From positions 62,001 to 126,000 of the forward strand of contig NZ_FUYV01000001.1 of NCBI RefSeq assembly GCF_900168165.1: a stretch of 64,000 bases of DNA. The letters run 5' to 3'. The position numbers and the translations under genes are program-made. A model generated the notes under the pieces. That model was given only the letters and a program-made list of their open reading frames with translations. It did not search any database and had not been told where the DNA came from. Positions 1 to 64,000 of the stretch are shown here, one piece after another. Position 1 is the first letter of the stretch, and each line of letters starts with the position of its first letter. Origin of the DNA: Alkalitalea saponilacus. GTDB taxonomy: Bacteria > Bacteroidota > Bacteroidia > Bacteroidales > Marinilabiliaceae.

Positions 1-1
1 T

Positions 2-700
2 CTTGAAGGATTCGACTTTTTGCGCAATGTCTGGTTCCGCACAGGCGCTTCGATTGAAGGCGCCAGTGTATATGGCGAATCAGACGGACTTCTGATAGGT
101 GGCCATCAACCGGTGGATCGGACACGTTTAATCGGAAACCACTCCTGGACGCCGGTGGCAAATGCCCGAAGCCTCCGACTCGGATACAGCGCCACTCTGG
201 GTGTTGATGGAAGCACGCAGCTCTGGAACGAGTTTATTGAATTGCGAGATAATTATATTGTAGGAAATACTTATACGCGAGGACAATGGAGATCTGCAAT
301 AGCCGAAAACAACCAATTTTTTGGTGCAGAAATCGGACCACATCCTTCTGATTTCCCAAACAATTCATACTCCAACCGTCTGCCAACCGGGACCAAAGTG
401 GTTGTGCAAAACAATCAGTACGATTCAGGTAGGTTTGACCTAATTATATATAACTGGAATGATCAGAGTCAGGTTAACGCGGATCTTTCAAACCATCTGC
501 AAAGCGGACAATCATACCGAATTTACAGTGTGTTTGACTTGTGGGGAACCCCGGTAGCCAGTGGAACATACCAGGGAGGAAATGTATCTGTACCCATGGG
601 AACTGTTGCTCCACCTCAGCCCAACGGATTTCCAAATGCCATTACAGGAGCCGACAACCCCGGCAGAACCTTTGGTGTTTTTATTCTCAGAGTTCAATAA
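2..700 (+). CDS. C-terminal part of a secreted beta-rich protein (partial, 5' end outside window)
   Basis: The reading frame is open from base 2, so the gene starts before the window; an internal TTG at 20 is not a credible start. About 232 residues are visible. The first part has short repeating polar/hydrophobic strands (for example RLIGNHSW and ELRDNYIVGNT) like the rungs of a right-handed beta-helix. The last 90 residues (IYNWNDQSQVNADLSNHL, then SGTYQGGNVSVPMG) look like a C-terminal beta-sandwich found in secreted Bacteroidota proteins. No catalytic motif can be placed. A strong terminator follows at 748-792. The family is not recognised; the beta-helix call is an inference. Confidence 0.6.
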   Translation, partial: LEGFDFLRNVWFRTGASIEGASVYGESDGLLIGGHQPVDRTRLIGNHSWTPVANARSLRLGYSATLGVDGSTQLWNEFIELRDNYIVGNTYTRGQWRSAIAENNQFFGAEIGPHPSDFPNNSYSNRLPTGTKVVVQNNQYDSGRFDLIIYNWNDQSQVNADLSNHLQSGQSYRIYSVFDLWGTPVASGTYQGGNVSVPMGTVAPPQPNGFPNAITGADNPGRTFGVFILRVQ

Positions 701-747
701 AGTAATGGGAGAAGGATAAACATTCTCCGCTTTCAAACGTTAAATCA

Positions 748-792
748 TAACACTTCGAAGAATTAAATGTATCTTCGAAGTGTTAGTTTTTA
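748..792 (+). terminator. Rho-independent terminator
   Basis: Perfect 13-bp stem (748-760 with 773-785), 12-nt loop, followed by GTTTTT. It closes the first gene. It also overlaps the TTG at 780 that would extend lipA upstream, which argues for the lipA start at 825. Confidence 0.85.
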
Positions 793-824
793 ATGGATTA
801 TCGAAAACAACAACATCAATAAAA

Positions 825-1694
825 ATGGTTAAAATTCAACAACGCAGATCTAAACCCGATTGGCTTAAAATTCAACTTCCCAATACTTCTGAATACAGCT
901 GGATGCATAAAACCATCCGTGATCATAAACTGCACACCATCTGTACCAGTGGAAAATGTCCCAATGCAGCAGAATGCTGGGGAGCCGGAACAGCCACATT
1001 CATGATATTGGGAGATACCTGTACGCGTGCTTGCAAATTTTGTAACGTAAAAACAGGAAAACCCGGACCGGTAGACTTTAAAGAGCCTTTCCGAATAGCT
1101 CGTTCCATACAGATTATGAAGATTAAACATGCTGTTATCACCTCTGTAGATCGTGATGATTTGCCCGATGGAGGAGCAGGTGTTTGGGTTGAGACCATCA
1201 AAAAAGTGAAAGAGGTGAATCCCGGCATAACCATGGAAGTGCTGATTCCAGATTTTCAGGGGATGACAAACCTGGTGGATCAGATCATAGATGCAGAACC
1301 TGAAGTGATAAGCCACAATGTGGAAACGGTTCGCCGGTTAACACCGCAAATCCGTTCCAGAGCCAAATATGACGTTAGCCTTGATGTGCTTAAGCACATT
1401 GCCGGCCGGGGTGTTGTTGCCAAATCCGGGATAATGTTAGGATTGGGAGAAACTCAGGAAGAAGTTCTTGAAACCATGGACGACCTTGTTAATCAGGGAG
1501 TAAAAGTTCTCACCATCGGACAATACCTACAGCCTTCAGCAGTGCATCTGGAGGTTCAGGAGTATATAACTCCTGAACAATTCAAAATTTATGAGATAGA
1601 AGGATTAAAAAAAGGGTTTAAATTTGTGGAAAGTGGTCCGTTGGTAAGATCATCCTACCACGCCGAAAAACATATTAATGCGTTAAATGATTAA
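825..1694 (+). CDS. lipA: Lipoyl synthase
   Basis: Radical SAM enzyme that inserts two sulfurs into protein-bound octanoyl groups to make lipoyl cofactors. The 289-residue product has the auxiliary iron-sulfur cluster cysteines C40, C45 and C51 (CTSGKCPNAAEC) and the radical SAM motif C66/C70/C73 (CTRACKFC). The family's C-terminal RSSYHA motif is also present. ATG at 825 is chosen because an in-frame extension to 780 would run through the preceding terminator hairpin. It overlaps lipB by 8 nt, so the two are co-transcribed and together form the endogenous lipoate pathway. Confidence 0.97.
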   Translation: MVKIQQRRSKPDWLKIQLPNTSEYSWMHKTIRDHKLHTICTSGKCPNAAECWGAGTATFMILGDTCTRACKFCNVKTGKPGPVDFKEPFRIARSIQIMKIKHAVITSVDRDDLPDGGAGVWVETIKKVKEVNPGITMEVLIPDFQGMTNLVDQIIDAEPEVISHNVETVRRLTPQIRSRAKYDVSLDVLKHIAGRGVVAKSGIMLGLGETQEEVLETMDDLVNQGVKVLTIGQYLQPSAVHLEVQEYITPEQFKIYEIEGLKKGFKFVESGPLVRSSYHAEKHINALND

Positions 1695-2403
1695 AATGCA
1701 ACATACTACCATTTTCCACAATCCCGGAAAAGTTGATTACAAACAGGAGTGGGATCATCAGGAGCAACTCTTCGATGAAGTCGTAAACACAAAACTTCAT
1801 AACCGGGAGAATCCCGGATCGAAGGAACCTGTAAAGCACCATCTGATTTTTTGCGAACACCCCCATGTTTACACACTTGGGAAAAGCGGAATGCCATCAA
1901 ATCTCTTAATTACCGATGACCTGCTTAAGAAGATCGATGCCGTATTTTATAAAATCAATCGTGGTGGTGACATCACTTACCATGGCCCCGGCCAATTGGT
2001 GGGATATCCCATATTTGACCTGGAAGAGATGGGACTTAGCATCAAGGAGTACATATTCAATCTGGAGGAGGCCATTATTCTGACATTAAAAGAGATTGGA
2101 ATTTTGGGATCGAGATTAGAAGGTGCAACAGGTGTGTGGCTTGACACCGATAAGCCGGCACAAAGCCGGAAAATATGTGCCATTGGTGTAAGAGCAAGCC
2201 GGCATGTCTCCATGCACGGCTTCGCACTCAATATCAATACAAATCTTGATTACTTCAGGTATATCAATCCATGTGGATTTATCGATAAAGGGGTTACATC
2301 CATCGAAAATGAATTAAATCAACAGCAGGACTTTACAGAAATAAGCCGGATTGTTAAGGACAAACTTACCGATGTTTTTCAATTACATTTTGAAGTTTCG
2401 TGA
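1687..2403 (+). CDS. lipB: Octanoyltransferase (lipoate-protein ligase B)
   Basis: Transfers octanoyl from acyl carrier protein to lipoyl domains, supplying the substrate of LipA. 238 residues, the usual family size. Visible motifs are RGGDITYHGPGQ (92-103), the catalytic lysine K162 in SRKICAIGV and the catalytic cysteine C196 in NPCGF. It starts inside the lipA 3' end, so coupled translation is likely; a second ATG at 1696 is possible. This lipA-lipB order is a two-gene pathway operon. Confidence 0.96.
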   Translation: MIKMQHTTIFHNPGKVDYKQEWDHQEQLFDEVVNTKLHNRENPGSKEPVKHHLIFCEHPHVYTLGKSGMPSNLLITDDLLKKIDAVFYKINRGGDITYHGPGQLVGYPIFDLEEMGLSIKEYIFNLEEAIILTLKEIGILGSRLEGATGVWLDTDKPAQSRKICAIGVRASRHVSMHGFALNINTNLDYFRYINPCGFIDKGVTSIENELNQQQDFTEISRIVKDKLTDVFQLHFEVS

Positions 2404-2423
2404 GGATGGAGTGTTAAAAAACC

Positions 2424-2431
2424 TATCTTTG
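2424..2431 (+). promoter_or_regulatory. -7 element of a Bacteroidota promoter (recJ)
   Basis: TATCTTTG matches TAnnTTTG, 46 nt before the recJ ATG. No convincing -33 TTG is seen at the right spacing, so recJ may also be read from lipA-lipB. Confidence 0.45.
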
Positions 2432-2477
2432 TATTATTGTTGAATAATCATGATCAACCCGGCACGAAAATCAGGTA

Positions 2478-4199
2478 ATGGAAAAACGTTGGAGCATAAA
2501 GGATGAGGTGGATGAAGACTTAATTTTACAATTAAGTCAGGCCATTAATGTAGATGAAATTCTTGCAAAGTTGCTGATTCAAAGAAAGGTAACCAATTTT
2601 GATGACGCAAAAACCTATTTTCGCCCAGCCTTGGATCATTTACACGATCCTTTCATAATGAAAGACATGGACAAAGCCGTTAAACGGCTTTTGTCAGCTA
2701 TACGCAACGGCGAAAAAATCATGATCTATGGTGATTATGATGTGGACGGCACCACTTCAGTTGCATTGGTTTACTCGTTTCTTCGCCATTATTATCAAAA
2801 TCTGGAGTTTTACATCCCCGACAGGTACAAAGAAGGTTACGGCATTTCCATGGAAGGCATTGAATTTGCTCACGATGCCGGTTGTCATTTGATCATATCC
2901 CTGGATTGTGGAGTTAAAGCTGTTACAAAAATAGCCCAGGCAAAAAAAATGGGTATTGATTTTATTGTCTGCGACCACCATACGCCCGGAAGCGAACTGC
3001 CCGTTGCTGCTGCCTGTCTCGATCCCAAACGCGAAGACTGTGAATATCCGGAGAAGGAGCTTTCAGGATGCGGTGTCGGGTTCAAATTCATGCAGGCCTT
3101 TTGTCGAACCATGAACTATCCCGAGGAAGAGTTGTATAACTATCTCGATCTGGTGGCAGTAAGCATTGCCTCCGACATTGTCCCAATTACCGGCGAGAAC
3201 CGCGTGTTAGCAGCGTTTGGTCTGGAAAAACTCAATAGGGATCCTCGTACCGGACTAAAAAGCATCATCCAGATAGCCAACATGGAGCACCGGGAGTTTC
3301 TCATCAGTGATATTGTTTTTAAAATTGGCCCCCGAATTAACGCCGCAGGCCGGATTGAATCAGGCAGGGATGCAGTAGAGTTACTCATAAGTGAAGATAA
3401 ATCTCTGGCCGAAAAAATGAGTCAGGACATCAACGTCTGCAATGAAACACGAAAGGATCTGGACAGGTTAACCACTCAGGAAGCATTGGATTTAATTGAT
3501 GCCAGTGAGGAGATGAAAGCGCAAAAAGCAACAGTCCTGTTTAAACCGGACTGGCACAAAGGGGTCATCGGAATTGTAGCGTCGAGACTAACAGACAGTT
3601 ACTATCGTCCCACTGTAATTCTTACGCAGAGCCAGGGGATGGCCACCGGTTCAGCCAGATCAGTAGATGGTTTCGACCTTTACAAGGCGATTGAGTCGTG
3701 TAGCGACCTGTTGGTTAACTTTGGAGGACACATGTATGCTGCCGGTTTAACCATGCAAATAGAGAAAATTCCGGAATTTACACGCCGATTTAACAAATAT
3801 GTTGAAGAGAACATCCTTCCGGAGCAGTTAATTCCCCAAATTGAGATCGATGCAGACATCATGCTCAGGGACATTACACCGAAATTTTTCAGAATACTAA
3901 AACAGTTCACACCATACGGACCGGGAAATATGAAGCCGGTTTTTATAACCAGAAGAGTGGTGGATTACGGAACCAGCAAACTGGTTGGAAAAGATCGCGA
4001 TCACGTAAAGTTGGAGTTAATTGAGGAGGGATCCGCTACCATTATGCAGGGAATAGGGTTTGGTATGGGAAAGTATATTAAGCAGATAAAAAGTGGAGAC
4101 TATTTTGACATTTGCTATACCATTGAAGAAAATGTGTTCAATGGAAACACTTCCATTCAACTGATGATCAAAGATATGAGATTTCCTTACAGTGTTTAA
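2478..4199 (+). CDS. recJ: Single-stranded-DNA-specific exonuclease RecJ
   Basis: 5'-3' ssDNA exonuclease of recombinational and mismatch repair. 573 residues, normal for RecJ. The DHH phosphoesterase core shows DYDVDG (86-91), the second motif region SLDCG (141-145) and D166-H167-H168 (CDHHTPG). The DHHA1 part carries GGHMYAAGL, and a C-terminal OB-like domain follows. It starts 74 nt after lipB with a TAnnTTTG element between them. It ends convergently with the EamA gene; no clear hairpin is seen in the 63-nt gap. Confidence 0.96.
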   Translation: MEKRWSIKDEVDEDLILQLSQAINVDEILAKLLIQRKVTNFDDAKTYFRPALDHLHDPFIMKDMDKAVKRLLSAIRNGEKIMIYGDYDVDGTTSVALVYSFLRHYYQNLEFYIPDRYKEGYGISMEGIEFAHDAGCHLIISLDCGVKAVTKIAQAKKMGIDFIVCDHHTPGSELPVAAACLDPKREDCEYPEKELSGCGVGFKFMQAFCRTMNYPEEELYNYLDLVAVSIASDIVPITGENRVLAAFGLEKLNRDPRTGLKSIIQIANMEHREFLISDIVFKIGPRINAAGRIESGRDAVELLISEDKSLAEKMSQDINVCNETRKDLDRLTTQEALDLIDASEEMKAQKATVLFKPDWHKGVIGIVASRLTDSYYRPTVILTQSQGMATGSARSVDGFDLYKAIESCSDLLVNFGGHMYAAGLTMQIEKIPEFTRRFNKYVEENILPEQLIPQIEIDADIMLRDITPKFFRILKQFTPYGPGNMKPVFITRRVVDYGTSKLVGKDRDHVKLELIEEGSATIMQGIGFGMGKYIKQIKSGDYFDICYTIEENVFNGNTSIQLMIKDMRFPYSV

Positions 4200-4262
4200 A
4201 ACATTGATTTTCACTCTCCCCTGTCTGCAAAAACCAGCGCAATGTCAATCTTGATGTCTGAT

Positions 4263-5201
4263 CTAATCATTCTTTATTCGTGTCCTTTTCCATTTCCACT
4301 GCACTTTTCTGGCACCTACCGCAAGAGCAACTCCACCGAGTACCATTAATGCACCAATGTATGCCATTGGTGCCATTGGAGGCGATTCAAACCAATGAAC
4401 ATTGATCAATAAAAGAATTTCTAAGATGATAAAGGTAATGATGGGATTTAGTGTCACTATCATACTTATGCGGTTGGCCTCCGTATATTTAAGTGCCATA
4501 GATAACCCGCCATATGCCAGAATGGTATTTAAGGCCAGAAAAAGAAACAACAAACAAACAATTGGGGAATTCAGCAAATAGAGCGATTGAAAATCAGCAA
4601 ATGGAATAAAAATCAAGGCAGGAATTCCATAAATGATCAGATTGATTTGCATGGGGGCCATTCTTTTAACCATTATCTTATTAATGATAGCATAACCAGT
4701 CCATGCCAAAGCTCCGGCAAACGTCCATAAAGCTCCTATTCTGAGAGCCCCTCCTCCATCTGGCATTACCTGCATTTGCTGGTGATAAAAGAAATAGAAG
4801 CCGGTAGCGGCCAAAAGGAATCCTGTGATTCGAATAAAATTAATCTTCTCTTTAAAGATTATGAACCCAATCAGAGCCAGATTAACAGGGCCGGCCTGAA
4901 TAATAACCTGTGAAACAGCTGGGCCTGCATGTTCAATTCCTTGCTGAAACCCAAAGAAATTAATGCCCAGCAACACACCTCCCAACAACAAAATCTTTGG
5001 AGGGTTTCTTAAAACGCGAAGAGAGCGTGGACTCCTGAAAAGATAAAAAAGTATTAAAATTAAAAAGCTTGCAGCAAATCGCCACCAAACAATGGTGTAT
5101 GAATCTGTGTAATTCAGTGCTATTTTTAATGCTATGGCGAGTAATCCCCACATCAATGCCGATAAACAGGCCAACAATATTCCTTTAGTGGAATCCTTCA
5201 T
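4263..5201 (-). CDS. DMT-superfamily (EamA) transporter
   Basis: 312-residue inner-membrane protein with about ten hydrophobic segments arranged as two EamA repeats (first from residue ~7, second from ~150), ending in a basic tail. EamA proteins export or import small metabolites such as amino acids; the substrate cannot be read from sequence. It is transcribed alone and divergently from the lipoprotein at 5298. A -7 element, TATTTTTG on the minus strand at 5225-5232, lies 24 nt upstream of the ATG. Confidence 0.9.
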   Translation of the reverse strand: MKDSTKGILLACLSALMWGLLAIALKIALNYTDSYTIVWWRFAASFLILILFYLFRSPRSLRVLRNPPKILLLGGVLLGINFFGFQQGIEHAGPAVSQVIIQAGPVNLALIGFIIFKEKINFIRITGFLLAATGFYFFYHQQMQVMPDGGGALRIGALWTFAGALAWTGYAIINKIMVKRMAPMQINLIIYGIPALIFIPFADFQSLYLLNSPIVCLLFLFLALNTILAYGGLSMALKYTEANRISMIVTLNPIITFIILEILLLINVHWFESPPMAPMAYIGALMVLGGVALAVGARKVQWKWKRTRIKND

Positions 5202-5224
5202 TAAAATTTATTTTTTAGCTGATG

Positions 5225-5273
5225 CAAAAATACAATAAGGCCGTACAAAATAAATTATAATCAGTTATATTTG
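5225..5273. promoter_or_regulatory. Divergent promoter pair (EamA gene / lipoprotein gene)
   Basis: Minus-strand TATTTTTG at 5225-5232 serves the EamA gene; plus-strand TATATTTG at 5266-5273 serves the gene at 5298. Both fit TAnnTTTG and both lie about 25 nt from their start codons. No good -33 boxes are seen. Confidence 0.5.
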
Positions 5274-5297
5274 TACAAACTAAAACAACCATCAATT

Positions 5298-6131
5298 ATG
5301 AAACGACTCTTAAACCACACAACATTAGTCAGTCTCATTATTCTGTTCTCTTTCATAATAAGTGCTTGCCGCACAGGAAGAACTTCTTCAGGAGATGACG
5401 GCAATCAAACCGAAACATTAGATAAAGCCAGGGTAGAACAAGATGTACGCGAATTTGTTTATCCTCTGCCCACAAGCTTTGAAACGACAGAAATGCTTAA
5501 CAGGATAGGTGCTTCATATATTCTGACCCTCAGCAACCCTGTGTCCAATGTTGAGCGATACCTGACAGAAAAATCAAAAGCCATCAACCTGGGGATATAT
5601 AGTACAGATTTGAGTTATGCAAGTACATACAACCAGAGACAGGCTACCATTGATTATATGAATGTAAGCAAGCGCTTGATTGACGCATTGAATATCTCAG
5701 GCGCAGTAAGCCCGGACATCATTGATCAGATAGAAGCCAACCAGGACGACAAGGAGAAACTTGTTGAACTGATTACCAATACTTTTTATAACACCTACGA
5801 ACACCTTAACAGAGCAGGACGCGGTTCTGTTTCCATGCTTGTTTTGGCTGGAAGTTGGGTAGAGGCTCTTTATATTGCCACCCATATTTCTGAGGATACT
5901 TATCAAAACAAAGAAATGGTGGCCATTGTCATGAATCAGAAATCATCTCTTAATAAACTTTTGTCCCTGATGGAAGTTGTAAAAGACAATCCTGCTATTG
6001 ACGAAGTAATGCAGCAACTAAAGCCCATTCAGAGAGTTTACAACTCCATTGAAGATGGAGCCATAACAGAGCGTCAGTTGAGACAAATTACCGATAAAGT
6101 ATATGTTGTTCGCAACCAAATGGTTGAGTAA
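5298..6131 (+). CDS. Predicted lipoprotein of unknown function
   Basis: 277 residues starting at ATG 5298; the frame extends to 5271, but that would begin inside the promoter element at 5266-5273. The N-terminus is a lipoprotein signal: basic MKRLLN, a hydrophobic stretch, then lipobox SAC with C24 or so and a short polar linker. The rest is mostly alpha-helical with no transmembrane segment, so it is probably a lipid-anchored periplasmic or outer-membrane protein. No family is recognised. It is monocistronic, closed by the strong hairpin at 6153-6200. Confidence 0.75.
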   Translation: MKRLLNHTTLVSLIILFSFIISACRTGRTSSGDDGNQTETLDKARVEQDVREFVYPLPTSFETTEMLNRIGASYILTLSNPVSNVERYLTEKSKAINLGIYSTDLSYASTYNQRQATIDYMNVSKRLIDALNISGAVSPDIIDQIEANQDDKEKLVELITNTFYNTYEHLNRAGRGSVSMLVLAGSWVEALYIATHISEDTYQNKEMVAIVMNQKSSLNKLLSLMEVVKDNPAIDEVMQQLKPIQRVYNSIEDGAITERQLRQITDKVYVVRNQMVE

Positions 6132-6152
6132 CTATCAGTAACAATTTTGAAT

Positions 6153-6200
6153 ATAACCAAAAGAGGTTGAACCCAATCAGGTTCAACCTCTTTTGGTTAT
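6153..6200 (+). terminator. Strong hairpin terminator with 21-bp perfect stem
   Basis: Arms 6153-6173 and 6180-6200 are perfectly complementary over 21 bp with a 6-nt loop (CAATCA), followed by ATTTCTC. The stem is unusually long for a bacterial terminator. It separates the lipoprotein gene from the comM-like gene in the same direction. Confidence 0.85.
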
Positions 6201-6306
6201 ATTTCTCTATAAAATTTCCTACTCATAAAGTATCAAACAAAATAATTTCATAAATTGTATGAAAATTAACCAATGACCCTGATCCGGTCTCTTAATCATT
6301 TTCCCA

Positions 6307-7845
6307 ATGCTAGTAAAAACCCATGGCGCTGCAGTTACAGGCATTGACGCCATTCCCATCACAATTGAGGTTGACATATCCCGGGGAATCCGATTTTTCA
6401 TGGTTGGATTGCCCGACAACGCTGTAAAGGAAAGTCAGCAAAGAATTGAATCGGTATTCCGAATTTATAACTATGAATGGCCCGGAAAGCGGATTGTTAT
6501 AAATATGGCTCCGGCCGATACAAGAAAGGAAGGATCGGCATACGATCTGCCTTTGGCTATAGGCATTCTGGCAGGTGACCAACAAATATCCGACAGCATA
6601 ATTGGTGACTATATGATGATGGGGGAACTGTCGTTAGATGGCAGTTTAAATCCAATAAAAGGAGCACTTCCCATTGCCGTTCGTGCACAAAAGGAGGGTT
6701 TTAAAGGCCTCATCATACCAAAAGCCAATGCCAGAGAGGCTGCAGTTGTTGAAGAACTAGATGTGTATGGAGCTGAAAACATGCAACAGGTCATTGACTT
6801 TTTAAATGGTAAACCAATGCTGGAAAAGACGGTTGTGGATACCCATCAGGAGTTTATGGAAGGATTACATGGCTGCGAAATTGATTTTTCAGATGTAAAA
6901 GGTCAGGAAAGTGTGAAACGATCGCTGGAGATTGCTGCTGCTGGTTCGCACAATCTCATAATGATTGGCCCGCCCGGTGCTGGAAAATCAATGCTGGCCA
7001 AGCGATTGGCGTCCATTTTGCCGCCCATGCAACTTTCCGAAGCGCTTGAAACCACCAAAATTCATTCAGTGGCAGGAAAACTTGGAGGAAACACGGCTCT
7101 GCTTACGCAGCGGCCGTTCAGAAGCCCTCATCACACTATTTCTGATGTAGCCTTGGTCGGCGGTGGGACTTATCCTCAGCCCGGAGAGATTTCTTTGGCT
7201 CACAATGGAATTCTTTTTTTAGATGAACTTCCGGAATTTAAACGTACCGTGTTGGAGGTATTACGTCAACCACTAGAAGATAGGTTAATCAGCATATCCA
7301 GAGCGAAATTTGCTCTGGAGTATCCGGCAAGTTTCACTCTTGTGGCCAGTATGAACCCGTGCCCGTGTGGATTTTACAATCATCCTGAAAAAAGATGCGT
7401 TTGTTCACCCGGTGTGGTTCAAAAGTATCTCAGCAGAATTTCAGGCCCTTTACTTGATCGGATTGACATACACATAGAAGTTGTTCCGGTGCCATTTAAC
7501 AAGTTGGCCGAAGCGCCAACTTCAGAAAAAAGTCATGAAGTCAGGGAGAGGGTAATCAAGGCCAGGGAAATTCAGACGTTACGTTACAAGAAACATCCAA
7601 AAATACATTGTAATGCACAAATGACCAGTAAACTTTTGGCACAATATGCTGTTTTAGATGAATCAGGGAGTATGATATTAAAAAATGCCATGGAAAAACT
7701 GGATCTGTCGGCGCGTGCATACGACAGAATTCTTAAAGTTTCAAGAACCATTGCTGATTTAGAAGCTTCAGAAAGCATCAAATCTCATCATGTTGCCGAG
7801 GCCGTTCAATACCGCAGTCTAGACAGAGAAGGATGGGCCGGTTAA
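6307..7845 (+). CDS. comM: YifB/ComM-family Mg-chelatase-like AAA+ ATPase
   Basis: 512 residues, normal for YifB/ComM. The N-terminal Lon-protease-like fold (residues 1-170, starting MLVKTHGAAVTGIDA) precedes an AAA+ module with Walker A GPPGAGKS (221-228). Walker B is ILFLDELPEF, and a cysteine-rich MNPCPCGFY...CVCSP loop follows, then the C-terminal Mg-chelatase domain. ComM homologues act as branch-migration helicases in natural transformation and recombination. That role is inferred from the family; no other competence genes except comF are in the window. Confidence 0.93.
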   Translation: MLVKTHGAAVTGIDAIPITIEVDISRGIRFFMVGLPDNAVKESQQRIESVFRIYNYEWPGKRIVINMAPADTRKEGSAYDLPLAIGILAGDQQISDSIIGDYMMMGELSLDGSLNPIKGALPIAVRAQKEGFKGLIIPKANAREAAVVEELDVYGAENMQQVIDFLNGKPMLEKTVVDTHQEFMEGLHGCEIDFSDVKGQESVKRSLEIAAAGSHNLIMIGPPGAGKSMLAKRLASILPPMQLSEALETTKIHSVAGKLGGNTALLTQRPFRSPHHTISDVALVGGGTYPQPGEISLAHNGILFLDELPEFKRTVLEVLRQPLEDRLISISRAKFALEYPASFTLVASMNPCPCGFYNHPEKRCVCSPGVVQKYLSRISGPLLDRIDIHIEVVPVPFNKLAEAPTSEKSHEVRERVIKAREIQTLRYKKHPKIHCNAQMTSKLLAQYAVLDESGSMILKNAMEKLDLSARAYDRILKVSRTIADLEASESIKSHHVAEAVQYRSLDREGWAG

Positions 7846-7904
7846 GCATTTGTAACAATTTGTTAGAGATTTATTAATCAAAAAGCATTTTATTTGCTGA
7901 TACA

Positions 7905-8618
7905 ATGACTAAAAAACGAAAAAATCAAACAACAGAACTCGATATGTCGACAAATATTTTAATGGAACCAATTGGACGATTAATGGGACTTAGATATAAA
8001 TCACACCCCTGGCATGGAATAGATATCGGAGAAAAAACTCCCGATGAAGTCATCTGCTTCATTGAAGTGGTACCCACAGATACCATTAAGTACGAAATAG
8101 ATAAGGCAAGTGGATACTTGCGTATCGACAGACCCCAAAAATATTCAAACGTGGTTCCATCTCTGTATGGATTTATTCCGCAGACATACTGTGGAAGATT
8201 GGTAGGTGATTTCAGTGCAGAAAAATCAGGCCGGAAAAATGTAAAGGGAGATGGTGATCCACTTGACATTTGCGTGCTGACTGAAAAAGATGTGATGCAC
8301 GGCGATATTCTCGCCGAAGCCATCCCAATAGGGGGGTTCAGAATGATTGATAACGATGCCGCCGATGACAAGATCATTTCGGTTTTAAAAGGCGATGTAG
8401 TATACGGCGACATAAGAGATGTCTCTGACTTACCGGATTTGGTAGTTGAAAGACTAAAACACTATTTCCTTACCTACAAAGATATGCCCGGTATGAATCG
8501 TGAATCTGAAATAACGCATACGTACAATGCTGAAGAAGCAAAAGAGGTTATTAAGTTATCAATGAAAGATTATGAGGGACGATTTGAGAAGCTTAGAAAT
8601 GCACTCTCATCTTACTAG
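7905..8618 (+). CDS. ppa: Inorganic pyrophosphatase (family I)
   Basis: Hydrolyses pyrophosphate to phosphate in the cytoplasm. 237 residues; the metal-binding signature DGDPLD has its three aspartates at 116, 118 and 121. The substrate-loop region includes RPQKYSNVVPSLYGFIPQTYC. The N-terminus is about 40 residues longer than in minimal bacterial enzymes; ATG 7944 (MSTNILM) is an alternative start. Convergent with the Na/Pi cotransporter gene and separated from it by a shared terminator. The juxtaposition of a phosphate-releasing enzyme and a phosphate transporter may be coincidental. Confidence 0.95.
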   Translation: MTKKRKNQTTELDMSTNILMEPIGRLMGLRYKSHPWHGIDIGEKTPDEVICFIEVVPTDTIKYEIDKASGYLRIDRPQKYSNVVPSLYGFIPQTYCGRLVGDFSAEKSGRKNVKGDGDPLDICVLTEKDVMHGDILAEAIPIGGFRMIDNDAADDKIISVLKGDVVYGDIRDVSDLPDLVVERLKHYFLTYKDMPGMNRESEITHTYNAEEAKEVIKLSMKDYEGRFEKLRNALSSY

Positions 8619-8629
8619 AGCATTAAAAT

Positions 8630-8660
8630 AATAAAGGGAGTCTCATGAGCTCCCTTTATT
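8630..8660. terminator. Bidirectional terminator between ppa and the Na/Pi cotransporter gene
   Basis: 11-bp stem (8630-8640 with 8650-8660) around a 9-nt loop. It is flanked by A-rich sequence on the left and TTTGTT on the right, so it can serve both convergent genes. Confidence 0.75.
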
Positions 8661-8687
8661 TGTTCTATCATGTTGGTTTTTGAATTC

Positions 8688-10394
8688 CTATTTCATTGCT
8701 CTTCTAGAAGCTGATTCAGTTAACGCTTCAGAAACATTAATCGCATAGTCTCCAAGTTTTTCACATTCAGAGAAAATATCATTGAATAATATCCCAGCCT
8801 CATAAGAGTAAACTTCCTTTGAAAGGTTATCAAGGTGCTCAGCTTTAAGTTGATTGCGGTAATTATTGATTTGCTCTTCAACTTGCATAGCTTTACCCAA
8901 ATTTATATTGCTCTCATCCTTATCAAGATTCTCCCGCATGATTTCCAGTGACTCCTCAACCAGATTAAACATCAGTTCAAGTTTTTGCATCGCCTCCTCG
9001 TTAAAGGTAATCTTCTTTTCCCTCATGCGGTTCACCGATCGTGCAAGGTTGAAATTACAATCGCCAATACTTTCAAGGTCACCAACCAATTTAAGCATTG
9101 AACGCATCCGCTGCTGACCGTTAACACTCATTTTATATTGTGATATCTGGCTCAGGTAGTTGGTTATTTCCACCTCTACGTTATCACAAATCCCTTCGTA
9201 TTTTTGAACTTTGGTTAACAGCTTGTTATATTTCTTATCGGTGGGCTCTTTCAACATCTTTCTGAAAAAACCAAACATCTTTGTAGAATGCTTTGCAAAA
9301 AACTGCACCTCTTTTTTCGCCTGAAGCAATGATAGTTCAGGAGTTGACAACATGCCCGTGGTAATGTATTTAAGCCTGAACTCTTCTTCTGAATCCTTAA
9401 CTTTTTGAGGAACAAGCTTAACTACAATTTTTTGCAACAGCGGAGTGAACCAGATAAATATGGAAACATTTAATACATTAAAGACAGTATGAAACAGTGC
9501 AAGCGCCGTTGGTATAGCAGCAGCACTATCCATTCCCATTCCTCCCGGACTAGTAACAAATCTCAAAATGGCATCAGCAAATGAGTTAAACACCATCAAC
9601 ATCCACAAAATACCCAGCACATTAATGATAAAATGAATCCTTGCTGCACGTTTTGCACTGATGTTTCCTACGCTTGCCGCAATATTGGCGGTAATGGTTG
9701 TCCCAATGTTCTCTCCCAGCACCATGGCAGCAGCAAACTGGAATTCAATCCACCCCTGACTGATCATAACAAAAGTTAGAGCCATAGTCGCCGATGAAGA
9801 TTGAATGACCACCGTTAGGAGAGTTCCAATCATCAGGAAAATCAAAATAGAGCCAAATCCCAGATCTGAGAATCCTTCCACAAATGCCATGATCTCGGGA
9901 TTTTCTCTGATATTAGGCACGCTGTCTTTCATAAAGTCGAGACCTAAAAACAGCAATGCAAAACCTACGAGAAACTCACCCCAGCTTCGACGAACCATTG
10001 CCTTCGAAAAAATCAGAGGTATCCCAATGGCAATCATTGGCAATGAATAGTCACTAATTTGAAATTTAAATCCAAAAACGGAAATCATCCAGCCGGTAAA
10101 AGTAGTTCCAATGTTGGCACCCATAATTACGCCAATGGATTCCTTTAAGGTAATCAGTCCTGCATTAACAAATCCTACAAGCATTACCGTTGTGGCTGTT
10201 GAAGATTGAACCACTATAGTAACAAAAATTCCTGTCAGTAGCCCAAAGAAACGATTGGAGGTCATAGCTGACAGGATGCTTCTCATTTTTGAACCGGCCA
10301 CTCTCTGAAGTGATTCACTCATCATCTTCATTCCGTAGAGGAACATCCCCAGAGAGCCTACCAGCGTTAGAAAATCGAACAATGTATAATTCAT
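8688..10394 (-). CDS. Na/Pi cotransporter family protein with PhoU-like C-terminus
   Basis: 568 residues. The membrane half carries two inverted NptA/SLC34-type repeats: QSSTATT and GANIGTT in the first, QSSSATM and GENIGTT in the second. Residues ~350-568 are a soluble helical PhoU-like domain. The family imports phosphate with sodium, or regulates phosphate flux; the exact role of the PhoU-fused form is unsettled. Its -7 element, TATTTTTG on the minus strand at 10458-10465, lies about 64 nt upstream. Confidence 0.93.
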   Translation of the reverse strand: MNYTLFDFLTLVGSLGMFLYGMKMMSESLQRVAGSKMRSILSAMTSNRFFGLLTGIFVTIVVQSSTATTVMLVGFVNAGLITLKESIGVIMGANIGTTFTGWMISVFGFKFQISDYSLPMIAIGIPLIFSKAMVRRSWGEFLVGFALLFLGLDFMKDSVPNIRENPEIMAFVEGFSDLGFGSILIFLMIGTLLTVVIQSSSATMALTFVMISQGWIEFQFAAAMVLGENIGTTITANIAASVGNISAKRAARIHFIINVLGILWMLMVFNSFADAILRFVTSPGGMGMDSAAAIPTALALFHTVFNVLNVSIFIWFTPLLQKIVVKLVPQKVKDSEEEFRLKYITTGMLSTPELSLLQAKKEVQFFAKHSTKMFGFFRKMLKEPTDKKYNKLLTKVQKYEGICDNVEVEITNYLSQISQYKMSVNGQQRMRSMLKLVGDLESIGDCNFNLARSVNRMREKKITFNEEAMQKLELMFNLVEESLEIMRENLDKDESNINLGKAMQVEEQINNYRNQLKAEHLDNLSKEVYSYEAGILFNDIFSECEKLGDYAINVSEALTESASRRAMK

Positions 10395-10696
10395 TCTAAT
10401 ATTATTTACAGCACTAATTTAAAACGGCTTAACGTTATACGATCTGTTTTTCGGCCACAAAAATACGCTTTTTTTTAAACCATGTAAGTAATTGGCAATT
10501 TTTTCTTAACAACAATTACACATGTATAATATTTATACAGGCAACACCTTCTTTTTTATTGTAAACTTTGTAAAACCATTTTCAATTTCGCAATTTTACA
10601 CTCATGGGTTGTATAGGTGGTATTCGGTAATAGAATTTTGTAAATGTTTACCATGAAAATAACATCCAATTACAATCAAACTCAAAATGTGACACA
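10395..10696. other. Divergent intergenic region, 302 bp
   Basis: Very AT-rich spacer between the Na/Pi gene (minus) and the SDR gene (plus). A minus-strand -7 element lies at 10458-10465. On the plus strand only imperfect elements are seen (ending TTTTG at about 10639). No RNA gene, ORF or repeat was recognised. Confidence 0.5.
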
Positions 10697-11512
10697 ATGA
10701 CCAGACAATATAGAGATACTTATGCTCTGATTACCGGTGCCAGTCAAGGGTTAGGAAAATATTTGGCCATCGAGCTGTCTGAGCGGAAATATAATACAAT
10801 TTTAGTTGCTTTACCTAAAGAAAATATTCATGAGGTGGCAGATTTGTGCCGCAAAAACGGCACAAAATCGGTGATTTACGAAATCGATTTAACCAATAAA
10901 CAGAACATTCTTCAATTAACCCATTGGGTAAATGATAATTATGATCTTTCCATACTTGTAAACAATGCCGGACTAGGTGGTACCAGATCATTTGTAGATT
11001 CAGATGTAGATTATATTGACAACATTATCCAACTTAATATTAGAGCGCTGACGCTGATTACCCATCAGTTGTTGCCCAATCTTCTGAAACAGGAAAACGG
11101 GTACATATTAAATGTCTCAAGTATGGCATCCTTTAGCCCCATTGGTTATAAAACAGTTTACCCCGCATCTAAAAAGTTTGTTCAGTCGTTCACTCTCGGG
11201 CTGAACCAGGAATTAAAAAACAGCAATGTTTTTGCAAGTGTGGTTCACCCGGGTCCCATGAAAACAAACCAAAGCGTAACGCAAAGAATCGAAAACCAGG
11301 GGTGGATAGGCCGCTTAGGGCTGATGTCGCCGGAAATGGTGGCAAAAAAAGCCATTTGCAATTTATTGAAAAAAAAGCCCTTGATATTACTTGGTTGGTC
11401 AAATAGAATTAACTGGTTACTTTTGGTATTAACTCCGCGAAATATAAAGCTACCGTTGCTGACCAGGGCGGTAAAACGGGAAATTGTTGCAGCTAAAAAA
11501 ACGGTTAAGTGA
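10697..11512 (+). CDS. Short-chain dehydrogenase/reductase (classical SDR)
   Basis: 271 residues with the Rossmann cofactor motif TGASQGLG near the N-terminus, the structural NNAG motif, and the active-site Ser plus Tyr-x-x-x-Lys (YPASK). The last 60 residues are hydrophobic and basic (NRINWLLLVLTPRNIK), suggesting membrane association, as in SDRs acting on lipids. The substrate is unknown. The TGA stop shares one base with the ATG of the next gene, so translational coupling to the epimerase-like protein is likely and the two may act in one pathway. Confidence 0.85.
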   Translation: MTRQYRDTYALITGASQGLGKYLAIELSERKYNTILVALPKENIHEVADLCRKNGTKSVIYEIDLTNKQNILQLTHWVNDNYDLSILVNNAGLGGTRSFVDSDVDYIDNIIQLNIRALTLITHQLLPNLLKQENGYILNVSSMASFSPIGYKTVYPASKKFVQSFTLGLNQELKNSNVFASVVHPGPMKTNQSVTQRIENQGWIGRLGLMSPEMVAKKAICNLLKKKPLILLGWSNRINWLLLVLTPRNIKLPLLTRAVKREIVAAKKTVK

Positions 11513-12516
11513 TGCAAAATATTCTGGTAACAGGAGCCAATGGGTTATTGGCAACAAACATCATTAAGCTTTTAATTGAAAAAGGTTATTCTGTAATCGG
11601 GCTGCTTCGAAGAGCGGAAAGCTATATTGGAATGACTGATAAAAAACTCACCCTCGTAGAGGGTGACTTCACAAATAGCTCTACGCTGGATAGAATTCTT
11701 CCCCAATGTGATGCCGTTATTCATGCTGCAGCATTAACTTCTCAGGGAATCTCATCGTACCAACCATATTATGAGATAAATGTAAAAGCCACCGAAAGCC
11801 TTGTAAAATCATCAATCAAACACCAGGTTAAGAAATTTATTTACGTAAGTACCGCCAATGTTTTTGGTTATGGAACCAAAACAAGCCCGGGAAACGAAAC
11901 CAGACCGCAAAAACATCCATTCACTTTATCCAATTATGCTAAAAGTAAGGCCGAATCTGAAAAACGAATGGCGATATATTCAGGCAAAATTGACATAATA
12001 ACCGTTAACCCAACATTTTTGCTGGGTGCTTATGACGGAAAGCCATCCAGCGGAAGAATTATTTTAATGGCGCTGAGAAAAAAAATAATTTTTTACCCCC
12101 CCGGGGGTAAAAACTTTATTCATGTGGAAGATGCCGCTGAAGGAGTTATTAAAGCGATGAAAATCGGGAAACCAAATGAAAATTATCTTCTTGCGGGTGA
12201 GAACCTGAGCTATTATGAGTTTTTGAAAAAACTCATAAACATCACTGGCCAAAAATCTATTCTGGTTAGAATTCCTTCGTTAGTCCTTAAAATCGCAGGT
12301 TTTTTTGGGTCGCTTCTTCAAAAATCTGGAATTGCAGCAGATTTAAATCTGGTTAATGCCAAAATTTTAACCATTGAAAATTATTACAGCAATGATAAAG
12401 CTGAAAAAAATCTGGGATTAAAAGTGCGCCCAATTGAAATGGCCATCAACGATTCCATCAACTGGTTTTCAAATCAAGAAAAAAACCGGAAAAACAATAA
12501 AAAAAACATGCAATAA
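11512..12516 (+). CDS. NAD(P)-dependent epimerase/dehydratase (extended SDR)
   Basis: 334 residues from ATG 11512 (GTG at 11509 is an alternative). The Rossmann motif reads TGANGLLA, a variant of the usual TGATGFLG; the catalytic Tyr-x-x-x-Lys is YAKSK. It resembles the dihydroflavonol-reductase/3-beta-HSD-like branch, which often acts on lipids or small ketones rather than nucleotide sugars; the substrate is not known. It shares a base with the upstream SDR stop codon. A palindrome, ACCCCCCC/GGGGGT flanked by TTTT/AAAA, lies inside the gene at 12091-12112. Confidence 0.85.
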   Translation: MQNILVTGANGLLATNIIKLLIEKGYSVIGLLRRAESYIGMTDKKLTLVEGDFTNSSTLDRILPQCDAVIHAAALTSQGISSYQPYYEINVKATESLVKSSIKHQVKKFIYVSTANVFGYGTKTSPGNETRPQKHPFTLSNYAKSKAESEKRMAIYSGKIDIITVNPTFLLGAYDGKPSSGRIILMALRKKIIFYPPGGKNFIHVEDAAEGVIKAMKIGKPNENYLLAGENLSYYEFLKKLINITGQKSILVRIPSLVLKIAGFFGSLLQKSGIAADLNLVNAKILTIENYYSNDKAEKNLGLKVRPIEMAINDSINWFSNQEKNRKNNKKNMQ

Positions 12517-12589
12517 ACAACCAAGCCTAGCGTTTGCAGTATATTCCAATTATCTTTACAGTATCGAATCTGACAAAACAACAAAGAAT

Positions 12590-13192
12590 ATGAAAAGTAT
12601 TTGGCGTATTATTCTTCCGTTTGTGGCTTTTATCTTAAACATAGGCATTGTTGTCGCAAACCCTAACAGACCATATATAACCGATTCATCCATCCAGGAA
12701 CAGTTGGATTTTATAATCAATCAGTCGTCTCGATGGGAGCAATACAGAATGGTGCCCGAAAGATGGCTAAACCAGCTTAACACCAACACTGTCGATACAC
12801 TAAGTTATAAAAACAACCACATCAGGACACTGAATTCGACCATATTCAGTCAAAAATCAGAAATAGAACAGTTAAGTAAAGAATTGAACGATACCCGGGA
12901 AAAATTGTCACAGGCTGAAAGAGCCCGTGATGCATTCAGCCTGGTTGGAATATCCATGCACAAGAGATTCTTTCTGAGTCTGGTTATATTTACGATGACA
13001 GGAATATTACTATTAGCCGTGTTCATATTCCTTTTATACAAAAAAAATCTTGAGACGATCAGTAAAACCAAGCACGAGCTGAATAATTTGAAGGACGATT
13101 TCGAAGAATATCGTCAGAAGGCCCGAAAGAAGCAGGAAGATCTTGTTGTGCAACATCATCGGGAAATACAAAAACTTAAGGGAATGGGCTAA
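12590..13192 (+). CDS. Secreted/membrane coiled-coil protein, unknown function
   Basis: 200 residues from ATG 12590; the frame runs back to 12434 but that part overlaps the epimerase gene. A signal-peptide-like N-terminus (MKSIWRIILPFVAF..., ending near VVA) is followed by a polar region. A coiled coil of about 35 residues comes next, then one transmembrane segment (FFLSLVIFTMTGILLLAVFIF, ~124-145) and a second charged coiled coil to the C-terminus. The family is not recognised. The topology suggests two helical arms on opposite sides of the inner membrane. Confidence 0.7.
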   Translation: MKSIWRIILPFVAFILNIGIVVANPNRPYITDSSIQEQLDFIINQSSRWEQYRMVPERWLNQLNTNTVDTLSYKNNHIRTLNSTIFSQKSEIEQLSKELNDTREKLSQAERARDAFSLVGISMHKRFFLSLVIFTMTGILLLAVFIFLLYKKNLETISKTKHELNNLKDDFEEYRQKARKKQEDLVVQHHREIQKLKGMG

Positions 13193-13377
13193 AATAAATC
13201 AATCGACCCCGATAAATAGTGTATTATAAATCAAAAGAGGCTTCTAACTAAGAGAAAAACTCACACTTGTTGCATATAGGAAATGTTTGACACACGCAAG
13301 ATACACTTAACTCCCAACAAGTCAACACCAAGCATAATTTTATATCCGTATTTTCTATTTATTTACCAATAAAAGAT

Positions 13378-13385
13378 TAACTTTG
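13378..13385 (+). promoter_or_regulatory. -7 element of the parAB promoter
   Basis: TAACTTTG fits TAnnTTTG, 60 nt before the parA ATG. Just downstream, CGTCAAA (13391-13397) and TTTGACG (13415-13421) form a 7-bp inverted repeat that could be an operator. Confidence 0.45.
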
Positions 13386-13444
13386 GCTTTCGTCAAAAAA
13401 TAACTTTTTATTACTTTGACGTACCAAATTTAAACATCTGTTTT

Positions 13445-14242
13445 ATGGCAAAAATTATAGCTCTCGCGAATCAAAAGGGAGGTGTTGGTAAAACCACAAC
13501 AGCAATTAACCTTGCTGCCAGTCTGGCAGTTCTGGAATACAGCGTGTTAGTTGTTGATGCAGATCCACAGGCCAATGCAACTTCTGGTTTAGGCTTTGAT
13601 CTTAACAACATTGAGAACAGCATATACGAATGTATTGTTGACAAGGTTGATACTCAAAAAGCCATCCTGAAAGCAGAAATAGACCATTTATACCTGCTCC
13701 CTTCCCATATTGATCTGGTTGGAGCCGAGATCGAAATGCTAAACATGCCCAAAAGAGAGTATGTATTAAAGGAAGTGCTGGAAAAGGTTCGCAATGATTA
13801 TGATTTCATCCTGGTCGACTGCTCTCCGTCGTTGGGATTAATAACTGTAAACGCCTTAACAGCATCCGATTCGGTAATCATTCCTGTTCAGTGCGAATAT
13901 TTTGCTCTTGAAGGACTTGGAAAACTTCTGAACACCATTAAAATCATACAAAACAGATTAAACCCTGAACTCGAAATTGAAGGCTTCCTTTTAACCATGT
14001 ATGATTCTCGCCTACGACTATCAAATCAGGTGGTTGAAGAGGTTCAAACTCACTTTCAGGAAATGGTTTTTGAAACCCTTATTACCCGCAACATTAAACT
14101 GAGTGAAGCACCCAGCTACGGAAAAGCAGTTGTTATGTACGACGCCGCATCAAAAGGTGCTACCAACTATTTAAATCTGGCGCGTGAATTGTTACAAAAA
14201 AACAATATGACACGCATGGACAATAAAGATAAAATCATTTAA
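13445..14242 (+). CDS. parA: Chromosome-partitioning ATPase ParA (Soj)
   Basis: 265-residue deviant-Walker ATPase: KGGVGKTT at residues 11-18 and VDADPQANAT around 38-47 are the P-loop and A' motifs. With ParB it segregates chromosomal origins and helps position the replication machinery. The length and absence of an N-terminal DNA-binding domain mark the chromosomal type. parB follows after 20 nt. Chromosomal parAB usually lies near the replication origin, but no dnaA, rnpA or DnaA-box cluster is in the window. Confidence 0.96.
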   Translation: MAKIIALANQKGGVGKTTTAINLAASLAVLEYSVLVVDADPQANATSGLGFDLNNIENSIYECIVDKVDTQKAILKAEIDHLYLLPSHIDLVGAEIEMLNMPKREYVLKEVLEKVRNDYDFILVDCSPSLGLITVNALTASDSVIIPVQCEYFALEGLGKLLNTIKIIQNRLNPELEIEGFLLTMYDSRLRLSNQVVEEVQTHFQEMVFETLITRNIKLSEAPSYGKAVVMYDAASKGATNYLNLARELLQKNNMTRMDNKDKII

Positions 14243-14262
14243 ATATCACTTTATCATAAAAG

Positions 14263-15147
14263 ATGGCAAAAAAAAGTGCTTTAGGACGAGGATTAGGAGC
14301 TTTAATTGACAACACCGAAGATGTACGCAAAAGCCGTCCGGCTGCTTCAATTATGGAAATTGAAATTTCAAAAATTGAAGCCAACCCATGGCAGCCGCGT
14401 TCACATTTTGACGAGGAACGACTGAATGAACTGGCCTTATCCATCAAAGGTGTTGGCATTGTTCAGCCGCTTACGTTAAGAAAAATAAGCGATGACAGCT
14501 ATCAGATCATCGCCGGTGAACGTCGTTTCAGAGCAGCCAAACTGGCCGGATTAAACAGAGTGCCTGCCTATGTTCGCGACGCAGAAGACGATACCATGCT
14601 GGAATTGGCGCTGGTTGAAAACATCCAACGTGAAGATCTGGATCCGATTGAAGTTGCCATTAGTTATCAGCGTCTTATGGAGGAGTGTAAACTCACACAG
14701 GAAAGCCTTTCAGATAAAGTGGGTAAGAAAAGATCCACCATTGCCAACTATTTACGTTTACTAAAACTTCCGGCTGAAATTCAATTGGGATTGCGTGAGC
14801 GACAGATTTCAATGGGTCATGCAAGAGCCATCATCAACGTTGAGAATCCAAAAATCCAGATTCGTATTTTCAACGAAACCATTGATAACGATTACTCGGT
14901 TCGTAAAGTTGAAGAAATGGTTCGTAAAGCTGCTTCAGGAGAAATTGAGGAAAAGCCGGTTGAAAAACCTGCCACAGTGCAAACTAACCCTGAATATGAC
15001 GAATTGAAACAACAGCTGTCGAATTTCTTTAAAACAAACATTCAGTTTTCCAGAAACGACAAAGGCAACGGAAAAATCATCATCCCTTTCCGGTCTGATG
15101 AGGAACTGGAAAAGATCATTTCCATTCTGGATAAAAAGAAGGAGTGA
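14263..15147 (+). CDS. parB: Chromosome-partitioning protein ParB (Spo0J)
   Basis: 294-residue CTP-dependent DNA clamp that loads at parS. The N-terminal ParA-contact region (KKSALGRGLGALI) precedes the CTPase/nuclease-fold motif GERRFRAAKLAGL (85-97) and ENIQREDLDP. The helix-turn-helix follows (LTQESLSDKVGKKRSTIANYLRLL), then a linker and the C-terminal dimerisation domain. No canonical parS site was spotted in the window. The DUF5683 gene starts 22 nt downstream. Confidence 0.96.
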   Translation: MAKKSALGRGLGALIDNTEDVRKSRPAASIMEIEISKIEANPWQPRSHFDEERLNELALSIKGVGIVQPLTLRKISDDSYQIIAGERRFRAAKLAGLNRVPAYVRDAEDDTMLELALVENIQREDLDPIEVAISYQRLMEECKLTQESLSDKVGKKRSTIANYLRLLKLPAEIQLGLRERQISMGHARAIINVENPKIQIRIFNETIDNDYSVRKVEEMVRKAASGEIEEKPVEKPATVQTNPEYDELKQQLSNFFKTNIQFSRNDKGNGKIIIPFRSDEELEKIISILDKKKE

Positions 15148-15169
15148 AAAAAGTAATTTTATTCGCCAG

Positions 15170-15808
15170 GTGAGTATATTTAAACAAAGAATCGGGTTTC
15201 CGGTCATCATTCTTTTAATGATGCCGGTATTAATTGAAGGACAGGCGGCTGATACAACAGACTTCGTTTCAAACGAAGTCTATCTTTATGACTTCTATCC
15301 CGAAGAGTATCATCATTCACCTCATAAAGCAACACTCTATTCCGCGGTTCTACCCGGATTGGGCCAAATCTACAATGATAAATACTGGAAAGTTCCCCTG
15401 TTATATGCAGGAATTGGAGGCGTTGTGTATGGAATCTCATTTAACACGACTTATTACAACAGGTACCGATCGGCATATCGTGATTTTCTGATCCGGGATC
15501 CGGGAAACACCAGCTATGAAAGATTTATTCCTCCAACACTTACAATTGACGATGTACACGGTCGTTATGCTGAATGGTTTCAAAGAGCTTTACAAAATAA
15601 ACGCCGCAGATATAAAAGAGACCGAGATTTGAGTTATATTGGTCTTGCTGCCATCTATTTGGCTAACATCATAGATGCGGCAGTTGACGCACATTTTTAC
15701 GATTTTGATATCAGTGATGACCTGTCATTTAGTCTTGAACCGGTACTGCTTCAACCATACCCTGAGTCAAATGCCATTCCCGCGTTACAACTTCAAATCA
15801 GGTTTTAA
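15170..15808 (+). CDS. DUF5683 domain protein
   Basis: 212 residues if GTG 15170 is the start. This gives a plausible signal peptide (MSIFKQRIGFPVIILLMMPVLIEGQA) and begins just after parB. ATG 15218 leaves almost no signal, and ATG 15098 lies inside parB. The DUF5683 core is visible as HSPHKATLYSAVLPGLGQIYNDKYWKVPLLYAGIGG, with further hydrophobic segments. The family is a Bacteroidota membrane/envelope protein routinely found after parAB; its function is unknown. A perfect palindrome sits in its 5' coding part at 15259-15281. Confidence 0.82.
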   Translation: MSIFKQRIGFPVIILLMMPVLIEGQAADTTDFVSNEVYLYDFYPEEYHHSPHKATLYSAVLPGLGQIYNDKYWKVPLLYAGIGGVVYGISFNTTYYNRYRSAYRDFLIRDPGNTSYERFIPPTLTIDDVHGRYAEWFQRALQNKRRRYKRDRDLSYIGLAAIYLANIIDAAVDAHFYDFDISDDLSFSLEPVLLQPYPESNAIPALQLQIRF

Positions 15809-15904
15809 CCAAATAAAACATTGTACGATATAACAATATATGGCACAATATCGTTTTCTGTAGTAAATTGCAATAATTTTTATGAACCACAAACAAGGAG
15901 TTTT

Positions 15905-17443
15905 ATGAAGACATATATTTTAATTATGCTCTTTACTTTAGGAATGACAGCTGGCGTTTATGCAAGCACCTCTTCCAGCAACGTAAAGACAACCGACGCA
16001 GAGAGAGAAGCTTTTGTTACATCGCTTGACAGCATGGTTAATCTTTGGCACGTACGATCTGCATCATCCCTTGATATGGTGCTTGATACCATCATTAAAT
16101 CAAGGGAAATGCTGGTTGATGAAATTCCCGACTCGGTTTATATTCAACGACTGGCGGATATTAACTCTCCCATTTATTATCCCTTTAACAGCCAGGTAAA
16201 GGCCTACATTCAACTGTATACACAAAGAAGAAGAACCCAGATGGAAAACATGCTGGGACTATCGGAACACTATTTCCCAATCTTTGAAGCAGCACTTGAT
16301 GCCCGTAACCTTCCTCTTGAATTAAAGTATCTTCCTGTGGTTGAGTCGGCATTAAATCCAAGAGCTTTGTCACGTGCCGGAGCTTCAGGGATTTGGCAGT
16401 TTATGTATCACACTGGCAAACATTATGGACTGAATGTAAATTCATATATAGATGAACGTCGTGATCCGGTTAAAGCTTCCGAAGCTGCAGCAGATTTCCT
16501 GTCAGATTTATACGACATATACGGAGATTGGCATCTTGTACTGGCAGCATATAATTGCGGACCGGGAAATGTAAACCGGGCCATACGTCGCTCAGGCGGT
16601 CAGCGCGATTTCTGGGCCATCTATTATCGTCTGCCCCGTGAAACCAGGGGTTATGTTCCGGCTTTTATAGCTGCAACCTATGCATTCAAATACGCTGAAG
16701 AGCATAATTTACATGCCCGTCCCGTTCATTTTCCCGTTGCAACAGATACGGTCATGATCAGTCAGCCATTGCATTTTGAGCAAATTTCAGAGATGACAAA
16801 TATTCCAATAGAGTTCATTAGGGAGCTAAACCCGCAATATCGCAGGGATGTTATCCCGGCTCAAAACGCTTTGTATCCGTTGCGACTCGCTTTTGACCAA
16901 ACCACCATGTTTGCATCTATTGAAGACACCATTTACGCACATCGAAGAGAAGATTTTTTCCCCAACAACCAGCTTGTGATAGCGCCATCAAGCGCAACCC
17001 ACTCAGTTGTTGCTCCGGCAGGAACAGTGCCCATTGAATATACTGTAAAATCAGGTGATGTCGTTGGTCTTATAGCTGAATGGTTTAACGTAAGAGCGTC
17101 AGATTTAAGGTATTGGAATAATATTAACCGTAACATAATCAGGGTTGGTCAGAGACTGACCATTTATGTACCTGCAAGTAGAGCAGATCATTTTCGTGCA
17201 ATCGCTGCACGACACATGGGACAACCAGTTCAGGCAGCAGCAGCCACGCCGGCTACTGCAACAGCATCGGCCGGAGACGATGCCAACTATGTATGGTACA
17301 CTGTGCGATCGGGAGATAACCTTTGGACCATTGCAAGACAATACCCGGGTGTTTCCAATGAAGATATCATGAGGCTTAATAACATTACCGATGCCGGACG
17401 AATCAGACCTGGTCAGAGACTAAGAATCAAACCAGCCATATAA
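15905..17443 (+). CDS. Membrane-bound/secreted lytic murein transglycosylase with two LysM domains (MltD-like)
   Basis: Cleaves peptidoglycan glycan strands. 512 residues from ATG 15905, preceded by an AGGAG ribosome site at 15895-15899, rare in this window. Signal peptide 1-20. The SLT domain has catalytic Glu147 in LPVVESAL, then GIWQFM and AAYNCGPGNVNRAI. Two LysM peptidoglycan-binding repeats lie near residues 378-423 and 466-511 (EYTVKSGDVV and WYTVRSGDNLW). The family location is the periplasm. It follows parAB-DUF5683, as in many Bacteroidota, and may link envelope remodelling to segregation. Confidence 0.93.
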   Translation: MKTYILIMLFTLGMTAGVYASTSSSNVKTTDAEREAFVTSLDSMVNLWHVRSASSLDMVLDTIIKSREMLVDEIPDSVYIQRLADINSPIYYPFNSQVKAYIQLYTQRRRTQMENMLGLSEHYFPIFEAALDARNLPLELKYLPVVESALNPRALSRAGASGIWQFMYHTGKHYGLNVNSYIDERRDPVKASEAAADFLSDLYDIYGDWHLVLAAYNCGPGNVNRAIRRSGGQRDFWAIYYRLPRETRGYVPAFIAATYAFKYAEEHNLHARPVHFPVATDTVMISQPLHFEQISEMTNIPIEFIRELNPQYRRDVIPAQNALYPLRLAFDQTTMFASIEDTIYAHRREDFFPNNQLVIAPSSATHSVVAPAGTVPIEYTVKSGDVVGLIAEWFNVRASDLRYWNNINRNIIRVGQRLTIYVPASRADHFRAIAARHMGQPVQAAAATPATATASAGDDANYVWYTVRSGDNLWTIARQYPGVSNEDIMRLNNITDAGRIRPGQRLRIKPAI

Positions 17444-17483
17444 TTTGCCGTTTCAGTATGACAGTTTTTCCGACATAGTATTG

Positions 17484-17533
17484 TGGCAAACTTTTTGCAA
17501 TCCAATGTTGGACAATTTTAAAAAAAGGAGGAG
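17484..17533 (+). promoter_or_regulatory. Sigma-54-like promoter plus strong Shine-Dalgarno
   Basis: TGGCA-N6-TTGCA (17484-17499) has GG at 17485-17486 and GC at 17497-17498 with exactly 10 nt between, the -24/-12 geometry of RpoN promoters. The expected start site near 17510 leaves a short leader with AAAGGAGGAG (17524-17533) directly before the yugP ATG at 17536. The match is by eye and RpoN is not in the window. Confidence 0.5.
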
Positions 17534-17535
17534 AT

Positions 17536-18240
17536 ATGTTTTCATCACCATTGCTGATAATTTTCATTGTATTTATGCTGGCAAGCTGGATTGTCAGTTC
17601 AACCCTGAAAAGTAAATTTAAGAAGTACTCTCAGACGCCCATTTCAGGTGGGATGTCAGGAAAAGAGATCGCTGAAAAAATGCTTTACGACAATGGCATT
17701 TCAAATGTAAAAGTTTTGTCGGTAGGGGGGCAATTATCTGATCATTACAACCCAGCTAACAGAACAGTAAACTTAAGTCAGGAAGTTTATCATGGTCGTA
17801 ACGTTGCCGCAGCAGCCGTTGCCGCTCACGAATGTGGACACGCAGTGCAACATGCCAGAGCTTATGCTCCGTTGCAGCTGAGATCCGCTTTGGTTCCATT
17901 ACAAAATGTAAGTGCCAGATTGCTTAATATTATTTTTATTTCAATGTTTGTTGGTGCTTTTTTACTGCCAACAGTCATCTCATTTGATTTAGCACTGATC
18001 ATCATCATTGCTTGTTACTCGGTGTTTACAGCTTTTGCATTTATAACTTTGCCAGTAGAGATCAATGCCAGCCATCGGGCACTGAAATGGCTTACCACGA
18101 GCGGAATAACTTCCGGAAGAAGTCATGTAGAAGCCAAAGACGCACTTAGTTGGGCTGCTTACACTTACGTGGTTGCTGCATTATCCGCTTTGGCTACACT
18201 AGCCTATTATATTATGATTTTTATGTCGAGAAGAAATTGA
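17536..18240 (+). CDS. YugP-family zinc metallopeptidase (membrane)
   Basis: 234 residues. An N-terminal membrane segment (LLIIFIVFMLASWIV) and two to three more C-terminal segments flank a zinc site HECGH (98-102), within VAAHECGHAVQHA. This is the YugP/DUF neutral zinc metallopeptidase family; the natural substrate is unknown. It has the strongest ribosome site in the window and a possible sigma-54 promoter, and ends at a good terminator. It may therefore be an independently regulated envelope-stress-type protease; that is inference. Confidence 0.88.
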   Translation: MFSSPLLIIFIVFMLASWIVSSTLKSKFKKYSQTPISGGMSGKEIAEKMLYDNGISNVKVLSVGGQLSDHYNPANRTVNLSQEVYHGRNVAAAAVAAHECGHAVQHARAYAPLQLRSALVPLQNVSARLLNIIFISMFVGAFLLPTVISFDLALIIIIACYSVFTAFAFITLPVEINASHRALKWLTTSGITSGRSHVEAKDALSWAAYTYVVAALSALATLAYYIMIFMSRRN

Positions 18241-18270
18241 TTCTAAAAAAGGTTCAGAGAAAATAGAACA

Positions 18271-18309
18271 AAACTGGCTTGAGTAAAAAACTCAAGCCAG
18301 TTTTTCTTT
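18271..18309. terminator. Terminator between yugP gene and RDD gene
   Basis: Perfect 13-bp stem (18271-18283 with 18291-18303), loop TAAAAAA, then TTCTTTT. It serves the plus-strand gene; the A-rich sequence to its left lets it act on the convergent RDD gene as well. Confidence 0.85.
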
Positions 18310-19040
18310 TATACATTAGCTGGCTCCCTCATGTGGATTGAGTTATAATCCTTTACTATTGCATATAAAAACTGGACATCAGTCATATCGCTGGTAACAG
18401 CCATCTTTTTGGAGATGGCTTCTCTGGTTTTTAGTAATATCACATGGTTACTCTTGTTGTCCGGTGATTTCCGATACACTTCAAGCACTTCCTTTACTAC
18501 AAGTATATCTTTGTCCGAAAGTAATTCAGCCTGATGGAAGTGTGGTGTATAGCTCTTTTCAATATTCATAAAAGGAGAGGAGGTCATTGATTTCTTTTTA
18601 TGAATTCTTAGAACTGTGGTAGATGCTGCAATATCTCCTATTCTTTGTCCTTTGCCGTTTATGATAATTATAAGAACGGCAATTGCTCCTGCCATAAGGG
18701 ACACATCGATGATTCGGAATATCCATCTTATAAAACATGCACCAAAAGTCAGGTGTGAACCATCAGTTTTAACAACTTTAATACGCATGATCATTTTTCC
18801 CGGACTTTGTCCGTTAAAAACCATTTCAAAAAGCAGGTGATAAAAAATTACAGGAATAAAGAATAGAAGAAACCATCCTCCAAGGTCCGAAAGGTTAGAG
18901 GAAAAGATTAACAGTAAAAAAAGAAAATAGGATCCAATAAATAGGGCATCAAGAAGATATGCCAGAATTCTGTCTCCTAAACTTGCAATTTGATATTGCA
19001 AGTCAACATTTTGCGAGGTATTAAGATTGAATGTCTCCAT
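18309..19040 (-). CDS. RDD family membrane protein
   Basis: 243 residues. Residues ~10-150 form an RDD domain: the conserved start is QIASLGDRILAYLLDALFIG, GQSPGKMIMRIKVV follows, and three to four hydrophobic segments are visible. The C-terminal 80 residues are soluble. RDD proteins are small integral membrane proteins of uncertain function, sometimes proposed as ion/proton antiporters. The gene is divergent from the SpoIIM operon with the promoter shared in a palindrome (19067-19087). This pairing recurs in Bacteroidota and suggests a joint role with that operon. Confidence 0.88.
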   Translation of the reverse strand: METFNLNTSQNVDLQYQIASLGDRILAYLLDALFIGSYFLFLLLIFSSNLSDLGGWFLLFFIPVIFYHLLFEMVFNGQSPGKMIMRIKVVKTDGSHLTFGACFIRWIFRIIDVSLMAGAIAVLIIIINGKGQRIGDIAASTTVLRIHKKKSMTSSPFMNIEKSYTPHFHQAELLSDKDILVVKEVLEVYRKSPDNKSNHVILLKTREAISKKMAVTSDMTDVQFLYAIVKDYNSIHMREPANV

Positions 19041-19066
19041 CCGTTATGGACATTTAAGATAATATG

Positions 19067-19087
19067 CTAAATTTGTTTCAAATTTAG
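19067..19087. promoter_or_regulatory. Palindrome containing two opposed -7 elements
   Basis: CTAAATTTG-TTT-CAAATTTAG. The left arm holds a plus-strand TAAATTTG (19068-19075) for the SpoIIM operon. The right arm holds the same element on the minus strand (19079-19086) for the RDD gene. The two promoters would overlap and compete. Confidence 0.5.
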
Positions 19088-19126
19088 ATAAAAACATTTG
19101 AATCAGAAAAATATAATTCTACCCGG

Positions 19127-20113
19127 ATGAAGGAAATATCATTCATCAGCCTTAACAAAGCACGCTGGAGCAACTTCGAGAAACAACTGGATAGTCCGGG
19201 GAGCATCAGCCCCGATGATCTGGCCGACCAATATATTCTGCTTACCAATGATCTTTCCTATGCACGCACATTTTATCCCGAATCTGGAATCGTTGACTAT
19301 CTGAATGGACTAAGCGCAAAATCACATTCACTGATCTACCGTAACAAAAAGGAGAAAAGTTCAAGACTCCTGAGTTTCTGGGTAAAGGAACTTCCTGTTG
19401 CCCTGTATGAAGCCAGAAAAGATTTTTTATGGTCATTGATTATTTTCTCTATTTCGATCATGATTGGAGTTGCAGGTGCCATTGCTGATTCCGATCTGAT
19501 AAGACTTATTCTGGGTGATGCATATGTGAACATGACACTTGACAACATTGCCAAAGGTGATCCTTTGGGAGTATATGGAAAAATGACTCCATTTTTAATG
19601 TTTTTGTCTATCACCTTCAACAATGTCTATGTTTCATTTGTGGCATTCCTTTTCGGCGTTTTAACCCCATTGGGAACGGCTTATGTTTTATTCCGAAACG
19701 GGGTAATGGTAGGATCATTCATCACTTTCTTCTTTCAACAATCGCTTGGTACTGTTGCCTCCATAACCATCATGATTCATGGAACACTGGAGCTATCGGC
19801 AATAGTTCTGGCAGGAGGTGCAGGCATCCTTCTGGGTAAAAGTATATTATTCCCGGGAACTTATACCCGAAAAGACAGCTTCTTAAAGGGAGTTCGCAGG
19901 GGCACAAAAATCATGCTTGGACTGGTTCCTTTCTTTGTTATTGCTGCCTGGATCGAAAGTTATATTACGCGTCATTATAATACCATGTCAACGCTGTCGG
20001 CTATTTTGATAATTGCACTATCTTTAGGATTAATTTTGTGGTACTTTGTAATAGTTCCATATTACGTATATAGAAAAACTAACTCAAATGAAAAACACCG
20101 AAATCCAAATTAA
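19127..20113 (+). CDS. Stage II sporulation protein M-like (SpoIIM) membrane protein
   Basis: 328 residues: a soluble N-terminal third (~1-100), then several transmembrane segments including the SpoIIM-type core FLFGVLTPLGTAYVLFRNGVMVGSFITFF. In sporulating Firmicutes SpoIIM is part of a peptidoglycan-remodelling complex, but this non-sporulating lineage uses the family elsewhere, usually beside RDD, DUF4129, DUF4350, MoxR and DUF58 genes, exactly as here. Its 3' end overlaps the next gene by 26 nt. First gene of a tightly packed six-gene operon. Confidence 0.88.
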   Translation: MKEISFISLNKARWSNFEKQLDSPGSISPDDLADQYILLTNDLSYARTFYPESGIVDYLNGLSAKSHSLIYRNKKEKSSRLLSFWVKELPVALYEARKDFLWSLIIFSISIMIGVAGAIADSDLIRLILGDAYVNMTLDNIAKGDPLGVYGKMTPFLMFLSITFNNVYVSFVAFLFGVLTPLGTAYVLFRNGVMVGSFITFFFQQSLGTVASITIMIHGTLELSAIVLAGGAGILLGKSILFPGTYTRKDSFLKGVRRGTKIMLGLVPFFVIAAWIESYITRHYNTMSTLSAILIIALSLGLILWYFVIVPYYVYRKTNSNEKHRNPN

Positions 20114-21050
20114 CAGAAAAAGAGACTTCTCAGAAGTCATAAATGCCACATTCACGTTTTTAAAACAAGAGTTTAAACCTCTTGGCAAAGTAATAATATG
20201 GTATGCAGGCATTCCAATTATTATCACCTCTATCATTGGAGCCTACTATTCAGGCAATGAGTTATCTCGTTTTTTTCAAGCACTGGAAGGTGGTATTGTC
20301 GACTCAAACGCCTTGGTAAATCCATGGTTGCTTACTCTTCTGGTATTAGTATCTTTTGCGACATCAATTTTTCTGACAGGCCTGTCAGCTTCTTATATAA
20401 AACACTATGTATACAAGGGAAAAGACCAGTTTTCTTCTGCAGATGTGTGGAATGGGTTTGTTCCCTTTATCGGACCACTTATCGGGCTTTATTTCATATC
20501 TTTTATAATCATAATGGTAACAGCTGCCATCGGCGGAATTTTTGTTTTCGGATTAAGTTCATTAACATCGTCGACAATTATTACAGCCATTATTATCTTC
20601 ATGGGAATCATAGCTTTGGTTGTAATTCCGGTTGTTTTTGTGTTTGTGCCTCTCTCGATGACTTATATGCCCCTCGTTGATGAAAACATAGGGGCATTTT
20701 CGGCAATAAAAAGATCATTCAGCCTGGTTTTTGGAAATTGGTGGGTCACATTCGGAATCATAGTGATAGCATCCGTTATCGTTTCATTGCTTGGAACCAT
20801 ATTCAGTATACCTGCCTTTGTTGTTGGTGTTGTTCAAGGCTATTCATCTGTGACAGGAGAAGGAGCTATAGATTCTACCTCATTGGCAGTAATCTTCACA
20901 ACCTCCATTGGAACTTTAGCACAATACATCATATACCCGATTGTTTTTGTTGCCATTGCTATTCAGTATTATAGCTTAAAGGAACAAAAGGAAAATCCGG
21001 GACTTCTTCAGAAAATTGAAGAGATCACGGATGATTCAAACATGAGCTAA
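20088..21050 (+). CDS. Polytopic membrane protein of the SpoIIM operon
   Basis: 320 residues, starting 26 nt inside the SpoIIM gene. About six hydrophobic segments; the central part (VFVPLSMTYMPLVDENIGAFSAIKRSFSLVFGNWWVTFGI) resembles the membrane domain seen in glycerophosphodiesterase-like and DUF4013-like proteins. No catalytic residues are apparent. A permease-like or scaffold role in the operon is likely, but a specific function cannot be given. Confidence 0.75.
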   Translation: MKNTEIQINRKRDFSEVINATFTFLKQEFKPLGKVIIWYAGIPIIITSIIGAYYSGNELSRFFQALEGGIVDSNALVNPWLLTLLVLVSFATSIFLTGLSASYIKHYVYKGKDQFSSADVWNGFVPFIGPLIGLYFISFIIIMVTAAIGGIFVFGLSSLTSSTIITAIIIFMGIIALVVIPVVFVFVPLSMTYMPLVDENIGAFSAIKRSFSLVFGNWWVTFGIIVIASVIVSLLGTIFSIPAFVVGVVQGYSSVTGEGAIDSTSLAVIFTTSIGTLAQYIIYPIVFVAIAIQYYSLKEQKENPGLLQKIEEITDDSNMS

Positions 21051-21072
21051 ACTCTTCTAAATATCATTCGCG

Positions 21073-21816
21073 GTGGCATCAAAAAGAAATCCGAGTATTT
21101 TATATCTGATAACTGGCATCATGTTTATGCTGATCTGGGGGGGGACAATCCCCCCCCAGCCGGATTCTAATGCTCAATCAGTAACACCATGGGATGATAA
21201 CAGCAAAATAGAATACCGTGAACCGCCAATTGAACAAATTCGTCAGTATCAAAACAACCCGGCATATAATTACGATCGTGAAAATGAGAGGCCAGGATTG
21301 CTACAGCGCATATTGGCCTGGATTTGGCAGGAAATCCTCAGTGGCATGCAAGGTCAGGGGGGAACAATTAAATACTTGTTGCTGGGATTGGTAATTGTGG
21401 TTTCTCTGTTTTTTGTGCTTAAGCTGCTCAACATTCCGTTTGGAGGATTCTTCAATTACATGCGAAAAGGGGATTTGTCGGAAATTCATCTAATGAAAAC
21501 CGATGAAACCCATAATGAAAAAGAGTTAGAACACCTATTTAAGTTATACAAGAACAATAAAGCTTACCGGGAAGCAGTCAGGATTCTTTATTTGCTCTAC
21601 CTAAAAAGCCTGGAGAAAAGAAGTTGTATCACCATCCGAACATGGAAGACAAATAAGGATTACTTATACGAAATAAAGGATCAAAGCATACAGCAAACCT
21701 TCCGTAAAATTATCAAACTTTATGAATACGTTTGGTTTGGACAGTTTGATCCGGATTCAGAGCGTTTTACTAAAATTGAGAAAACCATAAAAGAAGGAAT
21801 GGCATCTGTTGCCTGA
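21073..21816 (+). CDS. DUF4129 domain protein
   Basis: 247 residues. The frame opens with GTG 21073, giving an N-terminal hydrophobic segment; ATG 21121 is an alternative start that would leave little of it. A second membrane span (YLLLGLVIVVSLFFVLKLL) is at ~98-117. The C-terminal soluble domain (~145-247) has the DUF4129 pattern of an ALRILYLLYLK-like helix and YEYVWFGQFDPDSERF. The family is often fused to transglutaminase modules in other bacteria; here it stands alone. An exceptional G8/C8 inverted repeat lies at 21135-21159. Confidence 0.85.
   Translation: MASKRNPSILYLITGIMFMLIWGGTIPPQPDSNAQSVTPWDDNSKIEYREPPIEQIRQYQNNPAYNYDRENERPGLLQRILAWIWQEILSGMQGQGGTIKYLLLGLVIVVSLFFVLKLLNIPFGGFFNYMRKGDLSEIHLMKTDETHNEKELEHLFKLYKNNKAYREAVRILYLLYLKSLEKRSCITIRTWKTNKDYLYEIKDQSIQQTFRKIIKLYEYVWFGQFDPDSERFTKIEKTIKEGMASVA
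21135..21159. repeat. Inverted repeat with G8 and C8 tracts inside the DUF4129 gene
   Basis: CT+G8 (21135-21144), loop ACAAT, C8+AG (21150-21159): a perfect 10-bp, almost pure G:C stem 60 nt after the start codon. Both homopolymers are slippage-prone and would shift the reading frame. Confidence 0.85.
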
Positions 21817-21839
21817 TAATTTAACTGTTAAAAAAGAAT

Positions 21840-23042
21840 ATGAACCAATCCGGCAGATTTCAACGTGTGATATCCATCATCCTGATTATTGGGGTGATTA
21901 TTCTGGTTGTCTCTGCATTTTTTGCTCCCCAACCTTTGGATTGGACTTACAGTTACTCAAACCGACACGCAAAACCACTGGGAACTCGTTTGGTTTATAA
22001 TGTAATAAACCATCTTTTCCCCGGTCAGGAATTAATTGTTAAACACTCAGGATTAAATGATTTTTTAGAGGAAGCCACACCTGTAAATACAAATTTCATA
22101 TACATAAATAATAACTACGACCCAAATTGCGACGAGGTTTCCAGGCTACTGGAAGTTGCAAGCGCAGGGAACCATGTTTTTATTGCTGCAGAATCTTTCT
22201 CCGAATGTTTTGAAGACACCTTTAATCTGAGAGTCCGACGGGCAATGCCGCCGGTTTTATCTATAACAAATGATTCAATTGGTTATCATTTTACCAATAA
22301 AGCCATCCAAAAAGGCTATCAAGACTATTGGTTTAGAAAGGTAATAACGAACAACTATTTTGAATCCTATGATTCAACGCGAACCACTGTTTTGGGCCAC
22401 AACAACCGGGGCAGAACAAATTTCATCAAAATTCAACATGGCCATGGCGCCATATTCATCAACGCCAACCCCATTGCCTTTACTAATTATCATCTTTTAT
22501 CGGGAAACAAGAGTGAGTATATATTTAAAAGCCTTTCGTATCTACCAGTAACCACTACCGTTTGGGATGAAAGCCATAAAACTGGTGTTACTTCAATTGG
22601 TTCCGAAATAGATTTCATTCTGGCTGAGCCTGCATTAAGAATGGCATGGTACCTGACTCTGATGGCAGCATTTTTCTGGTTGGTTTTTCATGGGAAGCGT
22701 CGCCAAAGAGCCATTCCCATCATAAATGCAACTCGGAATATTACTCTCTCATTTGTTGAAACCATTAGTCGGTTATACCTTTTAAAAAATGACCATGCCG
22801 GGATAGCCAGAAAGAGGTTTCTGTACTTTAAGGAGTACATACGTAATAGGTATTTCATACAAATTACGAGTGATGAAAGTAAAATCATTGAGGAGATATC
22901 TGAAAAATCAGGTGTACGAGAACGCAGCGTAGCTGCTTTGTTCAGAATGGCAAAAAACCTGGATAGGGTAAAAAATATATCGCAGGAAGACCTGCAGCAA
23001 TTTAATCGTCAACTGGAATTCTTTTATAAAAACTGTCGCTGA
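21840..23042 (+). CDS. DUF4350 domain protein
   Basis: 400 residues. An N-terminal membrane segment (VISIILIIGVIILVVSAFF) anchors a periplasmic DUF4350 domain (~40-235; start SNRHAKPLGTRLVYNVINHLFPGQ), which resembles glutamine-amidotransferase-like ABC-auxiliary folds. A second membrane segment (ALRMAWYLTLMAAFFWLVFHG, ~263-284) leads to a helical cytoplasmic tail. Catalytic function is unknown. It lies between DUF4129 and MoxR genes with only 23 and 2 nt spacing. Confidence 0.85.
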   Translation: MNQSGRFQRVISIILIIGVIILVVSAFFAPQPLDWTYSYSNRHAKPLGTRLVYNVINHLFPGQELIVKHSGLNDFLEEATPVNTNFIYINNNYDPNCDEVSRLLEVASAGNHVFIAAESFSECFEDTFNLRVRRAMPPVLSITNDSIGYHFTNKAIQKGYQDYWFRKVITNNYFESYDSTRTTVLGHNNRGRTNFIKIQHGHGAIFINANPIAFTNYHLLSGNKSEYIFKSLSYLPVTTTVWDESHKTGVTSIGSEIDFILAEPALRMAWYLTLMAAFFWLVFHGKRRQRAIPIINATRNITLSFVETISRLYLLKNDHAGIARKRFLYFKEYIRNRYFIQITSDESKIIEEISEKSGVRERSVAALFRMAKNLDRVKNISQEDLQQFNRQLEFFYKNCR

Positions 23043-23044
23043 TT

Positions 23045-24052
23045 ATGAATGAAGAATTAACCAACAACTATAACGAAGAAAACGGCATGTTTGAAAGCCG
23101 TTTAAAGGTTCAGGAACTGAACCATCTTGCATTTCGCATCCGAAATGAAATAGGTAAAGTCATCGTTGGTCAGGAGCGGGTTCTTGACCTGCTTTTAACC
23201 GCACTCCTGGCCAATGGTCATGTACTGATTGAAGGTGTACCGGGAGTTGCGAAAACACTCATTGCCAAACTTCTGGCAAAAACCATCAATACCGGGTTTT
23301 CCAGAATCCAATTTACTCCGGATTTAATGCCTTCAGATGTATTGGGGACAACCATATTTAACAATACAAGTTCTGCTTTTGAGTTTAGAAGTGGACCGAT
23401 TTTTTCCAATCTGATTCTCATTGACGAAGTAAACAGAGCTCCTGCAAAAACTCAATCAGCTCTATTTGAGGTTATGGAGGAACGTCAGGCCACTATTGAC
23501 GGAGTGACTCACCCCATGGCAAATCCGTTTCTGGTAATTGCGACGCAAAACCCTGTTGAGCATGAAGGTACTTACCGATTGCCTGAGGCACAACTCGATA
23601 GATTTATTTTTAAAATCAAAATTGATTACCCTGACGTTGAGGAGGAGGTATCCATTCTTCAGAACTCATGCAACAGAGGATTAGCAAAAGAGATTGACGA
23701 GATACAGCCTGTTGTGTCTGCCGATGAAATCATTGAATTTCAGGAGTTGACCCGCCAGGTAATTGTTGACCCACAACTGCTGCATTATATAGCGACCATT
23801 GTTGATCGTACAAGAAAAAATAGCGCACTCTATCTAGGTGCAAGCCCTAGGGCTTCATTGGCCATCTTAAATACCGCGAAAGCTTATGCAGCTCTGGAAG
23901 GGAGAGACTTTGTAACGCCGGAAGATATTCACGAAGTCATTTATCCGGTTCTTTGTCACAGAGTCATCTTATCTCCTGAAAAAGAGATGGAAGGTATCAG
24001 ACCTGAATCCATTATTCGCCAGATAATTGATTCAGTGGAAATCCCCAGATAA
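23045..24052 (+). CDS. MoxR-family AAA+ ATPase
   Basis: 335 residues. Walker A is GVPGVAKT, Walker B is LILIDEVNRAPAKTQSALFEVMEE, sensor 1 is ATQNP and the lid region is GASPRASLAIL. MoxR ATPases act as chaperones that mature or insert metal centres into partner complexes, typically with vWA-domain partners. The partner here is most likely the DUF58 protein encoded 45 nt downstream. It starts 2 nt after the DUF4350 stop. Confidence 0.94.
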   Translation: MNEELTNNYNEENGMFESRLKVQELNHLAFRIRNEIGKVIVGQERVLDLLLTALLANGHVLIEGVPGVAKTLIAKLLAKTINTGFSRIQFTPDLMPSDVLGTTIFNNTSSAFEFRSGPIFSNLILIDEVNRAPAKTQSALFEVMEERQATIDGVTHPMANPFLVIATQNPVEHEGTYRLPEAQLDRFIFKIKIDYPDVEEEVSILQNSCNRGLAKEIDEIQPVVSADEIIEFQELTRQVIVDPQLLHYIATIVDRTRKNSALYLGASPRASLAILNTAKAYAALEGRDFVTPEDIHEVIYPVLCHRVILSPEKEMEGIRPESIIRQIIDSVEIPR

Positions 24053-24097
24053 TTTCCAGAAAAGAAGATAAACAATGATACAGCAAAATCAGGAAAA

Positions 24098-25438
24098 ATG
24101 AAGATTCCATTTAAGCCATTATTCATCAACAACAGATTCTACAAATTACTGGGGTTCGTAGCTTTTCTCTACGTCCTGGCTTTTTTATGGAGTGTGTTTT
24201 TGTTAGTAGCATGGCTTGCTTTTGGAGTGTTCTTAAGTCTCATAATCATTGATGGGCTGATACTTTTTGCTCCCGGAAATAAAAGTCGACTTATTGGAAA
24301 GAGGATACTCCCCGAAAGATTCTCCAACGGAGATGAAAACGAAGTTTGCATCTCAATCGAGAGTAAGTTACCCTTTAAATTCAATGCTGAGATTATTGAT
24401 GAAATTCCGTTTCAGTTTCAAATTCGGGATTTTCGGATAGAAGCAACTTTACATCCCGAAAAAACAGTTACGTACAAATATACCCTGACACCAAAAGAGA
24501 GGGGCGAATATTTTTTTGGGGTGCTGAATGTTTTTATTAAGGGTCAGATTGGGTTGTTTAGCCGCCGTTACCAGTTTGATAAAGATGCCATGGTAAAAGT
24601 ATATCCTTCATTTATCCAAATGAAGCAATACGAAATCATGGCCATCAGCAATCGTCTCTCAGAAATCGGGATAAAAAAAATAAGACGAATTGGTCATCAT
24701 ACCGAATTTGACCAAATAAGAGATTACATAAAGGGTGATGACATCAGAACCATTAACTGGAAAGCCACTGCCAGGAAGGGGCATTTGATGGTTAACCAGT
24801 ATCAGGATGAAAAATCGCAACAGGTAATTTGTATTCTGGATATGGGAAGAACCATGAAAATGGCATTCAACAAAATGACCCTCCTGGATTATGCTATTAA
24901 TACTTCGCTTGTGCTGACTAACATAGCCATGCTGAAGCATGACAAGGCAGGGGTTATTACTTTTAATGAGAAAATCTGCAACATGCTTCCTCCCCGCCGT
25001 GAAGGCCACCAGATGAACTCCATCATGGAGTTGCTATATAATCAGAAAACAGGGTTCCTGGAACATAACCTTGAGGCATTGTATGCCTCAGTAAAACATC
25101 GCGTTCATCAAAGAAGTCTATTGGTTCTGTTCACAAATTTTGAGAGCATAAAAACAGCAAGGCAACAGATGTATGTTTTGGCCAAATTAGCTGCCAACCA
25201 TTTGCTGATGGTCATTTTTTTCGAAAACTCCGAAATATCTGGTATGATTCACCATCAGGCTAAAGATACTGAAGAGATCTATCAGCAGGCCATTGCTGAG
25301 AAATTTATCTATGAAAAAAAGCAAATCGTAAAAGAGCTTGAAAGATATGGTATTCATGCCATTCTGACCAATCCCGAGAATCTCACCATAGACACCATCA
25401 ATCAATACCTGGAACTAAAAGCCAGGGGCATCATTTAA
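24098..25438 (+). CDS. DUF58 domain protein (vWA-like MoxR partner)
   Basis: 446 residues. Two N-terminal hydrophobic segments (~12-55) anchor a protein with a beta-rich region and then the DUF58 signature GDDIRTINWKATARKGHLMV. This is followed by a vWA-like domain, where ILDMGRTM replaces the classic DxSxS MIDAS motif, so metal binding may be degenerate. MoxR-DUF58 pairs are widespread; here they close the SpoIIM operon, and a terminator follows at 25466-25491. Confidence 0.9.
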   Translation: MKIPFKPLFINNRFYKLLGFVAFLYVLAFLWSVFLLVAWLAFGVFLSLIIIDGLILFAPGNKSRLIGKRILPERFSNGDENEVCISIESKLPFKFNAEIIDEIPFQFQIRDFRIEATLHPEKTVTYKYTLTPKERGEYFFGVLNVFIKGQIGLFSRRYQFDKDAMVKVYPSFIQMKQYEIMAISNRLSEIGIKKIRRIGHHTEFDQIRDYIKGDDIRTINWKATARKGHLMVNQYQDEKSQQVICILDMGRTMKMAFNKMTLLDYAINTSLVLTNIAMLKHDKAGVITFNEKICNMLPPRREGHQMNSIMELLYNQKTGFLEHNLEALYASVKHRVHQRSLLVLFTNFESIKTARQQMYVLAKLAANHLLMVIFFENSEISGMIHHQAKDTEEIYQQAIAEKFIYEKKQIVKELERYGIHAILTNPENLTIDTINQYLELKARGII

Positions 25439-25465
25439 CACCCGGATTTGTTACGGTTAAAACAT

Positions 25466-25497
25466 CAATTTTGCTCGTTTGAGCAAAATTGTTTCTT
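25466..25497 (+). terminator. Terminator of the SpoIIM-DUF58 operon
   Basis: 11-bp perfect stem (25466-25476 with 25481-25491), GTTT loop, followed by TTTCTTC. Confidence 0.8.
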
Positions 25498-25573
25498 CAT
25501 CTTCAATAATTTGCCTTCGAATTCATTAGATTTATATCAGAATAAATTTCAGATAAAGAGTAATTGCTAGTTC

Positions 25574-27838
25574 ATGCGCATCATCATCTCACTTCTTCTC
25601 ACAATTATATTCTCGTTTTCGGTTCTGGCAACTGAACCAACCGAAGAGCGACCCAAAATAGGGCTGGTATTGAGTGGTGGTGGTGCAAAAGGGCTCGCAC
25701 ATGTTGGCGTACTGAAAGTACTGGAAGAAGCTGGAATTCGTCCCGACTACATAACAGGCACCAGCATGGGGGGGATTATTGGAGGTCTTTACGCCATTGG
25801 CTATAGCGCTTCTGAACTTGATTCAATTGTGAGAGCATTGGATTGGGGACAGTTATTATCTGACAGAGTTCCGCTATCAATAGTTCTTCCTGAGGAGAAA
25901 CATGATTACCAGCGTTTTCATGTTGAGTTAGACATTACAAGAGATGGTTTAAGAACTCCTGCTGGGTTTATCAGCGGACATTCCATTTCGGAAATGATAT
26001 CCAGACTCTCCTGGCATAAGTCGGGAATCGAGTCATTCGACGAATTTCCTATTCCCTTTAAGTGTGTGGCAACCGACCTGATTTCAGGAGAACAAATTGT
26101 TTTTGATAAAGGGGACTTTACCACGGCTTTGCGCGCCACAATGGCCATCCCGTCTGTTTTTGCTCCGGTAGTAAATGATTCAATGATTTTAATTGATGGC
26201 GGGGTTTTAAATAATTTTCCGGTGAAGCTGTGCAAAGAGATGGGCGCAGACATCATCATTGGTGTTAATGTTGGAACGCCGGATAAAACTTCTCCTGCCG
26301 ACCTGTTATCGCCAACTAGTATACTCTCTTCGGCGGCAATGATCGGCAATAATATCTCCATGAGACTGCAAATGCCATACGTTGACATCTTGATTACCCC
26401 GGAGCTGGAACCTTTTACCGCAGCCAGTTTCTTTGACGGAGATATTATAATTGACCGAGGAGAACAAGCGGCACGTACTGTGTTGTTTGAGTTAGAATCC
26501 TTATCTGAAAAAATCAATTCATTTGAGAAATCTGAAGCTCCATCGACGCAAAAAATCCCGGAGAGGATAAAAATCTCGGAAATCAGAATTAACGGTCTTG
26601 AGCGAATCAGTTATCATTTTTTCATTAGTAATTTGGGTATTGAACCGGGAGATACCATCGCTCCCCGCGATATGGAGAAGAAAATACATAAACTTATTGG
26701 AACCAGGTATTTTGAATCGGTTTCGTACAGAATATATCCAATTAGTGATGATGGTTTCGCATTAGATTTGCAGGCCATTGAGTCCGAGACAGCAAGATTC
26801 AAATTTTCACTTCATTATGATAATGAATATAAAGCCGGAATCATTACAAATGTTACGTTACGTAACATTTTGATGCGTGGAAATCGTCTTTCCACTACCT
26901 TTGATATCTCTGAAAAGCCTCGCTTAAACACATCCATCATTAATTACTTGGGCGAAAGCCACCGACTGGCATCCAGAGTTGAGTTTAACCTGGAAAGCAA
27001 TAATTTGCCAATCTATCATGACAACAATGCTGTTTATGGAACATTCAATCATTACTACACCAGTCTGGCACTGGGATTAATGACAACTGTTGGAACCCGC
27101 TGGGAACATAACGCATTCATGCGTTATGAACGCTCTGTGATGTCGCAAAACAGCGGATTTTTTGAGCTTTTTTCCGAAGGTGTAAAGAGGTTTGGAAACT
27201 CATTTGTTTCAGCATGTTTTACATCAACCCGAAATACCCTTAATCGCCGACATTTTCCGGACAGAGGAAGTGTTTTTCATTTAACTTTTAAGCATTACCT
27301 CAATATTGATGAGGTTTATAGAGGAAGAAATGACTCCAGATTCCTTATTGGTGAGTCCACAAGTTATGGAGAGAAAAACACATCTTTTCTTACGGTCGGG
27401 TTTCAGGGGTATCAAAAATTATCATCCAGACTAGTATTAAATCCGGGGTTTCAGGTTGGTTACAGCAATAAGGATTTGCCACTACCGGGATTAAATTTTG
27501 TAGGAGGAATGCCATTTCACAACAGGTCAAATGAAATAAGTTTTGCAGGGCTAAACCCGCGTGAAAAGATTGTTCAGGATTTTGTCATGGCAAAAGTGGA
27601 TATCCGATACAGATTTCAACGGAAACTACACGGTACTCTTATGGTAAATGGAATAGTTTCCCAATCAACCAACCATTCTGAGCTGGAAAACATTATAATC
27701 GGAGAAGATGAAACCATTATTGGCTATGGGTTGCTTGTGGAGTATGACAGCATTATTGGACCCATCAGACTTGGCGGTGCCGGAAATTCAGATGGAGGAG
27801 GAGTCAGATGGTATTTTGGACTCGGATACCATTTTTGA
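25574..27838 (+). CDS. Patatin-like phospholipase fused to an outer-membrane beta-barrel (PlpD-like)
   Basis: 754 residues. Signal peptide 1-20. The patatin domain has the oxyanion loop GGGAKG (35-40), nucleophile Ser64 in GTSMG (62-66) and the dyad Asp208 in DGG. A POTRA-like domain (~340-400) and a BamA/TamA-type 16-strand barrel with terminal aromatic residues (WYFGLGYHF) follow. This is the architecture of type Vd autotransporters, except that in Bacteroidota the lipase may stay periplasmic. Substrates are membrane phospholipids by family analogy. The G7 run at 25768-25774 encodes part of the nucleophile elbow. Confidence 0.93.
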   Translation: MRIIISLLLTIIFSFSVLATEPTEERPKIGLVLSGGGAKGLAHVGVLKVLEEAGIRPDYITGTSMGGIIGGLYAIGYSASELDSIVRALDWGQLLSDRVPLSIVLPEEKHDYQRFHVELDITRDGLRTPAGFISGHSISEMISRLSWHKSGIESFDEFPIPFKCVATDLISGEQIVFDKGDFTTALRATMAIPSVFAPVVNDSMILIDGGVLNNFPVKLCKEMGADIIIGVNVGTPDKTSPADLLSPTSILSSAAMIGNNISMRLQMPYVDILITPELEPFTAASFFDGDIIIDRGEQAARTVLFELESLSEKINSFEKSEAPSTQKIPERIKISEIRINGLERISYHFFISNLGIEPGDTIAPRDMEKKIHKLIGTRYFESVSYRIYPISDDGFALDLQAIESETARFKFSLHYDNEYKAGIITNVTLRNILMRGNRLSTTFDISEKPRLNTSIINYLGESHRLASRVEFNLESNNLPIYHDNNAVYGTFNHYYTSLALGLMTTVGTRWEHNAFMRYERSVMSQNSGFFELFSEGVKRFGNSFVSACFTSTRNTLNRRHFPDRGSVFHLTFKHYLNIDEVYRGRNDSRFLIGESTSYGEKNTSFLTVGFQGYQKLSSRLVLNPGFQVGYSNKDLPLPGLNFVGGMPFHNRSNEISFAGLNPREKIVQDFVMAKVDIRYRFQRKLHGTLMVNGIVSQSTNHSELENIIIGEDETIIGYGLLVEYDSIIGPIRLGGAGNSDGGGVRWYFGLGYHF

Positions 27839-27880
27839 TGCTTAAATTCCATTGTCTATGGATTGTTAGTTGATAATTAC

Positions 27881-27888
27881 TATTTTTG
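27881..27888 (+). promoter_or_regulatory. -7 element of the pheS promoter
   Basis: TATTTTTG fits TAnnTTTG and lies 25 nt before ATG 27913. It makes the longer frame start at 27886 impossible as the main start. No leader-peptide attenuator is seen. Confidence 0.55.
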
Positions 27889-27912
27889 TATTTCGAAACA
27901 AAAAAAAATCCG

Positions 27913-28932
27913 ATGCTGAATAAAATAGATGCACTCCTTTCGGAGATTAAAGGACTTAAAGCTACATCTTCCAACGAAGCGGAAGAGCTCAGAATAAAGT
28001 ATCTAAGTAAAAAAGGAATGATATCATCCCTTTTTGATGAGTTTAAAACCGTACCTCCAACTGAAAAGAAGGCGGTTGGTCAGGCTTTAAATCAACTCAA
28101 GAACGAAGCTCAGCAGATAATTCAGCAACTTAAGGAACAACATGAGCAATCCGACACCTCCCACGGAAAGACAGATTTAACCCGTCCGGGCGCATCATTC
28201 CCATTGGGAGGAAGACATCCGTTGTCGGTTGTGAAGAACCAGATTGTAGACATTTTTGCACGTTTGGGATTTACCGTGGCCGAGGGGCCTGAAATTGAAG
28301 ACGACTGGCATGTGTTTTCTGCGCTAAACTTTCCGCCGGAGCACCCTGCACGTGATATGCAAGATACTTTCTTTATCCATAAAGACCCTGATATTTTATT
28401 GCGTACGCACACCTCATCGGTTCAGGTGCGGGTTATGGAAAAAGAGCAACCTCCCATCAGAGCCATTTTTCCGGGGCGAGTTTTCCGTAACGAAGCAATC
28501 TCGGCAAGGGCACACTGTATCTTCCATCAGGTAGAAGGGCTTTATATTGAAGAGAATGTATCATTTGCAGACCTCAGACAAACCCTACTCTATTTTGCTA
28601 AGGAGATGTTCGGTAAAGAGACGCAAATTCGTTTAAGACCATCATATTTCCCATTTACCGAACCTTCGGCTGAGATGGATATTTCATGTACCCTGTGTGG
28701 TGGAGAAGGCTGTACCATGTGTAAATACACCGGCTGGGTTGAAATTCTTGGTTGCGGCATGGTTGACCCAAATGTATTGGAAAGTTGTAACATCGACAGC
28801 AAAAAATATACAGGTTTTGCATTCGGAATGGGAATTGAACGCATCACTGTTCTTAAATACCAGATAAAGGACATCCGCCTGTTCTTCGAAAACGACATCC
28901 GTTTTCTTGAGCAATTTAAGTCGGCGTTATAA
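27913..28932 (+). CDS. pheS: Phenylalanyl-tRNA synthetase alpha subunit
   Basis: Charges tRNA-Phe together with PheT, which is not in the window. 339 residues from ATG 27913. An N-terminal coiled coil for tRNA binding (~1-85) precedes the class II catalytic core: motif 1 region HPLSVVKNQIVDIFARLGF, motif 2 around FRNEAISARAHCIFHQVEG, and motif 3 FGMGIERITVLKY near the C-terminus. Its -7 element is 25 nt upstream. The downstream 67 nt to the convergent PIN gene has no strong hairpin. Confidence 0.96.
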   Translation: MLNKIDALLSEIKGLKATSSNEAEELRIKYLSKKGMISSLFDEFKTVPPTEKKAVGQALNQLKNEAQQIIQQLKEQHEQSDTSHGKTDLTRPGASFPLGGRHPLSVVKNQIVDIFARLGFTVAEGPEIEDDWHVFSALNFPPEHPARDMQDTFFIHKDPDILLRTHTSSVQVRVMEKEQPPIRAIFPGRVFRNEAISARAHCIFHQVEGLYIEENVSFADLRQTLLYFAKEMFGKETQIRLRPSYFPFTEPSAEMDISCTLCGGEGCTMCKYTGWVEILGCGMVDPNVLESCNIDSKKYTGFAFGMGIERITVLKYQIKDIRLFFENDIRFLEQFKSAL

Positions 28933-28999
28933 GGGAGTCTTGTTTGGATATTTGACAAACTGGCTGGTTTGATGCTTTTTGTCGGCATTAGGACGAGAT

Positions 29000-29422
29000 T
29001 TACTTATTCTGTAAACTGGCAAGGAATTCATCGGGTGTAAGAACCGGAATGTCTGATTCCTTAAAATCTCTCCAGTTTCTGGTAACCAGCACATTGCATT
29101 CTGCATTGATGGCGCAATAATACTGTAAGGAATCTTCAAAATCCTTAAATTTCGAGTCCAACCCTTTACTAATTACCTTATCGGTTAAATCAGAGGTCTT
29201 GGCAATTATCTTAAATTTTCTAATTTTTTCCTTTACTACCTCTTTATCTTCAAATCTTGACAAAAGGTAATAAACTGTTGAGTATGTTAATGCAGAAACT
29301 GTTAATTGGATACTTCCTTTATCGGCAAGAGTAGCAATTTTCGCAATTGATTCATAAAATGGCTCCCGTTCTCCTAATAAATCAACAACCACATTGGTGT
29401 CAAGAAATAGTTTATACTTCAT
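29000..29422 (-). CDS. PIN-domain toxin (VapC-like)
   Basis: 140-residue PIN-fold ribonuclease candidate. The acidic residues of the active site are visible: the first in LFLDTNVVVDLL near the N-terminus, others in DFEDSLQYYCAINAECNVLVTRNWRDF. It overlaps the upstream DUF6364 gene by 4 nt, the usual antitoxin-first order. As a family, PIN toxins cleave RNA (often tRNA) when the antitoxin is degraded. The pair sits alone between pheS and an LPP20-like gene and is probably a mobile insertion. Toxicity is inferred, not shown. Confidence 0.88.
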   Translation of the reverse strand: MKYKLFLDTNVVVDLLGEREPFYESIAKIATLADKGSIQLTVSALTYSTVYYLLSRFEDKEVVKEKIRKFKIIAKTSDLTDKVISKGLDSKFKDFEDSLQYYCAINAECNVLVTRNWRDFKESDIPVLTPDEFLASLQNK

Positions 29423-29676
29423 TTATATTTCTCCCATAAGTAGTCTCGATACTCCTCTTTGTAGTCAAGTTCATCCGGAATTTTAACGCCTGTTTTCAAA
29501 CTCTTAACAAATGGAGATATCTCAATTTCATCACCGGATTCAGATTTATCTTTCACAATCAACATCTTAAGATAGTCCTCAATCAAACCTGATAAACTTC
29601 TTTTACGTGAAGATGCGTATTGCTTAGCTTTCTCAATCACGGATTGGTCAAGTTTCAATGTTAATTTTGTATCCAT
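29419..29676 (-). CDS. DUF6364 antitoxin (ribbon-helix-helix type)
   Basis: 85 residues from the internal ATG (an upstream ATG at 29682 adds two residues). The N-terminus, TKLTLKLDQSVIEKAKQYASSRKRSLSGLIEDYLK, has the strand-helix-helix pattern of RHH repressors; the acidic C-terminal tail would bind the PIN toxin. Its stop overlaps the toxin start by 4 nt. Two near-identical 9-mers upstream (29691-29699 and 29718-29726) are candidate operators for autoregulation. Confidence 0.85.
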   Translation of the reverse strand: MDTKLTLKLDQSVIEKAKQYASSRKRSLSGLIEDYLKMLIVKDKSESGDEIEISPFVKSLKTGVKIPDELDYKEEYRDYLWEKYK

Positions 29677-29690
29677 ATTCAATCCTACTA

Positions 29691-29726
29691 CGTACGTGTA
29701 AATTTAGGAAATCAATCCGTACATGT
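29691..29726. promoter_or_regulatory. Candidate operator repeats of the DUF6364-PIN module
   Basis: CGTACGTGT (29691-29699) and CGTACATGT (29718-29726) are direct repeats 27 bp apart, each near-palindromic around CGTACG/GTACAT, just upstream of the antitoxin start. RHH antitoxins typically bind such repeats. The assignment is by position only. Confidence 0.4.
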
Positions 29727-29796
29727 CAAGTGATTCTAAAAATATCGTTCTAAAATTGAGAATTAAGTTTTGATACTAAAGCTCTATACGCTAATC

Positions 29797-31182
29797 CTAC
29801 ATATCTACCTCATCAAGTTTAGGCAGAATCTCTCGTCTGAACCGGTTAAGTACATTTTCCCTTGCCTCATTGAGGGCGTGCTGATAACTGCCGGGTCGCA
29901 TACCGCGAACTTCCATAAAGCCATCGGAGAATATTTTGGTGCCATTGTTGACCGAAACTACCGAAATATGCAAATCAGCATACACCAAAAAAACGGTATA
30001 GCCGGTTCCAACCCGCTCGTCACCTTTTCTAAAATTAAGGGATAAATTGACGATGTATTCAGCATCAGCCGAATCCATTGAAAAATTGAAAAAGTTCTCA
30101 TTTAAATCAGCACGAATAAGGTTTCCAAAGGAGTGAACCGGGTCAATGTTTCCAAAAATATTTTCCTCAATTCTGCAAAATGCCGTTGACTTATTCAGTT
30201 CAATGGTAAAGCGGGTACATGGCAAATCTTCAGAGGGGAAAAAATATGGTAAAAGGGGACTCTCCAGGTCTTCGTCCCGAATAATGGTGGCCAAATCCAA
30301 ACATGCGGTAACCTCCTGCATTTTACGGCGGGAGACTAAACGGCTTATGGTGCTTTGAATTTCGCCATTATTGGAGGTCACATTTTGAGAGTTTAAAACA
30401 CCTTCACCATGCGAAAACTCAAATTTTACCGGCAGATTGGCAACAGGTAATATTTCACCATTGGAAAAGTACTCAGCCTTGAGAGCCAAAGGTTCCTGCA
30501 TTTGACGGGAAAATTCAACACGCAAATGATTATTTATCGGTGTAAACGAGATGTTACGATAAAGTCTGCGTAAATCACTCATGATATCTGTGGCATAGTT
30601 GACAGCTCCGCTTGCGGTTCGGTGTGTTAAATCCTCACCAACGTGGTCCTGCAACGCGGTTACTGCTCTAAAATATGATGTTAAAGCTCTGGATACATCT
30701 CCAACAGCTACAGCGTCACGGGCATCAAAAAAGTAGGACGATGCCAGCATTTTAGCCATATCCAGCCGTTGCTGCCGACGCTGGGCATAAACATTCTTAT
30801 TGAGGCGAACCATCACCCAATATTCACGACGATTCTCCCAGGTATGAACTTCGTAACCTTCGAGCGTTTGCTGTACTGAGGTGTAAACTTTTGATTCAAA
30901 TTGCTGCTGAAACTGGAAGTTATTTTCAAATTGCCGCAGCATGGAATTGGCGGAAATGGTAACTTTAATTTCAGAACTCAACTCCTCCAAGGCCTGATTT
31001 CGGGCATCTCTGGCGTATTGCATGTTCTGGTCATCACGGCTTTTGGGAGCCATTCCTATACCAATATAGAAATCCGCATCGGATGGGCGTTGACGCACCC
31101 ACGATGGTCGCCTTTGCGATTCTGCAGTAAATGTATTTAACGAAAAAATGAAGATGATGGCCGAAAGTAAAAATCTATACAT
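29797..31182 (-). CDS. LPP20-like secreted protein
   Basis: 461 residues from the internal ATG at 31182 (frame extends 7 codons upstream). Signal peptide 1-19 without a lipobox cysteine. The segment WVRQRPSDADFYIGIGMAPKS followed by a helical region (AQALEELSSEIKVTI-like) matches the LPP20 fold. A C-terminal ~100-residue domain (VGTGYTVFLVYADLHISVVSVN) resembles a second envelope domain of the TolB-N or CsgG-like type. Probably periplasmic or outer-membrane associated; the role is unknown. Not obviously in an operon. Confidence 0.75.
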   Translation of the reverse strand: MYRFLLSAIIFIFSLNTFTAESQRRPSWVRQRPSDADFYIGIGMAPKSRDDQNMQYARDARNQALEELSSEIKVTISANSMLRQFENNFQFQQQFESKVYTSVQQTLEGYEVHTWENRREYWVMVRLNKNVYAQRRQQRLDMAKMLASSYFFDARDAVAVGDVSRALTSYFRAVTALQDHVGEDLTHRTASGAVNYATDIMSDLRRLYRNISFTPINNHLRVEFSRQMQEPLALKAEYFSNGEILPVANLPVKFEFSHGEGVLNSQNVTSNNGEIQSTISRLVSRRKMQEVTACLDLATIIRDEDLESPLLPYFFPSEDLPCTRFTIELNKSTAFCRIEENIFGNIDPVHSFGNLIRADLNENFFNFSMDSADAEYIVNLSLNFRKGDERVGTGYTVFLVYADLHISVVSVNNGTKIFSDGFMEVRGMRPGSYQHALNEARENVLNRFRREILPKLDEVDM

Positions 31183-31341
31183 ATACTTTAGGTTTAGTGA
31201 CAATTTAAGTCAGTTCTGATGTCTTGGTTTACTCAATTTGGTGCAATAAAGTTCTGCCCCAAATGGATTATAACAAAATTTAACAAAAACCAGACCGATT
31301 TTTATTAAACACCTAAAGTTTGTATTTCCTGGAAATTAAAA

Positions 31342-31797
31342 TCACTCATCTTCCGTTAGTGAGTCGAGGCATTTTATAATTACATCATACTCGAACCCTC
31401 TGGAGCCGGCAAATCTCAACAGTGAGTTTTTAACTTTAAATGGGTCTGATTGGTTGATTTGCCTACGTTTTGAAGCTAAAAGAGAATAGAGGACTTCACG
31501 GTATTCGTCGTCGTTAATGGTGTTTAGCGCATCATCAATGATATCCCGGGGCAATTGTTTTTGAAACAAATGCCACTGAATTTTTTTCCTCCCCCAATGA
31601 TTAAACCTGAATTTATCGCGAACAAAAAATCCGGCGAAACGTCTTTCATCAATGTACTTCTCCTCCACAAGCCTTTTAATAACCGCGGAAATATTTTCTA
31701 CTCCCCATTGTTCCAGTTTTTTCTCAATGTCAGAGATGCATTTCTCCTGCCGGGCACAAATGGCTGCTGCTTTATTAAAGGCTTCTTTTTCTTCCAT
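31342..31797 (-). CDS. recX: RecX regulatory protein
   Basis: 151 residues, all helical, with the three-repeat RecX pattern: AAAICARQEKCISDIEKKLEQWGV, then YIDERRFAGFFVRDKFRFNHWGRKKI, then LPRDIIDDALNTI. RecX modulates RecA filaments. Its ATG directly follows the aldehyde dehydrogenase stop codon (TAA|ATG, no gap), so the two genes are translationally coupled. recA itself is not in the window. Confidence 0.88.
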   Translation of the reverse strand: MEEKEAFNKAAAICARQEKCISDIEKKLEQWGVENISAVIKRLVEEKYIDERRFAGFFVRDKFRFNHWGRKKIQWHLFQKQLPRDIIDDALNTINDDEYREVLYSLLASKRRQINQSDPFKVKNSLLRFAGSRGFEYDVIIKCLDSLTEDE

Positions 31798-33165
31798 TTA
31801 CTTTACTACCACCGTTTTTATATTCACAAATTCCCTCAAACCATATACTGAAAGCTCTCTTCCATGTCCGCTCTCTTTTACACCACCAAATGGCAATCGA
31901 GGGTCTGAGCGAACAAAATCATTAACAAAGCAGCAACCCGCATCCAGTTCAAATTCGGCAATGTATCTGCCTTTTTCAACATCGGAAGTAAAAACGGCTG
32001 CGCCTAAACCAAAGGTGGTATCATTGGCAATGCAAATGGCCTCTTCCTGATTGGCTGCCTTGATAAGTACAGCTACCGGGCCGAAGAGTTCATCGTGATA
32101 GGCAGGCATTCCGGGTTTAACATTGCTTAAAACCGTTGGAGGATAAAAAGCGTTCGGGTAATCCTCTGCATTGCCGCCCAAAACCAATTCGGCACCTTTC
32201 TCAACACTGTTGTTAACCTGCATTTCCAAATCAAGTCGCAGATTATTACGCGCGAGTGGTCCCAGATCTGTTCCGGAATCTGTGGGGTCACCCATCACAA
32301 CTTTTTTCATTCGGGCAACCACCATATCCAGAAACTGGTCATAGGTGGGTTCCTCAACAACAAACCGCTTTGCAGAGATACAGCTTTGGCCGGCGTTCAA
32401 AATTCTTGCCTGAACACAAGCGTCCGCGGCTTTTTCCAAATCAGCATCGGCGAGAATTATATATGGGTCGCTGCCACCTAATTCCATAACTGTTTTCTTC
32501 AAACTTTTTCCTGCCTGTTCGCCAACCATACGACCTGCCGGCGTACTGCCTGTAAAAGTAACAGCCTGTATTCTTCTGTCAGCAATCAACCGGTCGACTT
32601 TTCTTCTGGAAATCAACAGCGTTTGAAAAACTTTATAAGGAAATCCTGCATCGGAAAATAATCGATCAATTGCGATGGCGCATGCAGGGACGTTGGATGC
32701 ATGTTTCAGCAACACAGAATTGCCGGCCAATATGGCCGGAATTGAAAATCTGAAAACCTGCCAAAACGGAAAGTTCCAAGGCATAATGGCCAATACCGGA
32801 CCCAGTGGCTGAAATGAAATATACGATGAAGTCGCTTCGGTAGGAACATGCACTTGCTCCAGAAACGTTTCAGCATGTTCGGCATAATAACGGCAAAGCC
32901 AGGCACACTTTTCCAGTTCGGCTTTGGCCTCCTTAATGGGTTTTCCCATTTCCAGAGCCATGTTCAGAGCCAATCCTTCTATCTGTTCAATCACCTTGGC
33001 GGCCAATGCCTCCAATAAATCCTTTCGCCTGGAGATGGGCACTTTTCGCCATTGATGGAATGAAGCTACAGCTTCATCCATGGCAGCATCAATTTCGCTC
33101 CATTGCCACTCATCATATTCTCTTATTACTTCTCCGGTGGCCGGATTAATCGATTTTAAAAGCAT
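31798..33165 (-). CDS. NAD(P)-dependent aldehyde / succinate-semialdehyde dehydrogenase
   Basis: 455 residues. Catalytic Cys in NAGQSCISAKRF, general-base Glu in MELGGSDPYI, the cofactor-binding FTGSTPAGRMVG and the substrate Asn in MPWNFPFW are all present. It belongs to the GabD/Sad-like branch, shorter at the N-terminus than typical 480-residue members. The likely reaction is succinate semialdehyde or another short aldehyde to the acid. Substrate choice cannot be settled from motifs. It sits immediately upstream of recX, an arrangement with no obvious functional logic. Confidence 0.88.
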   Translation of the reverse strand: MLLKSINPATGEVIREYDEWQWSEIDAAMDEAVASFHQWRKVPISRRKDLLEALAAKVIEQIEGLALNMALEMGKPIKEAKAELEKCAWLCRYYAEHAETFLEQVHVPTEATSSYISFQPLGPVLAIMPWNFPFWQVFRFSIPAILAGNSVLLKHASNVPACAIAIDRLFSDAGFPYKVFQTLLISRRKVDRLIADRRIQAVTFTGSTPAGRMVGEQAGKSLKKTVMELGGSDPYIILADADLEKAADACVQARILNAGQSCISAKRFVVEEPTYDQFLDMVVARMKKVVMGDPTDSGTDLGPLARNNLRLDLEMQVNNSVEKGAELVLGGNAEDYPNAFYPPTVLSNVKPGMPAYHDELFGPVAVLIKAANQEEAICIANDTTFGLGAAVFTSDVEKGRYIAEFELDAGCCFVNDFVRSDPRLPFGGVKESGHGRELSVYGLREFVNIKTVVVK

Positions 33166-33381
33166 ACCCTTTTAATAGATTTTTAGAGTTGAGATTTTTA
33201 GACAGATAAAAAGATTAAAAAGACAATCAGAGATATCTAATTATCGATATCAATCATTCTTTCTATCCCAATCATCTTTATAATAACATATTAAACAGTC
33301 CCTATATATCTTAAGGCAACTTAAATTTCTTCTAAATTAAGTCAAAAAAGATGGTTCTGCAATAAACAATCAGAAGGATTT

Positions 33382-34338
33382 CTAATATATGGCCTTTGCC
33401 ACCCTTCGAACACTTTCGGTGGCCATCATGGTGTAGAAATGCAACAGGTTTACGCCATTGGCAATTAAATCTTTTGCTTGCATAGTTGTCCATTCAATTC
33501 CAGCCTCAACAACCTGTTCATCGGTTTTGCATTTTCTTATTTCTTTGGCAAAATCCTCAGGGATGTCGGTATGGAATATTTTTGGTAAAACGGTAAGCTG
33601 ATTCATCAGCGTAACCGGTTTTAAACCTGGTATAATGGGGATATCGATGCCGACTTCGCGGCATCGTTTTACAAAATCGTAGTACTTACTGTTATCAAAA
33701 AACATCTGCGTAAATACATACTCTGCGCCTGCATCAGCCTTTTTCTTCAGCCAATACAAATCAGATTCCATATTGGGAGCTTCCTCATGCTTTTCGGGAT
33801 AGCCTGCCACTCCAAAGCTGAAAGGAGTGTCAAAAGCTTCGGCTTGTGTGTTATCAAGAAAAACTCCTTTATTCAAATCATTGACCTGATGTATCAGGTC
33901 AATGGCGTATTTGTTTCCCTCATCCTGAGGTTGATAGAATTTCTCGTTTTTGGATTTATCACCCCTAAGCAGGAGTATATCATGTATTCCCAAAAAATTC
34001 AAATCAATCAGAGCGTACTCGGTTTCGCTTTTGCTGAAACCACTGCAAATAATATGTGGAATAACTTTAATGCCATACAAATGTTGTATGGATGCAGCTA
34101 CAGCAACGGTTCCGGGACGTTTTCGTGTAACCTTCTTCTCAAACAATCCGTTGTCGATGCTTTTAAATACCACCTCATCGCGATGGGACGTGATGTTGAT
34201 AAACAACGGGTTAAACTCCTTTAAGGCATCAATGGTTTTATACACCCTTTTTATGCTGTTGCCTTTTAAAGGAGGCAACAGTTCAAATGAAAATCCGGGC
34301 TGTTTCAAATCACGAATTAGCTGAGCTGCTGTTGGCAT
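33382..34338 (-). CDS. metF: Methylenetetrahydrofolate reductase
   Basis: 318 residues of the TIM-barrel flavoenzyme that makes 5-methyl-THF for MetH. Family motifs are FSFELLPPLKG at the N-terminus (the catalytic Glu follows SFE), VFTQMFFD and PIIPGLKPVT. MetH is encoded 1 kb away on the same strand with only the MNT/HEPN pair between them, so the one-carbon/methionine pair was probably adjacent before that insertion. Confidence 0.95.
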   Translation of the reverse strand: MPTAAQLIRDLKQPGFSFELLPPLKGNSIKRVYKTIDALKEFNPLFINITSHRDEVVFKSIDNGLFEKKVTRKRPGTVAVAASIQHLYGIKVIPHIICSGFSKSETEYALIDLNFLGIHDILLLRGDKSKNEKFYQPQDEGNKYAIDLIHQVNDLNKGVFLDNTQAEAFDTPFSFGVAGYPEKHEEAPNMESDLYWLKKKADAGAEYVFTQMFFDNSKYYDFVKRCREVGIDIPIIPGLKPVTLMNQLTVLPKIFHTDIPEDFAKEIRKCKTDEQVVEAGIEWTTMQAKDLIANGVNLLHFYTMMATESVRRVAKAIY

Positions 34339-34465
34339 AGTGTTATAGGTTATTTTGAAGAATGTTTTACAAATATTTGTGACGCCTTTCCATCATATAA
34401 TTGATGTGGGGCAATATGTTTCAAGCTACAATTAAGTTCCGTATTGGATTTATTATTAGCAGAAA

Positions 34466-34870
34466 TCATTTCATTTCTAGAATCATATAAATCTTGCTTT
34501 CAGCAATTTTTTTAATTTCAAATGCAAGGTTTTTGTATTCTAATGTTTCTGATTCATCGGGAATATACATATCTCCGGGATACCTTGCATCAACTCCAAA
34601 TTCGCTTAACTCTTTAGGGTCAATTTCAACAAAATCTTTATCAATTTCAGAACATTCTGAAAGTAAAAACTCAATGTTGTGTGTTTTTTTAATGTCAACT
34701 CCATTTGCAATTAAAAAAGCTTTTAGAAATTTCTCAACAGCTTGTTGGCAATGAAAGCAGACAGAAGAAGTAGCAATAATTTCAAATTCAGTCAACTTTT
34801 CAACAACCAATAAATCCTCATTAGCTTTTAGTAGCCATTGTTTTATAAAATCTATTGTGTCCTTTCTCAT
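34466..34870 (-). CDS. HEPN domain protein of an MNT/HEPN pair
   Basis: 134 residues, helical. SVCFHCQQAVEKFLKAFLIANGVDIKKTHNIEFLL and DARYPGD are the HEPN signatures. The RNase motif Arg-x(4-6)-His is not present before H64 (the corresponding residues are KKTH). It therefore may be one of the non-catalytic, partner-binding HEPN forms. Overlaps the nucleotidyltransferase gene by 4 nt. Known type VII systems use the MNT to AMPylate and silence a HEPN RNase; whether this pair works that way is open. Confidence 0.85.
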   Translation of the reverse strand: MRKDTIDFIKQWLLKANEDLLVVEKLTEFEIIATSSVCFHCQQAVEKFLKAFLIANGVDIKKTHNIEFLLSECSEIDKDFVEIDPKELSEFGVDARYPGDMYIPDESETLEYKNLAFEIKKIAESKIYMILEMK

Positions 34871-35187
34871 AGAGTAACCCCTTCTCTTAGAACATGCTTA
34901 ATTATATGTCCTGTAATTTCTTTTTTAGAGTTTATCTCATCTTCACTTTGAATTAAAATATCTGCTGGAATTTTTAACTGTGCCAATTCTTTTCTCAAAA
35001 CAGATTTAAGAGTTCTTTTTCTTCTGATATCTATTGTTTCTTTAGTTATAATAAGAAAATCATAATCACTATCATCGCGATTATCTCTTCTTGCACGAGA
35101 GCCAAATAAGAGAATCCTACTATTAGGGAGTATCCTATTAACTATATCTCTTATAATTGATAATGTATTTGTATTATCATTAATCAT
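34867..35187 (-). CDS. Minimal nucleotidyltransferase (MNT)
   Basis: 106 residues with the DNA-polymerase-beta-like motif GSRARRDNRDDSDYDFLI, i.e. GS plus the two metal-binding aspartates in DYD. A third acidic strand lies around ADILIQSEDE. It precedes the HEPN gene with a 4-nt overlap. A -7 element, TATTTTTG on the minus strand at 35208-35215, lies 21 nt upstream, so the pair has its own promoter. It is visibly AT-richer than metF and metH on either side, consistent with insertion. Confidence 0.88.
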   Translation of the reverse strand: MINDNTNTLSIIRDIVNRILPNSRILLFGSRARRDNRDDSDYDFLIITKETIDIRRKRTLKSVLRKELAQLKIPADILIQSEDEINSKKEITGHIIKHVLREGVTL

Positions 35188-35318
35188 CTGGCTGGTTTTT
35201 GTTTAACCAAAAATAATCAAAATTTTGCAACGATTAGTGTCTTCTGGTGTAATTTGCTTGTATATAGAGAACCATACGACATTGAAGTTTACTATATGAA
35301 TTTTTTCTATATCAAAAA

Positions 35319-38300
35319 TCAATACGCCAAATTTACGGGAAACCATTTTTCTGTATCACGAAGCGGCCAGCCTTTTCTGTTTGCTAAATCTTCCACCTGG
35401 TCGCGCTGCACTTTACCAATTCCAAAGTAAACGGCTTCGGGATGTGCCAGATAAATTCCACTTACCGATGCATTTGGATACATGCTGAAATGCTCTGTGA
35501 GAGAAATTCCGGCATTCTTTTCTGCCTCAATCAAATCGAAAAGCGTACGCTTTTCGCTGTGGTCAGGGCAGGCCGGATAACCCAACGCCGGCCTGATTCC
35601 TCTGTATCTCTCACGAATCAGATTGGCATGATTAAACTCTTCGTCAGATGCATATCCCCAAAACTCTTTTCGCACCCTGAAATGCATCAGTTCAGCAAAA
35701 GCTTCGGCCAGGCGGTCGGCCAGTGATTTTAGCAAAATGGCACTGTAATCGTCGTTGGCAGCCTCATATTTTTCAATCCACGGCTCAATGCCTTCCCCTG
35801 CCGAAACAGCAAAGGCACCAACGTAATCCTGTTTGCCACTGTCGCCGGGGGCCACAAAATCAGACAGGCAATAGTAATGCTTTTTCCCGGCTTTCTCCTG
35901 CTGCTCACGTAAATGATGGAATGTGCAAAGCTTTTTATCTGCCTGTTGATGGTCGTACACGTCTATGTCGTCGCCATTGGCATTGGCCGGAAATAGGCCA
36001 ATCACCGCACGGGCTTTTACCATTTGCTGCTCCTTTATTAGTTGCAGCATGGCCATGGCATCATCCCACAACTTTAAAGCTTCCCGGGCTTTATCTTTGG
36101 CACTTTCGGAACTGAATTTGGCCAGCCACTCGTCAGGGGTAATGGTTTTGTTTACCTTCTCAATGTCATCATAGCTCCCGGTAAGCCTCCAGGCATGGAA
36201 AAAGAATGTCCAGTCAATGAACGGAATAATCTCATCCAACGGATAGTCGTCAAAAACCGTGATGCCTAATTTCTTTGGTGTAACGATTTCAGTTTTATCC
36301 CAGTCAATATGATACTTATTTCGGCGTGCTTCTTCAATGGGAAGATACTTTTTCTCCTTTTTGTTGCTGTTGGCCTGTCGCAAAGCTTCATACTCTTCCC
36401 TGATTTTGCCGGTATAAGAATCAACATCCTTTTTGGACATCAGAGCTCCTACCACCTGCGCACTTTGCGAAGCATCCTTAACGTAGATAACCGGCCCCGA
36501 GTACGACGGTTCTATTTTTACGGCAGTATGCACCTTTGATGTGGTAGCACCTCCAATCAGAAGTGGCATTTTCATGCCACGCCGCTCCATCTCTTTGGCA
36601 ACATTTACCATCTCTTCCAGCGAAGGCGTTATCAAACCGCTAAGACCAACAATGTCCACCTCCTGATTTACAGCTTCCTGCAAAATGCGGTCGGTTGGCA
36701 CCATCACGCCTAAATCTATTACATCATAATTATTGCAGGCAAGAATAACACCTACAATATTTTTTCCTATATCGTGTACATCTCCTTTAACCGTGGCCAT
36801 TAGAATACGGCCGGCTTTGGAGGATGCATTACCTGCAGCTTTTTTCTCTTCTTCAATGAAAGGTTGCAACCATGCAACCGCTTTTTTCATAACCCTTGCC
36901 GTTTTTACCACTTGTGGTAAAAACATCTTTCCCGAACCAAACAGGTCGCCAACAATATTCATCCCATCCATCAGGGGGCCTTCAATGATGTCGATGGCAA
37001 ATGGATATTTTTCGCGAGCTTCGGGTAAATCTTCTAAAAGATAATTGTCGATACCCTTTATCAGAGAATGATGTAAACGTTCCTCCAAAGAGCCACTGCG
37101 CCACGCGTCTTTTGACGCGGCGGCTTTTTCTCCTCCCGTATCTTTGTAGCTTTCCGCTTTCTCTATAAGTCTTTCCGTGGCATCGTCCCTTCGGTTCAGT
37201 ACCACATCTTCAACAAGAGTTAATAAATCAGGCTCAATTTCATCGTATATCTGCAACATTCCGGGATTTACAATCCCCATATCCATTCCTGCCTTAATGG
37301 CATGAAACAAAAAGACCGAGTGAATGGCCTCACGCACGATGTTATTTCCGCGGAACGAAAAAGAAAGGTTACTGACACCACCGCTAATCCTTGCATATGG
37401 AAGGTTCTCTTTAATCCAGCGGGTGGCATTGATAAAATCCACCCCATAATTATTATGCTCTTCTATTCCTGTGGCAATGGCCAGCACATTGGGGTCGAAT
37501 ATAATATCCTGAGGTGGGACTCCCGCCTTTTCAGTCAATAGCCGATAGGCGCGTTCGCAAATTTCTATGCGTCGCTCAAATGTATCTGCCTGACCTTTCT
37601 CGTCAAAAGCCATTACCACCATGGCAGCTCCGTACTCTTTAATTTTTTCGGCCTGCTCAAGAAATGGCTCTTCGCCTTCCTTAAGGCTGATGGAGTTCAC
37701 CACACATTTTCCCTGCATGCATTTCAGGCCTGCTTCCAGCACTTCCCAGCGGGAACTGTCAATCATGAATGGCAGCCTTGCTATTTCCGGTTCCGATGCC
37801 ATCAAATTCAGGAAAGTAACCATCTCCTTCTTTGCATCCAACATGGCATCGTCCATGTTCACATCAATGATTTGGGCACCACCATCCACCTGGTCTCTGG
37901 CAATGGAAAGTGCCTCGTCGTAAAGCTCATCGCGAATAAGGCGGGCAAACTTTCGTGAGCCTGCCACATTTGTACGCTCCCCAATATTTACAAAGTTTGA
38001 TTCGGGATTGATGACCAAAGGCTCCAGACCGCTCAACATGGTGGTGGGCTCCAATTTTTTTGGAACATGAGGTTTTGCATCCTCAACCAGTTTTGCAAAA
38101 GCGGCAATGTGTTCGGGTGTTGTACCACAACACCCACCTACGATGTTCACCAGTCCGTTATTAAGATAATCCCAAATTTGCGGAGACATCTCTTCGGGAG
38201 TTTCATCATATTCCCCAAACTGGTTTGGAAGTCCGGCATTTGGATATGCACTGATATAGCATTGAGTTTTCCGTCCCAGTTCCTCAACATAAGTTCTTAA

Positions 38301-39053
38301 GTCCCTTGCCCCAAAAGAGCAGTTCAGACCAATTGAAAACAGCGTAAAATGCGATACCGATATAATAAAAGCCTCCAGTGTTTGTCCCGAAAGTGTGCGG
38401 CCACTGGCATCGGCAACCGTTACCGATACCATAATAGGCATCTCTTCCAGTTTGCGGCTCTTTAAAACCTTCTGAATTCCGTAAAGTGCTGCTTTTGCAT
38501 TGAGGGTATCAAAAATGGTTTCCAGCAGAAGAACATCGGCACCACCGTCAATCAGACCGTGCACCTGTTCGGCATATACTTCCACCAAATCATTAAAAGT
38601 AACCGCTCGGTATCCCGGATTGTTTACATCGGGCGAAAGAGAAGCCGTTTTATTGGTTGGCCCCAGAGCTCCTGCTACAAACCGAGGCCTCTCAGGCGTG
38701 GAAAACTTTTTTGCTGCATCGGAAGCCAGCCGTGCCGACTCTTTGTTCAACTCATATGTAATCGACTCCATTTCATAGTCGGCCTGCGATATGCGATTGG
38801 CATTAAAAGTGTTGGTTTCAATGATGTCGGAACCGGCTTCTAAATATTTCTCGTGAATGGTTGATATGATATCAGGTCGGGTTAAAGACAACAAATCATT
38901 GTTTCCCTGAACCGAACAGGGGTGGTCTTTAAATCTGTCACCTCTAAAATCCTCTTCTTTCAGTTTGTATTGCTGAATAAGACTACCCATTGCTCCATCC
39001 AACAACAATATCCGTTCTTTTACTGCTTTCTCCAGTAATTCTCTTTTCGTCAT
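35319..39053 (-). CDS. metH: Cobalamin-dependent methionine synthase
   Basis: 1244 residues, full-length four-module enzyme. Homocysteine module with zinc ligands Cys308 and Cys309 (GGCCGTT) and the earlier cysteine in [12 protein letters not shown]; folate module starting near [10 protein letters not shown]; cobalamin module with DVHDIGKN and the axial-ligand His760; AdoMet reactivation module ending in [22 protein letters not shown]. It transfers the methyl group of 5-methyl-THF to homocysteine. Start at 39053. The leader of about 125 nt carries a hairpin but no recognisable cobalamin riboswitch. Confidence 0.97.
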
Positions 39054-39076
39054 AATGCCAAATAGTTGTCATATGT

Positions 39077-39098
39077 CCGGTTAATAAATTAAAACCGG
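39077..39098 (-). other. Hairpin in the metH leader
   Basis: CCGGTT/AACCGG arms (39077-39082, 39093-39098) with an AT-rich loop, 24 nt before the metH start. It could sequester the start region. No known riboswitch core was recognised around it. Confidence 0.4.
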
Positions 39099-39184
39099 AA
39101 CAAAAATTTCAATTATGTAATGCAATAAAATTCTAACCATTCGAATTATATCGCACAATATTTTAAGTATTTATCTGTCAAAGG

Positions 39185-39226
39185 CAAAGATAAGCATAAA
39201 TTATAGTAAATACCTTAAGGTATTTA
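39185..39226 (-). promoter_or_regulatory. metH promoter -7 element with overlapping 20-bp palindrome
   Basis: Minus-strand TATCTTTG at 39185-39192. A perfect 20-bp palindrome (39207-39226, TAAATACCTT and its complement) covers the position expected for the -33 element, as a repressor operator would. It lies 13 nt after the araC stop, so a role in araC termination is the alternative, but no T-run follows. Confidence 0.5.
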
Positions 39227-39238
39227 TACAAGAGGGGG

Positions 39239-40123
39239 TCATTTCATAAACTGACGCAAATAATCACGAGGCGTCATCCGCATCCGTTCTTTGAAAAACC
39301 GATTAAAATTGGAAAGATTGTTGAATCCGGTTTCAAAGCAAATCCTTGAAATTGAATAATCTGTGTTCTGCAATAACTTACAAGCATAATCAATTCGCAT
39401 ATCATTGATATACTGAACAAGTGTTTTTCCTGTTTTCCCTTTAAAATACCGGGTAAAAGAGGCGGGATTCATTCCAGACAGGCTTGCTACTTGCTCAAGC
39501 GTAATTTTATCAGTATAGTTGAGATTAATGAAGTTGATGATTTTTTTTAAACGGTCATCGGTTACATCGGGGGGGATGACCTCATTATTTCCGGTTCCCA
39601 GTTGCCGGCACTTTTTAGTGCCGGCCATTTCGTTCAATATTTGCAGCAGTAAAATAAACCTGTTAAAACCTTTTTCTTCATACAACAATTTTAGTTTTGG
39701 CTCTAAAGTCAACGCGAAACTCTTTTCAAAAAATACTCCCGACTTTGATTTTTCCAATAGATTTTTAATCAAACCAAGTTCAGGATAATTGGTTAAGGCC
39801 TGCTCCAAGAAATCCGACCTGAACTGAACCACAATGGCATTCACATGCTGGTTTTCATCGCGGTCTGAAGTATGCTCGTCGTTTCTCCAATAGTGCGGAA
39901 CCTGGCTGCCAACTATTACCAAATCACCTTCCTCAAATGGCTCCATATTATCTGCAACAAACCGGGTCCCTCTGCTGCGCATGATGTAAACAATTTCATA
40001 TTCGCTATGAAAATGCCATGGAAAAGTAAAATGTGGAAAATCGTTCCACTTTACCCTTATGGGACTGCCTCCGGGAATAACTACCCGTTCATGCATGATA
40101 TCTGATAATCTGCTCTTTTCCAT
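39239..40123 (-). CDS. AraC-family transcriptional regulator
   Basis: 294 residues from ATG 40123. A longer start at 40144 would overlap the gene's own -7 element (TATATTTG on the minus strand, 40142-40149). An N-terminal cupin-like sensing domain (FPHFTFPWHFHSEYEIVYIMRSRGTRFVADN) is followed by the C-terminal double helix-turn-helix (IRLEQVASLSGMNPASFTRYFKGKTG-like and ISRICFETGFNNLSNFNRFFK). It is divergent from the SDR-uxuA operon and very probably senses a uronate or a derivative. Candidate direct-repeat operators lie between the genes. Confidence 0.92.
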   Translation of the reverse strand: MEKSRLSDIMHERVVIPGGSPIRVKWNDFPHFTFPWHFHSEYEIVYIMRSRGTRFVADNMEPFEEGDLVIVGSQVPHYWRNDEHTSDRDENQHVNAIVVQFRSDFLEQALTNYPELGLIKNLLEKSKSGVFFEKSFALTLEPKLKLLYEEKGFNRFILLLQILNEMAGTKKCRQLGTGNNEVIPPDVTDDRLKKIINFINLNYTDKITLEQVASLSGMNPASFTRYFKGKTGKTLVQYINDMRIDYACKLLQNTDYSISRICFETGFNNLSNFNRFFKERMRMTPRDYLRQFMK

Positions 40124-40137
40124 TTTAACGTCCTTGG

Positions 40138-40170
40138 AATGCAAATATAATACATTTTAATGCATATATA
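40138..40170 (+). promoter_or_regulatory. Candidate AraC-type operator: two 12-bp direct repeats, 21 bp apart
   Basis: AATGCAAATATA (40138-40149) and AATGCATATATA (40159-40170) differ at one base and are offset by 21 bp, two helical turns. The proximal copy ends 3 nt before the -33 box of the SDR-uxuA promoter. This is the classic layout of an AraC activator site; the distal copy overlaps the araC -7 element, which would also allow autoregulation. Confidence 0.6.
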
Positions 40171-40173
40171 CTA

Positions 40174-40205
40174 TTTGTATTGATGCTGATTCATGAATAC
40201 TTTTG
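40174..40205 (+). promoter_or_regulatory. Promoter of the SDR-uxuA operon
   Basis: TTTG (40174-40177), 20-nt spacer, TACTTTTG (40198-40205): a full match to the Bacteroidota housekeeping promoter. The leader to ATG 40273 is about 60 nt. Confidence 0.7.
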
Positions 40206-40272
40206 TTGTCTCAAATCTTTGCTCAAGCCTTTAAATATGAGTGTTTTTGTTAATTTTTATTAATCTTGTTTT

Positions 40273-41088
40273 ATGCAGCAATCATTATTTGATATAAGTG
40301 GGAAGATAGCCATCGTAACAGGTGGTGGTGGCGTTTTGGGAAGTAGTATTTCTGAGAACCTTCTAAAGAACGGAGCTAAAGTTATCATACTGGATATCCG
40401 TCAGGAAGCTTTGGACGCAAGACTGGAGAAGCTTCAAACATTGGGAGAAGTGACCGGTCTTACCTGTAATGTTCTTGATATGGAGAGCCTTCGGAACGTG
40501 CGCCAGCAAATTAAGGAACAATACGGAAGAATTGATATTCTGGTAAATGCTGCCGGAGGAAATACTCCTGGAGGGACATTGACAGAAGAGCAAACAATAT
40601 TCGACCTGAAAATGGAGGACTTCCATAAAGTAACCGACCTCAATCTTACCGGAACCATTTATCCCTCCATTGTTTTTGGTGAGGTGATGGCCGAACAGGG
40701 AGAAGGAAGCATCGTCAATATTTCTTCCATGGCAACTTACTCAGCCATAACCCGCGTACCGGGTTATTCAGTTGCAAAAACCGGAGTGAACATATTTACC
40801 CAGTGGCTGGCAATGGAAATGGCAACTAAGTTCAACGAAAAAATCAGGGTAAATGCCATTGCACCAGGTTTTTTTATTGGCGACCAAAATCGTGCTGTTC
40901 TTATCAATCCTGACGGTTCATTAACCGAAAGAAGTAAAAAAGTGATAGCCAGAACACCCATGAAACGCTTTGGAGACATCTCCGAGCTAAATGGCATTGT
41001 TCAGTTCCTTTGCAGCAATGCAGCCAGTTTTATAACCGGAACCATTATTCCGGTGGACGGAGGATTCAGTTCCTTCAGCGGAGTGTAA
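40273..41088 (+). CDS. SDR-type D-mannonate oxidoreductase (fructuronate reductase)
   Basis: 271 residues, classical SDR: TGGGGVLG cofactor loop (VTGGGGVLGSSI), NAAGG, active-site serine in NISSMA and Tyr-x-x-x-Lys as YSVAK. The C-terminus PVDGGFSSFSG is the usual family ending. Its direct pairing with uxuA identifies the probable reaction as fructuronate to mannonate. In Bacteroidota this SDR replaces the unrelated long-chain UxuB. It starts about 60 nt after an AraC-controlled promoter, 35 nt before uxuA. Confidence 0.88.
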   Translation: MQQSLFDISGKIAIVTGGGGVLGSSISENLLKNGAKVIILDIRQEALDARLEKLQTLGEVTGLTCNVLDMESLRNVRQQIKEQYGRIDILVNAAGGNTPGGTLTEEQTIFDLKMEDFHKVTDLNLTGTIYPSIVFGEVMAEQGEGSIVNISSMATYSAITRVPGYSVAKTGVNIFTQWLAMEMATKFNEKIRVNAIAPGFFIGDQNRAVLINPDGSLTERSKKVIARTPMKRFGDISELNGIVQFLCSNAASFITGTIIPVDGGFSSFSGV

Positions 41089-41123
41089 TTCATTACCATC
41101 AGAAAAAATTAAAACAAAGAAAC

Positions 41124-42326
41124 ATGGCTTTTGAAAAGACCTGGAGGTGGTTCGGTGAGAAAGACACAGTCTCATTGGCAGAGCTAAAACAAATTGGAAT
41201 TGAAGGAATAGTCACGGCACTTCATCATATTCCAAACGGCGAAGTATGGCCGGTAGAAGAAATCATGCGTGTAAAAAACATGATTGAATCATACGGCATG
41301 AAATGGAGCGTGGTTGAGAGCTTGCCTGTTTCGGAAGGAATCAAAATTAAATCAGCAGACCGTCCCAGACTTATAAAAAACTATCAGGAGTCACTCAGAA
41401 ACTTAGGGAAATGTGGCATCGACACCGTTTGCTATAATTTCATGCCGGTTCTTGATTGGGTCAGAACCGATTTACATTACAAACTACCATCAGGAGGTGA
41501 AGTGATGTATTTCGATTTTCCAACCTTTGTTGCATTCGATGCCTTTATTCTGAAACGCCCCGGAGCCGAAAACGATTACCCAAAAGAGATAGTAGAAAAG
41601 GCCAGAGAAAAGTTCCGGAAATTGAGTGCCGAAGAGGCAGAAACTCTTGCTTATAATATCATTGTGGTTACCCAGGGATTTATAGATGGAGCTGTAGATG
41701 GCTCAACCCCCGACTATAAAAAAGCATTTCTGAGCTTCATTGATACATACAAAGAGATTGACCGCGATAAGCTGCGTCAGCATCTGGGGGATTTTCTGAA
41801 GGATGTTGTTCCTGTAGCGGAAGAATCCGGGGTTCGATTGGCCATACATCCGGACGACCCGCCATTTCCGGTTCTTGGCCTTCCAAGAATTGCCAGCACA
41901 AAGGAAGATTTTGAGTGGATTGTAAACCAGTATGATTCCATATCAAATGGTGTCACATTCTGTACCGGTTCCCTCTCCGTAAGAAGCAGTCACCTCCTTG
42001 TGGATATGGTGAAATCATTTGGTCATCGCATTCACTTCCTCCATCTTAGGAACAATGTTCTGTTACCCGACGGATGTTTTCATGAATATGGACATATCCA
42101 CGGTTGTGTAGATATGTATGAGGTGGTTAAAGCACTTCTTGTGGAGCAAAAAAGAAGAATGAACGAAGGGAGAAACGATTTCAGAATGCCGGTTCGCCCC
42201 GATCATGGAATAAAAATGCTTGATGATTATAACCGTTCAGCTAATCCTGGTTATCCTTTGATAGGCAGAATGAAAGGGCTTGCTGAGCTAACAGGATTGG
42301 AGATGGGGATAGAACGTATGTTGTAA
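41124..42326 (+). CDS. uxuA: Mannonate dehydratase
   Basis: 400 residues from ATG 41124; the frame extends to 41010, inside the SDR gene. Starts with EKTWRWFGEKDTVSLAELKQIGIEGIVTALHHIPNGEVW, the family signature, and carries the metal-ligand segments MAIHPDDPPFPVLGLPRI, FCTGSL and VRPDHG. Dehydrates D-mannonate to 2-keto-3-deoxygluconate in glucuronate catabolism. KDG kinase and aldolase are not in the window. Co-transcribed with the SDR. Confidence 0.96.
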   Translation: MAFEKTWRWFGEKDTVSLAELKQIGIEGIVTALHHIPNGEVWPVEEIMRVKNMIESYGMKWSVVESLPVSEGIKIKSADRPRLIKNYQESLRNLGKCGIDTVCYNFMPVLDWVRTDLHYKLPSGGEVMYFDFPTFVAFDAFILKRPGAENDYPKEIVEKAREKFRKLSAEEAETLAYNIIVVTQGFIDGAVDGSTPDYKKAFLSFIDTYKEIDRDKLRQHLGDFLKDVVPVAEESGVRLAIHPDDPPFPVLGLPRIASTKEDFEWIVNQYDSISNGVTFCTGSLSVRSSHLLVDMVKSFGHRIHFLHLRNNVLLPDGCFHEYGHIHGCVDMYEVVKALLVEQKRRMNEGRNDFRMPVRPDHGIKMLDDYNRSANPGYPLIGRMKGLAELTGLEMGIERML

Positions 42327-42450
42327 TACTCTTGGGGGAAATTTTCGCATGGCACAGCTTTTTTTCTTATCTTCAACCTGTAAAAATTAACCTGAGATTT
42401 AACAACGGCAGAAGCTCCCCCTCTCTGCGACAAACACCACTTAATCTGCC

Positions 42451-45400
42451 ATGAGTGAGACCCTTCTTGAAGCCCTTATGCAACTTTTTGCTTTGCTCAC
42501 CGATGTTAAAAAGGAGAGCAGAACAGGGCGTGCGCACTCATTGGTCAGCGATTTTCTCTCAAAACATTTCAGCAAGGAGTATGTCGATCAATATCTGGGC
42601 CGGTTTGAAGTCTATCTTAACAGATACCACTCACAAGCAGACAGTGATGATCAGTCTTTAAAGGATAAACAATCCAGCGACAACAAATCCAGAATACTGA
42701 ACATTGCTTCCAAAATCAACTCTGAACTGGAGCAGGAGCCAAAAGTATTGCTGTTTGTGCAGTTATTGGATTTTCTAAAAAAAGATGACGAGATAGGGGA
42801 AGAGGAGTTTCGTTTTGTTGACCTGTTGGCAGGGAAGTTCCGCATTGCCCAGACGGATTACAATAACATGAAACGTTTCATCATTGATAATCCATTGGAT
42901 GTTCCCGATAAAAACCTTCTGTTATTAATCAGTGGCAACAATGAAAAGCCCCATCCTGATGTAAAACTTTTGTTTAACCCCAAGCAACAGGTGATCGTCT
43001 GGGTTTTGCACATCACAAGTACAAACACCTATATTTTCAGGTATGACGGAGAGCGCAACCTTTATCTAAACGGTCATAAAGTTGAGCGCAACCGCCCGTA
43101 CCCGCTGGCAGTTGGTTCGGTTATAAAGACATCCCGCATGCCGCCGGTTTACTATAGTCGGGTAACAGAGCAATTCATACATCAGAAAGAAACCGGTCGA
43201 ATCATTTTCCGGGCAATGGATGTAGCTTATAAATTCAGTAATAATCAAATTGGCATTCATCCATTTAGTTTTACAGGCAGATCCGGGCAACTTGTGGGTA
43301 TTATGGGAGGAAGCGGAACCGGAAAATCCACACTTCTCAACGTTCTTAACGGGAATTATAAACTCAGTTCCGGTAAAATATACATCAATGGTTACGACCT
43401 GCATGCAGAAAAAGAAAATCTACAGGGAGTGATCGGATATGTTCCCCAGGACGACTTGTTAAAAGAGGAACTTACGGTATTTGAAAATCTTTGGTTCAAC
43501 GCCAGACTTTGTTTTAATAACCTCAATAAAGAAGAGATTAAACAACTGGTTGAGAATGCGCTTAAGGATTTTGACCTGGTAGAAGCCCGCGACATGGTGG
43601 TGGGAACACCCCTGAATAAAATTCTCAGCGGAGGTCAACGCAAACGGCTCAATATTGCTCTTGAACTGATTAGAGAGCCGTCAATCTTATTTGTCGATGA
43701 GCCCACTTCTGGATTATCCTCGATGGATTCAGAAAAAGTCATGTTGCTTTTAAAACGTCAGGTTTTAAAAGGGAAACTTGTAATTATCAACATTCACCAG
43801 CCGTCTTCAGACCTTTATAAATTATTAGATAAACTTCTGATGATTGATAAAGGTGGCCGGATCATATTCAATGGCAATCCCATGGATGCCATTGCCTATT
43901 TTAAAAAGGAAGCCAACTACGTCAACCCCGAAGAACGGGAGTGTTATGTTTGCGGAAATGTAAAGACAGAACAACCCCTTCGTATTGTTGAAGCCCGGAT
44001 TGTGAACCCATACGGAAATCTGATCCGGCAACGCAAGGTAAAACCGGAGGACTGGTATCAGCTCTATGTTGAAAACTTTGAAGAGAAGTACGAGTGGAAA
44101 CACAAACGCAACATAACCCGAAAGGAACCGCTTCCCAAAAACTGGTTCAGCATTCCCGGTCGCAAAAAGCAATTTCAGATTTTCGCGTTAAGAGATGCGC
44201 TTTCCAAGCTAAAAGATAAACAATACCTCGCTATAAATATACTGGAAGCTCCTATTCTTGCCATCATTCTTGGGTTTTTTACAAAATTTCTGGTAGGGTC
44301 AGCCGATAATCCTGATCTTTACATTTTCTCTGAAAATGTAAACCTACCAGCTTACCTCTTTATGTGCGTTGTGGTTTCCATGTTTATAGGTTTAAACGTA
44401 AGCGCCGAAGAGATTATAAAGGACAGAAAACTTCTTAAGCGTGAATCGTTTCTAAACCTGAGTCGGTTCAGTTTTCTTAATAGTAAAATACTGGTTTTGT
44501 TTACCATCTCAGCCATTCAGACTTTGAGTTTTGTACTGATTGGTAATTATATTCTGGAAGTTAAGGGGCTAACAATTAGCTATTGGATTATTCTCTTTAG
44601 CACAGCATGTTTTGCAAACATGCTGGGACTTAACATCAGCAGTGGTCTAAATTCCGTTGTTGCTATTTATGTTTTAATTCCTCTCATTTTAATCCCTCAT
44701 CTGTTGTTTAGTGGGGTTATTGTGAGTTACGATAAACTGCATAATTCCATCTCCTCTAAGGAATTTGTGCCAAGAATAGGGGATTTAATGGTAACGCGTT
44801 GGTCCTATGAAGCATTGGCTGTAAATCAGTTTAAAAATAACCGGTACCAGAAGAATTTTTTCTTTGAGGAGATGATCATGAGTCAGAACTCATATTATGC
44901 CAATACATTAATTCCCGAGCTAATAAAAATCAATGATGCAGCAAATTGGGCAAAGGGAAGAAATGACCTTGGCACTTTTAATAATCAGAAAAGAATTCTT
45001 CAAGCTGGGCTGATGCAACTGCAGCAAAAGTATCCCAATCTGGTAACTTTTAGTTTTGATATTCGGAACCTGCCTGAATATACAATTGATATCCACCAAT
45101 CCATCAGTAGCGTTCTTGAGTTGACACGGCAAACATTCAATCGGGAATACCAGCATTTTTCTGCTTTGAAAGATCAGAGAATGCAATCTCTCATAGTAGA
45201 AAAGGGGTCGGTTGATGCTGTTGTGGAATTCAGGCAAAAATTCCATAACGAAGCATTAGCCGATTGGGTAATGGAACGCAAAGAGCCTAAACAATTTGAA
45301 TTTACGGGAGAACAGTTTATACAAAAGCGTCATCCGGTTTTTAAAGAACCATCAGGCCAATGGGGGCGTGCTCACTTTTATTCTCCTGAAAAAAGGATTG

Positions 45401-45567
45401 GTCCTTTTTTCATTGCCACTCCATTTTTCAATACCTTCATTATCTGGATAGGAATAGTAATTCTTTATGTTACCCTCTATCTTGATATTCTACGTCGTAT
45501 AATCCATTACTTCGAGACATTCAGATTAAGACAGTTGAACAAACGTCTGCAGAAGTTAGGTACCTGA
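42451..45567 (+). CDS. Very large ABC transporter: N-terminal helical and FHA-like domains, ABCG-type ATPase and membrane domain
   Basis: 1038 residues. Residues 1-175 are helical and TerB-like. 190-260 look like an FHA fold (NLYLNGHKVERNRPYPLAVGS). The ATPase has Walker A GGSGTGKST beginning near residue 285, signature LSGGQRKR at 393-400 and Walker B ILFVDEPTSGL. A cysteine pair (CYVCG, ~495-500) precedes the membrane half with about seven segments. ABCG-type ATP-binding-first order suggests export. FHA domains bind phosphothreonine, so regulation by phosphorylation is possible. Substrate unknown. Confidence 0.88.
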   Translation: MSETLLEALMQLFALLTDVKKESRTGRAHSLVSDFLSKHFSKEYVDQYLGRFEVYLNRYHSQADSDDQSLKDKQSSDNKSRILNIASKINSELEQEPKVLLFVQLLDFLKKDDEIGEEEFRFVDLLAGKFRIAQTDYNNMKRFIIDNPLDVPDKNLLLLISGNNEKPHPDVKLLFNPKQQVIVWVLHITSTNTYIFRYDGERNLYLNGHKVERNRPYPLAVGSVIKTSRMPPVYYSRVTEQFIHQKETGRIIFRAMDVAYKFSNNQIGIHPFSFTGRSGQLVGIMGGSGTGKSTLLNVLNGNYKLSSGKIYINGYDLHAEKENLQGVIGYVPQDDLLKEELTVFENLWFNARLCFNNLNKEEIKQLVENALKDFDLVEARDMVVGTPLNKILSGGQRKRLNIALELIREPSILFVDEPTSGLSSMDSEKVMLLLKRQVLKGKLVIINIHQPSSDLYKLLDKLLMIDKGGRIIFNGNPMDAIAYFKKEANYVNPEERECYVCGNVKTEQPLRIVEARIVNPYGNLIRQRKVKPEDWYQLYVENFEEKYEWKHKRNITRKEPLPKNWFSIPGRKKQFQIFALRDALSKLKDKQYLAINILEAPILAIILGFFTKFLVGSADNPDLYIFSENVNLPAYLFMCVVVSMFIGLNVSAEEIIKDRKLLKRESFLNLSRFSFLNSKILVLFTISAIQTLSFVLIGNYILEVKGLTISYWIILFSTACFANMLGLNISSGLNSVVAIYVLIPLILIPHLLFSGVIVSYDKLHNSISSKEFVPRIGDLMVTRWSYEALAVNQFKNNRYQKNFFFEEMIMSQNSYYANTLIPELIKINDAANWAKGRNDLGTFNNQKRILQAGLMQLQQKYPNLVTFSFDIRNLPEYTIDIHQSISSVLELTRQTFNREYQHFSALKDQRMQSLIVEKGSVDAVVEFRQKFHNEALADWVMERKEPKQFEFTGEQFIQKRHPVFKEPSGQWGRAHFYSPEKRIGPFFIATPFFNTFIIWIGIVILYVTLYLDILRRIIHYFETFRLRQLNKRLQKLGT

Positions 45568-45577
45568 TAATAGTATG

Positions 45578-46459
45578 CTAATCAGGGCTTTCTACATCAT
45601 GATTTAACATGGCTGATGGTTTAATGGTAAACATTACACCCGGTAACGCTGTGAGAGCAGATGAAGCATAGAAAAGCAGGCTAAGTGCAATAGCTGAGCT
45701 GACATCAATCCCAAGATATTGAGCCCCCCACATAAAAACAAACTCCCGGGCACCAATGCCTCCTAACGTAATGGGTAAACTACCTGCGATAGCCGAAACA
45801 AAAAAGAGGAAAAGGTAAGCTAAAACATATCCGTCGAGAGGCGCACCAATGGATAACAGAATAAAATAAGCACAAATCATTTGAAGCCCCTGAACAACAA
45901 GGGCATAGAGCAATACCGGAAAAAATGCCGGTCGCAGCGATCTGTTAAATAAGTGAAGAAACAGAAAATAAGCCATGGCTACGAAAGGGATGGCTATCCA
46001 CACCCACCGTTTAAATGGCAGCGCATAATCAAGAAATGGGACTATTAAAAAGAGCATAACCACGATTACGGTTAAGCCGCTTATGCGATCGGAAATAATG
46101 GCTCCAAAAACTCTTTTGATCTCGGTTTTATACCATTTTCTTATGAACCATATTTTATATCCATCACCCCCAACTCCTCCGGGTAGAAATAGGTTATAGA
46201 ACAACCCAAGCCAATATAGTTTGATGTTAACAAATGTGGAAACAGGAATGGGTACAAACTCAAATAATTTTTTAAGTCGAAATGAAGCTGCAACCTGAGA
46301 GGCTGTATAAAATAAAAGACCGACAATAAGAAAAATGGGGTTTGCAGAAATAATCATTCCCCAGATCTCAATTAAATCGATGCTGGTGATAACATAGTAC
46401 AATGCAGCTGCACTAATAACAATTTTTAATACTAGTTTTAGTGATTTAGAAGGCTTCAT
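45578..46459 (-). CDS. Lysylphosphatidylglycerol synthase/flippase-like transmembrane protein (UPF0104)
   Basis: 293 residues from the internal ATG 46459 (MKPSKSLKLVLKIV); about eight hydrophobic segments. The motif LPGGVGGDGYKIWFIRK is diagnostic of the UPF0104/AglD-like family that includes the flippase half of MprF. No synthase domain is present, so it may move lipids or glycolipids across the inner membrane. Its 3' end is 10 nt from the convergent ABC transporter stop. Confidence 0.88.
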   Translation of the reverse strand: MKPSKSLKLVLKIVISAAALYYVITSIDLIEIWGMIISANPIFLIVGLLFYTASQVAASFRLKKLFEFVPIPVSTFVNIKLYWLGLFYNLFLPGGVGGDGYKIWFIRKWYKTEIKRVFGAIISDRISGLTVIVVMLFLIVPFLDYALPFKRWVWIAIPFVAMAYFLFLHLFNRSLRPAFFPVLLYALVVQGLQMICAYFILLSIGAPLDGYVLAYLFLFFVSAIAGSLPITLGGIGAREFVFMWGAQYLGIDVSSAIALSLLFYASSALTALPGVMFTIKPSAMLNHDVESPD

Positions 46460-46521
46460 TTTTTTAGATTGAAAAACAAAAATAGTCAATTCAAATTATT
46501 TAGAAAGCCCATAATTGTGGA

Positions 46522-46567
46522 AAAGAACAAAGCACAACTCCTTAATAGGTGTTGTGCTTTGTTCTTT
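46522..46567 (-). terminator. Terminator of the KamA-like gene
   Basis: 17-bp stem (46522-46538 with 46551-46567) around a 12-nt loop. It lies between the stop of the KamA gene and the start of the flippase-like gene, so the two are separate units. Confidence 0.8.
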
Positions 46568-46584
46568 ATGCTCAGGAGTCACTA

Positions 46585-47886
46585 TTAATCGAGTAACATA
46601 GCAGCCAATTCCTCTTCAAAAAAGAACTCCTTTTTACCAAATGCAGGCTCCAGATCATCTATCCAAAGCGCCTTTGGATTATATTTTGCAAAAAACGGCC
46701 TGTTAACCCATTCCCTGTTTCTTCCTTGAATGAATTCCAGAACAAAAACCTTCTCACCCTGGATCTCAGTAACCCCGGTAATTTTAACTTTCCCCGGTGT
46801 GCATGACATACTAGGCCCTCTAACAGTTCGGGCAATACCACTAATCTTGTTATAGGCATTTCTGAATATTTCCCAGGCACGTGTCAGGGAAACACCAAAA
46901 TATTCCTGTGCTCCAGTGTCACGAGCTACAAACATATAGTAAGGAATCATTCCAAGCTTCACCTGTTTTGTCCACATGTCCGACCATGCCTTAGAGCTGG
47001 CATTGATGTGATTCAACAATGGAGACTGGGTTCTTATTTGTGCACCGGTGGCTCTAATTCTCCGCACTGCTTCCTGAACCGCATCCGTTTCAAGCTCCCG
47101 AACATGATTAAAGTGTGCCATAAATGCCAACGTTATCCCAGCATTTGTTATTTTTTCAAATATTTTGAGTACATCTTCAGCATCAGGATCAGAAATATAT
47201 CTGTATGGCCAAAATGCCAAAGACTTGGTTCCAATCCGTATGGTTTGCAAATGAGGAATTTTCGCTTCAAGAACTCTTGAAATGTATGTGTCGAGGATAT
47301 TGGCATTCATAACCATCGGGTCGCCTCCGGTTATAAGAAGATCAGTTATTTCAGGATGGACTTTAATATAATCTATCACATCGTCAACCTCTTTCATTGC
47401 AAACTTAAGGTTGTCCATTCCGGTAAACTGGGGCCAACGAAAGCAGAATGTACAGTATGCATGGCATGTTTGTCCCTGAGTTGGGAAAAACAACATGGTT
47501 TCGTCATATTTATGCTGGGCACCAGTAAGTTTTTGTCCATTAATTTCAGGAACATTGTGCGATTGTCCGGCCGGGTGGGGGTTTAATTGGTGTCGAATTA
47601 TATTGGCCGCTTCTTTAATGGTTGACGCATCGGCATTTGTATCAATAAGCCGAGCCATGGTTTCAAAGTGATTGGGGTGAAGCATTCCTCTTTGAGGAAA
47701 GTTTAGAATAAAGATGGGATCATTCTGGTAATTATCCCAATCAATTAATTCCTCAACAACATAATTATTGGTTTTAAAAGGTAATACACTTGCCACCACA
47801 TCTATATCCCGCAGATGCTCCTTCCTTACATTCTCGAATTGCGCAATTTGCCTGTAATTACGCGATGTATAAATTTGATACTTCAT
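46585..47886 (-). CDS. KamA-family radical SAM aminomutase-like protein
   Basis: 433 residues from ATG 47886. The radical SAM cluster motif is C141-x3-C145-x2-C148 (CHAYCTFC); the aminomutase-like motif TDLLITGGDPMVM follows. The PLP-lysine region of true lysine 2,3-aminomutase (PGGGGK) is absent; the corresponding segment reads SMSCTPGKVKI, so PLP binding by that lysine is uncertain. The substrate is therefore unknown, and the lysine aminomutase label should not be transferred. A TTG-N20-TATATTTG promoter lies 160 nt upstream. Confidence 0.85.
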   Translation of the reverse strand: MKYQIYTSRNYRQIAQFENVRKEHLRDIDVVASVLPFKTNNYVVEELIDWDNYQNDPIFILNFPQRGMLHPNHFETMARLIDTNADASTIKEAANIIRHQLNPHPAGQSHNVPEINGQKLTGAQHKYDETMLFFPTQGQTCHAYCTFCFRWPQFTGMDNLKFAMKEVDDVIDYIKVHPEITDLLITGGDPMVMNANILDTYISRVLEAKIPHLQTIRIGTKSLAFWPYRYISDPDAEDVLKIFEKITNAGITLAFMAHFNHVRELETDAVQEAVRRIRATGAQIRTQSPLLNHINASSKAWSDMWTKQVKLGMIPYYMFVARDTGAQEYFGVSLTRAWEIFRNAYNKISGIARTVRGPSMSCTPGKVKITGVTEIQGEKVFVLEFIQGRNREWVNRPFFAKYNPKALWIDDLEPAFGKKEFFFEEELAAMLLD

Positions 47887-48187
47887 AGGCATTAATATTT
47901 TTTATATATATAAATACTTGCATGTAATTAAAATCAACTATTCTGTGGATGATACTATCAGATCGAAAGACTGAGAAACCCGGGATACGAAGGCGTTCCG
48001 GTCTAGAAAGAAGCAAAATTTTGAACGCAAAATCCCAACATCCTTTCAAATATAAGCAAAAAAAAGAGATCTGACAAGAACCTGAATCATGAAGCCATGA
48101 TCTATTTGGCTCCAACCTTCATGATGATTTGTAAACAAAGAGGGTTTCGGAGAATCTGAAAAGAACTTAAAAACACTAAATAACTAT
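47887..48187. other. Intergenic region between the KamA gene and rodA, 301 bp
   Basis: Holds a minus-strand promoter for the KamA gene: TTG at 48075-48077, 20-nt spacer, TATATTTG at 48047-48054, which implies a leader of about 150 nt. A bulged hairpin at 48086-48125 (9-bp and 5-bp helices) lies 60 nt after the rodA stop and may end the rod operon. No ORF or RNA gene was recognised. Confidence 0.55.
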
Positions 48188-49609
48188 CTATCGAAGTAAT
48201 TGTGTTCTATTGGTATCCAATTTAAGGAATATGAAAAGCAAAATAGTAAAACCCCATAAAGAGGAGCCTCCGTATGAGAAAAAGGGTAACGGAATTCCAA
48301 TTACCGGCGCTAAACCGATTGTCATTCCAATATTAACTGCAACATGAAAAAAGAAAATGGATGCTACCCCATATCCATAAATCCGACTAAAATCAGAATG
48401 CTGTCTCTCCGCAAGAAAAATCAATCTTAACAATAATATAACAAAAAGAAGCACCACGATAGAGGTTCCTAAGAAACCCCACTCCTCTCCAACTGTACAG
48501 AAAATAAAGTCGGTACTCTGTTCAGGAACAAAATTAAACTTGGTTTGGGTACCCTGCAGAAAACCTTTTCCCAGTAGACCGCCAGATCCAATTGCTATTT
48601 TAGATTGGTTAACGTTATACCCAACACCTAATGGATCATCCTTGAGGCCAAGCATAACCAGAATTCGGTTTCTCTGATACTCACCCAGCATCTCTTCAAA
48701 AACATAGTCCGTTGAATAGGTAAAAGCCACAGTTCCCCAGAAAAAAATCAACAGAACCCCCAACTTTGGCAATCGGCGAAGTAAGGCTTTTATAGCCAAA
48801 AAAATCGATGATGCGGCCATGGCAATGAGCAAAGCAACATCGTAATTTACGCCTCCCCCGGCAGTTTTGAAAATGGCAGCACCAACCCCAAAAAACACCA
48901 CGGATATGGCTGTCATTATCAGAGCCTCTTTTCTAAACCGGTTGAAAAGAACCATCAAAATAAACGCGACAGACAATATAAGGATGATGGAATGATTCGG
49001 AATAATCATGGTAAGTATGAAAACGGCAATGGCCACAAATCCAAAAACAAACACATATGGAGACAGTCCTTCTCTAAAAAATGCGATAAATAAAGCTAAT
49101 AGAACAATACCAGAACCGGTGTCATTTTGTATGATGATGATGAGAATTGGAAGGAATATCAGAGTTCCCAATCTCAGTATATCCGAAATATTGTAAAATG
49201 AAAATTGAAACCGACACATAACCCTGGCAACGGCCAAAGCCGTTGCAACTTTAGCAAGTTCAACAGGTTGAAAGCGCATTCCACCTATTTGAAACCATGC
49301 TTTAGCAGCATTTATTTCAACTCCTATAAATATTACCAGAATCAATAAAAACGTGGTAATAGCATAAAAAACATATGAAAACTCCACGAAGAATTTACTG
49401 TCGGTGAGCATAATGACGCCAATGGTGACAAATGACACTCCAATCCAGACAATCTGTTTGGTGTACTCCTTTGAATAATCAAAAAACACGAGAGTGTCAG
49501 GATCGGTATTCACGGCATAAATATTCACCCATCCAAACCCCACCATAAATAGATAGAGTAAAACTGTAAACCAGTCTACACCTTTGATTGTTCTATTCTG
49601 TGCTCTCAT
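48188..49609 (-). CDS. rodA: Rod-shape glycosyltransferase RodA (SEDS)
   Basis: 473 residues, about ten transmembrane segments. SEDS polymerase signatures are visible: FQPVELAKVATALAVAR, QNDTGSGIVLLAL and the C-terminal VIGIPLPFFSYGGSSLW. It polymerises glycan strands with PBP2. It overlaps the mrdA gene by 17 nt, ensuring coupled synthesis. Longer than the E. coli protein by about 100 residues, mostly in the middle loop, common in Bacteroidota. Confidence 0.95.
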   Translation of the reverse strand: MRAQNRTIKGVDWFTVLLYLFMVGFGWVNIYAVNTDPDTLVFFDYSKEYTKQIVWIGVSFVTIGVIMLTDSKFFVEFSYVFYAITTFLLILVIFIGVEINAAKAWFQIGGMRFQPVELAKVATALAVARVMCRFQFSFYNISDILRLGTLIFLPILIIIIQNDTGSGIVLLALFIAFFREGLSPYVFVFGFVAIAVFILTMIIPNHSIILILSVAFILMVLFNRFRKEALIMTAISVVFFGVGAAIFKTAGGGVNYDVALLIAMAASSIFLAIKALLRRLPKLGVLLIFFWGTVAFTYSTDYVFEEMLGEYQRNRILVMLGLKDDPLGVGYNVNQSKIAIGSGGLLGKGFLQGTQTKFNFVPEQSTDFIFCTVGEEWGFLGTSIVVLLFVILLLRLIFLAERQHSDFSRIYGYGVASIFFFHVAVNIGMTIGLAPVIGIPLPFFSYGGSSLWGFTILLFIFLKLDTNRTQLLR

Positions 49610-51437
49610 TTATAAAATTAGCGTTCATCATTCGTGTTTCAATCCATCCCCGTGAAGAGTGGATTGCTCTGTTTAAATATTTTTCCACCATCAAACTGGC
49701 AATAGGTGCAGCGTAAGTCGATCCGTATCCTGCATTTTCAACATAAACTGCAATGGCTATTTTGGGATCGTCTTTAGGAGCGAACGCCACAAAAATACTG
49801 TGATTCTCTCCATGCGGATTTTGCGCTGTTCCTGTTTTTCCGGAAATCGAAATCCCAGGAATTCTTGCGATGCGTGCGGTAGCACCTACATCGCTCCAAA
49901 CGGATTCTTCCATTCCATCAATCACAGGTCCAAAATGTACTGAGTCAATTCCTGTGTGGTGCGGAACCTTGAAGCGGGAAGGAATGGTATCATTTTCAAT
50001 TTCCTTGATAACATGAGGCGTGAAATAATGTCCTCTGTTAGCGATGGCGGCTGTCATATTTGCCATCTGGATAGGTGTGGTCAGGATTTCTCCCTGTCCT
50101 ATACCCAACGACAAGACCGTGAGCGAACCCCAACGACCGTTATAAATTCTATCATAATAACCGCGCGTGGGAACGAACCCTCTATTCTCATTGAAGAAAT
50201 CGCTCCCCAGCCTGGTTCCTAAGCCAAAGTTCAGAAGGTAATTGCGAAACTGCTCCAGCCCTTCTTGTGGTGAACCATGAATCGGATTATCAAGCACGTT
50301 TCGAAAAACATGACAATAAAAAGTATTACACGAAACGGCTATGGATGGTACCAAACTAATGGGTGAAGCATGCGGACGGCAACGCACATGAATTCCCCTG
50401 GCTGTATATCCCTGATGACAGGGATAGCGGGTTGTAGGGCTTAAAACATTCTCCTGCAATCCCACAAGTGCCATTAAAACTTTAAAGGTAGATCCCGGAG
50501 GATATCCGGACATAATAGCGCGGTTTAGCAGCGGCGACAAAGTGTCTGATGATAATATGGGGAAATTTCTGGAGCGTTGACGACCAACAAGAAGTGAGGG
50601 ATCGTAGGAAGGACTGGAAACCAGAGCCAGAATTTCTCCTGTTGATGGCTCAATGGCAACAATGCTTCCGATTTTGTTTTGCATAATTTTTTCGCCATAG
50701 GCCTGCAATTCAATATCCAGGGTTAAGGCAACATCGCTTCCTGCAACGGCGGAAGTATCCATTCTTCCTCCTCGTAAGGATCCCATTTCCCTTCCATGTA
50801 CATCAACCATGACATATCTTGCTCCTTTTTGCCCTCTCAAAAATGTTTCATACGTACGCTCAATCCCACTAATTCCAGTATAATCACCTAATGAGTAATA
50901 AGGATCGCTTTGCAAAAGCGTTTCGCCAACTTCTGCAACATACCCCAGAACATGAGCAGCATTGGGATATTCATATTTACGTACCGTACGTCGCTGAACA
51001 AAGAAACCTTTAAACTTATAAAGCTTTTCCTGTAATATGGCGTATTGTTCAGCAGGCAGCTGCTTATAAAACACAGATGGTCGAAAACTTGAAATGCGTC
51101 TCCTTTGAAGATTGAAACGAACTTCCTCAAACAAACGATCAAGTTCTGAGCGCGTGATGTTAAGAGCATTGCAAAAGTCTACTGTATCAAAAGGGACAAC
51201 CTCTCTTGGAACGATCATCAGATCATAAACAGGCTGATTGGAAACCAACAGCTTCCCATTCCTGTCATAAATAAGTCCCCGGGTGGGGAATTCTGTGATT
51301 TTTCTCTGGGTGTTGCTTTCTGCTGAAAATTTATAGGATGGATCAACTATTTGTAGCACAAACAATCGGATGATAAAAATCAATCCGATCATTCCAAAGA
51401 ATAGACCAATTATTATGGCTCTGTTGCTGTTTCCCAC
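49593..51437 (-). CDS. mrdA: Penicillin-binding protein 2 (elongation-specific transpeptidase)
   Basis: 614 residues. One N-terminal membrane anchor (IIIGLFFGMIGLIFIIRLFVLQI), a dimerisation/pedestal domain, then the transpeptidase: S-x-x-K as STFK in PPGSTFKVLMAL, S-x-N as SCN, and KTGTA in ISGKTGTAQ. Cross-links lateral peptidoglycan with RodA. It lies 11 nt after mreD in the rod-shape operon. Confidence 0.96.
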   Translation of the reverse strand: MGNSNRAIIIGLFFGMIGLIFIIRLFVLQIVDPSYKFSAESNTQRKITEFPTRGLIYDRNGKLLVSNQPVYDLMIVPREVVPFDTVDFCNALNITRSELDRLFEEVRFNLQRRRISSFRPSVFYKQLPAEQYAILQEKLYKFKGFFVQRRTVRKYEYPNAAHVLGYVAEVGETLLQSDPYYSLGDYTGISGIERTYETFLRGQKGARYVMVDVHGREMGSLRGGRMDTSAVAGSDVALTLDIELQAYGEKIMQNKIGSIVAIEPSTGEILALVSSPSYDPSLLVGRQRSRNFPILSSDTLSPLLNRAIMSGYPPGSTFKVLMALVGLQENVLSPTTRYPCHQGYTARGIHVRCRPHASPISLVPSIAVSCNTFYCHVFRNVLDNPIHGSPQEGLEQFRNYLLNFGLGTRLGSDFFNENRGFVPTRGYYDRIYNGRWGSLTVLSLGIGQGEILTTPIQMANMTAAIANRGHYFTPHVIKEIENDTIPSRFKVPHHTGIDSVHFGPVIDGMEESVWSDVGATARIARIPGISISGKTGTAQNPHGENHSIFVAFAPKDDPKIAIAVYVENAGYGSTYAAPIASLMVEKYLNRAIHSSRGWIETRMMNANFINESTE

Positions 51438-51448
51438 CCAAGTATTTT

Positions 51449-51967
51449 TTACGATCTGCTACTCTTCATTGCTCCAAACATCTGCGCAACCATGATAAAA
51501 GCAATTGTAAACACAGAGCTCACAATAGCTTTCCATAACGTAAGGAGCGGTGTATCAAAGTTAAAAACTTCTACGTAAAAAAGAAAAATATGGTGGGCAA
51601 CTACCGTAAGAGATACATATTTTAAAAACCATCCTACTCCAAAATGAGAGGGTATAGGTAAACTGCCAGGCTCATAGCCATCTCTTGGCGCAAAAAAACG
51701 CAAAAGAAAAGGTCGAATAAATGCCAGGAATACCGTTGCTGAGGCATGCATCCCTATGGTATTTAAGAACATATCCATTAATAAGCCTGTTAAAAACCCT
51801 ATTAGCAAAAGCATCCAATCCGGAATTTCAACAGGTAAAATGAGGATAAACAAAAGGTACAGCCAGGGATTAATATATCCTCCCAGATTGAGATTATTCA
51901 GAATTAAAACCTGAATAAAGACAATCACCAGAAAATTGATCAGATATTTCCCTAAATTATTAATCAT
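51449..51967 (-). CDS. mreD: Rod-shape protein MreD
   Basis: 172 residues, five hydrophobic segments with little else, as in Bacteroidota MreD (NLNLGGYINPWLYLLFILILPVEIPDWMLL near the N-terminus). Inner-membrane part of the elongasome. It overlaps mreC by 8 nt. Confidence 0.9.
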   Translation of the reverse strand: MINNLGKYLINFLVIVFIQVLILNNLNLGGYINPWLYLLFILILPVEIPDWMLLLIGFLTGLLMDMFLNTIGMHASATVFLAFIRPFLLRFFAPRDGYEPGSLPIPSHFGVGWFLKYVSLTVVAHHIFLFYVEVFNFDTPLLTLWKAIVSSVFTIAFIMVAQMFGAMKSSRS

Positions 51968-52787
51968 CCTGAGTTAATTTTTCCAGTTCCAATCTTTCTT
52001 CAGAAGTGATTTTTTCAATCACTTCAACATGTGTTAATCGTCTGAAATCAACAGACAGCTTTACGCGTATCCTATAAAACCCTTCGCCGGGCAGCAATTC
52101 AAAATCTTCAATTGTTCCTAACAATACACCTTCAGGAAATATGGCTGAATATCCGCTTGTAACAACTGCTTCGCCAATGCTGATGGAGGCATGGGCAGGA
52201 ATATCACTCAATATTGCATGAGCAACAGAGTTTCCATCCCAGGCAATTGATCCAAAGAAATCAGAATCCCGGAGTTTTGCCGATACTCTGACCTGTGTGT
52301 TTAAAAGGGACAATACGGTAGAATAATTTTTTGAAACATGCCTGACAACACCCACTACTCCCCGAGCTGAAATAACGCCCATTTCGGGCTCTATACCATC
52401 TCTAGCTCCTCTATTAATGGTTATAAAATTCTGTAGCTTGTTAACCGAATTATGAACCACACCAGCTGGATAATAGATATAATTTACACTATCCCGTTCA
52501 TTCTCATTTAATGGTTTTGCAGCAGTATCTCTTAAATTTTCGGGCAGCATTGCCCGAAGATAAGCGTTCTCACGTGCAAGTTCCTCATTTGAGCGTTTAA
52601 GCGAAAAATACTCAGTAAAAGATCCTGATACGGTTAAAATTGAGGCAGCAACTTTATTTGACGAATTCAGGAATGTTTCTCTGTGATAATGGTTGTAGGA
52701 TACCAGCAAATAAAAACAGATAACTTCAAACAGTAAAAAAAGAAAGAAGAAATAATACCGAATTATGAACCGTATAAAATTTCTCAT
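51960..52787 (-). CDS. mreC: Rod-shape protein MreC
   Basis: 275 residues. N-terminal membrane segment (YYFFFLFLLFEVICFYLLVSYN), a coiled coil (LKRSNEELARENAYLRAML), then the beta-domain with GARDGIEPEMGVISARGVVGVV. Periplasmic scaffold between MreB, PBP2 and RodA. A 122-nt gap with two strong hairpins separates it from mreB, so mreB may be expressed at a different level. Confidence 0.94.
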   Translation of the reverse strand: MRNFIRFIIRYYFFFLFLLFEVICFYLLVSYNHYHRETFLNSSNKVAASILTVSGSFTEYFSLKRSNEELARENAYLRAMLPENLRDTAAKPLNENERDSVNYIYYPAGVVHNSVNKLQNFITINRGARDGIEPEMGVISARGVVGVVRHVSKNYSTVLSLLNTQVRVSAKLRDSDFFGSIAWDGNSVAHAILSDIPAHASISIGEAVVTSGYSAIFPEGVLLGTIEDFELLPGEGFYRIRVKLSVDFRRLTHVEVIEKITSEERLELEKLTQDD

Positions 52788-52864
52788 AATAAGGGAATTG
52801 TTTTACTTGTATTGAAGTGATGAACATCTCTAATCAAAAATCACAACATGCTGCTTTTAAGCAG

Positions 52865-52926
52865 ATGATTCTGATTAAAAATCAGAATCATTCAAAAGAA
52901 TTCCTTTTGCTATCGCAAAAGGAATT
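52865..52926 (-). terminator. Two tandem hairpins at the mreB-mreC boundary
   Basis: Hairpin 1: 12-bp stem 52899-52910 with 52915-52926, loop TATC; it includes the last codons and stop of mreB. Hairpin 2: 12-bp stem 52865-52876 with 52880-52891, loop AAA. On the minus strand hairpin 1 is followed by CTTTTG only, so it may be a partial terminator or an mRNA-stability element. Confidence 0.65.
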
Positions 52927-53935
52927 GGAATTTATTTCGGTTCTTAAGAGCAATACCAGTTCCTCTGGCAACTGCATGTAAGGGATTCTCTGCAATATGG
53001 AAAGGTATATTAAGCTTGTTGGTAAGTCTTTTATCTAATCCTCTTAACAATGCGCCTCCCCCTGCAAGATATATCCCCTTATTTACAATGTCCGAATATA
53101 ATTCTGGAGGGGTTTGCTCCAAAGCATTCAAAATGGCTGTTTCCATTTTTGAGATGGATTTTTCCAGACAGTGGGAAATTTCCTGATAAGATACAGGCAC
53201 CTCAATCGGTAAAGCCGTCATCTGGTTTGGCCCATTTACAATATAATCCACCGGAGGCTCATCCAATTCAGGCAACGCCGAACCAACACGGATTTTAATC
53301 TCTTCGGCAGTTCTTTCTCCAATTTTGATGTTGTGTTGGCGACGCATGTATTCCATGATGTCTGCGGTTAAATCGTCACCTGCAATCCGAATAGACCGAT
53401 TGGTAACAATCCCTCCTAAGGAGATTACCGCAATCTCAGTTGATCCTCCACCAATGTCCACCACCATGTGACCTTCAGGCGCTTCAACATCTAACCCAAT
53501 ACCAAGCGCCGCTGCCATTGGCTCATAAATCATGTAAACTTCACGACCGCCTGCATGTTCAGCAGAATCTCGAACTGCTCTTATCTCAACTTCAGTACTA
53601 CCTGAGGGAATACATACTACGATGGTTAAAGATGGGGTAAACAACCGTTTTTTGTTATTATCAATCATCTTTATCATGCCGCGAATCATCTGCTCTGCAG
53701 CGTTAAAATCTGCGATTACCCCGTCACGTAATGGGCGTATGGTGTAAATATTATCATGCGTTTTACCATGCATTTGGCGAGCTTTTTCACCGATGGCAAC
53801 CAACTTGTCGGTTCGTCTGTCCAAAGCTACAATACTGGGCTCGTCCACAACGATTTTATCGTTGTGGATTATAATTGTATTGGCAGTACCTAAATCCATT
53901 GCCAATTCCTGAGATAAAAATGAAAACAATCCCAT
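52910..53935 (-). CDS. mreB: Rod-shape actin MreB
   Basis: 341 residues. Actin-fold phosphate loops are DLGTANTIIIHND near residue 16 and VVDIGGGSTEIAVISLGG; the adenosine motif is YLAGGGALLRGLDKRL. Bacterial actin that guides lateral wall synthesis. It begins 13 nt after purH, so the purine gene and mreB are probably co-transcribed. Its 3' end forms one arm of a strong hairpin. Confidence 0.97.
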   Translation of the reverse strand: MGLFSFLSQELAMDLGTANTIIIHNDKIVVDEPSIVALDRRTDKLVAIGEKARQMHGKTHDNIYTIRPLRDGVIADFNAAEQMIRGMIKMIDNNKKRLFTPSLTIVVCIPSGSTEVEIRAVRDSAEHAGGREVYMIYEPMAAALGIGLDVEAPEGHMVVDIGGGSTEIAVISLGGIVTNRSIRIAGDDLTADIMEYMRRQHNIKIGERTAEEIKIRVGSALPELDEPPVDYIVNGPNQMTALPIEVPVSYQEISHCLEKSISKMETAILNALEQTPPELYSDIVNKGIYLAGGGALLRGLDKRLTNKLNIPFHIAENPLHAVARGTGIALKNRNKFQFLLR

Positions 53936-53948
53936 TTAAAGGTCTTTT

Positions 53949-55472
53949 TTAATGTTTAAAATGGCGAATCCCGGTAAAAACCATGGAAACCTTATTGTTG
54001 TTGCAAAAATCAATGGTCTCATTGTCTCGAATTGAGCCACCCGGTTGAATAACCGATTTTATCCCTGCCTCATGAGCAATCTCAATTGAGTCAGCAAAAG
54101 GGAAAAACGCATCAGAAGCCATAACGGCGCCATTCAAATCAAACTTAAATGACTGAGCTTTATTAATGGCATGTTTCAGTGCATCGACTCTGGATGTTTG
54201 ACCAACACCGCTGGCTAGTAACTGTCCGTTTTTGGCTAAAACAATGGCATTCGATTTTGAGTGTTTTACTATTTTATTAGCAAAAAGCAAATCATCCACT
54301 TCCTGCTGATTTGGAGCCACATTGGTTACAGTTTTCAAATCGCCGGGGGTTTCAGTTTTAGCATCTCTCTCTTGCACCAACACCCCATTAAGCAGAGTTC
54401 TTGAGTTTTTCGGAGGAAGAAACTCTTTCTTTTGAATCAGTATAATTCTGTTCTTTTTCTGTTTAAGAATATCCAGGGCAGCTGCATCATAAGACGGAGC
54501 AATAACCACCTCAAGAAATATCTTATCCATTTCAAGAGCTGCATCCGCATCTACGTTCTTATTGGTAACAACAATGCCTCCAAAAGCTGAAACAGGATCG
54601 CCGGCCAATGCGTCAAGCCATGCTTGTGTCAATGATTCTCGCGAGGCCAAACCACAAGCGTTGTTATGTTTCAAAATTGCAACAGTGGTATTTTCGAATT
54701 CTGCAATTAGCGAAACAGCTGCATCTATGTCCAACAAGTTGTTGTATGAAATCTCCTTCCCATGAAGTTGCTCAAACATTTCACTGAAGTCACCATAGAA
54801 CACCCCTTTTTGATGGGGGTTTTCACCATAACGTAAAGGCATACTTTCATCAACACTTTCGCGGTAAGCCGGGAAATCTTTTCCTCCAAAATAGTTATAG
54901 ATGGCAGAATCATACCCTGAAGATACCGCAAAAGCCGAAGCTGCAAAATATTTTCTGTCGTCCAGTGAAGTTTCCCCTTTCTTTTCCTTTAATAATTCCA
55001 ATAACTTTGGATATTGATTTACCGAGGGAACAATTACAACATCTTTATAATTTTTTGCTGCTGCTCTAATCAAAGAGATACCACCAATGTCAATTTTCTC
55101 AATGATGCTTGCATGGTCTGCACCTGAAGCCACTGTTTCTTCAAAAGGATAGAGATCAACAATAACAAGATCCAAATCAGGAATTTCAAACTCCTTCATT
55201 TGGGATTGATGCTCTGCATCATCTCTTTTGGCAAGAATCCCTCCAAACACTTTAGGATGAAGTGTTTTAACTCTTCCACCCAAAATGGAAGGATAGCCTG
55301 TAAGAGACTCAACACTGTTCACTTTTATTCCCAAATGCTCAATGAATGACTGGGTTCCACCAGTTGAGTATATTTTTACGCCTTGTTTGTCAAGTGTTTT
55401 AACAATTTCATCAAGGCCATCTTTGTAGAAAACCGAAATCAGGGCGGTTTTTATCTTTTTTGTTGCGCTCAT
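53949..55472 (-). CDS. purH: Bifunctional IMP cyclohydrolase / AICAR formyltransferase
   Basis: 507 residues from ATG 55472 (MSATKKIKTALISVF); starts at 55526 and 55493 are unlikely because the promoter -7 box is at 55497-55504. N-terminal IMP cyclohydrolase (ISVFYKDGLDEIVKTLDKQGVKIYSTGGT) and C-terminal AICAR transformylase (LRYGENPHQKGVFYGD, LKHNNACGLA, PGGSIRDNETIDFCNNN) are both complete. Catalyses the last two steps of IMP synthesis. Followed at 13 nt by mreB, an association seen across Bacteroidota. Confidence 0.97.
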   Translation of the reverse strand: MSATKKIKTALISVFYKDGLDEIVKTLDKQGVKIYSTGGTQSFIEHLGIKVNSVESLTGYPSILGGRVKTLHPKVFGGILAKRDDAEHQSQMKEFEIPDLDLVIVDLYPFEETVASGADHASIIEKIDIGGISLIRAAAKNYKDVVIVPSVNQYPKLLELLKEKKGETSLDDRKYFAASAFAVSSGYDSAIYNYFGGKDFPAYRESVDESMPLRYGENPHQKGVFYGDFSEMFEQLHGKEISYNNLLDIDAAVSLIAEFENTTVAILKHNNACGLASRESLTQAWLDALAGDPVSAFGGIVVTNKNVDADAALEMDKIFLEVVIAPSYDAAALDILKQKKNRIILIQKKEFLPPKNSRTLLNGVLVQERDAKTETPGDLKTVTNVAPNQQEVDDLLFANKIVKHSKSNAIVLAKNGQLLASGVGQTSRVDALKHAINKAQSFKFDLNGAVMASDAFFPFADSIEIAHEAGIKSVIQPGGSIRDNETIDFCNNNKVSMVFTGIRHFKH

Positions 55473-55496
55473 TTTTTTAAATTCTTTGGACATTCG

Positions 55497-55569
55497 CAAA
55501 AATAAGAAAATAAGCACATTTAGCAACGGTATTTGGTGTTTTTGTTTTACTTTTAAATGTTTACTTTTG
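55497..55569. promoter_or_regulatory. Divergent promoters of purH and cobB
   Basis: Minus strand for purH: TTG (55524-55526), 19-nt spacer, TATTTTTG (55497-55504), 25 nt before ATG 55472. Plus strand for cobB: TTTG (55541-55544), 17-nt spacer, TACTTTTG (55562-55569), 51 nt before ATG 55621. Both fit the Bacteroidota consensus. Confidence 0.6.
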
Positions 55570-55620
55570 AAAATAACATGCTATTGTTGTTGACTAATGC
55601 ATGTTTTGATAATTCGAATA

Positions 55621-56295
55621 ATGAAAAAACTAGTAATACTATCAGGTGCGGGGATGAGTGCAGAAAGTGGTCTCCCAACATTCAGAGACATGGGCGGAAT
55701 ATGGGAAAAATATGATGTAACCCAGGTAGCATCACCAGAAGCATGGCAATCTAATCCGGAACTGGTTCTCCGTTTCTATAATGAAAGACGAAAAAAACTG
55801 TTTGAATCAAAACCAAACATCGGACATGAAATCATTGCTGGTTTGGAGGACTCATTTGATGTACATATTGTTACCCAAAATGTTGACGATCTTCACGAGC
55901 AAGCAGGTAGTAAAAAAGTGTTGCATTTGCACGGTGAACTTAAAAAAGTCCGAAGTACATCAAACCCTGAACTTGTTTATGAATTAGATCATTGGGAGTT
56001 AAAAATGGGTGATTTATGTGATGAAGGCTCACAACTCAGGCCACATATTGTATGGTTTGGTGAGTCAGTAGATGCCATTTACAATGCTATGAAAATTGTT
56101 GAATCTGCCGAAATATTTGTTGTTGTAGGGACTTCTTTGAATGTTTATCCGGCGGCCGGACTTCTTTCTTATGTCCCAAGTGGTGTTCCAATATTTGTAA
56201 TTGATCCGGGTCAGCCAAATATCAATTCCCCAAATGTAACCGTCATTAAGGAAAAGGCTTCTGTAGGACTTAAAAAGTTAAAGGATATTCTTTAA
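55621..56295 (+). CDS. cobB: NAD-dependent protein deacylase (sirtuin, CobB-like) without zinc cysteines
   Basis: 224 residues from ATG 55621. NAD site GAGMSAESGLPTFRD (9-23), TQNVDDLHEQAG (85-96) and catalytic His104 are intact. Tyr53 and Arg56 (YNER) match the residues by which class III sirtuins bind acidic acyl groups such as succinyl-lysine. The four-cysteine zinc site is missing: between His104 and RPHIVWFGE there is only one cysteine. Its stop codon overlaps that of the convergent comF-like gene. Confidence 0.9.
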   Translation: MKKLVILSGAGMSAESGLPTFRDMGGIWEKYDVTQVASPEAWQSNPELVLRFYNERRKKLFESKPNIGHEIIAGLEDSFDVHIVTQNVDDLHEQAGSKKVLHLHGELKKVRSTSNPELVYELDHWELKMGDLCDEGSQLRPHIVWFGESVDAIYNAMKIVESAEIFVVVGTSLNVYPAAGLLSYVPSGVPIFVIDPGQPNINSPNVTVIKEKASVGLKKLKDIL

Positions 56296-57005
56296 CGAGC
56301 TGCATAACCAATAGTCACCACGCTAATTTTTGCATCGGAAGCCTTCTGCAAAGCCGATGCACATGCCTCAATGGTCGCACCTGTGGTAACAACATCATCA
56401 ACAAGCAAAATATTTCTGATATCAGTTGAAATTTCTCCACAAATAAAAGCCTCATCAACATTTTCCCACCTTTCGTATCGTGATTTTTGAGTCTGAGATT
56501 CTCCATAAACCTGCCGGAGTGCGACCTCTGCATCATAAGGAGCACCCAAAACTTCTGACATACCGCGAGCCAGGAGTTCGCTTTGATTATACCCGCGCAT
56601 TCTCATTTTTCTCTTATGCAAAGGAACTGGAACTATTAAATCCGGAAATGGAAACAGATTGCTTTCTTTTACCATACGTGCAGCCAATCGACCTAAAAAG
56701 AGACCTGCATGCAGATTTCTTCTGTATTTTAGTCTGTGAATAATTTCCTGAATTACTTCGCCCTTTCGATAATAGAAAAGGGAAGAAGCAAAAGCAATAG
56801 AGACTCTCCCCCAAAACATTTGTGCCACCGGATTGTCAATTTGGTTTTCGAATTGGGTACGCGGGAGATGTACAATACATTTTTTACAAAGGAACTCTTC
56901 GGCATGGTTTAAATTTCTATTACAGGCAAAACATAGCTGGGGATAAAAAATAGAAAGAACACCCTCATACCAGGGTTTTATTTTATTCAGGCTAATTGGG
57001 GTCAT
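56292..57005 (-). CDS. comF: ComF-family phosphoribosyltransferase-like protein
   Basis: 237 residues from ATG 57005; the frame extends 25 codons upstream without family similarity. An N-terminal four-cysteine zinc finger (C25, C28, C40, C43) and the PRPP-binding motif ILLVDDVVTTGAT are visible, with PVPLHKRKMRMRGYNQSELLARG between. ComF proteins are needed for DNA uptake in natural transformation in several bacteria; with the ComM-like ATPase at 6.3 kb it is the only competence-type gene here. Confidence 0.92.
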   Translation of the reverse strand: MTPISLNKIKPWYEGVLSIFYPQLCFACNRNLNHAEEFLCKKCIVHLPRTQFENQIDNPVAQMFWGRVSIAFASSLFYYRKGEVIQEIIHRLKYRRNLHAGLFLGRLAARMVKESNLFPFPDLIVPVPLHKRKMRMRGYNQSELLARGMSEVLGAPYDAEVALRQVYGESQTQKSRYERWENVDEAFICGEISTDIRNILLVDDVVTTGATIEACASALQKASDAKISVVTIGYAAR

Positions 57006-57143
57006 AGGTTTTTTTCTCAAATTTAAACAATAAATTGATTTATTCCTTTTTAATGATTTCTTAAAATTGAGAGAATACAAATAATTATTTGTCTCTTTGT
57101 TTTCTGCTGTTTAGTTTTATATTTTCATAGTAATTGTACATTT

Positions 57144-57824
57144 ATGCATCAAAACATCATCATTGTTGCCGGTGGCAAAGGTCTTCGAATGGGAGCCGAA
57201 CTTCCAAAACAGTTTTTGCCCATTGGGCAAAAACCAGTCCTGATGCACACCATTGAGGCTTTTCATCATTTTGATCCGAAAATTAGCATCATCCTTGTTT
57301 TACCTCTTTCTCACCAAAAATATTGGGAGGAATTATGCGAGAAGCATCAATTTTTAATTAATCATCGGTTGGCAAATGGAGGTGTTACACGTTTTGAGAG
57401 TGTAAAAAATGGTTTGGAGTTGGTTGATGATGCTGGAATGACAGGTGTACACGATGGCGTTCGTCCTTTTGTTAGCAGGGAGACCATTTCACGTTGTTTT
57501 AAAAATGCTGAAATAAAGGGAGCTGTTATTCCGGTCCTTCCGCCTGTAGAGTCTTTGCGGGAAGTTAGCGGGGATAGTAGTTTTGCGCGTGAGCGGCAAA
57601 ACTATCGGATGGTTCAAACGCCGCAGGTTTTTCAAACCGCTCTGCTAAAAAAGGCATACAGTCAAAGTTATGAAGAACGATTTACCGATGATGCCTCCGT
57701 AGTGGAAGCTTTGGGATGCCAGATTCATCATGTGGAAGGGAATGTGGAGAACATTAAAATTACTTCACCCTTTGATATGATTATTGCAGAGGCTTTATGG
57801 AATGAAAATAGAAAGATGAACTGA
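57144..57824 (+). CDS. ispD: 2-C-methyl-D-erythritol 4-phosphate cytidylyltransferase
   Basis: 226 residues. CTP-binding start [28 protein letters not shown], then [11 protein letters not shown] and the C-terminal [11 protein letters not shown] and [15 protein letters not shown]. Third step of the MEP isoprenoid pathway. A single-gene unit between comF (divergent) and the zinc transporter (convergent). Confidence 0.96.
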
Positions 57825-58002
57825 TTGTTTTTTCTAACCAGCTATCTCTATTTTGAACTATTATGTGATATTCATTTGGTTTCCAAAAAGCCATTTTAGT
57901 CCGGAGCAACAGTAATCACAGACCAAAAACACCATTCAATATCTTCACAGCACCATGGAGAAATTTAGATGTCAGGGCTACGCCCCTAAAGACAAAAAGA
58001 CA

Positions 58003-58833
58003 TCACTGTCTTTTCATCCTTGTCTCCAATAAAACCGCCACGCCTTTTATTACCAGAAATTGTATGGTGAGCATAAAAATGATGGCTGCTCCCGATGGAA
58101 TGTTAAAATGATTGGCCATAAACAGACCCATAAATGAACCCAGCCATCCAAAAAGGATTGATAACGGAATGATCCGTTTAAAACTGTTGGTGAATAACAT
58201 GGCGGTGGATTGCGGAATGGTAAACAAGCTAAGCACCAGAATGATTCCCATTGCACGGATACTCACCACAATGGCAAGTGCCACAAGCACTGCCATGGCA
58301 TACCTGAAAAAAGCGACGGGAACGCCGTTTATTTTCGAGAATTCAGGGTCGAAAGCAGAGTATATAATTGGCCGGTACCAAACCAGAAAGAACAGGGCAG
58401 TAAAAAATGTAATTATCAGCATGATGGCGATGTCGGATTTTCCCACAGATAAGATGCTTCCAAACAGGAAACTCATAAGATTCGGTGTGTAACCGGGAGT
58501 CATAAACACAAATATGATTCCTAAAGCCATACCCAACGACCAGAGAATGGCAATGGCACTGTCTTCCCGAACTTTCCCTTTGCTTGAAATCCACTCAATA
58601 CTTGTTCCGGTAAGGATGGCAAAAATAGCCGCTCCAAGAAAAGGGTTTAATCCAAGAAAATAGGCGATACCAATACCTCCAAATGAAGCATGGGTGATAC
58701 CCCCACTTATAAAGACAATCTTTCGGGAGACGATATATGTACCGATCATAGCTGCCAAAATGCTGATCAGCACCGAGGCAATCAGTGCATTTTGAAAAAA
58801 TGTATATTGAAATAGTGAAATAAAATCAGTCAT
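58003..58833 (-). CDS. znuB: Zinc/manganese ABC transporter permease (ZnuB-like)
   Basis: 276 residues, about eight transmembrane segments, with the ABC-3 family motif SGGITHASFGGIGIAYFLG and the C-terminal SLFTIPQSTAMLFTNSF. It starts 2 nt after znuC. Completes a cluster A-1 metal importer with the two genes upstream. The ZnuA histidine loop and the adjacent Fur-type gene favour zinc over manganese. Confidence 0.93.
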   Translation of the reverse strand: MTDFISLFQYTFFQNALIASVLISILAAMIGTYIVSRKIVFISGGITHASFGGIGIAYFLGLNPFLGAAIFAILTGTSIEWISSKGKVREDSAIAILWSLGMALGIIFVFMTPGYTPNLMSFLFGSILSVGKSDIAIMLIITFFTALFFLVWYRPIIYSAFDPEFSKINGVPVAFFRYAMAVLVALAIVVSIRAMGIILVLSLFTIPQSTAMLFTNSFKRIIPLSILFGWLGSFMGLFMANHFNIPSGAAIIFMLTIQFLVIKGVAVLLETRMKRQ

Positions 58834-58835
58834 TT

Positions 58836-59573
58836 CTAATGATTTTTTAAAACCCTGTGAGGAACATGTCCGTGGGAGATGAGGTCAATTGGACAATCAT
58901 AAACTTTGAGCAATTCTGTTGTGAGTTGGTTGGACGGGTGATAATGGAGTGTTCCGTTAACGCAGGCAATGGATTTTACCAGTGAGGGAATGGTTCCCAC
59001 ATCGTGGGAAACCAGCACAATGGCCATGTTTTTATTGAGTTTTTTCAGCCATTGATGAAGTTCACTTTCAAAATGCTTATCAACGTATGTGTTTGGTTCA
59101 TCCAAAACCAAAAGTGCCGGATTGCTTACGATGGCACGGCAAAGCAAAACCTTTTGCAACTGTCCACCCGAAAGCTCCCCAATTGGTTTTTTGTAATATC
59201 TCTCCATGCCTGCCTCTGTCAGTAATTTATAGGCAGACTCTTTTTGTGCTTTCGAAAGATGGTGACTCCATGCGCGAATTGGCTTTAAACCGGCTTCCAC
59301 AACCTCTTTAACCGAAATGGGAAAACTTCGGTCTATTTGTGAGGCCTGTGGCAAATACCCTATGTTAATTTTCCCTCCGGGAAAATCAACTCTTCCGCGA
59401 AATGGCTCCAAGATTCCCAGCAAAACCTTCAGCATGGTGGTTTTTCCACCACCATTGGGTCCAATGATTCCAATAAAATCATTTTCCCTTATATCAAGAG
59501 ATACCCCTTTTAGAACCGGTTCGCCATTGTAGCCTGCGGTGATGTTGTCAAGCCTGGCAAGTAAATTACTCAT
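58836..59573 (-). CDS. znuC: Zinc/manganese ABC transporter ATP-binding protein (ZnuC-like)
   Basis: 245 residues. Walker A GPNGGGKTT, signature LSGGQLQKVLLCRA, Walker B LLVLDEPNTYVD and the switch His in VSHDVG. The Q-loop is YLPQASQI. It lies 12 nt after znuA and 2 nt before znuB. Confidence 0.94.
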   Translation of the reverse strand: MSNLLARLDNITAGYNGEPVLKGVSLDIRENDFIGIIGPNGGGKTTMLKVLLGILEPFRGRVDFPGGKINIGYLPQASQIDRSFPISVKEVVEAGLKPIRAWSHHLSKAQKESAYKLLTEAGMERYYKKPIGELSGGQLQKVLLCRAIVSNPALLVLDEPNTYVDKHFESELHQWLKKLNKNMAIVLVSHDVGTIPSLVKSIACVNGTLHYHPSNQLTTELLKVYDCPIDLISHGHVPHRVLKNH

Positions 59574-59585
59574 GTATCAGTTTTT

Positions 59586-60458
59586 CTATAAATGCTTTCT
59601 GAATAGATTCATAATATGCTGCATCGATTCAACCCAATCGTATGCCAAAGGATTGATCTGTGCCACTTTCATGCCTGTTGATTCACTCACCATTTTGGCG
59701 TTACGAATATCGTATTCTTCTTGTATGAATATTACAGGGATGGATTTCGCTTTTGCCTGTGAAATGGTTGATGCAAGCATTGCCGGGGAAGGTTCTTTTC
59801 CATCCACTTCAATGGATACCTGTTCCAATCCGTAATCACGGGCAAGGTAGGTGAGAGCCGGATGAAAGATCATAAAAGATCGTTGAGTAACACTGGCGGC
59901 TACTTGTTCCATCTCGTGGTGTATGGATTCAACACGACTATATAGTTGAGGGTAATTATTGCTGATGGTTTCCGATAATTCGGGATAGGCTTCCATGAGA
60001 GCCTCTTTTATATGAGGCAAAAGTTCCAGCATTACTTTTGGCGAAAGCCAGATGTGCGGGTCAACCCCATGGTGGTGGTGATGATGGTGTCCGTGGTCAT
60101 GTGAATGATCGCAGGTGCCATAAATTGGCTCCACTAAATCCGATAGAGTAAAGAGAGCCATTTCAGGATTTAGCTCCTTTAGCCTTGGTGTCCAGGCTTG
60201 TTCATATCCCAAATGACCAATTCCCAGATACAAACGGGAGTCGGAAAGTTTTCTGTATTGTTGCGGGGTAGGAGAGTAGGTGGCATGGCTGGCCCCCGGA
60301 GGAATCATAACGTTAACATCCAGAGATTCCCCTGTGAGTTGGTCAATAAAGAACTTTTGTGGTAATATACTCACTGAAACCACATCAGCAGTGCGTTCGG
60401 TCTTACATCCGGCCATTAAAAAACCAGCTAATATTATTAAGAGTATTTTATTTTTCAT
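59586..60458 (-). CDS. znuA: Zinc-binding lipoprotein of the ABC importer (ZnuA-like)
   Basis: 290 residues. Lipoprotein signal ending FLMAGC (Cys18). Cluster A-1 fold with the metal-ligand histidines in PPGASHATYSP, HLGYEQ and the later FHPALTYLARDYG, and a histidine-rich loop (~118-132: HSHDHGH then a run of H) typical of zinc-specific members. The upstream 220 bp to the fur gene contain no obvious TAnnTTTG box but do contain 7-bp periodic repeats. Confidence 0.93.
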   Translation of the reverse strand: MKNKILLIILAGFLMAGCKTERTADVVSVSILPQKFFIDQLTGESLDVNVMIPPGASHATYSPTPQQYRKLSDSRLYLGIGHLGYEQAWTPRLKELNPEMALFTLSDLVEPIYGTCDHSHDHGHHHHHHHGVDPHIWLSPKVMLELLPHIKEALMEAYPELSETISNNYPQLYSRVESIHHEMEQVAASVTQRSFMIFHPALTYLARDYGLEQVSIEVDGKEPSPAMLASTISQAKAKSIPVIFIQEEYDIRNAKMVSESTGMKVAQINPLAYDWVESMQHIMNLFRKHL

Positions 60459-60524
60459 ACTTTAATGATTGTTCGTATTTTAATAAATCAGTGACTTTTT
60501 TATATAATTAGTTCATCAACTAAA

Positions 60525-60685
60525 TTCCAACTATAAACCATCAACTATCAACCCAGAACTTTAAACATTGAACTTCAATCCCCATCGCTTGCCCCCTAAC
60601 CTCCTAAAAGTGGAACCCTCATCCCGCACGTATCTTTCATAACTATAAACCATCAACCCAAAACCTTAACCATTAAACCTCAAAC
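60525..60685. repeat. Two clusters of degenerate heptanucleotide repeats (NNNNAAC)
   Basis: Eight consecutive 7-mers at 60525-60580 (for example TATAAAC, CATCAAC, TATCAAC, CCAGAAC, TTTAAAC, ATTGAAC), nearly all ending AAC, and seven more at 60637-60685 (TATAAAC, CATCAAC, CCAAAAC ...). The 17-mer AACTATAAACCATCAAC occurs in both (60529-60545, 60641-60657). The second cluster runs into the fur stop codon. The 7-bp phase is visible directly; function is unknown. Confidence 0.75.
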
Positions 60686-61108
60686 CTTCCCATTACAACT
60701 CGCACACACCCCTTCAATAATCAGGCTGCTTGATTTCATAACAAATCCCTCAGGAAGATGTTCTGACTGAACCTGAAGGTGCGGCATACAAACCAAACGG
60801 TTGCACAATTCACACTGAAAATGCGGATGATTACCGGTTTTGTGATTTCCAGCCAGTTTATATTTTACGGAGTTGGTTCCAACGATAATCTGATGTATCA
60901 GTTTCTTTTGCATCAGGGTTTTAATGTTACGGTATAGCGTCACTCTGTCCACTGAATTCATCCGTTGAGTCAGCAATTCCTCCATCTCTTTTTGGGTTAA
61001 AGCCATGGCCGGTTGCAAAAGAATATCAAGAATTTGTTGCCGTATTTCGGTAACATTCAGTTTGTTATTTCTTAGTATGCTGTTGATATAGTCTAAATTT
61101 GCAACCAT
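60680..61108 (-). CDS. Fur-family metalloregulator (probable Zur)
   Basis: 142 residues. An N-terminal winged helix (ALTQKEMEELLTQRMNSVDRVTLYRNIKTL) with the Fur recognition pattern is followed by a metal/dimerisation domain. The structural zinc pairs are CELC (FQCELCNR) and CASC near the C-terminus. The neighbouring zinc importer makes a Zur role likely. Its start codon is the centre of a perfect 12-bp-arm inverted repeat (61094-61120), which includes a TAAATTTG box, suggesting autoregulation and a leaderless message. Confidence 0.9.
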   Translation of the reverse strand: MVANLDYINSILRNNKLNVTEIRQQILDILLQPAMALTQKEMEELLTQRMNSVDRVTLYRNIKTLMQKKLIHQIIVGTNSVKYKLAGNHKTGNHPHFQCELCNRLVCMPHLQVQSEHLPEGFVMKSSSLIIEGVCASCNGKV

Positions 61109-61120
61109 GTTGCAAATTTA
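61094..61120 (-). promoter_or_regulatory. Palindromic operator centred on the fur/zur start codon
   Basis: Arms TAAATTTGCAAC (61094-61105) and GTTGCAAATTTA (61109-61120) flank CAT, the start codon on the minus strand. The right arm contains a minus-strand -7 element TAAATTTG (61113-61120), whose start site would fall at or within a few nt of the ATG. No copy was found before znuA. Confidence 0.6.
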
Positions 61121-61216
61121 CTGAAAGTTTTCGAAAGCGGATGTGTTTTTTAGAATGATTTTAAATTGAAGTTTTGTTCTTTGGAATAAACAACAAATTA
61201 GATTTTGCGATAATGT

Positions 61217-61246
61217 TTTGCTTGATTGAATATTTTAATATTTTTG
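61217..61246 (+). promoter_or_regulatory. Promoter of the accessory lipoprotein genes
   Basis: TTTG (61217-61220), 18-nt spacer, TATTTTTG (61239-61246), 40 nt before ATG 61286. A good match to the Bacteroidota consensus. Confidence 0.6.
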
Positions 61247-61285
61247 TGTATAAGATGATATTGTTTAACCCTGACTGACTGCCAT

Positions 61286-61978
61286 ATGAAACTAAAAATA
61301 AGCTCTCTAATAATAACCACCCTCATCCTGCTCCTCATGGGAACCGGTTGCAAAGAGAGTACATATACTACCGTGGTAGAAGGAGTGGTTATAAACACCG
61401 GTAGCCGTCAGGGTATAGATAGCGTATTGGTAACTCTACAGGACGGTGTGAGCGGCACGGCTGGTGGCTTTAATCTGGATATGAACACATCATCGGGAAA
61501 AAAGAATCAGGTTTACACCGATGCCAACGGTGCGTTTCGTGTGGAGCTTACAGGTGAGCATCGCCCCTGGCTCAACGTGGGTAAGAAGGGGTATGCATTC
61601 TATCTTAGCGACCGTGAGAATGTTATGGGTTCACAGCTTTCTTTCCCCACTGGGTACACAGGGGATGTTGTAATTGAGATGAGTGCGGAGGCAAGTTTTG
61701 CACCAGTTCTTTTCAGCAAAGAAGCAACTGGGGGTGATGTGGTTCGGTTTAACGATCTTCCTTATGAAAAGCTTGATACTTTAAGTGATATTAATAAGTT
61801 TATAAGAACATTTAATGGCGTGGGTCCATTTGCTCCCTATCGAAATGGAGTATGGAGTATTGGTGACAAATATCGCAGGTACTACATAGAGCTAAATCGT
61901 GACAATACGTTTCATTCTCGCATCGACAGCGTCTATATCAAAGCGTTCGAGACATATCGGGATACCATATATTACTAA
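61286..61978 (+). CDS. Lipoprotein with carboxypeptidase-regulatory-like domain
   Basis: 230 residues. Lipoprotein signal ending in MGTGC (Cys22 or so). Residues ~30-110 (VVEGVVINTGSRQGIDSVLVTLQDGV ... YTDANGAFRVEL) form a CarboxypepD_reg-like beta-sandwich; the remaining part is unrecognised. Probably exposed on the outer membrane. The first 80 codons are nearly identical to those of the next gene: bases 61313-61530 match 62045-62262 at 212 of 218 positions. Confidence 0.8.
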   Translation: MKLKISSLIITTLILLLMGTGCKESTYTTVVEGVVINTGSRQGIDSVLVTLQDGVSGTAGGFNLDMNTSSGKKNQVYTDANGAFRVELTGEHRPWLNVGKKGYAFYLSDRENVMGSQLSFPTGYTGDVVIEMSAEASFAPVLFSKEATGGDVVRFNDLPYEKLDTLSDINKFIRTFNGVGPFAPYRNGVWSIGDKYRRYYIELNRDNTFHSRIDSVYIKAFETYRDTIYY

Positions 61979-62262
61979 TTCTGCCGTGTTTATCCCGGCA
62001 ATAGCACTACCATTGCCATGAAACAGATACTAATCGCACTAACCATAACCACCCTCATCCTGCTCCTCATGGGAACCGGTTGCAAAGAGAGTACATATAC
62101 TACCGTGGTAGAAGGAGTGGTAATAAACACCGGTAGCCGTCAGGGAATAGATAGCGTATTGGTAACTCTACAGGACGGTGTGAGCGGCACGGCTGGCGGC
62201 TTTAATCTGGAAATGAACACATCATCGGGAAAAAAGAATCAGGTTTACACCGATGCTAATGG
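61313..62262 (+). repeat. 218-bp direct duplication (61313-61530 and 62045-62262)
   Basis: Six mismatches in 218 bp, offset 732 bp. Five of the six changes are synonymous, one replaces Asp with Glu, so the copies were probably under selection or gene conversion after duplication. Confidence 0.9.
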
Positions 62263-62401
62263 AGTGGATTTGGCCGAAATGAATAAACTTTTACTTCAGA
62301 AAATTGAGGAGCTAACGCTGTATGTGATTGATCACCAGAAAGCACTACTTGAACAACAGAATGAAATCAATAACTTAAAAGAGTTATTGAATAGTTTTTA
62401 A
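62018..62401 (+). CDS. Chimeric short lipoprotein: duplicated N-terminus with a coiled-coil tail
   Basis: 127 residues. Residues 10-82 copy the preceding lipoprotein (only Asp/Glu differs). The reading frame then switches at TDANG to a 45-residue coiled coil (DLAEMNKLLLQKIEELTLYVI ... EINNLKELL), resembling the C-terminal tail of Bacteroidota tail-fibre/S74-type secreted proteins. The beta-sandwich is cut off mid-domain, so the product may be nonfunctional, or a coiled-coil-tethered surface fragment. Clear result of partial gene duplication and re-tailing. Confidence 0.7.
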   Translation: MKQILIALTITTLILLLMGTGCKESTYTTVVEGVVINTGSRQGIDSVLVTLQDGVSGTAGGFNLEMNTSSGKKNQVYTDANGVDLAEMNKLLLQKIEELTLYVIDHQKALLEQQNEINNLKELLNSF

Positions 62402-62430
62402 TTCCTAACATTAGAAAACTCCAAGCTTTT

Positions 62431-63597
62431 ATGAAAACACATATTGTAAATTTCTTATTAGTAGCATCATGGCTCATTATCCAGGCTATGTTACTCCCAA
62501 TTACAGCTCAAACGGTTAATCTTAATGGCATTTCAGTCACTATAGATGATATTCCCTTAAGCTGGAAGGGACTTAATGTTAATGTCGATAACGAATTAAA
62601 ATCAACGAACCAGGGCATAAAGGAACATCCAGTAGTATTTAAATCCAGTAATGGCAAGTTTCTGGCTAAGGCTACAAATGTTGAGGTTCTTGACCCTGAG
62701 ATATTGAAATCTTCAACCGGTTCTGATAAGGCTGTAAGTAAAATTGAATTATTTACCGATGACGGCGTTTTGATATACAGCAAAGAGTTAGATTACAAGG
62801 TGTTAAGAGCGTCAATTAGCGATGACGGTAAATACTCCCATGTCATGATCTACGAATATACCTATCTTAGTGAAAATGATTATTCAGAATTAAAAGTTCT
62901 TGATTCAAAAGGGAACCAGCTAAAATCTGTTCCTGATGTGGGGAACTATGCTGCAACAAATGACAATGGAGTGTATTATCTAAAAAATGAAAAAGATAAT
63001 GACCAGATACGTTTTTTTGGATATTTCAATATGGAAAATAACACTTCATGGGAACAACCGGTTGATATACAATCCTCTCTGTCTTCTGTTTCTCAGGATG
63101 GAAGTCATGTAGCACTAACTTCAACTAATTATCCCGGGCTGCAATCATTTAATTCAGCGGGTACGTTATTGTGGAGCAATCCAGAAATTTTAGGTGGAAA
63201 TTGGGATACTGCTTTGTCCCCAAATGGCAATTATTTGTTGTTTAGAAAAGGTAGAGAGAGATATATAATATTTGATAATTTGACTGGAGATTTCATAAGT
63301 TCAATCAGGCCATTTGAAGTAAATGGTGAACTTATGAACTTCAGAACAGGATGTTTTATTGATAATTCTGAAGATAGAATTTTGAATAGCTCAACAGTTC
63401 GCATAAATGGAGAAATCAGAACAGTATTAAGTGAGCACAATCTCCGCGGGGAGCTTATTCGAAAAGCTATTGTTCAAAGCACGGTTATAGGGTATAGGTT
63501 AAGTGCTGTGTTAAATAATGATAACACCATAAGTGTGTTTCTGGATGGATTAGAAGATGTCCGGTTAAACAGCGAATTTGAAACATTCTCTTTTTAA
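62431..63597 (+). CDS. Secreted WD40/beta-propeller-like protein, unknown function
   Basis: 388 residues. Signal peptide 1-26 (ending ITAQ). The body contains repeated strands of the type SISDDGKYSHVMIYEY, SVSQDGSHVALTS, ALSPNGNYLLFRKG, i.e. the D-G-x-Y pattern of beta-propeller blades. No catalytic residue or lipobox. Starts 30 nt after the chimeric lipoprotein. The family is not recognised beyond the fold. Confidence 0.75.
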   Translation: MKTHIVNFLLVASWLIIQAMLLPITAQTVNLNGISVTIDDIPLSWKGLNVNVDNELKSTNQGIKEHPVVFKSSNGKFLAKATNVEVLDPEILKSSTGSDKAVSKIELFTDDGVLIYSKELDYKVLRASISDDGKYSHVMIYEYTYLSENDYSELKVLDSKGNQLKSVPDVGNYAATNDNGVYYLKNEKDNDQIRFFGYFNMENNTSWEQPVDIQSSLSSVSQDGSHVALTSTNYPGLQSFNSAGTLLWSNPEILGGNWDTALSPNGNYLLFRKGRERYIIFDNLTGDFISSIRPFEVNGELMNFRTGCFIDNSEDRILNSSTVRINGEIRTVLSEHNLRGELIRKAIVQSTVIGYRLSAVLNNDNTISVFLDGLEDVRLNSEFETFSF

Positions 63598-63661
63598 ATA
63601 TAGTCCGACAATTACTGATTTTTATTTCCTAAACTCCCATTTCCCAAATTCCAGGTAATCT

Positions 63662-63871
63662 ATGAAAGGTATAATAGTATATATTTTGGTTTTGAGTTTG
63701 TTCCTCATGAATATTGGATTGAATGCTCAAAACGCACGTAACCCAATCACCAACAATTCGACATCTGTCAATAATTATATTAGCAGTTCATATGGCCCCC
63801 GACTGATGCCTCCTAAAAAAGGTTCAAAATTTCATCCATCTATAGATTTCACCGTTCGCGCCGATTTGTAA
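63662..63871 (+). pseudogene. Truncated M23-type peptidase (N-terminal fragment)
   Basis: 69 residues: signal peptide (MKGIIVYILVLSLFLMNIGLNAQ), a short linker, then SSYGPRLMPPKKGSKFHPSIDF. The YGPR and H-x-x-x-D pattern match the beginning of a LysM-less M23 metallopeptidase core, including its first two zinc ligands, but the frame ends at TAA after FTVRADL. The remaining frames to 64000 do not continue the domain. Hence most likely a broken or recombined gene; a short secreted peptide is the alternative. Confidence 0.6.
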
Positions 63872-64000
63872 TCATAAGTGGTCGAAAGATTTTATAACCA
63901 TTTTAAGTATAAAAAATGAAAACAAAAAACTAGGCCACTTTATCAACAGAAAATGTTGTATAAAGTTGATAACTAACGCATTAAATTAGTGATTATTTTA

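Follow-up and report, generated by a model that had tools for sequence, protein, structure and literature searches.

The question raised by this locus of Alkalitalea saponilacus is how a gene came to begin like its neighbour and to end like a different secreted protein. In the window, that is, the whole stretch of 64,000 nucleotides under analysis, two ORFs lie on the forward strand with 39 bp between them, exactly where the first-pass annotation had placed them. Gene 1 (61286..61978) encodes a 230-aa lipoprotein ending in DTIYY, a member of a sparse Bacteroidia family with 11 relatives of which it could be aligned along its full length. Gene 2 (62018..62401) encodes a 127-aa chimera, in which codon comparison and matches to two profiles revealed the N-terminal part of a lipoprotein of the gene 1 family followed by the C-terminal coil of a tail family. 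The lipoprotein status of both products was read by eye from a signal peptide followed by a cysteine.

Counted from the ATG, nt 28–239 of the two genes (61313..61524 in gene 1 and 62045..62256 in gene 2, both on the forward strand) align without gaps at 98.1% identity (4 mismatches in 212 nt), and a match of this length and identity is far beyond chance. All four differences fall at third codon positions, three being synonymous and one changing D to E. When the block is extended through the A-N-G codons (nt 28–247), the ungapped comparison gives 7 mismatches in 220 nt (96.8%), close to the 218 bp at 97% first reported. Both edges of the shared block are sharp, one within the signal peptide and the other within the N-domain. 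Upstream of it, the first nine codons of gene 2 (62018..62044, forward) carry nine differences from gene 1, located at nt 7–27 (codons 3–9), and the repeat finder returned a longer pair of 245 nt at only 94% because it counted this divergent start in. Thus, the signal peptide, which had been described as part of the copied segment, is common to both genes only in part, its beginning being different. With unlike signal peptides, 'copied' may be the wrong word, and gene 2 may instead be a second array copy that was homogenised with gene 1. At the other edge, gene 2 departs from gene 1 at TDANG, with the A-N-G codons at 62255..62263 (forward; codon comparison and tail-domain alignment), and then reads VDLAEMNKLLLQKIEELTLYVI... 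into the coil (62264..62398, forward, codons 83–127). The observation as such was confirmed, and the reading of gene 2 as a partial duplicate that breaks off within the N-domain and runs on in frame into the coiled end of a known family of secreted proteins was supported. Protein searches of the 4.56-Mb genome at E ≤ 1 and E ≤ 10 detected no further places resembling gene 1 or gene 2.

The gene 1 family was characterised with a 12-row profile, against which gene 1 scored 268 bits along its full length, including the conserved DTI(Y/F)Y end, and gene 2 aligned at positions 4–76 of 221 only, lacking that end. Relatives are scarce: searches with gene 1 gave one weak match (E 8e-4, 21% identity) in 118 other near genomes and matches in 9 of 394 other genomes sampled from the class (E ≤ 0.001), and the profile matched at least 35 of these 394 at E ≤ 1e-6. 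Up to seven first-look candidates per genome were scored in the profile searches, so that members may be missed and the counts are lower bounds. High-scoring full-length matches were found in six genomes (G144, G211, G275, G305, G320 and G437), to which none could be added among 1, 10 and 396 genomes around them; three stretches in viral contigs fitted a sequence pattern, none of them a relative. The carboxypeptidase-regulatory-like domain that had been assigned to gene 1 exists as a weak match to PF13620 (E 0.0061, 17.3 bits), below the curated cut-off of 32.3 bits, and 10 of the 12 family members match the same model weakly (E ≤ 0.1). NCBIfam returned nothing below E 0.16 for either gene. 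A structure model of gene 1 as a single protein had a mean pLDDT of 35.6, too poor for use, and a match of the lipoprotein to Cas1 chains in PDB profile searches (E 0.004) is unexplained and was not trusted.

The coil of gene 2 has a much wider distribution. At E ≤ 0.001, a search with the last 47 residues of gene 2 found matches in 34 of 118 other genomes (35 of 119 including its own), with no match in the one genome of the same genus at that threshold. As for a donor gene, which the first-pass annotation had proposed to seek in the rest of the genome, no second copy of the coil was detected there at E ≤ 10. A scan of contigs with gene 2 as query retained 78 tail loci, and from 179 of their tail domains we built a profile of 71 positions, which gene 2 matches at positions 35–70 (E 4.1e-18). 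Thus, a family with this tail, whose absence would have counted against the first-pass annotation, exists and is widespread in Bacteroidota, although no name for it was found in Pfam or NCBIfam. Among the matches listed, its proteins are secreted, often encoded by several genes in a row, and end in a DFVF...HLPDIPSA...G(V/I).L.EMNKLLLQKIEELTLY segment followed by the coil, with a tail-fibre-like body ahead. Of this architecture gene 2 has the coil; the body is missing, as is the upstream domain half (DFVF...HLPDIPSA). Immediately before the coil, NG was found in 69 and ANG in 12 of the 162 readable tail domains (of 179), ANG being also the point where gene 2 parts from gene 1.

Three full-length tail proteins compared with phage tail-fibre PHROGs gave one strong match (7e-24), one weak match (6e-4) and none, respectively, and the tail-fibre label first given to the coil is therefore reasonable; gene 2 itself had one PHROGs match, spanning the coil, at E 0.04. 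The companion label, S74-type, holds as an analogy, since an S74 domain fills the corresponding place in two of the six related loci described below, but a Pfam search with gene 2 gave nothing at E ≤ 1, and so no match to Peptidase_S74 (PF13884) either. A foreign origin of the tail on codon bias was rejected, as its in-phase GC3 (0.378) is ordinary for the window (7644 of 16,220 windows as low or lower).

At the same time, tail domains differ in how closely they resemble the coil of gene 2. In a ranking of 183 coils, the stand-alone tails L008, L005, L007 and L006 came first, and the four tails from loci with a gene 1 lipoprotein were placed 164, 174, 181 and 182, against 179 stand-alone domains that are favoured because gene 2 was the query by which their loci were retrieved. 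The gap is wide despite this bias, with 29 of 41 residues identical in the best stand-alone match and 20 of 42 in the best cluster tail, so the coil of gene 2 is of the common stand-alone type. Other tail loci showed arrangements of their own. At L109:7409-8156 (genome G003), three short tail-only units lie in tandem about 250 bp apart, with pairwise identities of 95%, 74% and 72%, and their similarity to the tail family sets in, as that of gene 2 does, close to the residues VNLAEMN; evidently, to judge by these units, the coil end can be copied by itself. In addition, loci L005, L008, L014, L019 and L048 contain, among the matches listed, tandem runs of 5 to 10 tail genes per 6–12-kb locus, whose products differ in the body but hardly in the C-terminal domain, possibly a cassette system of its own.

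Where the lipoprotein family is full-length, both types of gene are neighbours. All six full-length loci contain a tail-type secreted protein, a hydrolase core and at least one gene 1 lipoprotein, the tail-type gene being on the same strand as the lipoproteins and first in order; the full-length three-part neighbourhood comprises these six loci only. In four of them (L131 to L134) the tail-type protein ends in a related coil recognised by the tail profile, and in the other two (L129 and L130, the gene of the latter split into two ORFs) Peptidase_S74 (PF13884, chaperone of endosialidase), a domain to which gene 2 has no match, replaces it. The hydrolase core with motif GPSMG was present in all six, the copy at L134 being truncated where its contig stops. 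The five complete hydrolases have 847–972 aa, are 29–60% identical across most of their length, and match Por_Secre_tail (5/5), DUF676 (5/5), PGAP1 (4/5) and LCAT (4/5) at E ≤ 0.1; in PDB profile searches the hydrolase match was confined to the C-terminal end. In the five loci with both genes whole, the lipoprotein and hydrolase ORFs either overlap or are separated by no more than 20 bp.

As a control, the hydrolase core was found in none of the 78 tail loci and in none of 11 Fur loci, one of the latter lying inside another; in about two dozen of the tail loci the hydrolase profile did find a match, but solely to its T9SS sorting end. Twenty hand-picked stretches at weaker lipoprotein matches, out of 41 such places, contained the core in 9 cases, the tail in 1, S74 in none and the lipoprotein in 19. 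The hydrolase link thus extends to distant relatives of the lipoprotein, and only close members of the family show a link with the tail protein. Large hydrolase-core proteins, several of them of 1200–1850 aa and some cut by the locus edge, adjoin weaker gene 1 relatives at L174, L175, L177, L181, L182, L186, L188, L191 and L192, and the four that were scanned all match PGAP1 and Por_Secre_tail. With the terms searched, no description of such a cluster was found in the literature. What is new here is a recurrent three-part cluster of Bacteroidia, composed of a T9SS-type hydrolase, a coil or S74 protein, and lipoproteins, to which the odd fusion in gene 2 led.

Two of the six loci contain the lipoprotein genes in arrays, and the remaining four contain a single copy. 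In genome G320, five intact lipoprotein genes stand one after another, together with a sixth that is broken, apparently by a frameshift, with a second S74 set downstream of the array and a further lipoprotein gene about 5.7 kb on, past the second S74 gene. Genome G437 has one intact lipoprotein gene and four fragment ORFs. Among seven array copies (six from G320, one of them broken, and one from G437), identity in 50-nt windows ranges from about 40% to 100%, with the middles and the signal peptides being the most divergent. A site-compatibility test built for this analysis gave 0.486 over 108 sites, against a permutation mean of 0.609, with none of 2000 permutations as low (p 0.0005), so the copies look mosaic, as segment exchange within these arrays would make them. 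Positive selection in the middle of the copies was unsupported, with a pN/pS of 0.36 there (pS 0.79) and of 0.11 in the N-domain and C-terminal end. The pair in the window, with its common N-domain and its unlike signal peptides and ends, fits this pattern. Hence, of the earlier suggestion that surface-protein genes diversify here by recombination, the recombination finds a counterpart in the related arrays, and the diversification, as regards gene 2, is unsupported.

The surroundings of the pair differ from those in the same-genus genome. From 61166 to the end of the window (64000), and beyond it to about C46:134730, a block of about 11.5 kb does not align with G001, the only genome of the same genus found; there, about 0.6 kb separate the Fur gene from the conserved gene that comes next (182 aa in A. 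saponilacus), versus 11.6 kb of non-aligning DNA between the conserved parts here. This may be a gain here or a loss in G001. The block includes genes 1 and 2 and a gene for 388 aa; at L004:4018-10288 it contains a DDE transposase, two RelE-like genes, and an Rhs core end near an ORF matching Ntox23 (E 3.6e-22), after which comes a small lipoprotein-like ORF. The 388-aa gene comes right after gene 2 (62431..63597, forward); its product is secreted, belongs to no known family (neither Pfam nor NCBIfam gave a match, and a search of 20 other genomes at E ≤ 0.001 yielded no relative) and is unrelated to the cluster hydrolase. Further on, a 69-aa ORF (63662-63871) without Pfam match resembles by eye the start of an M23 peptidase (SSYGPRLMPPKKGSKFHPSIDF) and then stops. 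On the other side, an A+T-rich AACTATAAACCATCAAC-like unit occurs three times, in imperfect form, at 60522-60686 between a metal-binding lipoprotein gene and the Fur-like gene. The window has one whole lipoprotein copy, one chimera and no hydrolase core, where G320 and G437 have tandem mosaic copies, and the coil fused into gene 2 is the sole coil near gene 1.

How, then, did gene 2 originate? We consider it an even call that it is a chimeric array copy which took its coil from a tail-family gene next to it by fusion, most likely as a by-product. A second lipoprotein copy would have existed in an array, its N-domain homogenised with that of gene 1; it would then have been joined, at the A-N-G codons common to both, to the C-terminal coil of a neighbouring tail-family gene, either by a deletion or as the new junction of a tandem duplication ending in both genes; and, the frame being preserved, a 127-aa lipoprotein would have resulted, without the rest of the lipoprotein and ending in the coil. 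In favour of this fusion are the sharp edges of the shared block and the 98% identity between them, the joint presence of a tail-type gene, the hydrolase core and a gene 1 lipoprotein in all six relatives, the tandem arrays with broken and mosaic copies in two of these, the ANG or NG that precedes the coil in tail genes, and the ordinary GC3 of the tail. As the tail gene precedes the lipoproteins in these relatives, the fusion requires a tail gene located after a lipoprotein copy, an order that does occur, since a second S74 set follows the array of G320. Against it, a relative of gene 1 was detected in none of the 78 tail loci at E ≤ 0.01, and neither a hydrolase core nor a whole tail gene lies within the 80 kb read (the window and 16 kb after it). 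The low ranks of the cluster tails also make it less probable that the cluster's own tail gene was the donor; the donor, being nearer to stand-alone tails, may have adjoined the lipoprotein without belonging to such a cluster.

The same ranking favours a different source, in which a stand-alone tail gene with no relation to the cluster supplied the coil, for instance through the block of about 11.5 kb, and gene 2 is a chance junction of imports. The transposase and other mobile-looking genes of this block and the lack of another copy of the coil in this genome agree with it, but types of gene that are neighbours in all six relatives would then have met by chance, and the tail codons have an ordinary GC3; we regard it as possible, though less likely than the array fusion. 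Domain shuffling, as suggested in the first-pass annotation, might also have made gene 2 into a new surface lipoprotein of use to the cell and kept by selection, but this seems unlikely. The frame, signal peptide and coil of gene 2 are all intact, and the third-position differences, three of them synonymous, point to coding constraint on at least one copy and speak mildly against pure decay, but a pN/pS for the pair is based on four changes, which decide little about constraint on either gene. Moreover, the N-domain is cut midway, the conserved upstream half is missing from the tail domain, both related arrays contain broken copies, and any fusion on the same strand keeps the frame one time in three, the last two points also leaving diversification through gene 2 unsupported; gene 2 is probably not in use. 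An assembly artefact, with the second copy or the coil join created by the assembler, is highly improbable. The genome is a draft in 96 contigs and a 212-nt repeat may exceed short reads, but the copies differ at four positions, both lie deep inside a 582-kb contig, and unique DNA before, between and after them leaves, by reasoning, one linear path. Fusion of an array copy, then, is the origin we prefer, and gene 2 looks like the recombination by-product of an often reshuffled array and not a proven new protein.

With regard to function, the product of gene 2, if made, would be a lipid-anchored coil, possibly able to self-associate. Gene 1 may once have served a cluster hydrolase, either protecting its producer as an immunity protein or aiding the folding of the enzyme as a chaperone. 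A broader scenario, which we hold to be rather doubtful and which the coil ranking makes less probable, would make the locus the remnant of an undescribed Bacteroidota cluster whose T9SS-exported GPSMG enzyme is an antibacterial lipase, displayed or delivered by the tail-fibre-like coil or S74 protein and neutralised by arrayed lipoproteins that vary by exchanging segments; gene 1 would then be an immunity gene left as an orphan, and the fusion in gene 2 would show the coil to be a cassette able to move between members of the cluster. If the lipoproteins are immunity factors, the cluster offers a concrete test of T9SS in bacterial competition, and if they are not, it is still an example of array genes fusing with other secreted-protein genes.

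In form, the arrays resemble those of the T6SS of Vibrio cholerae, for which PMC5361080 describes arrays of orphan immunity genes of secreted effectors. As in those arrays, tandem mosaic copies are found here beside a secreted enzyme, and copies without the enzyme also occur. Unlike them, the enzyme has a T9SS sorting signal and not a T6SS one, and the gene 1 family is not known to be involved in toxicity or protection. PMC7073777 puts forward, as speculation, that T9SS exports polymorphic toxins. Neither source is evidence on the gene 1 family; the likeness is one of organisation, that is, of tandem mosaic copies beside a secreted enzyme.
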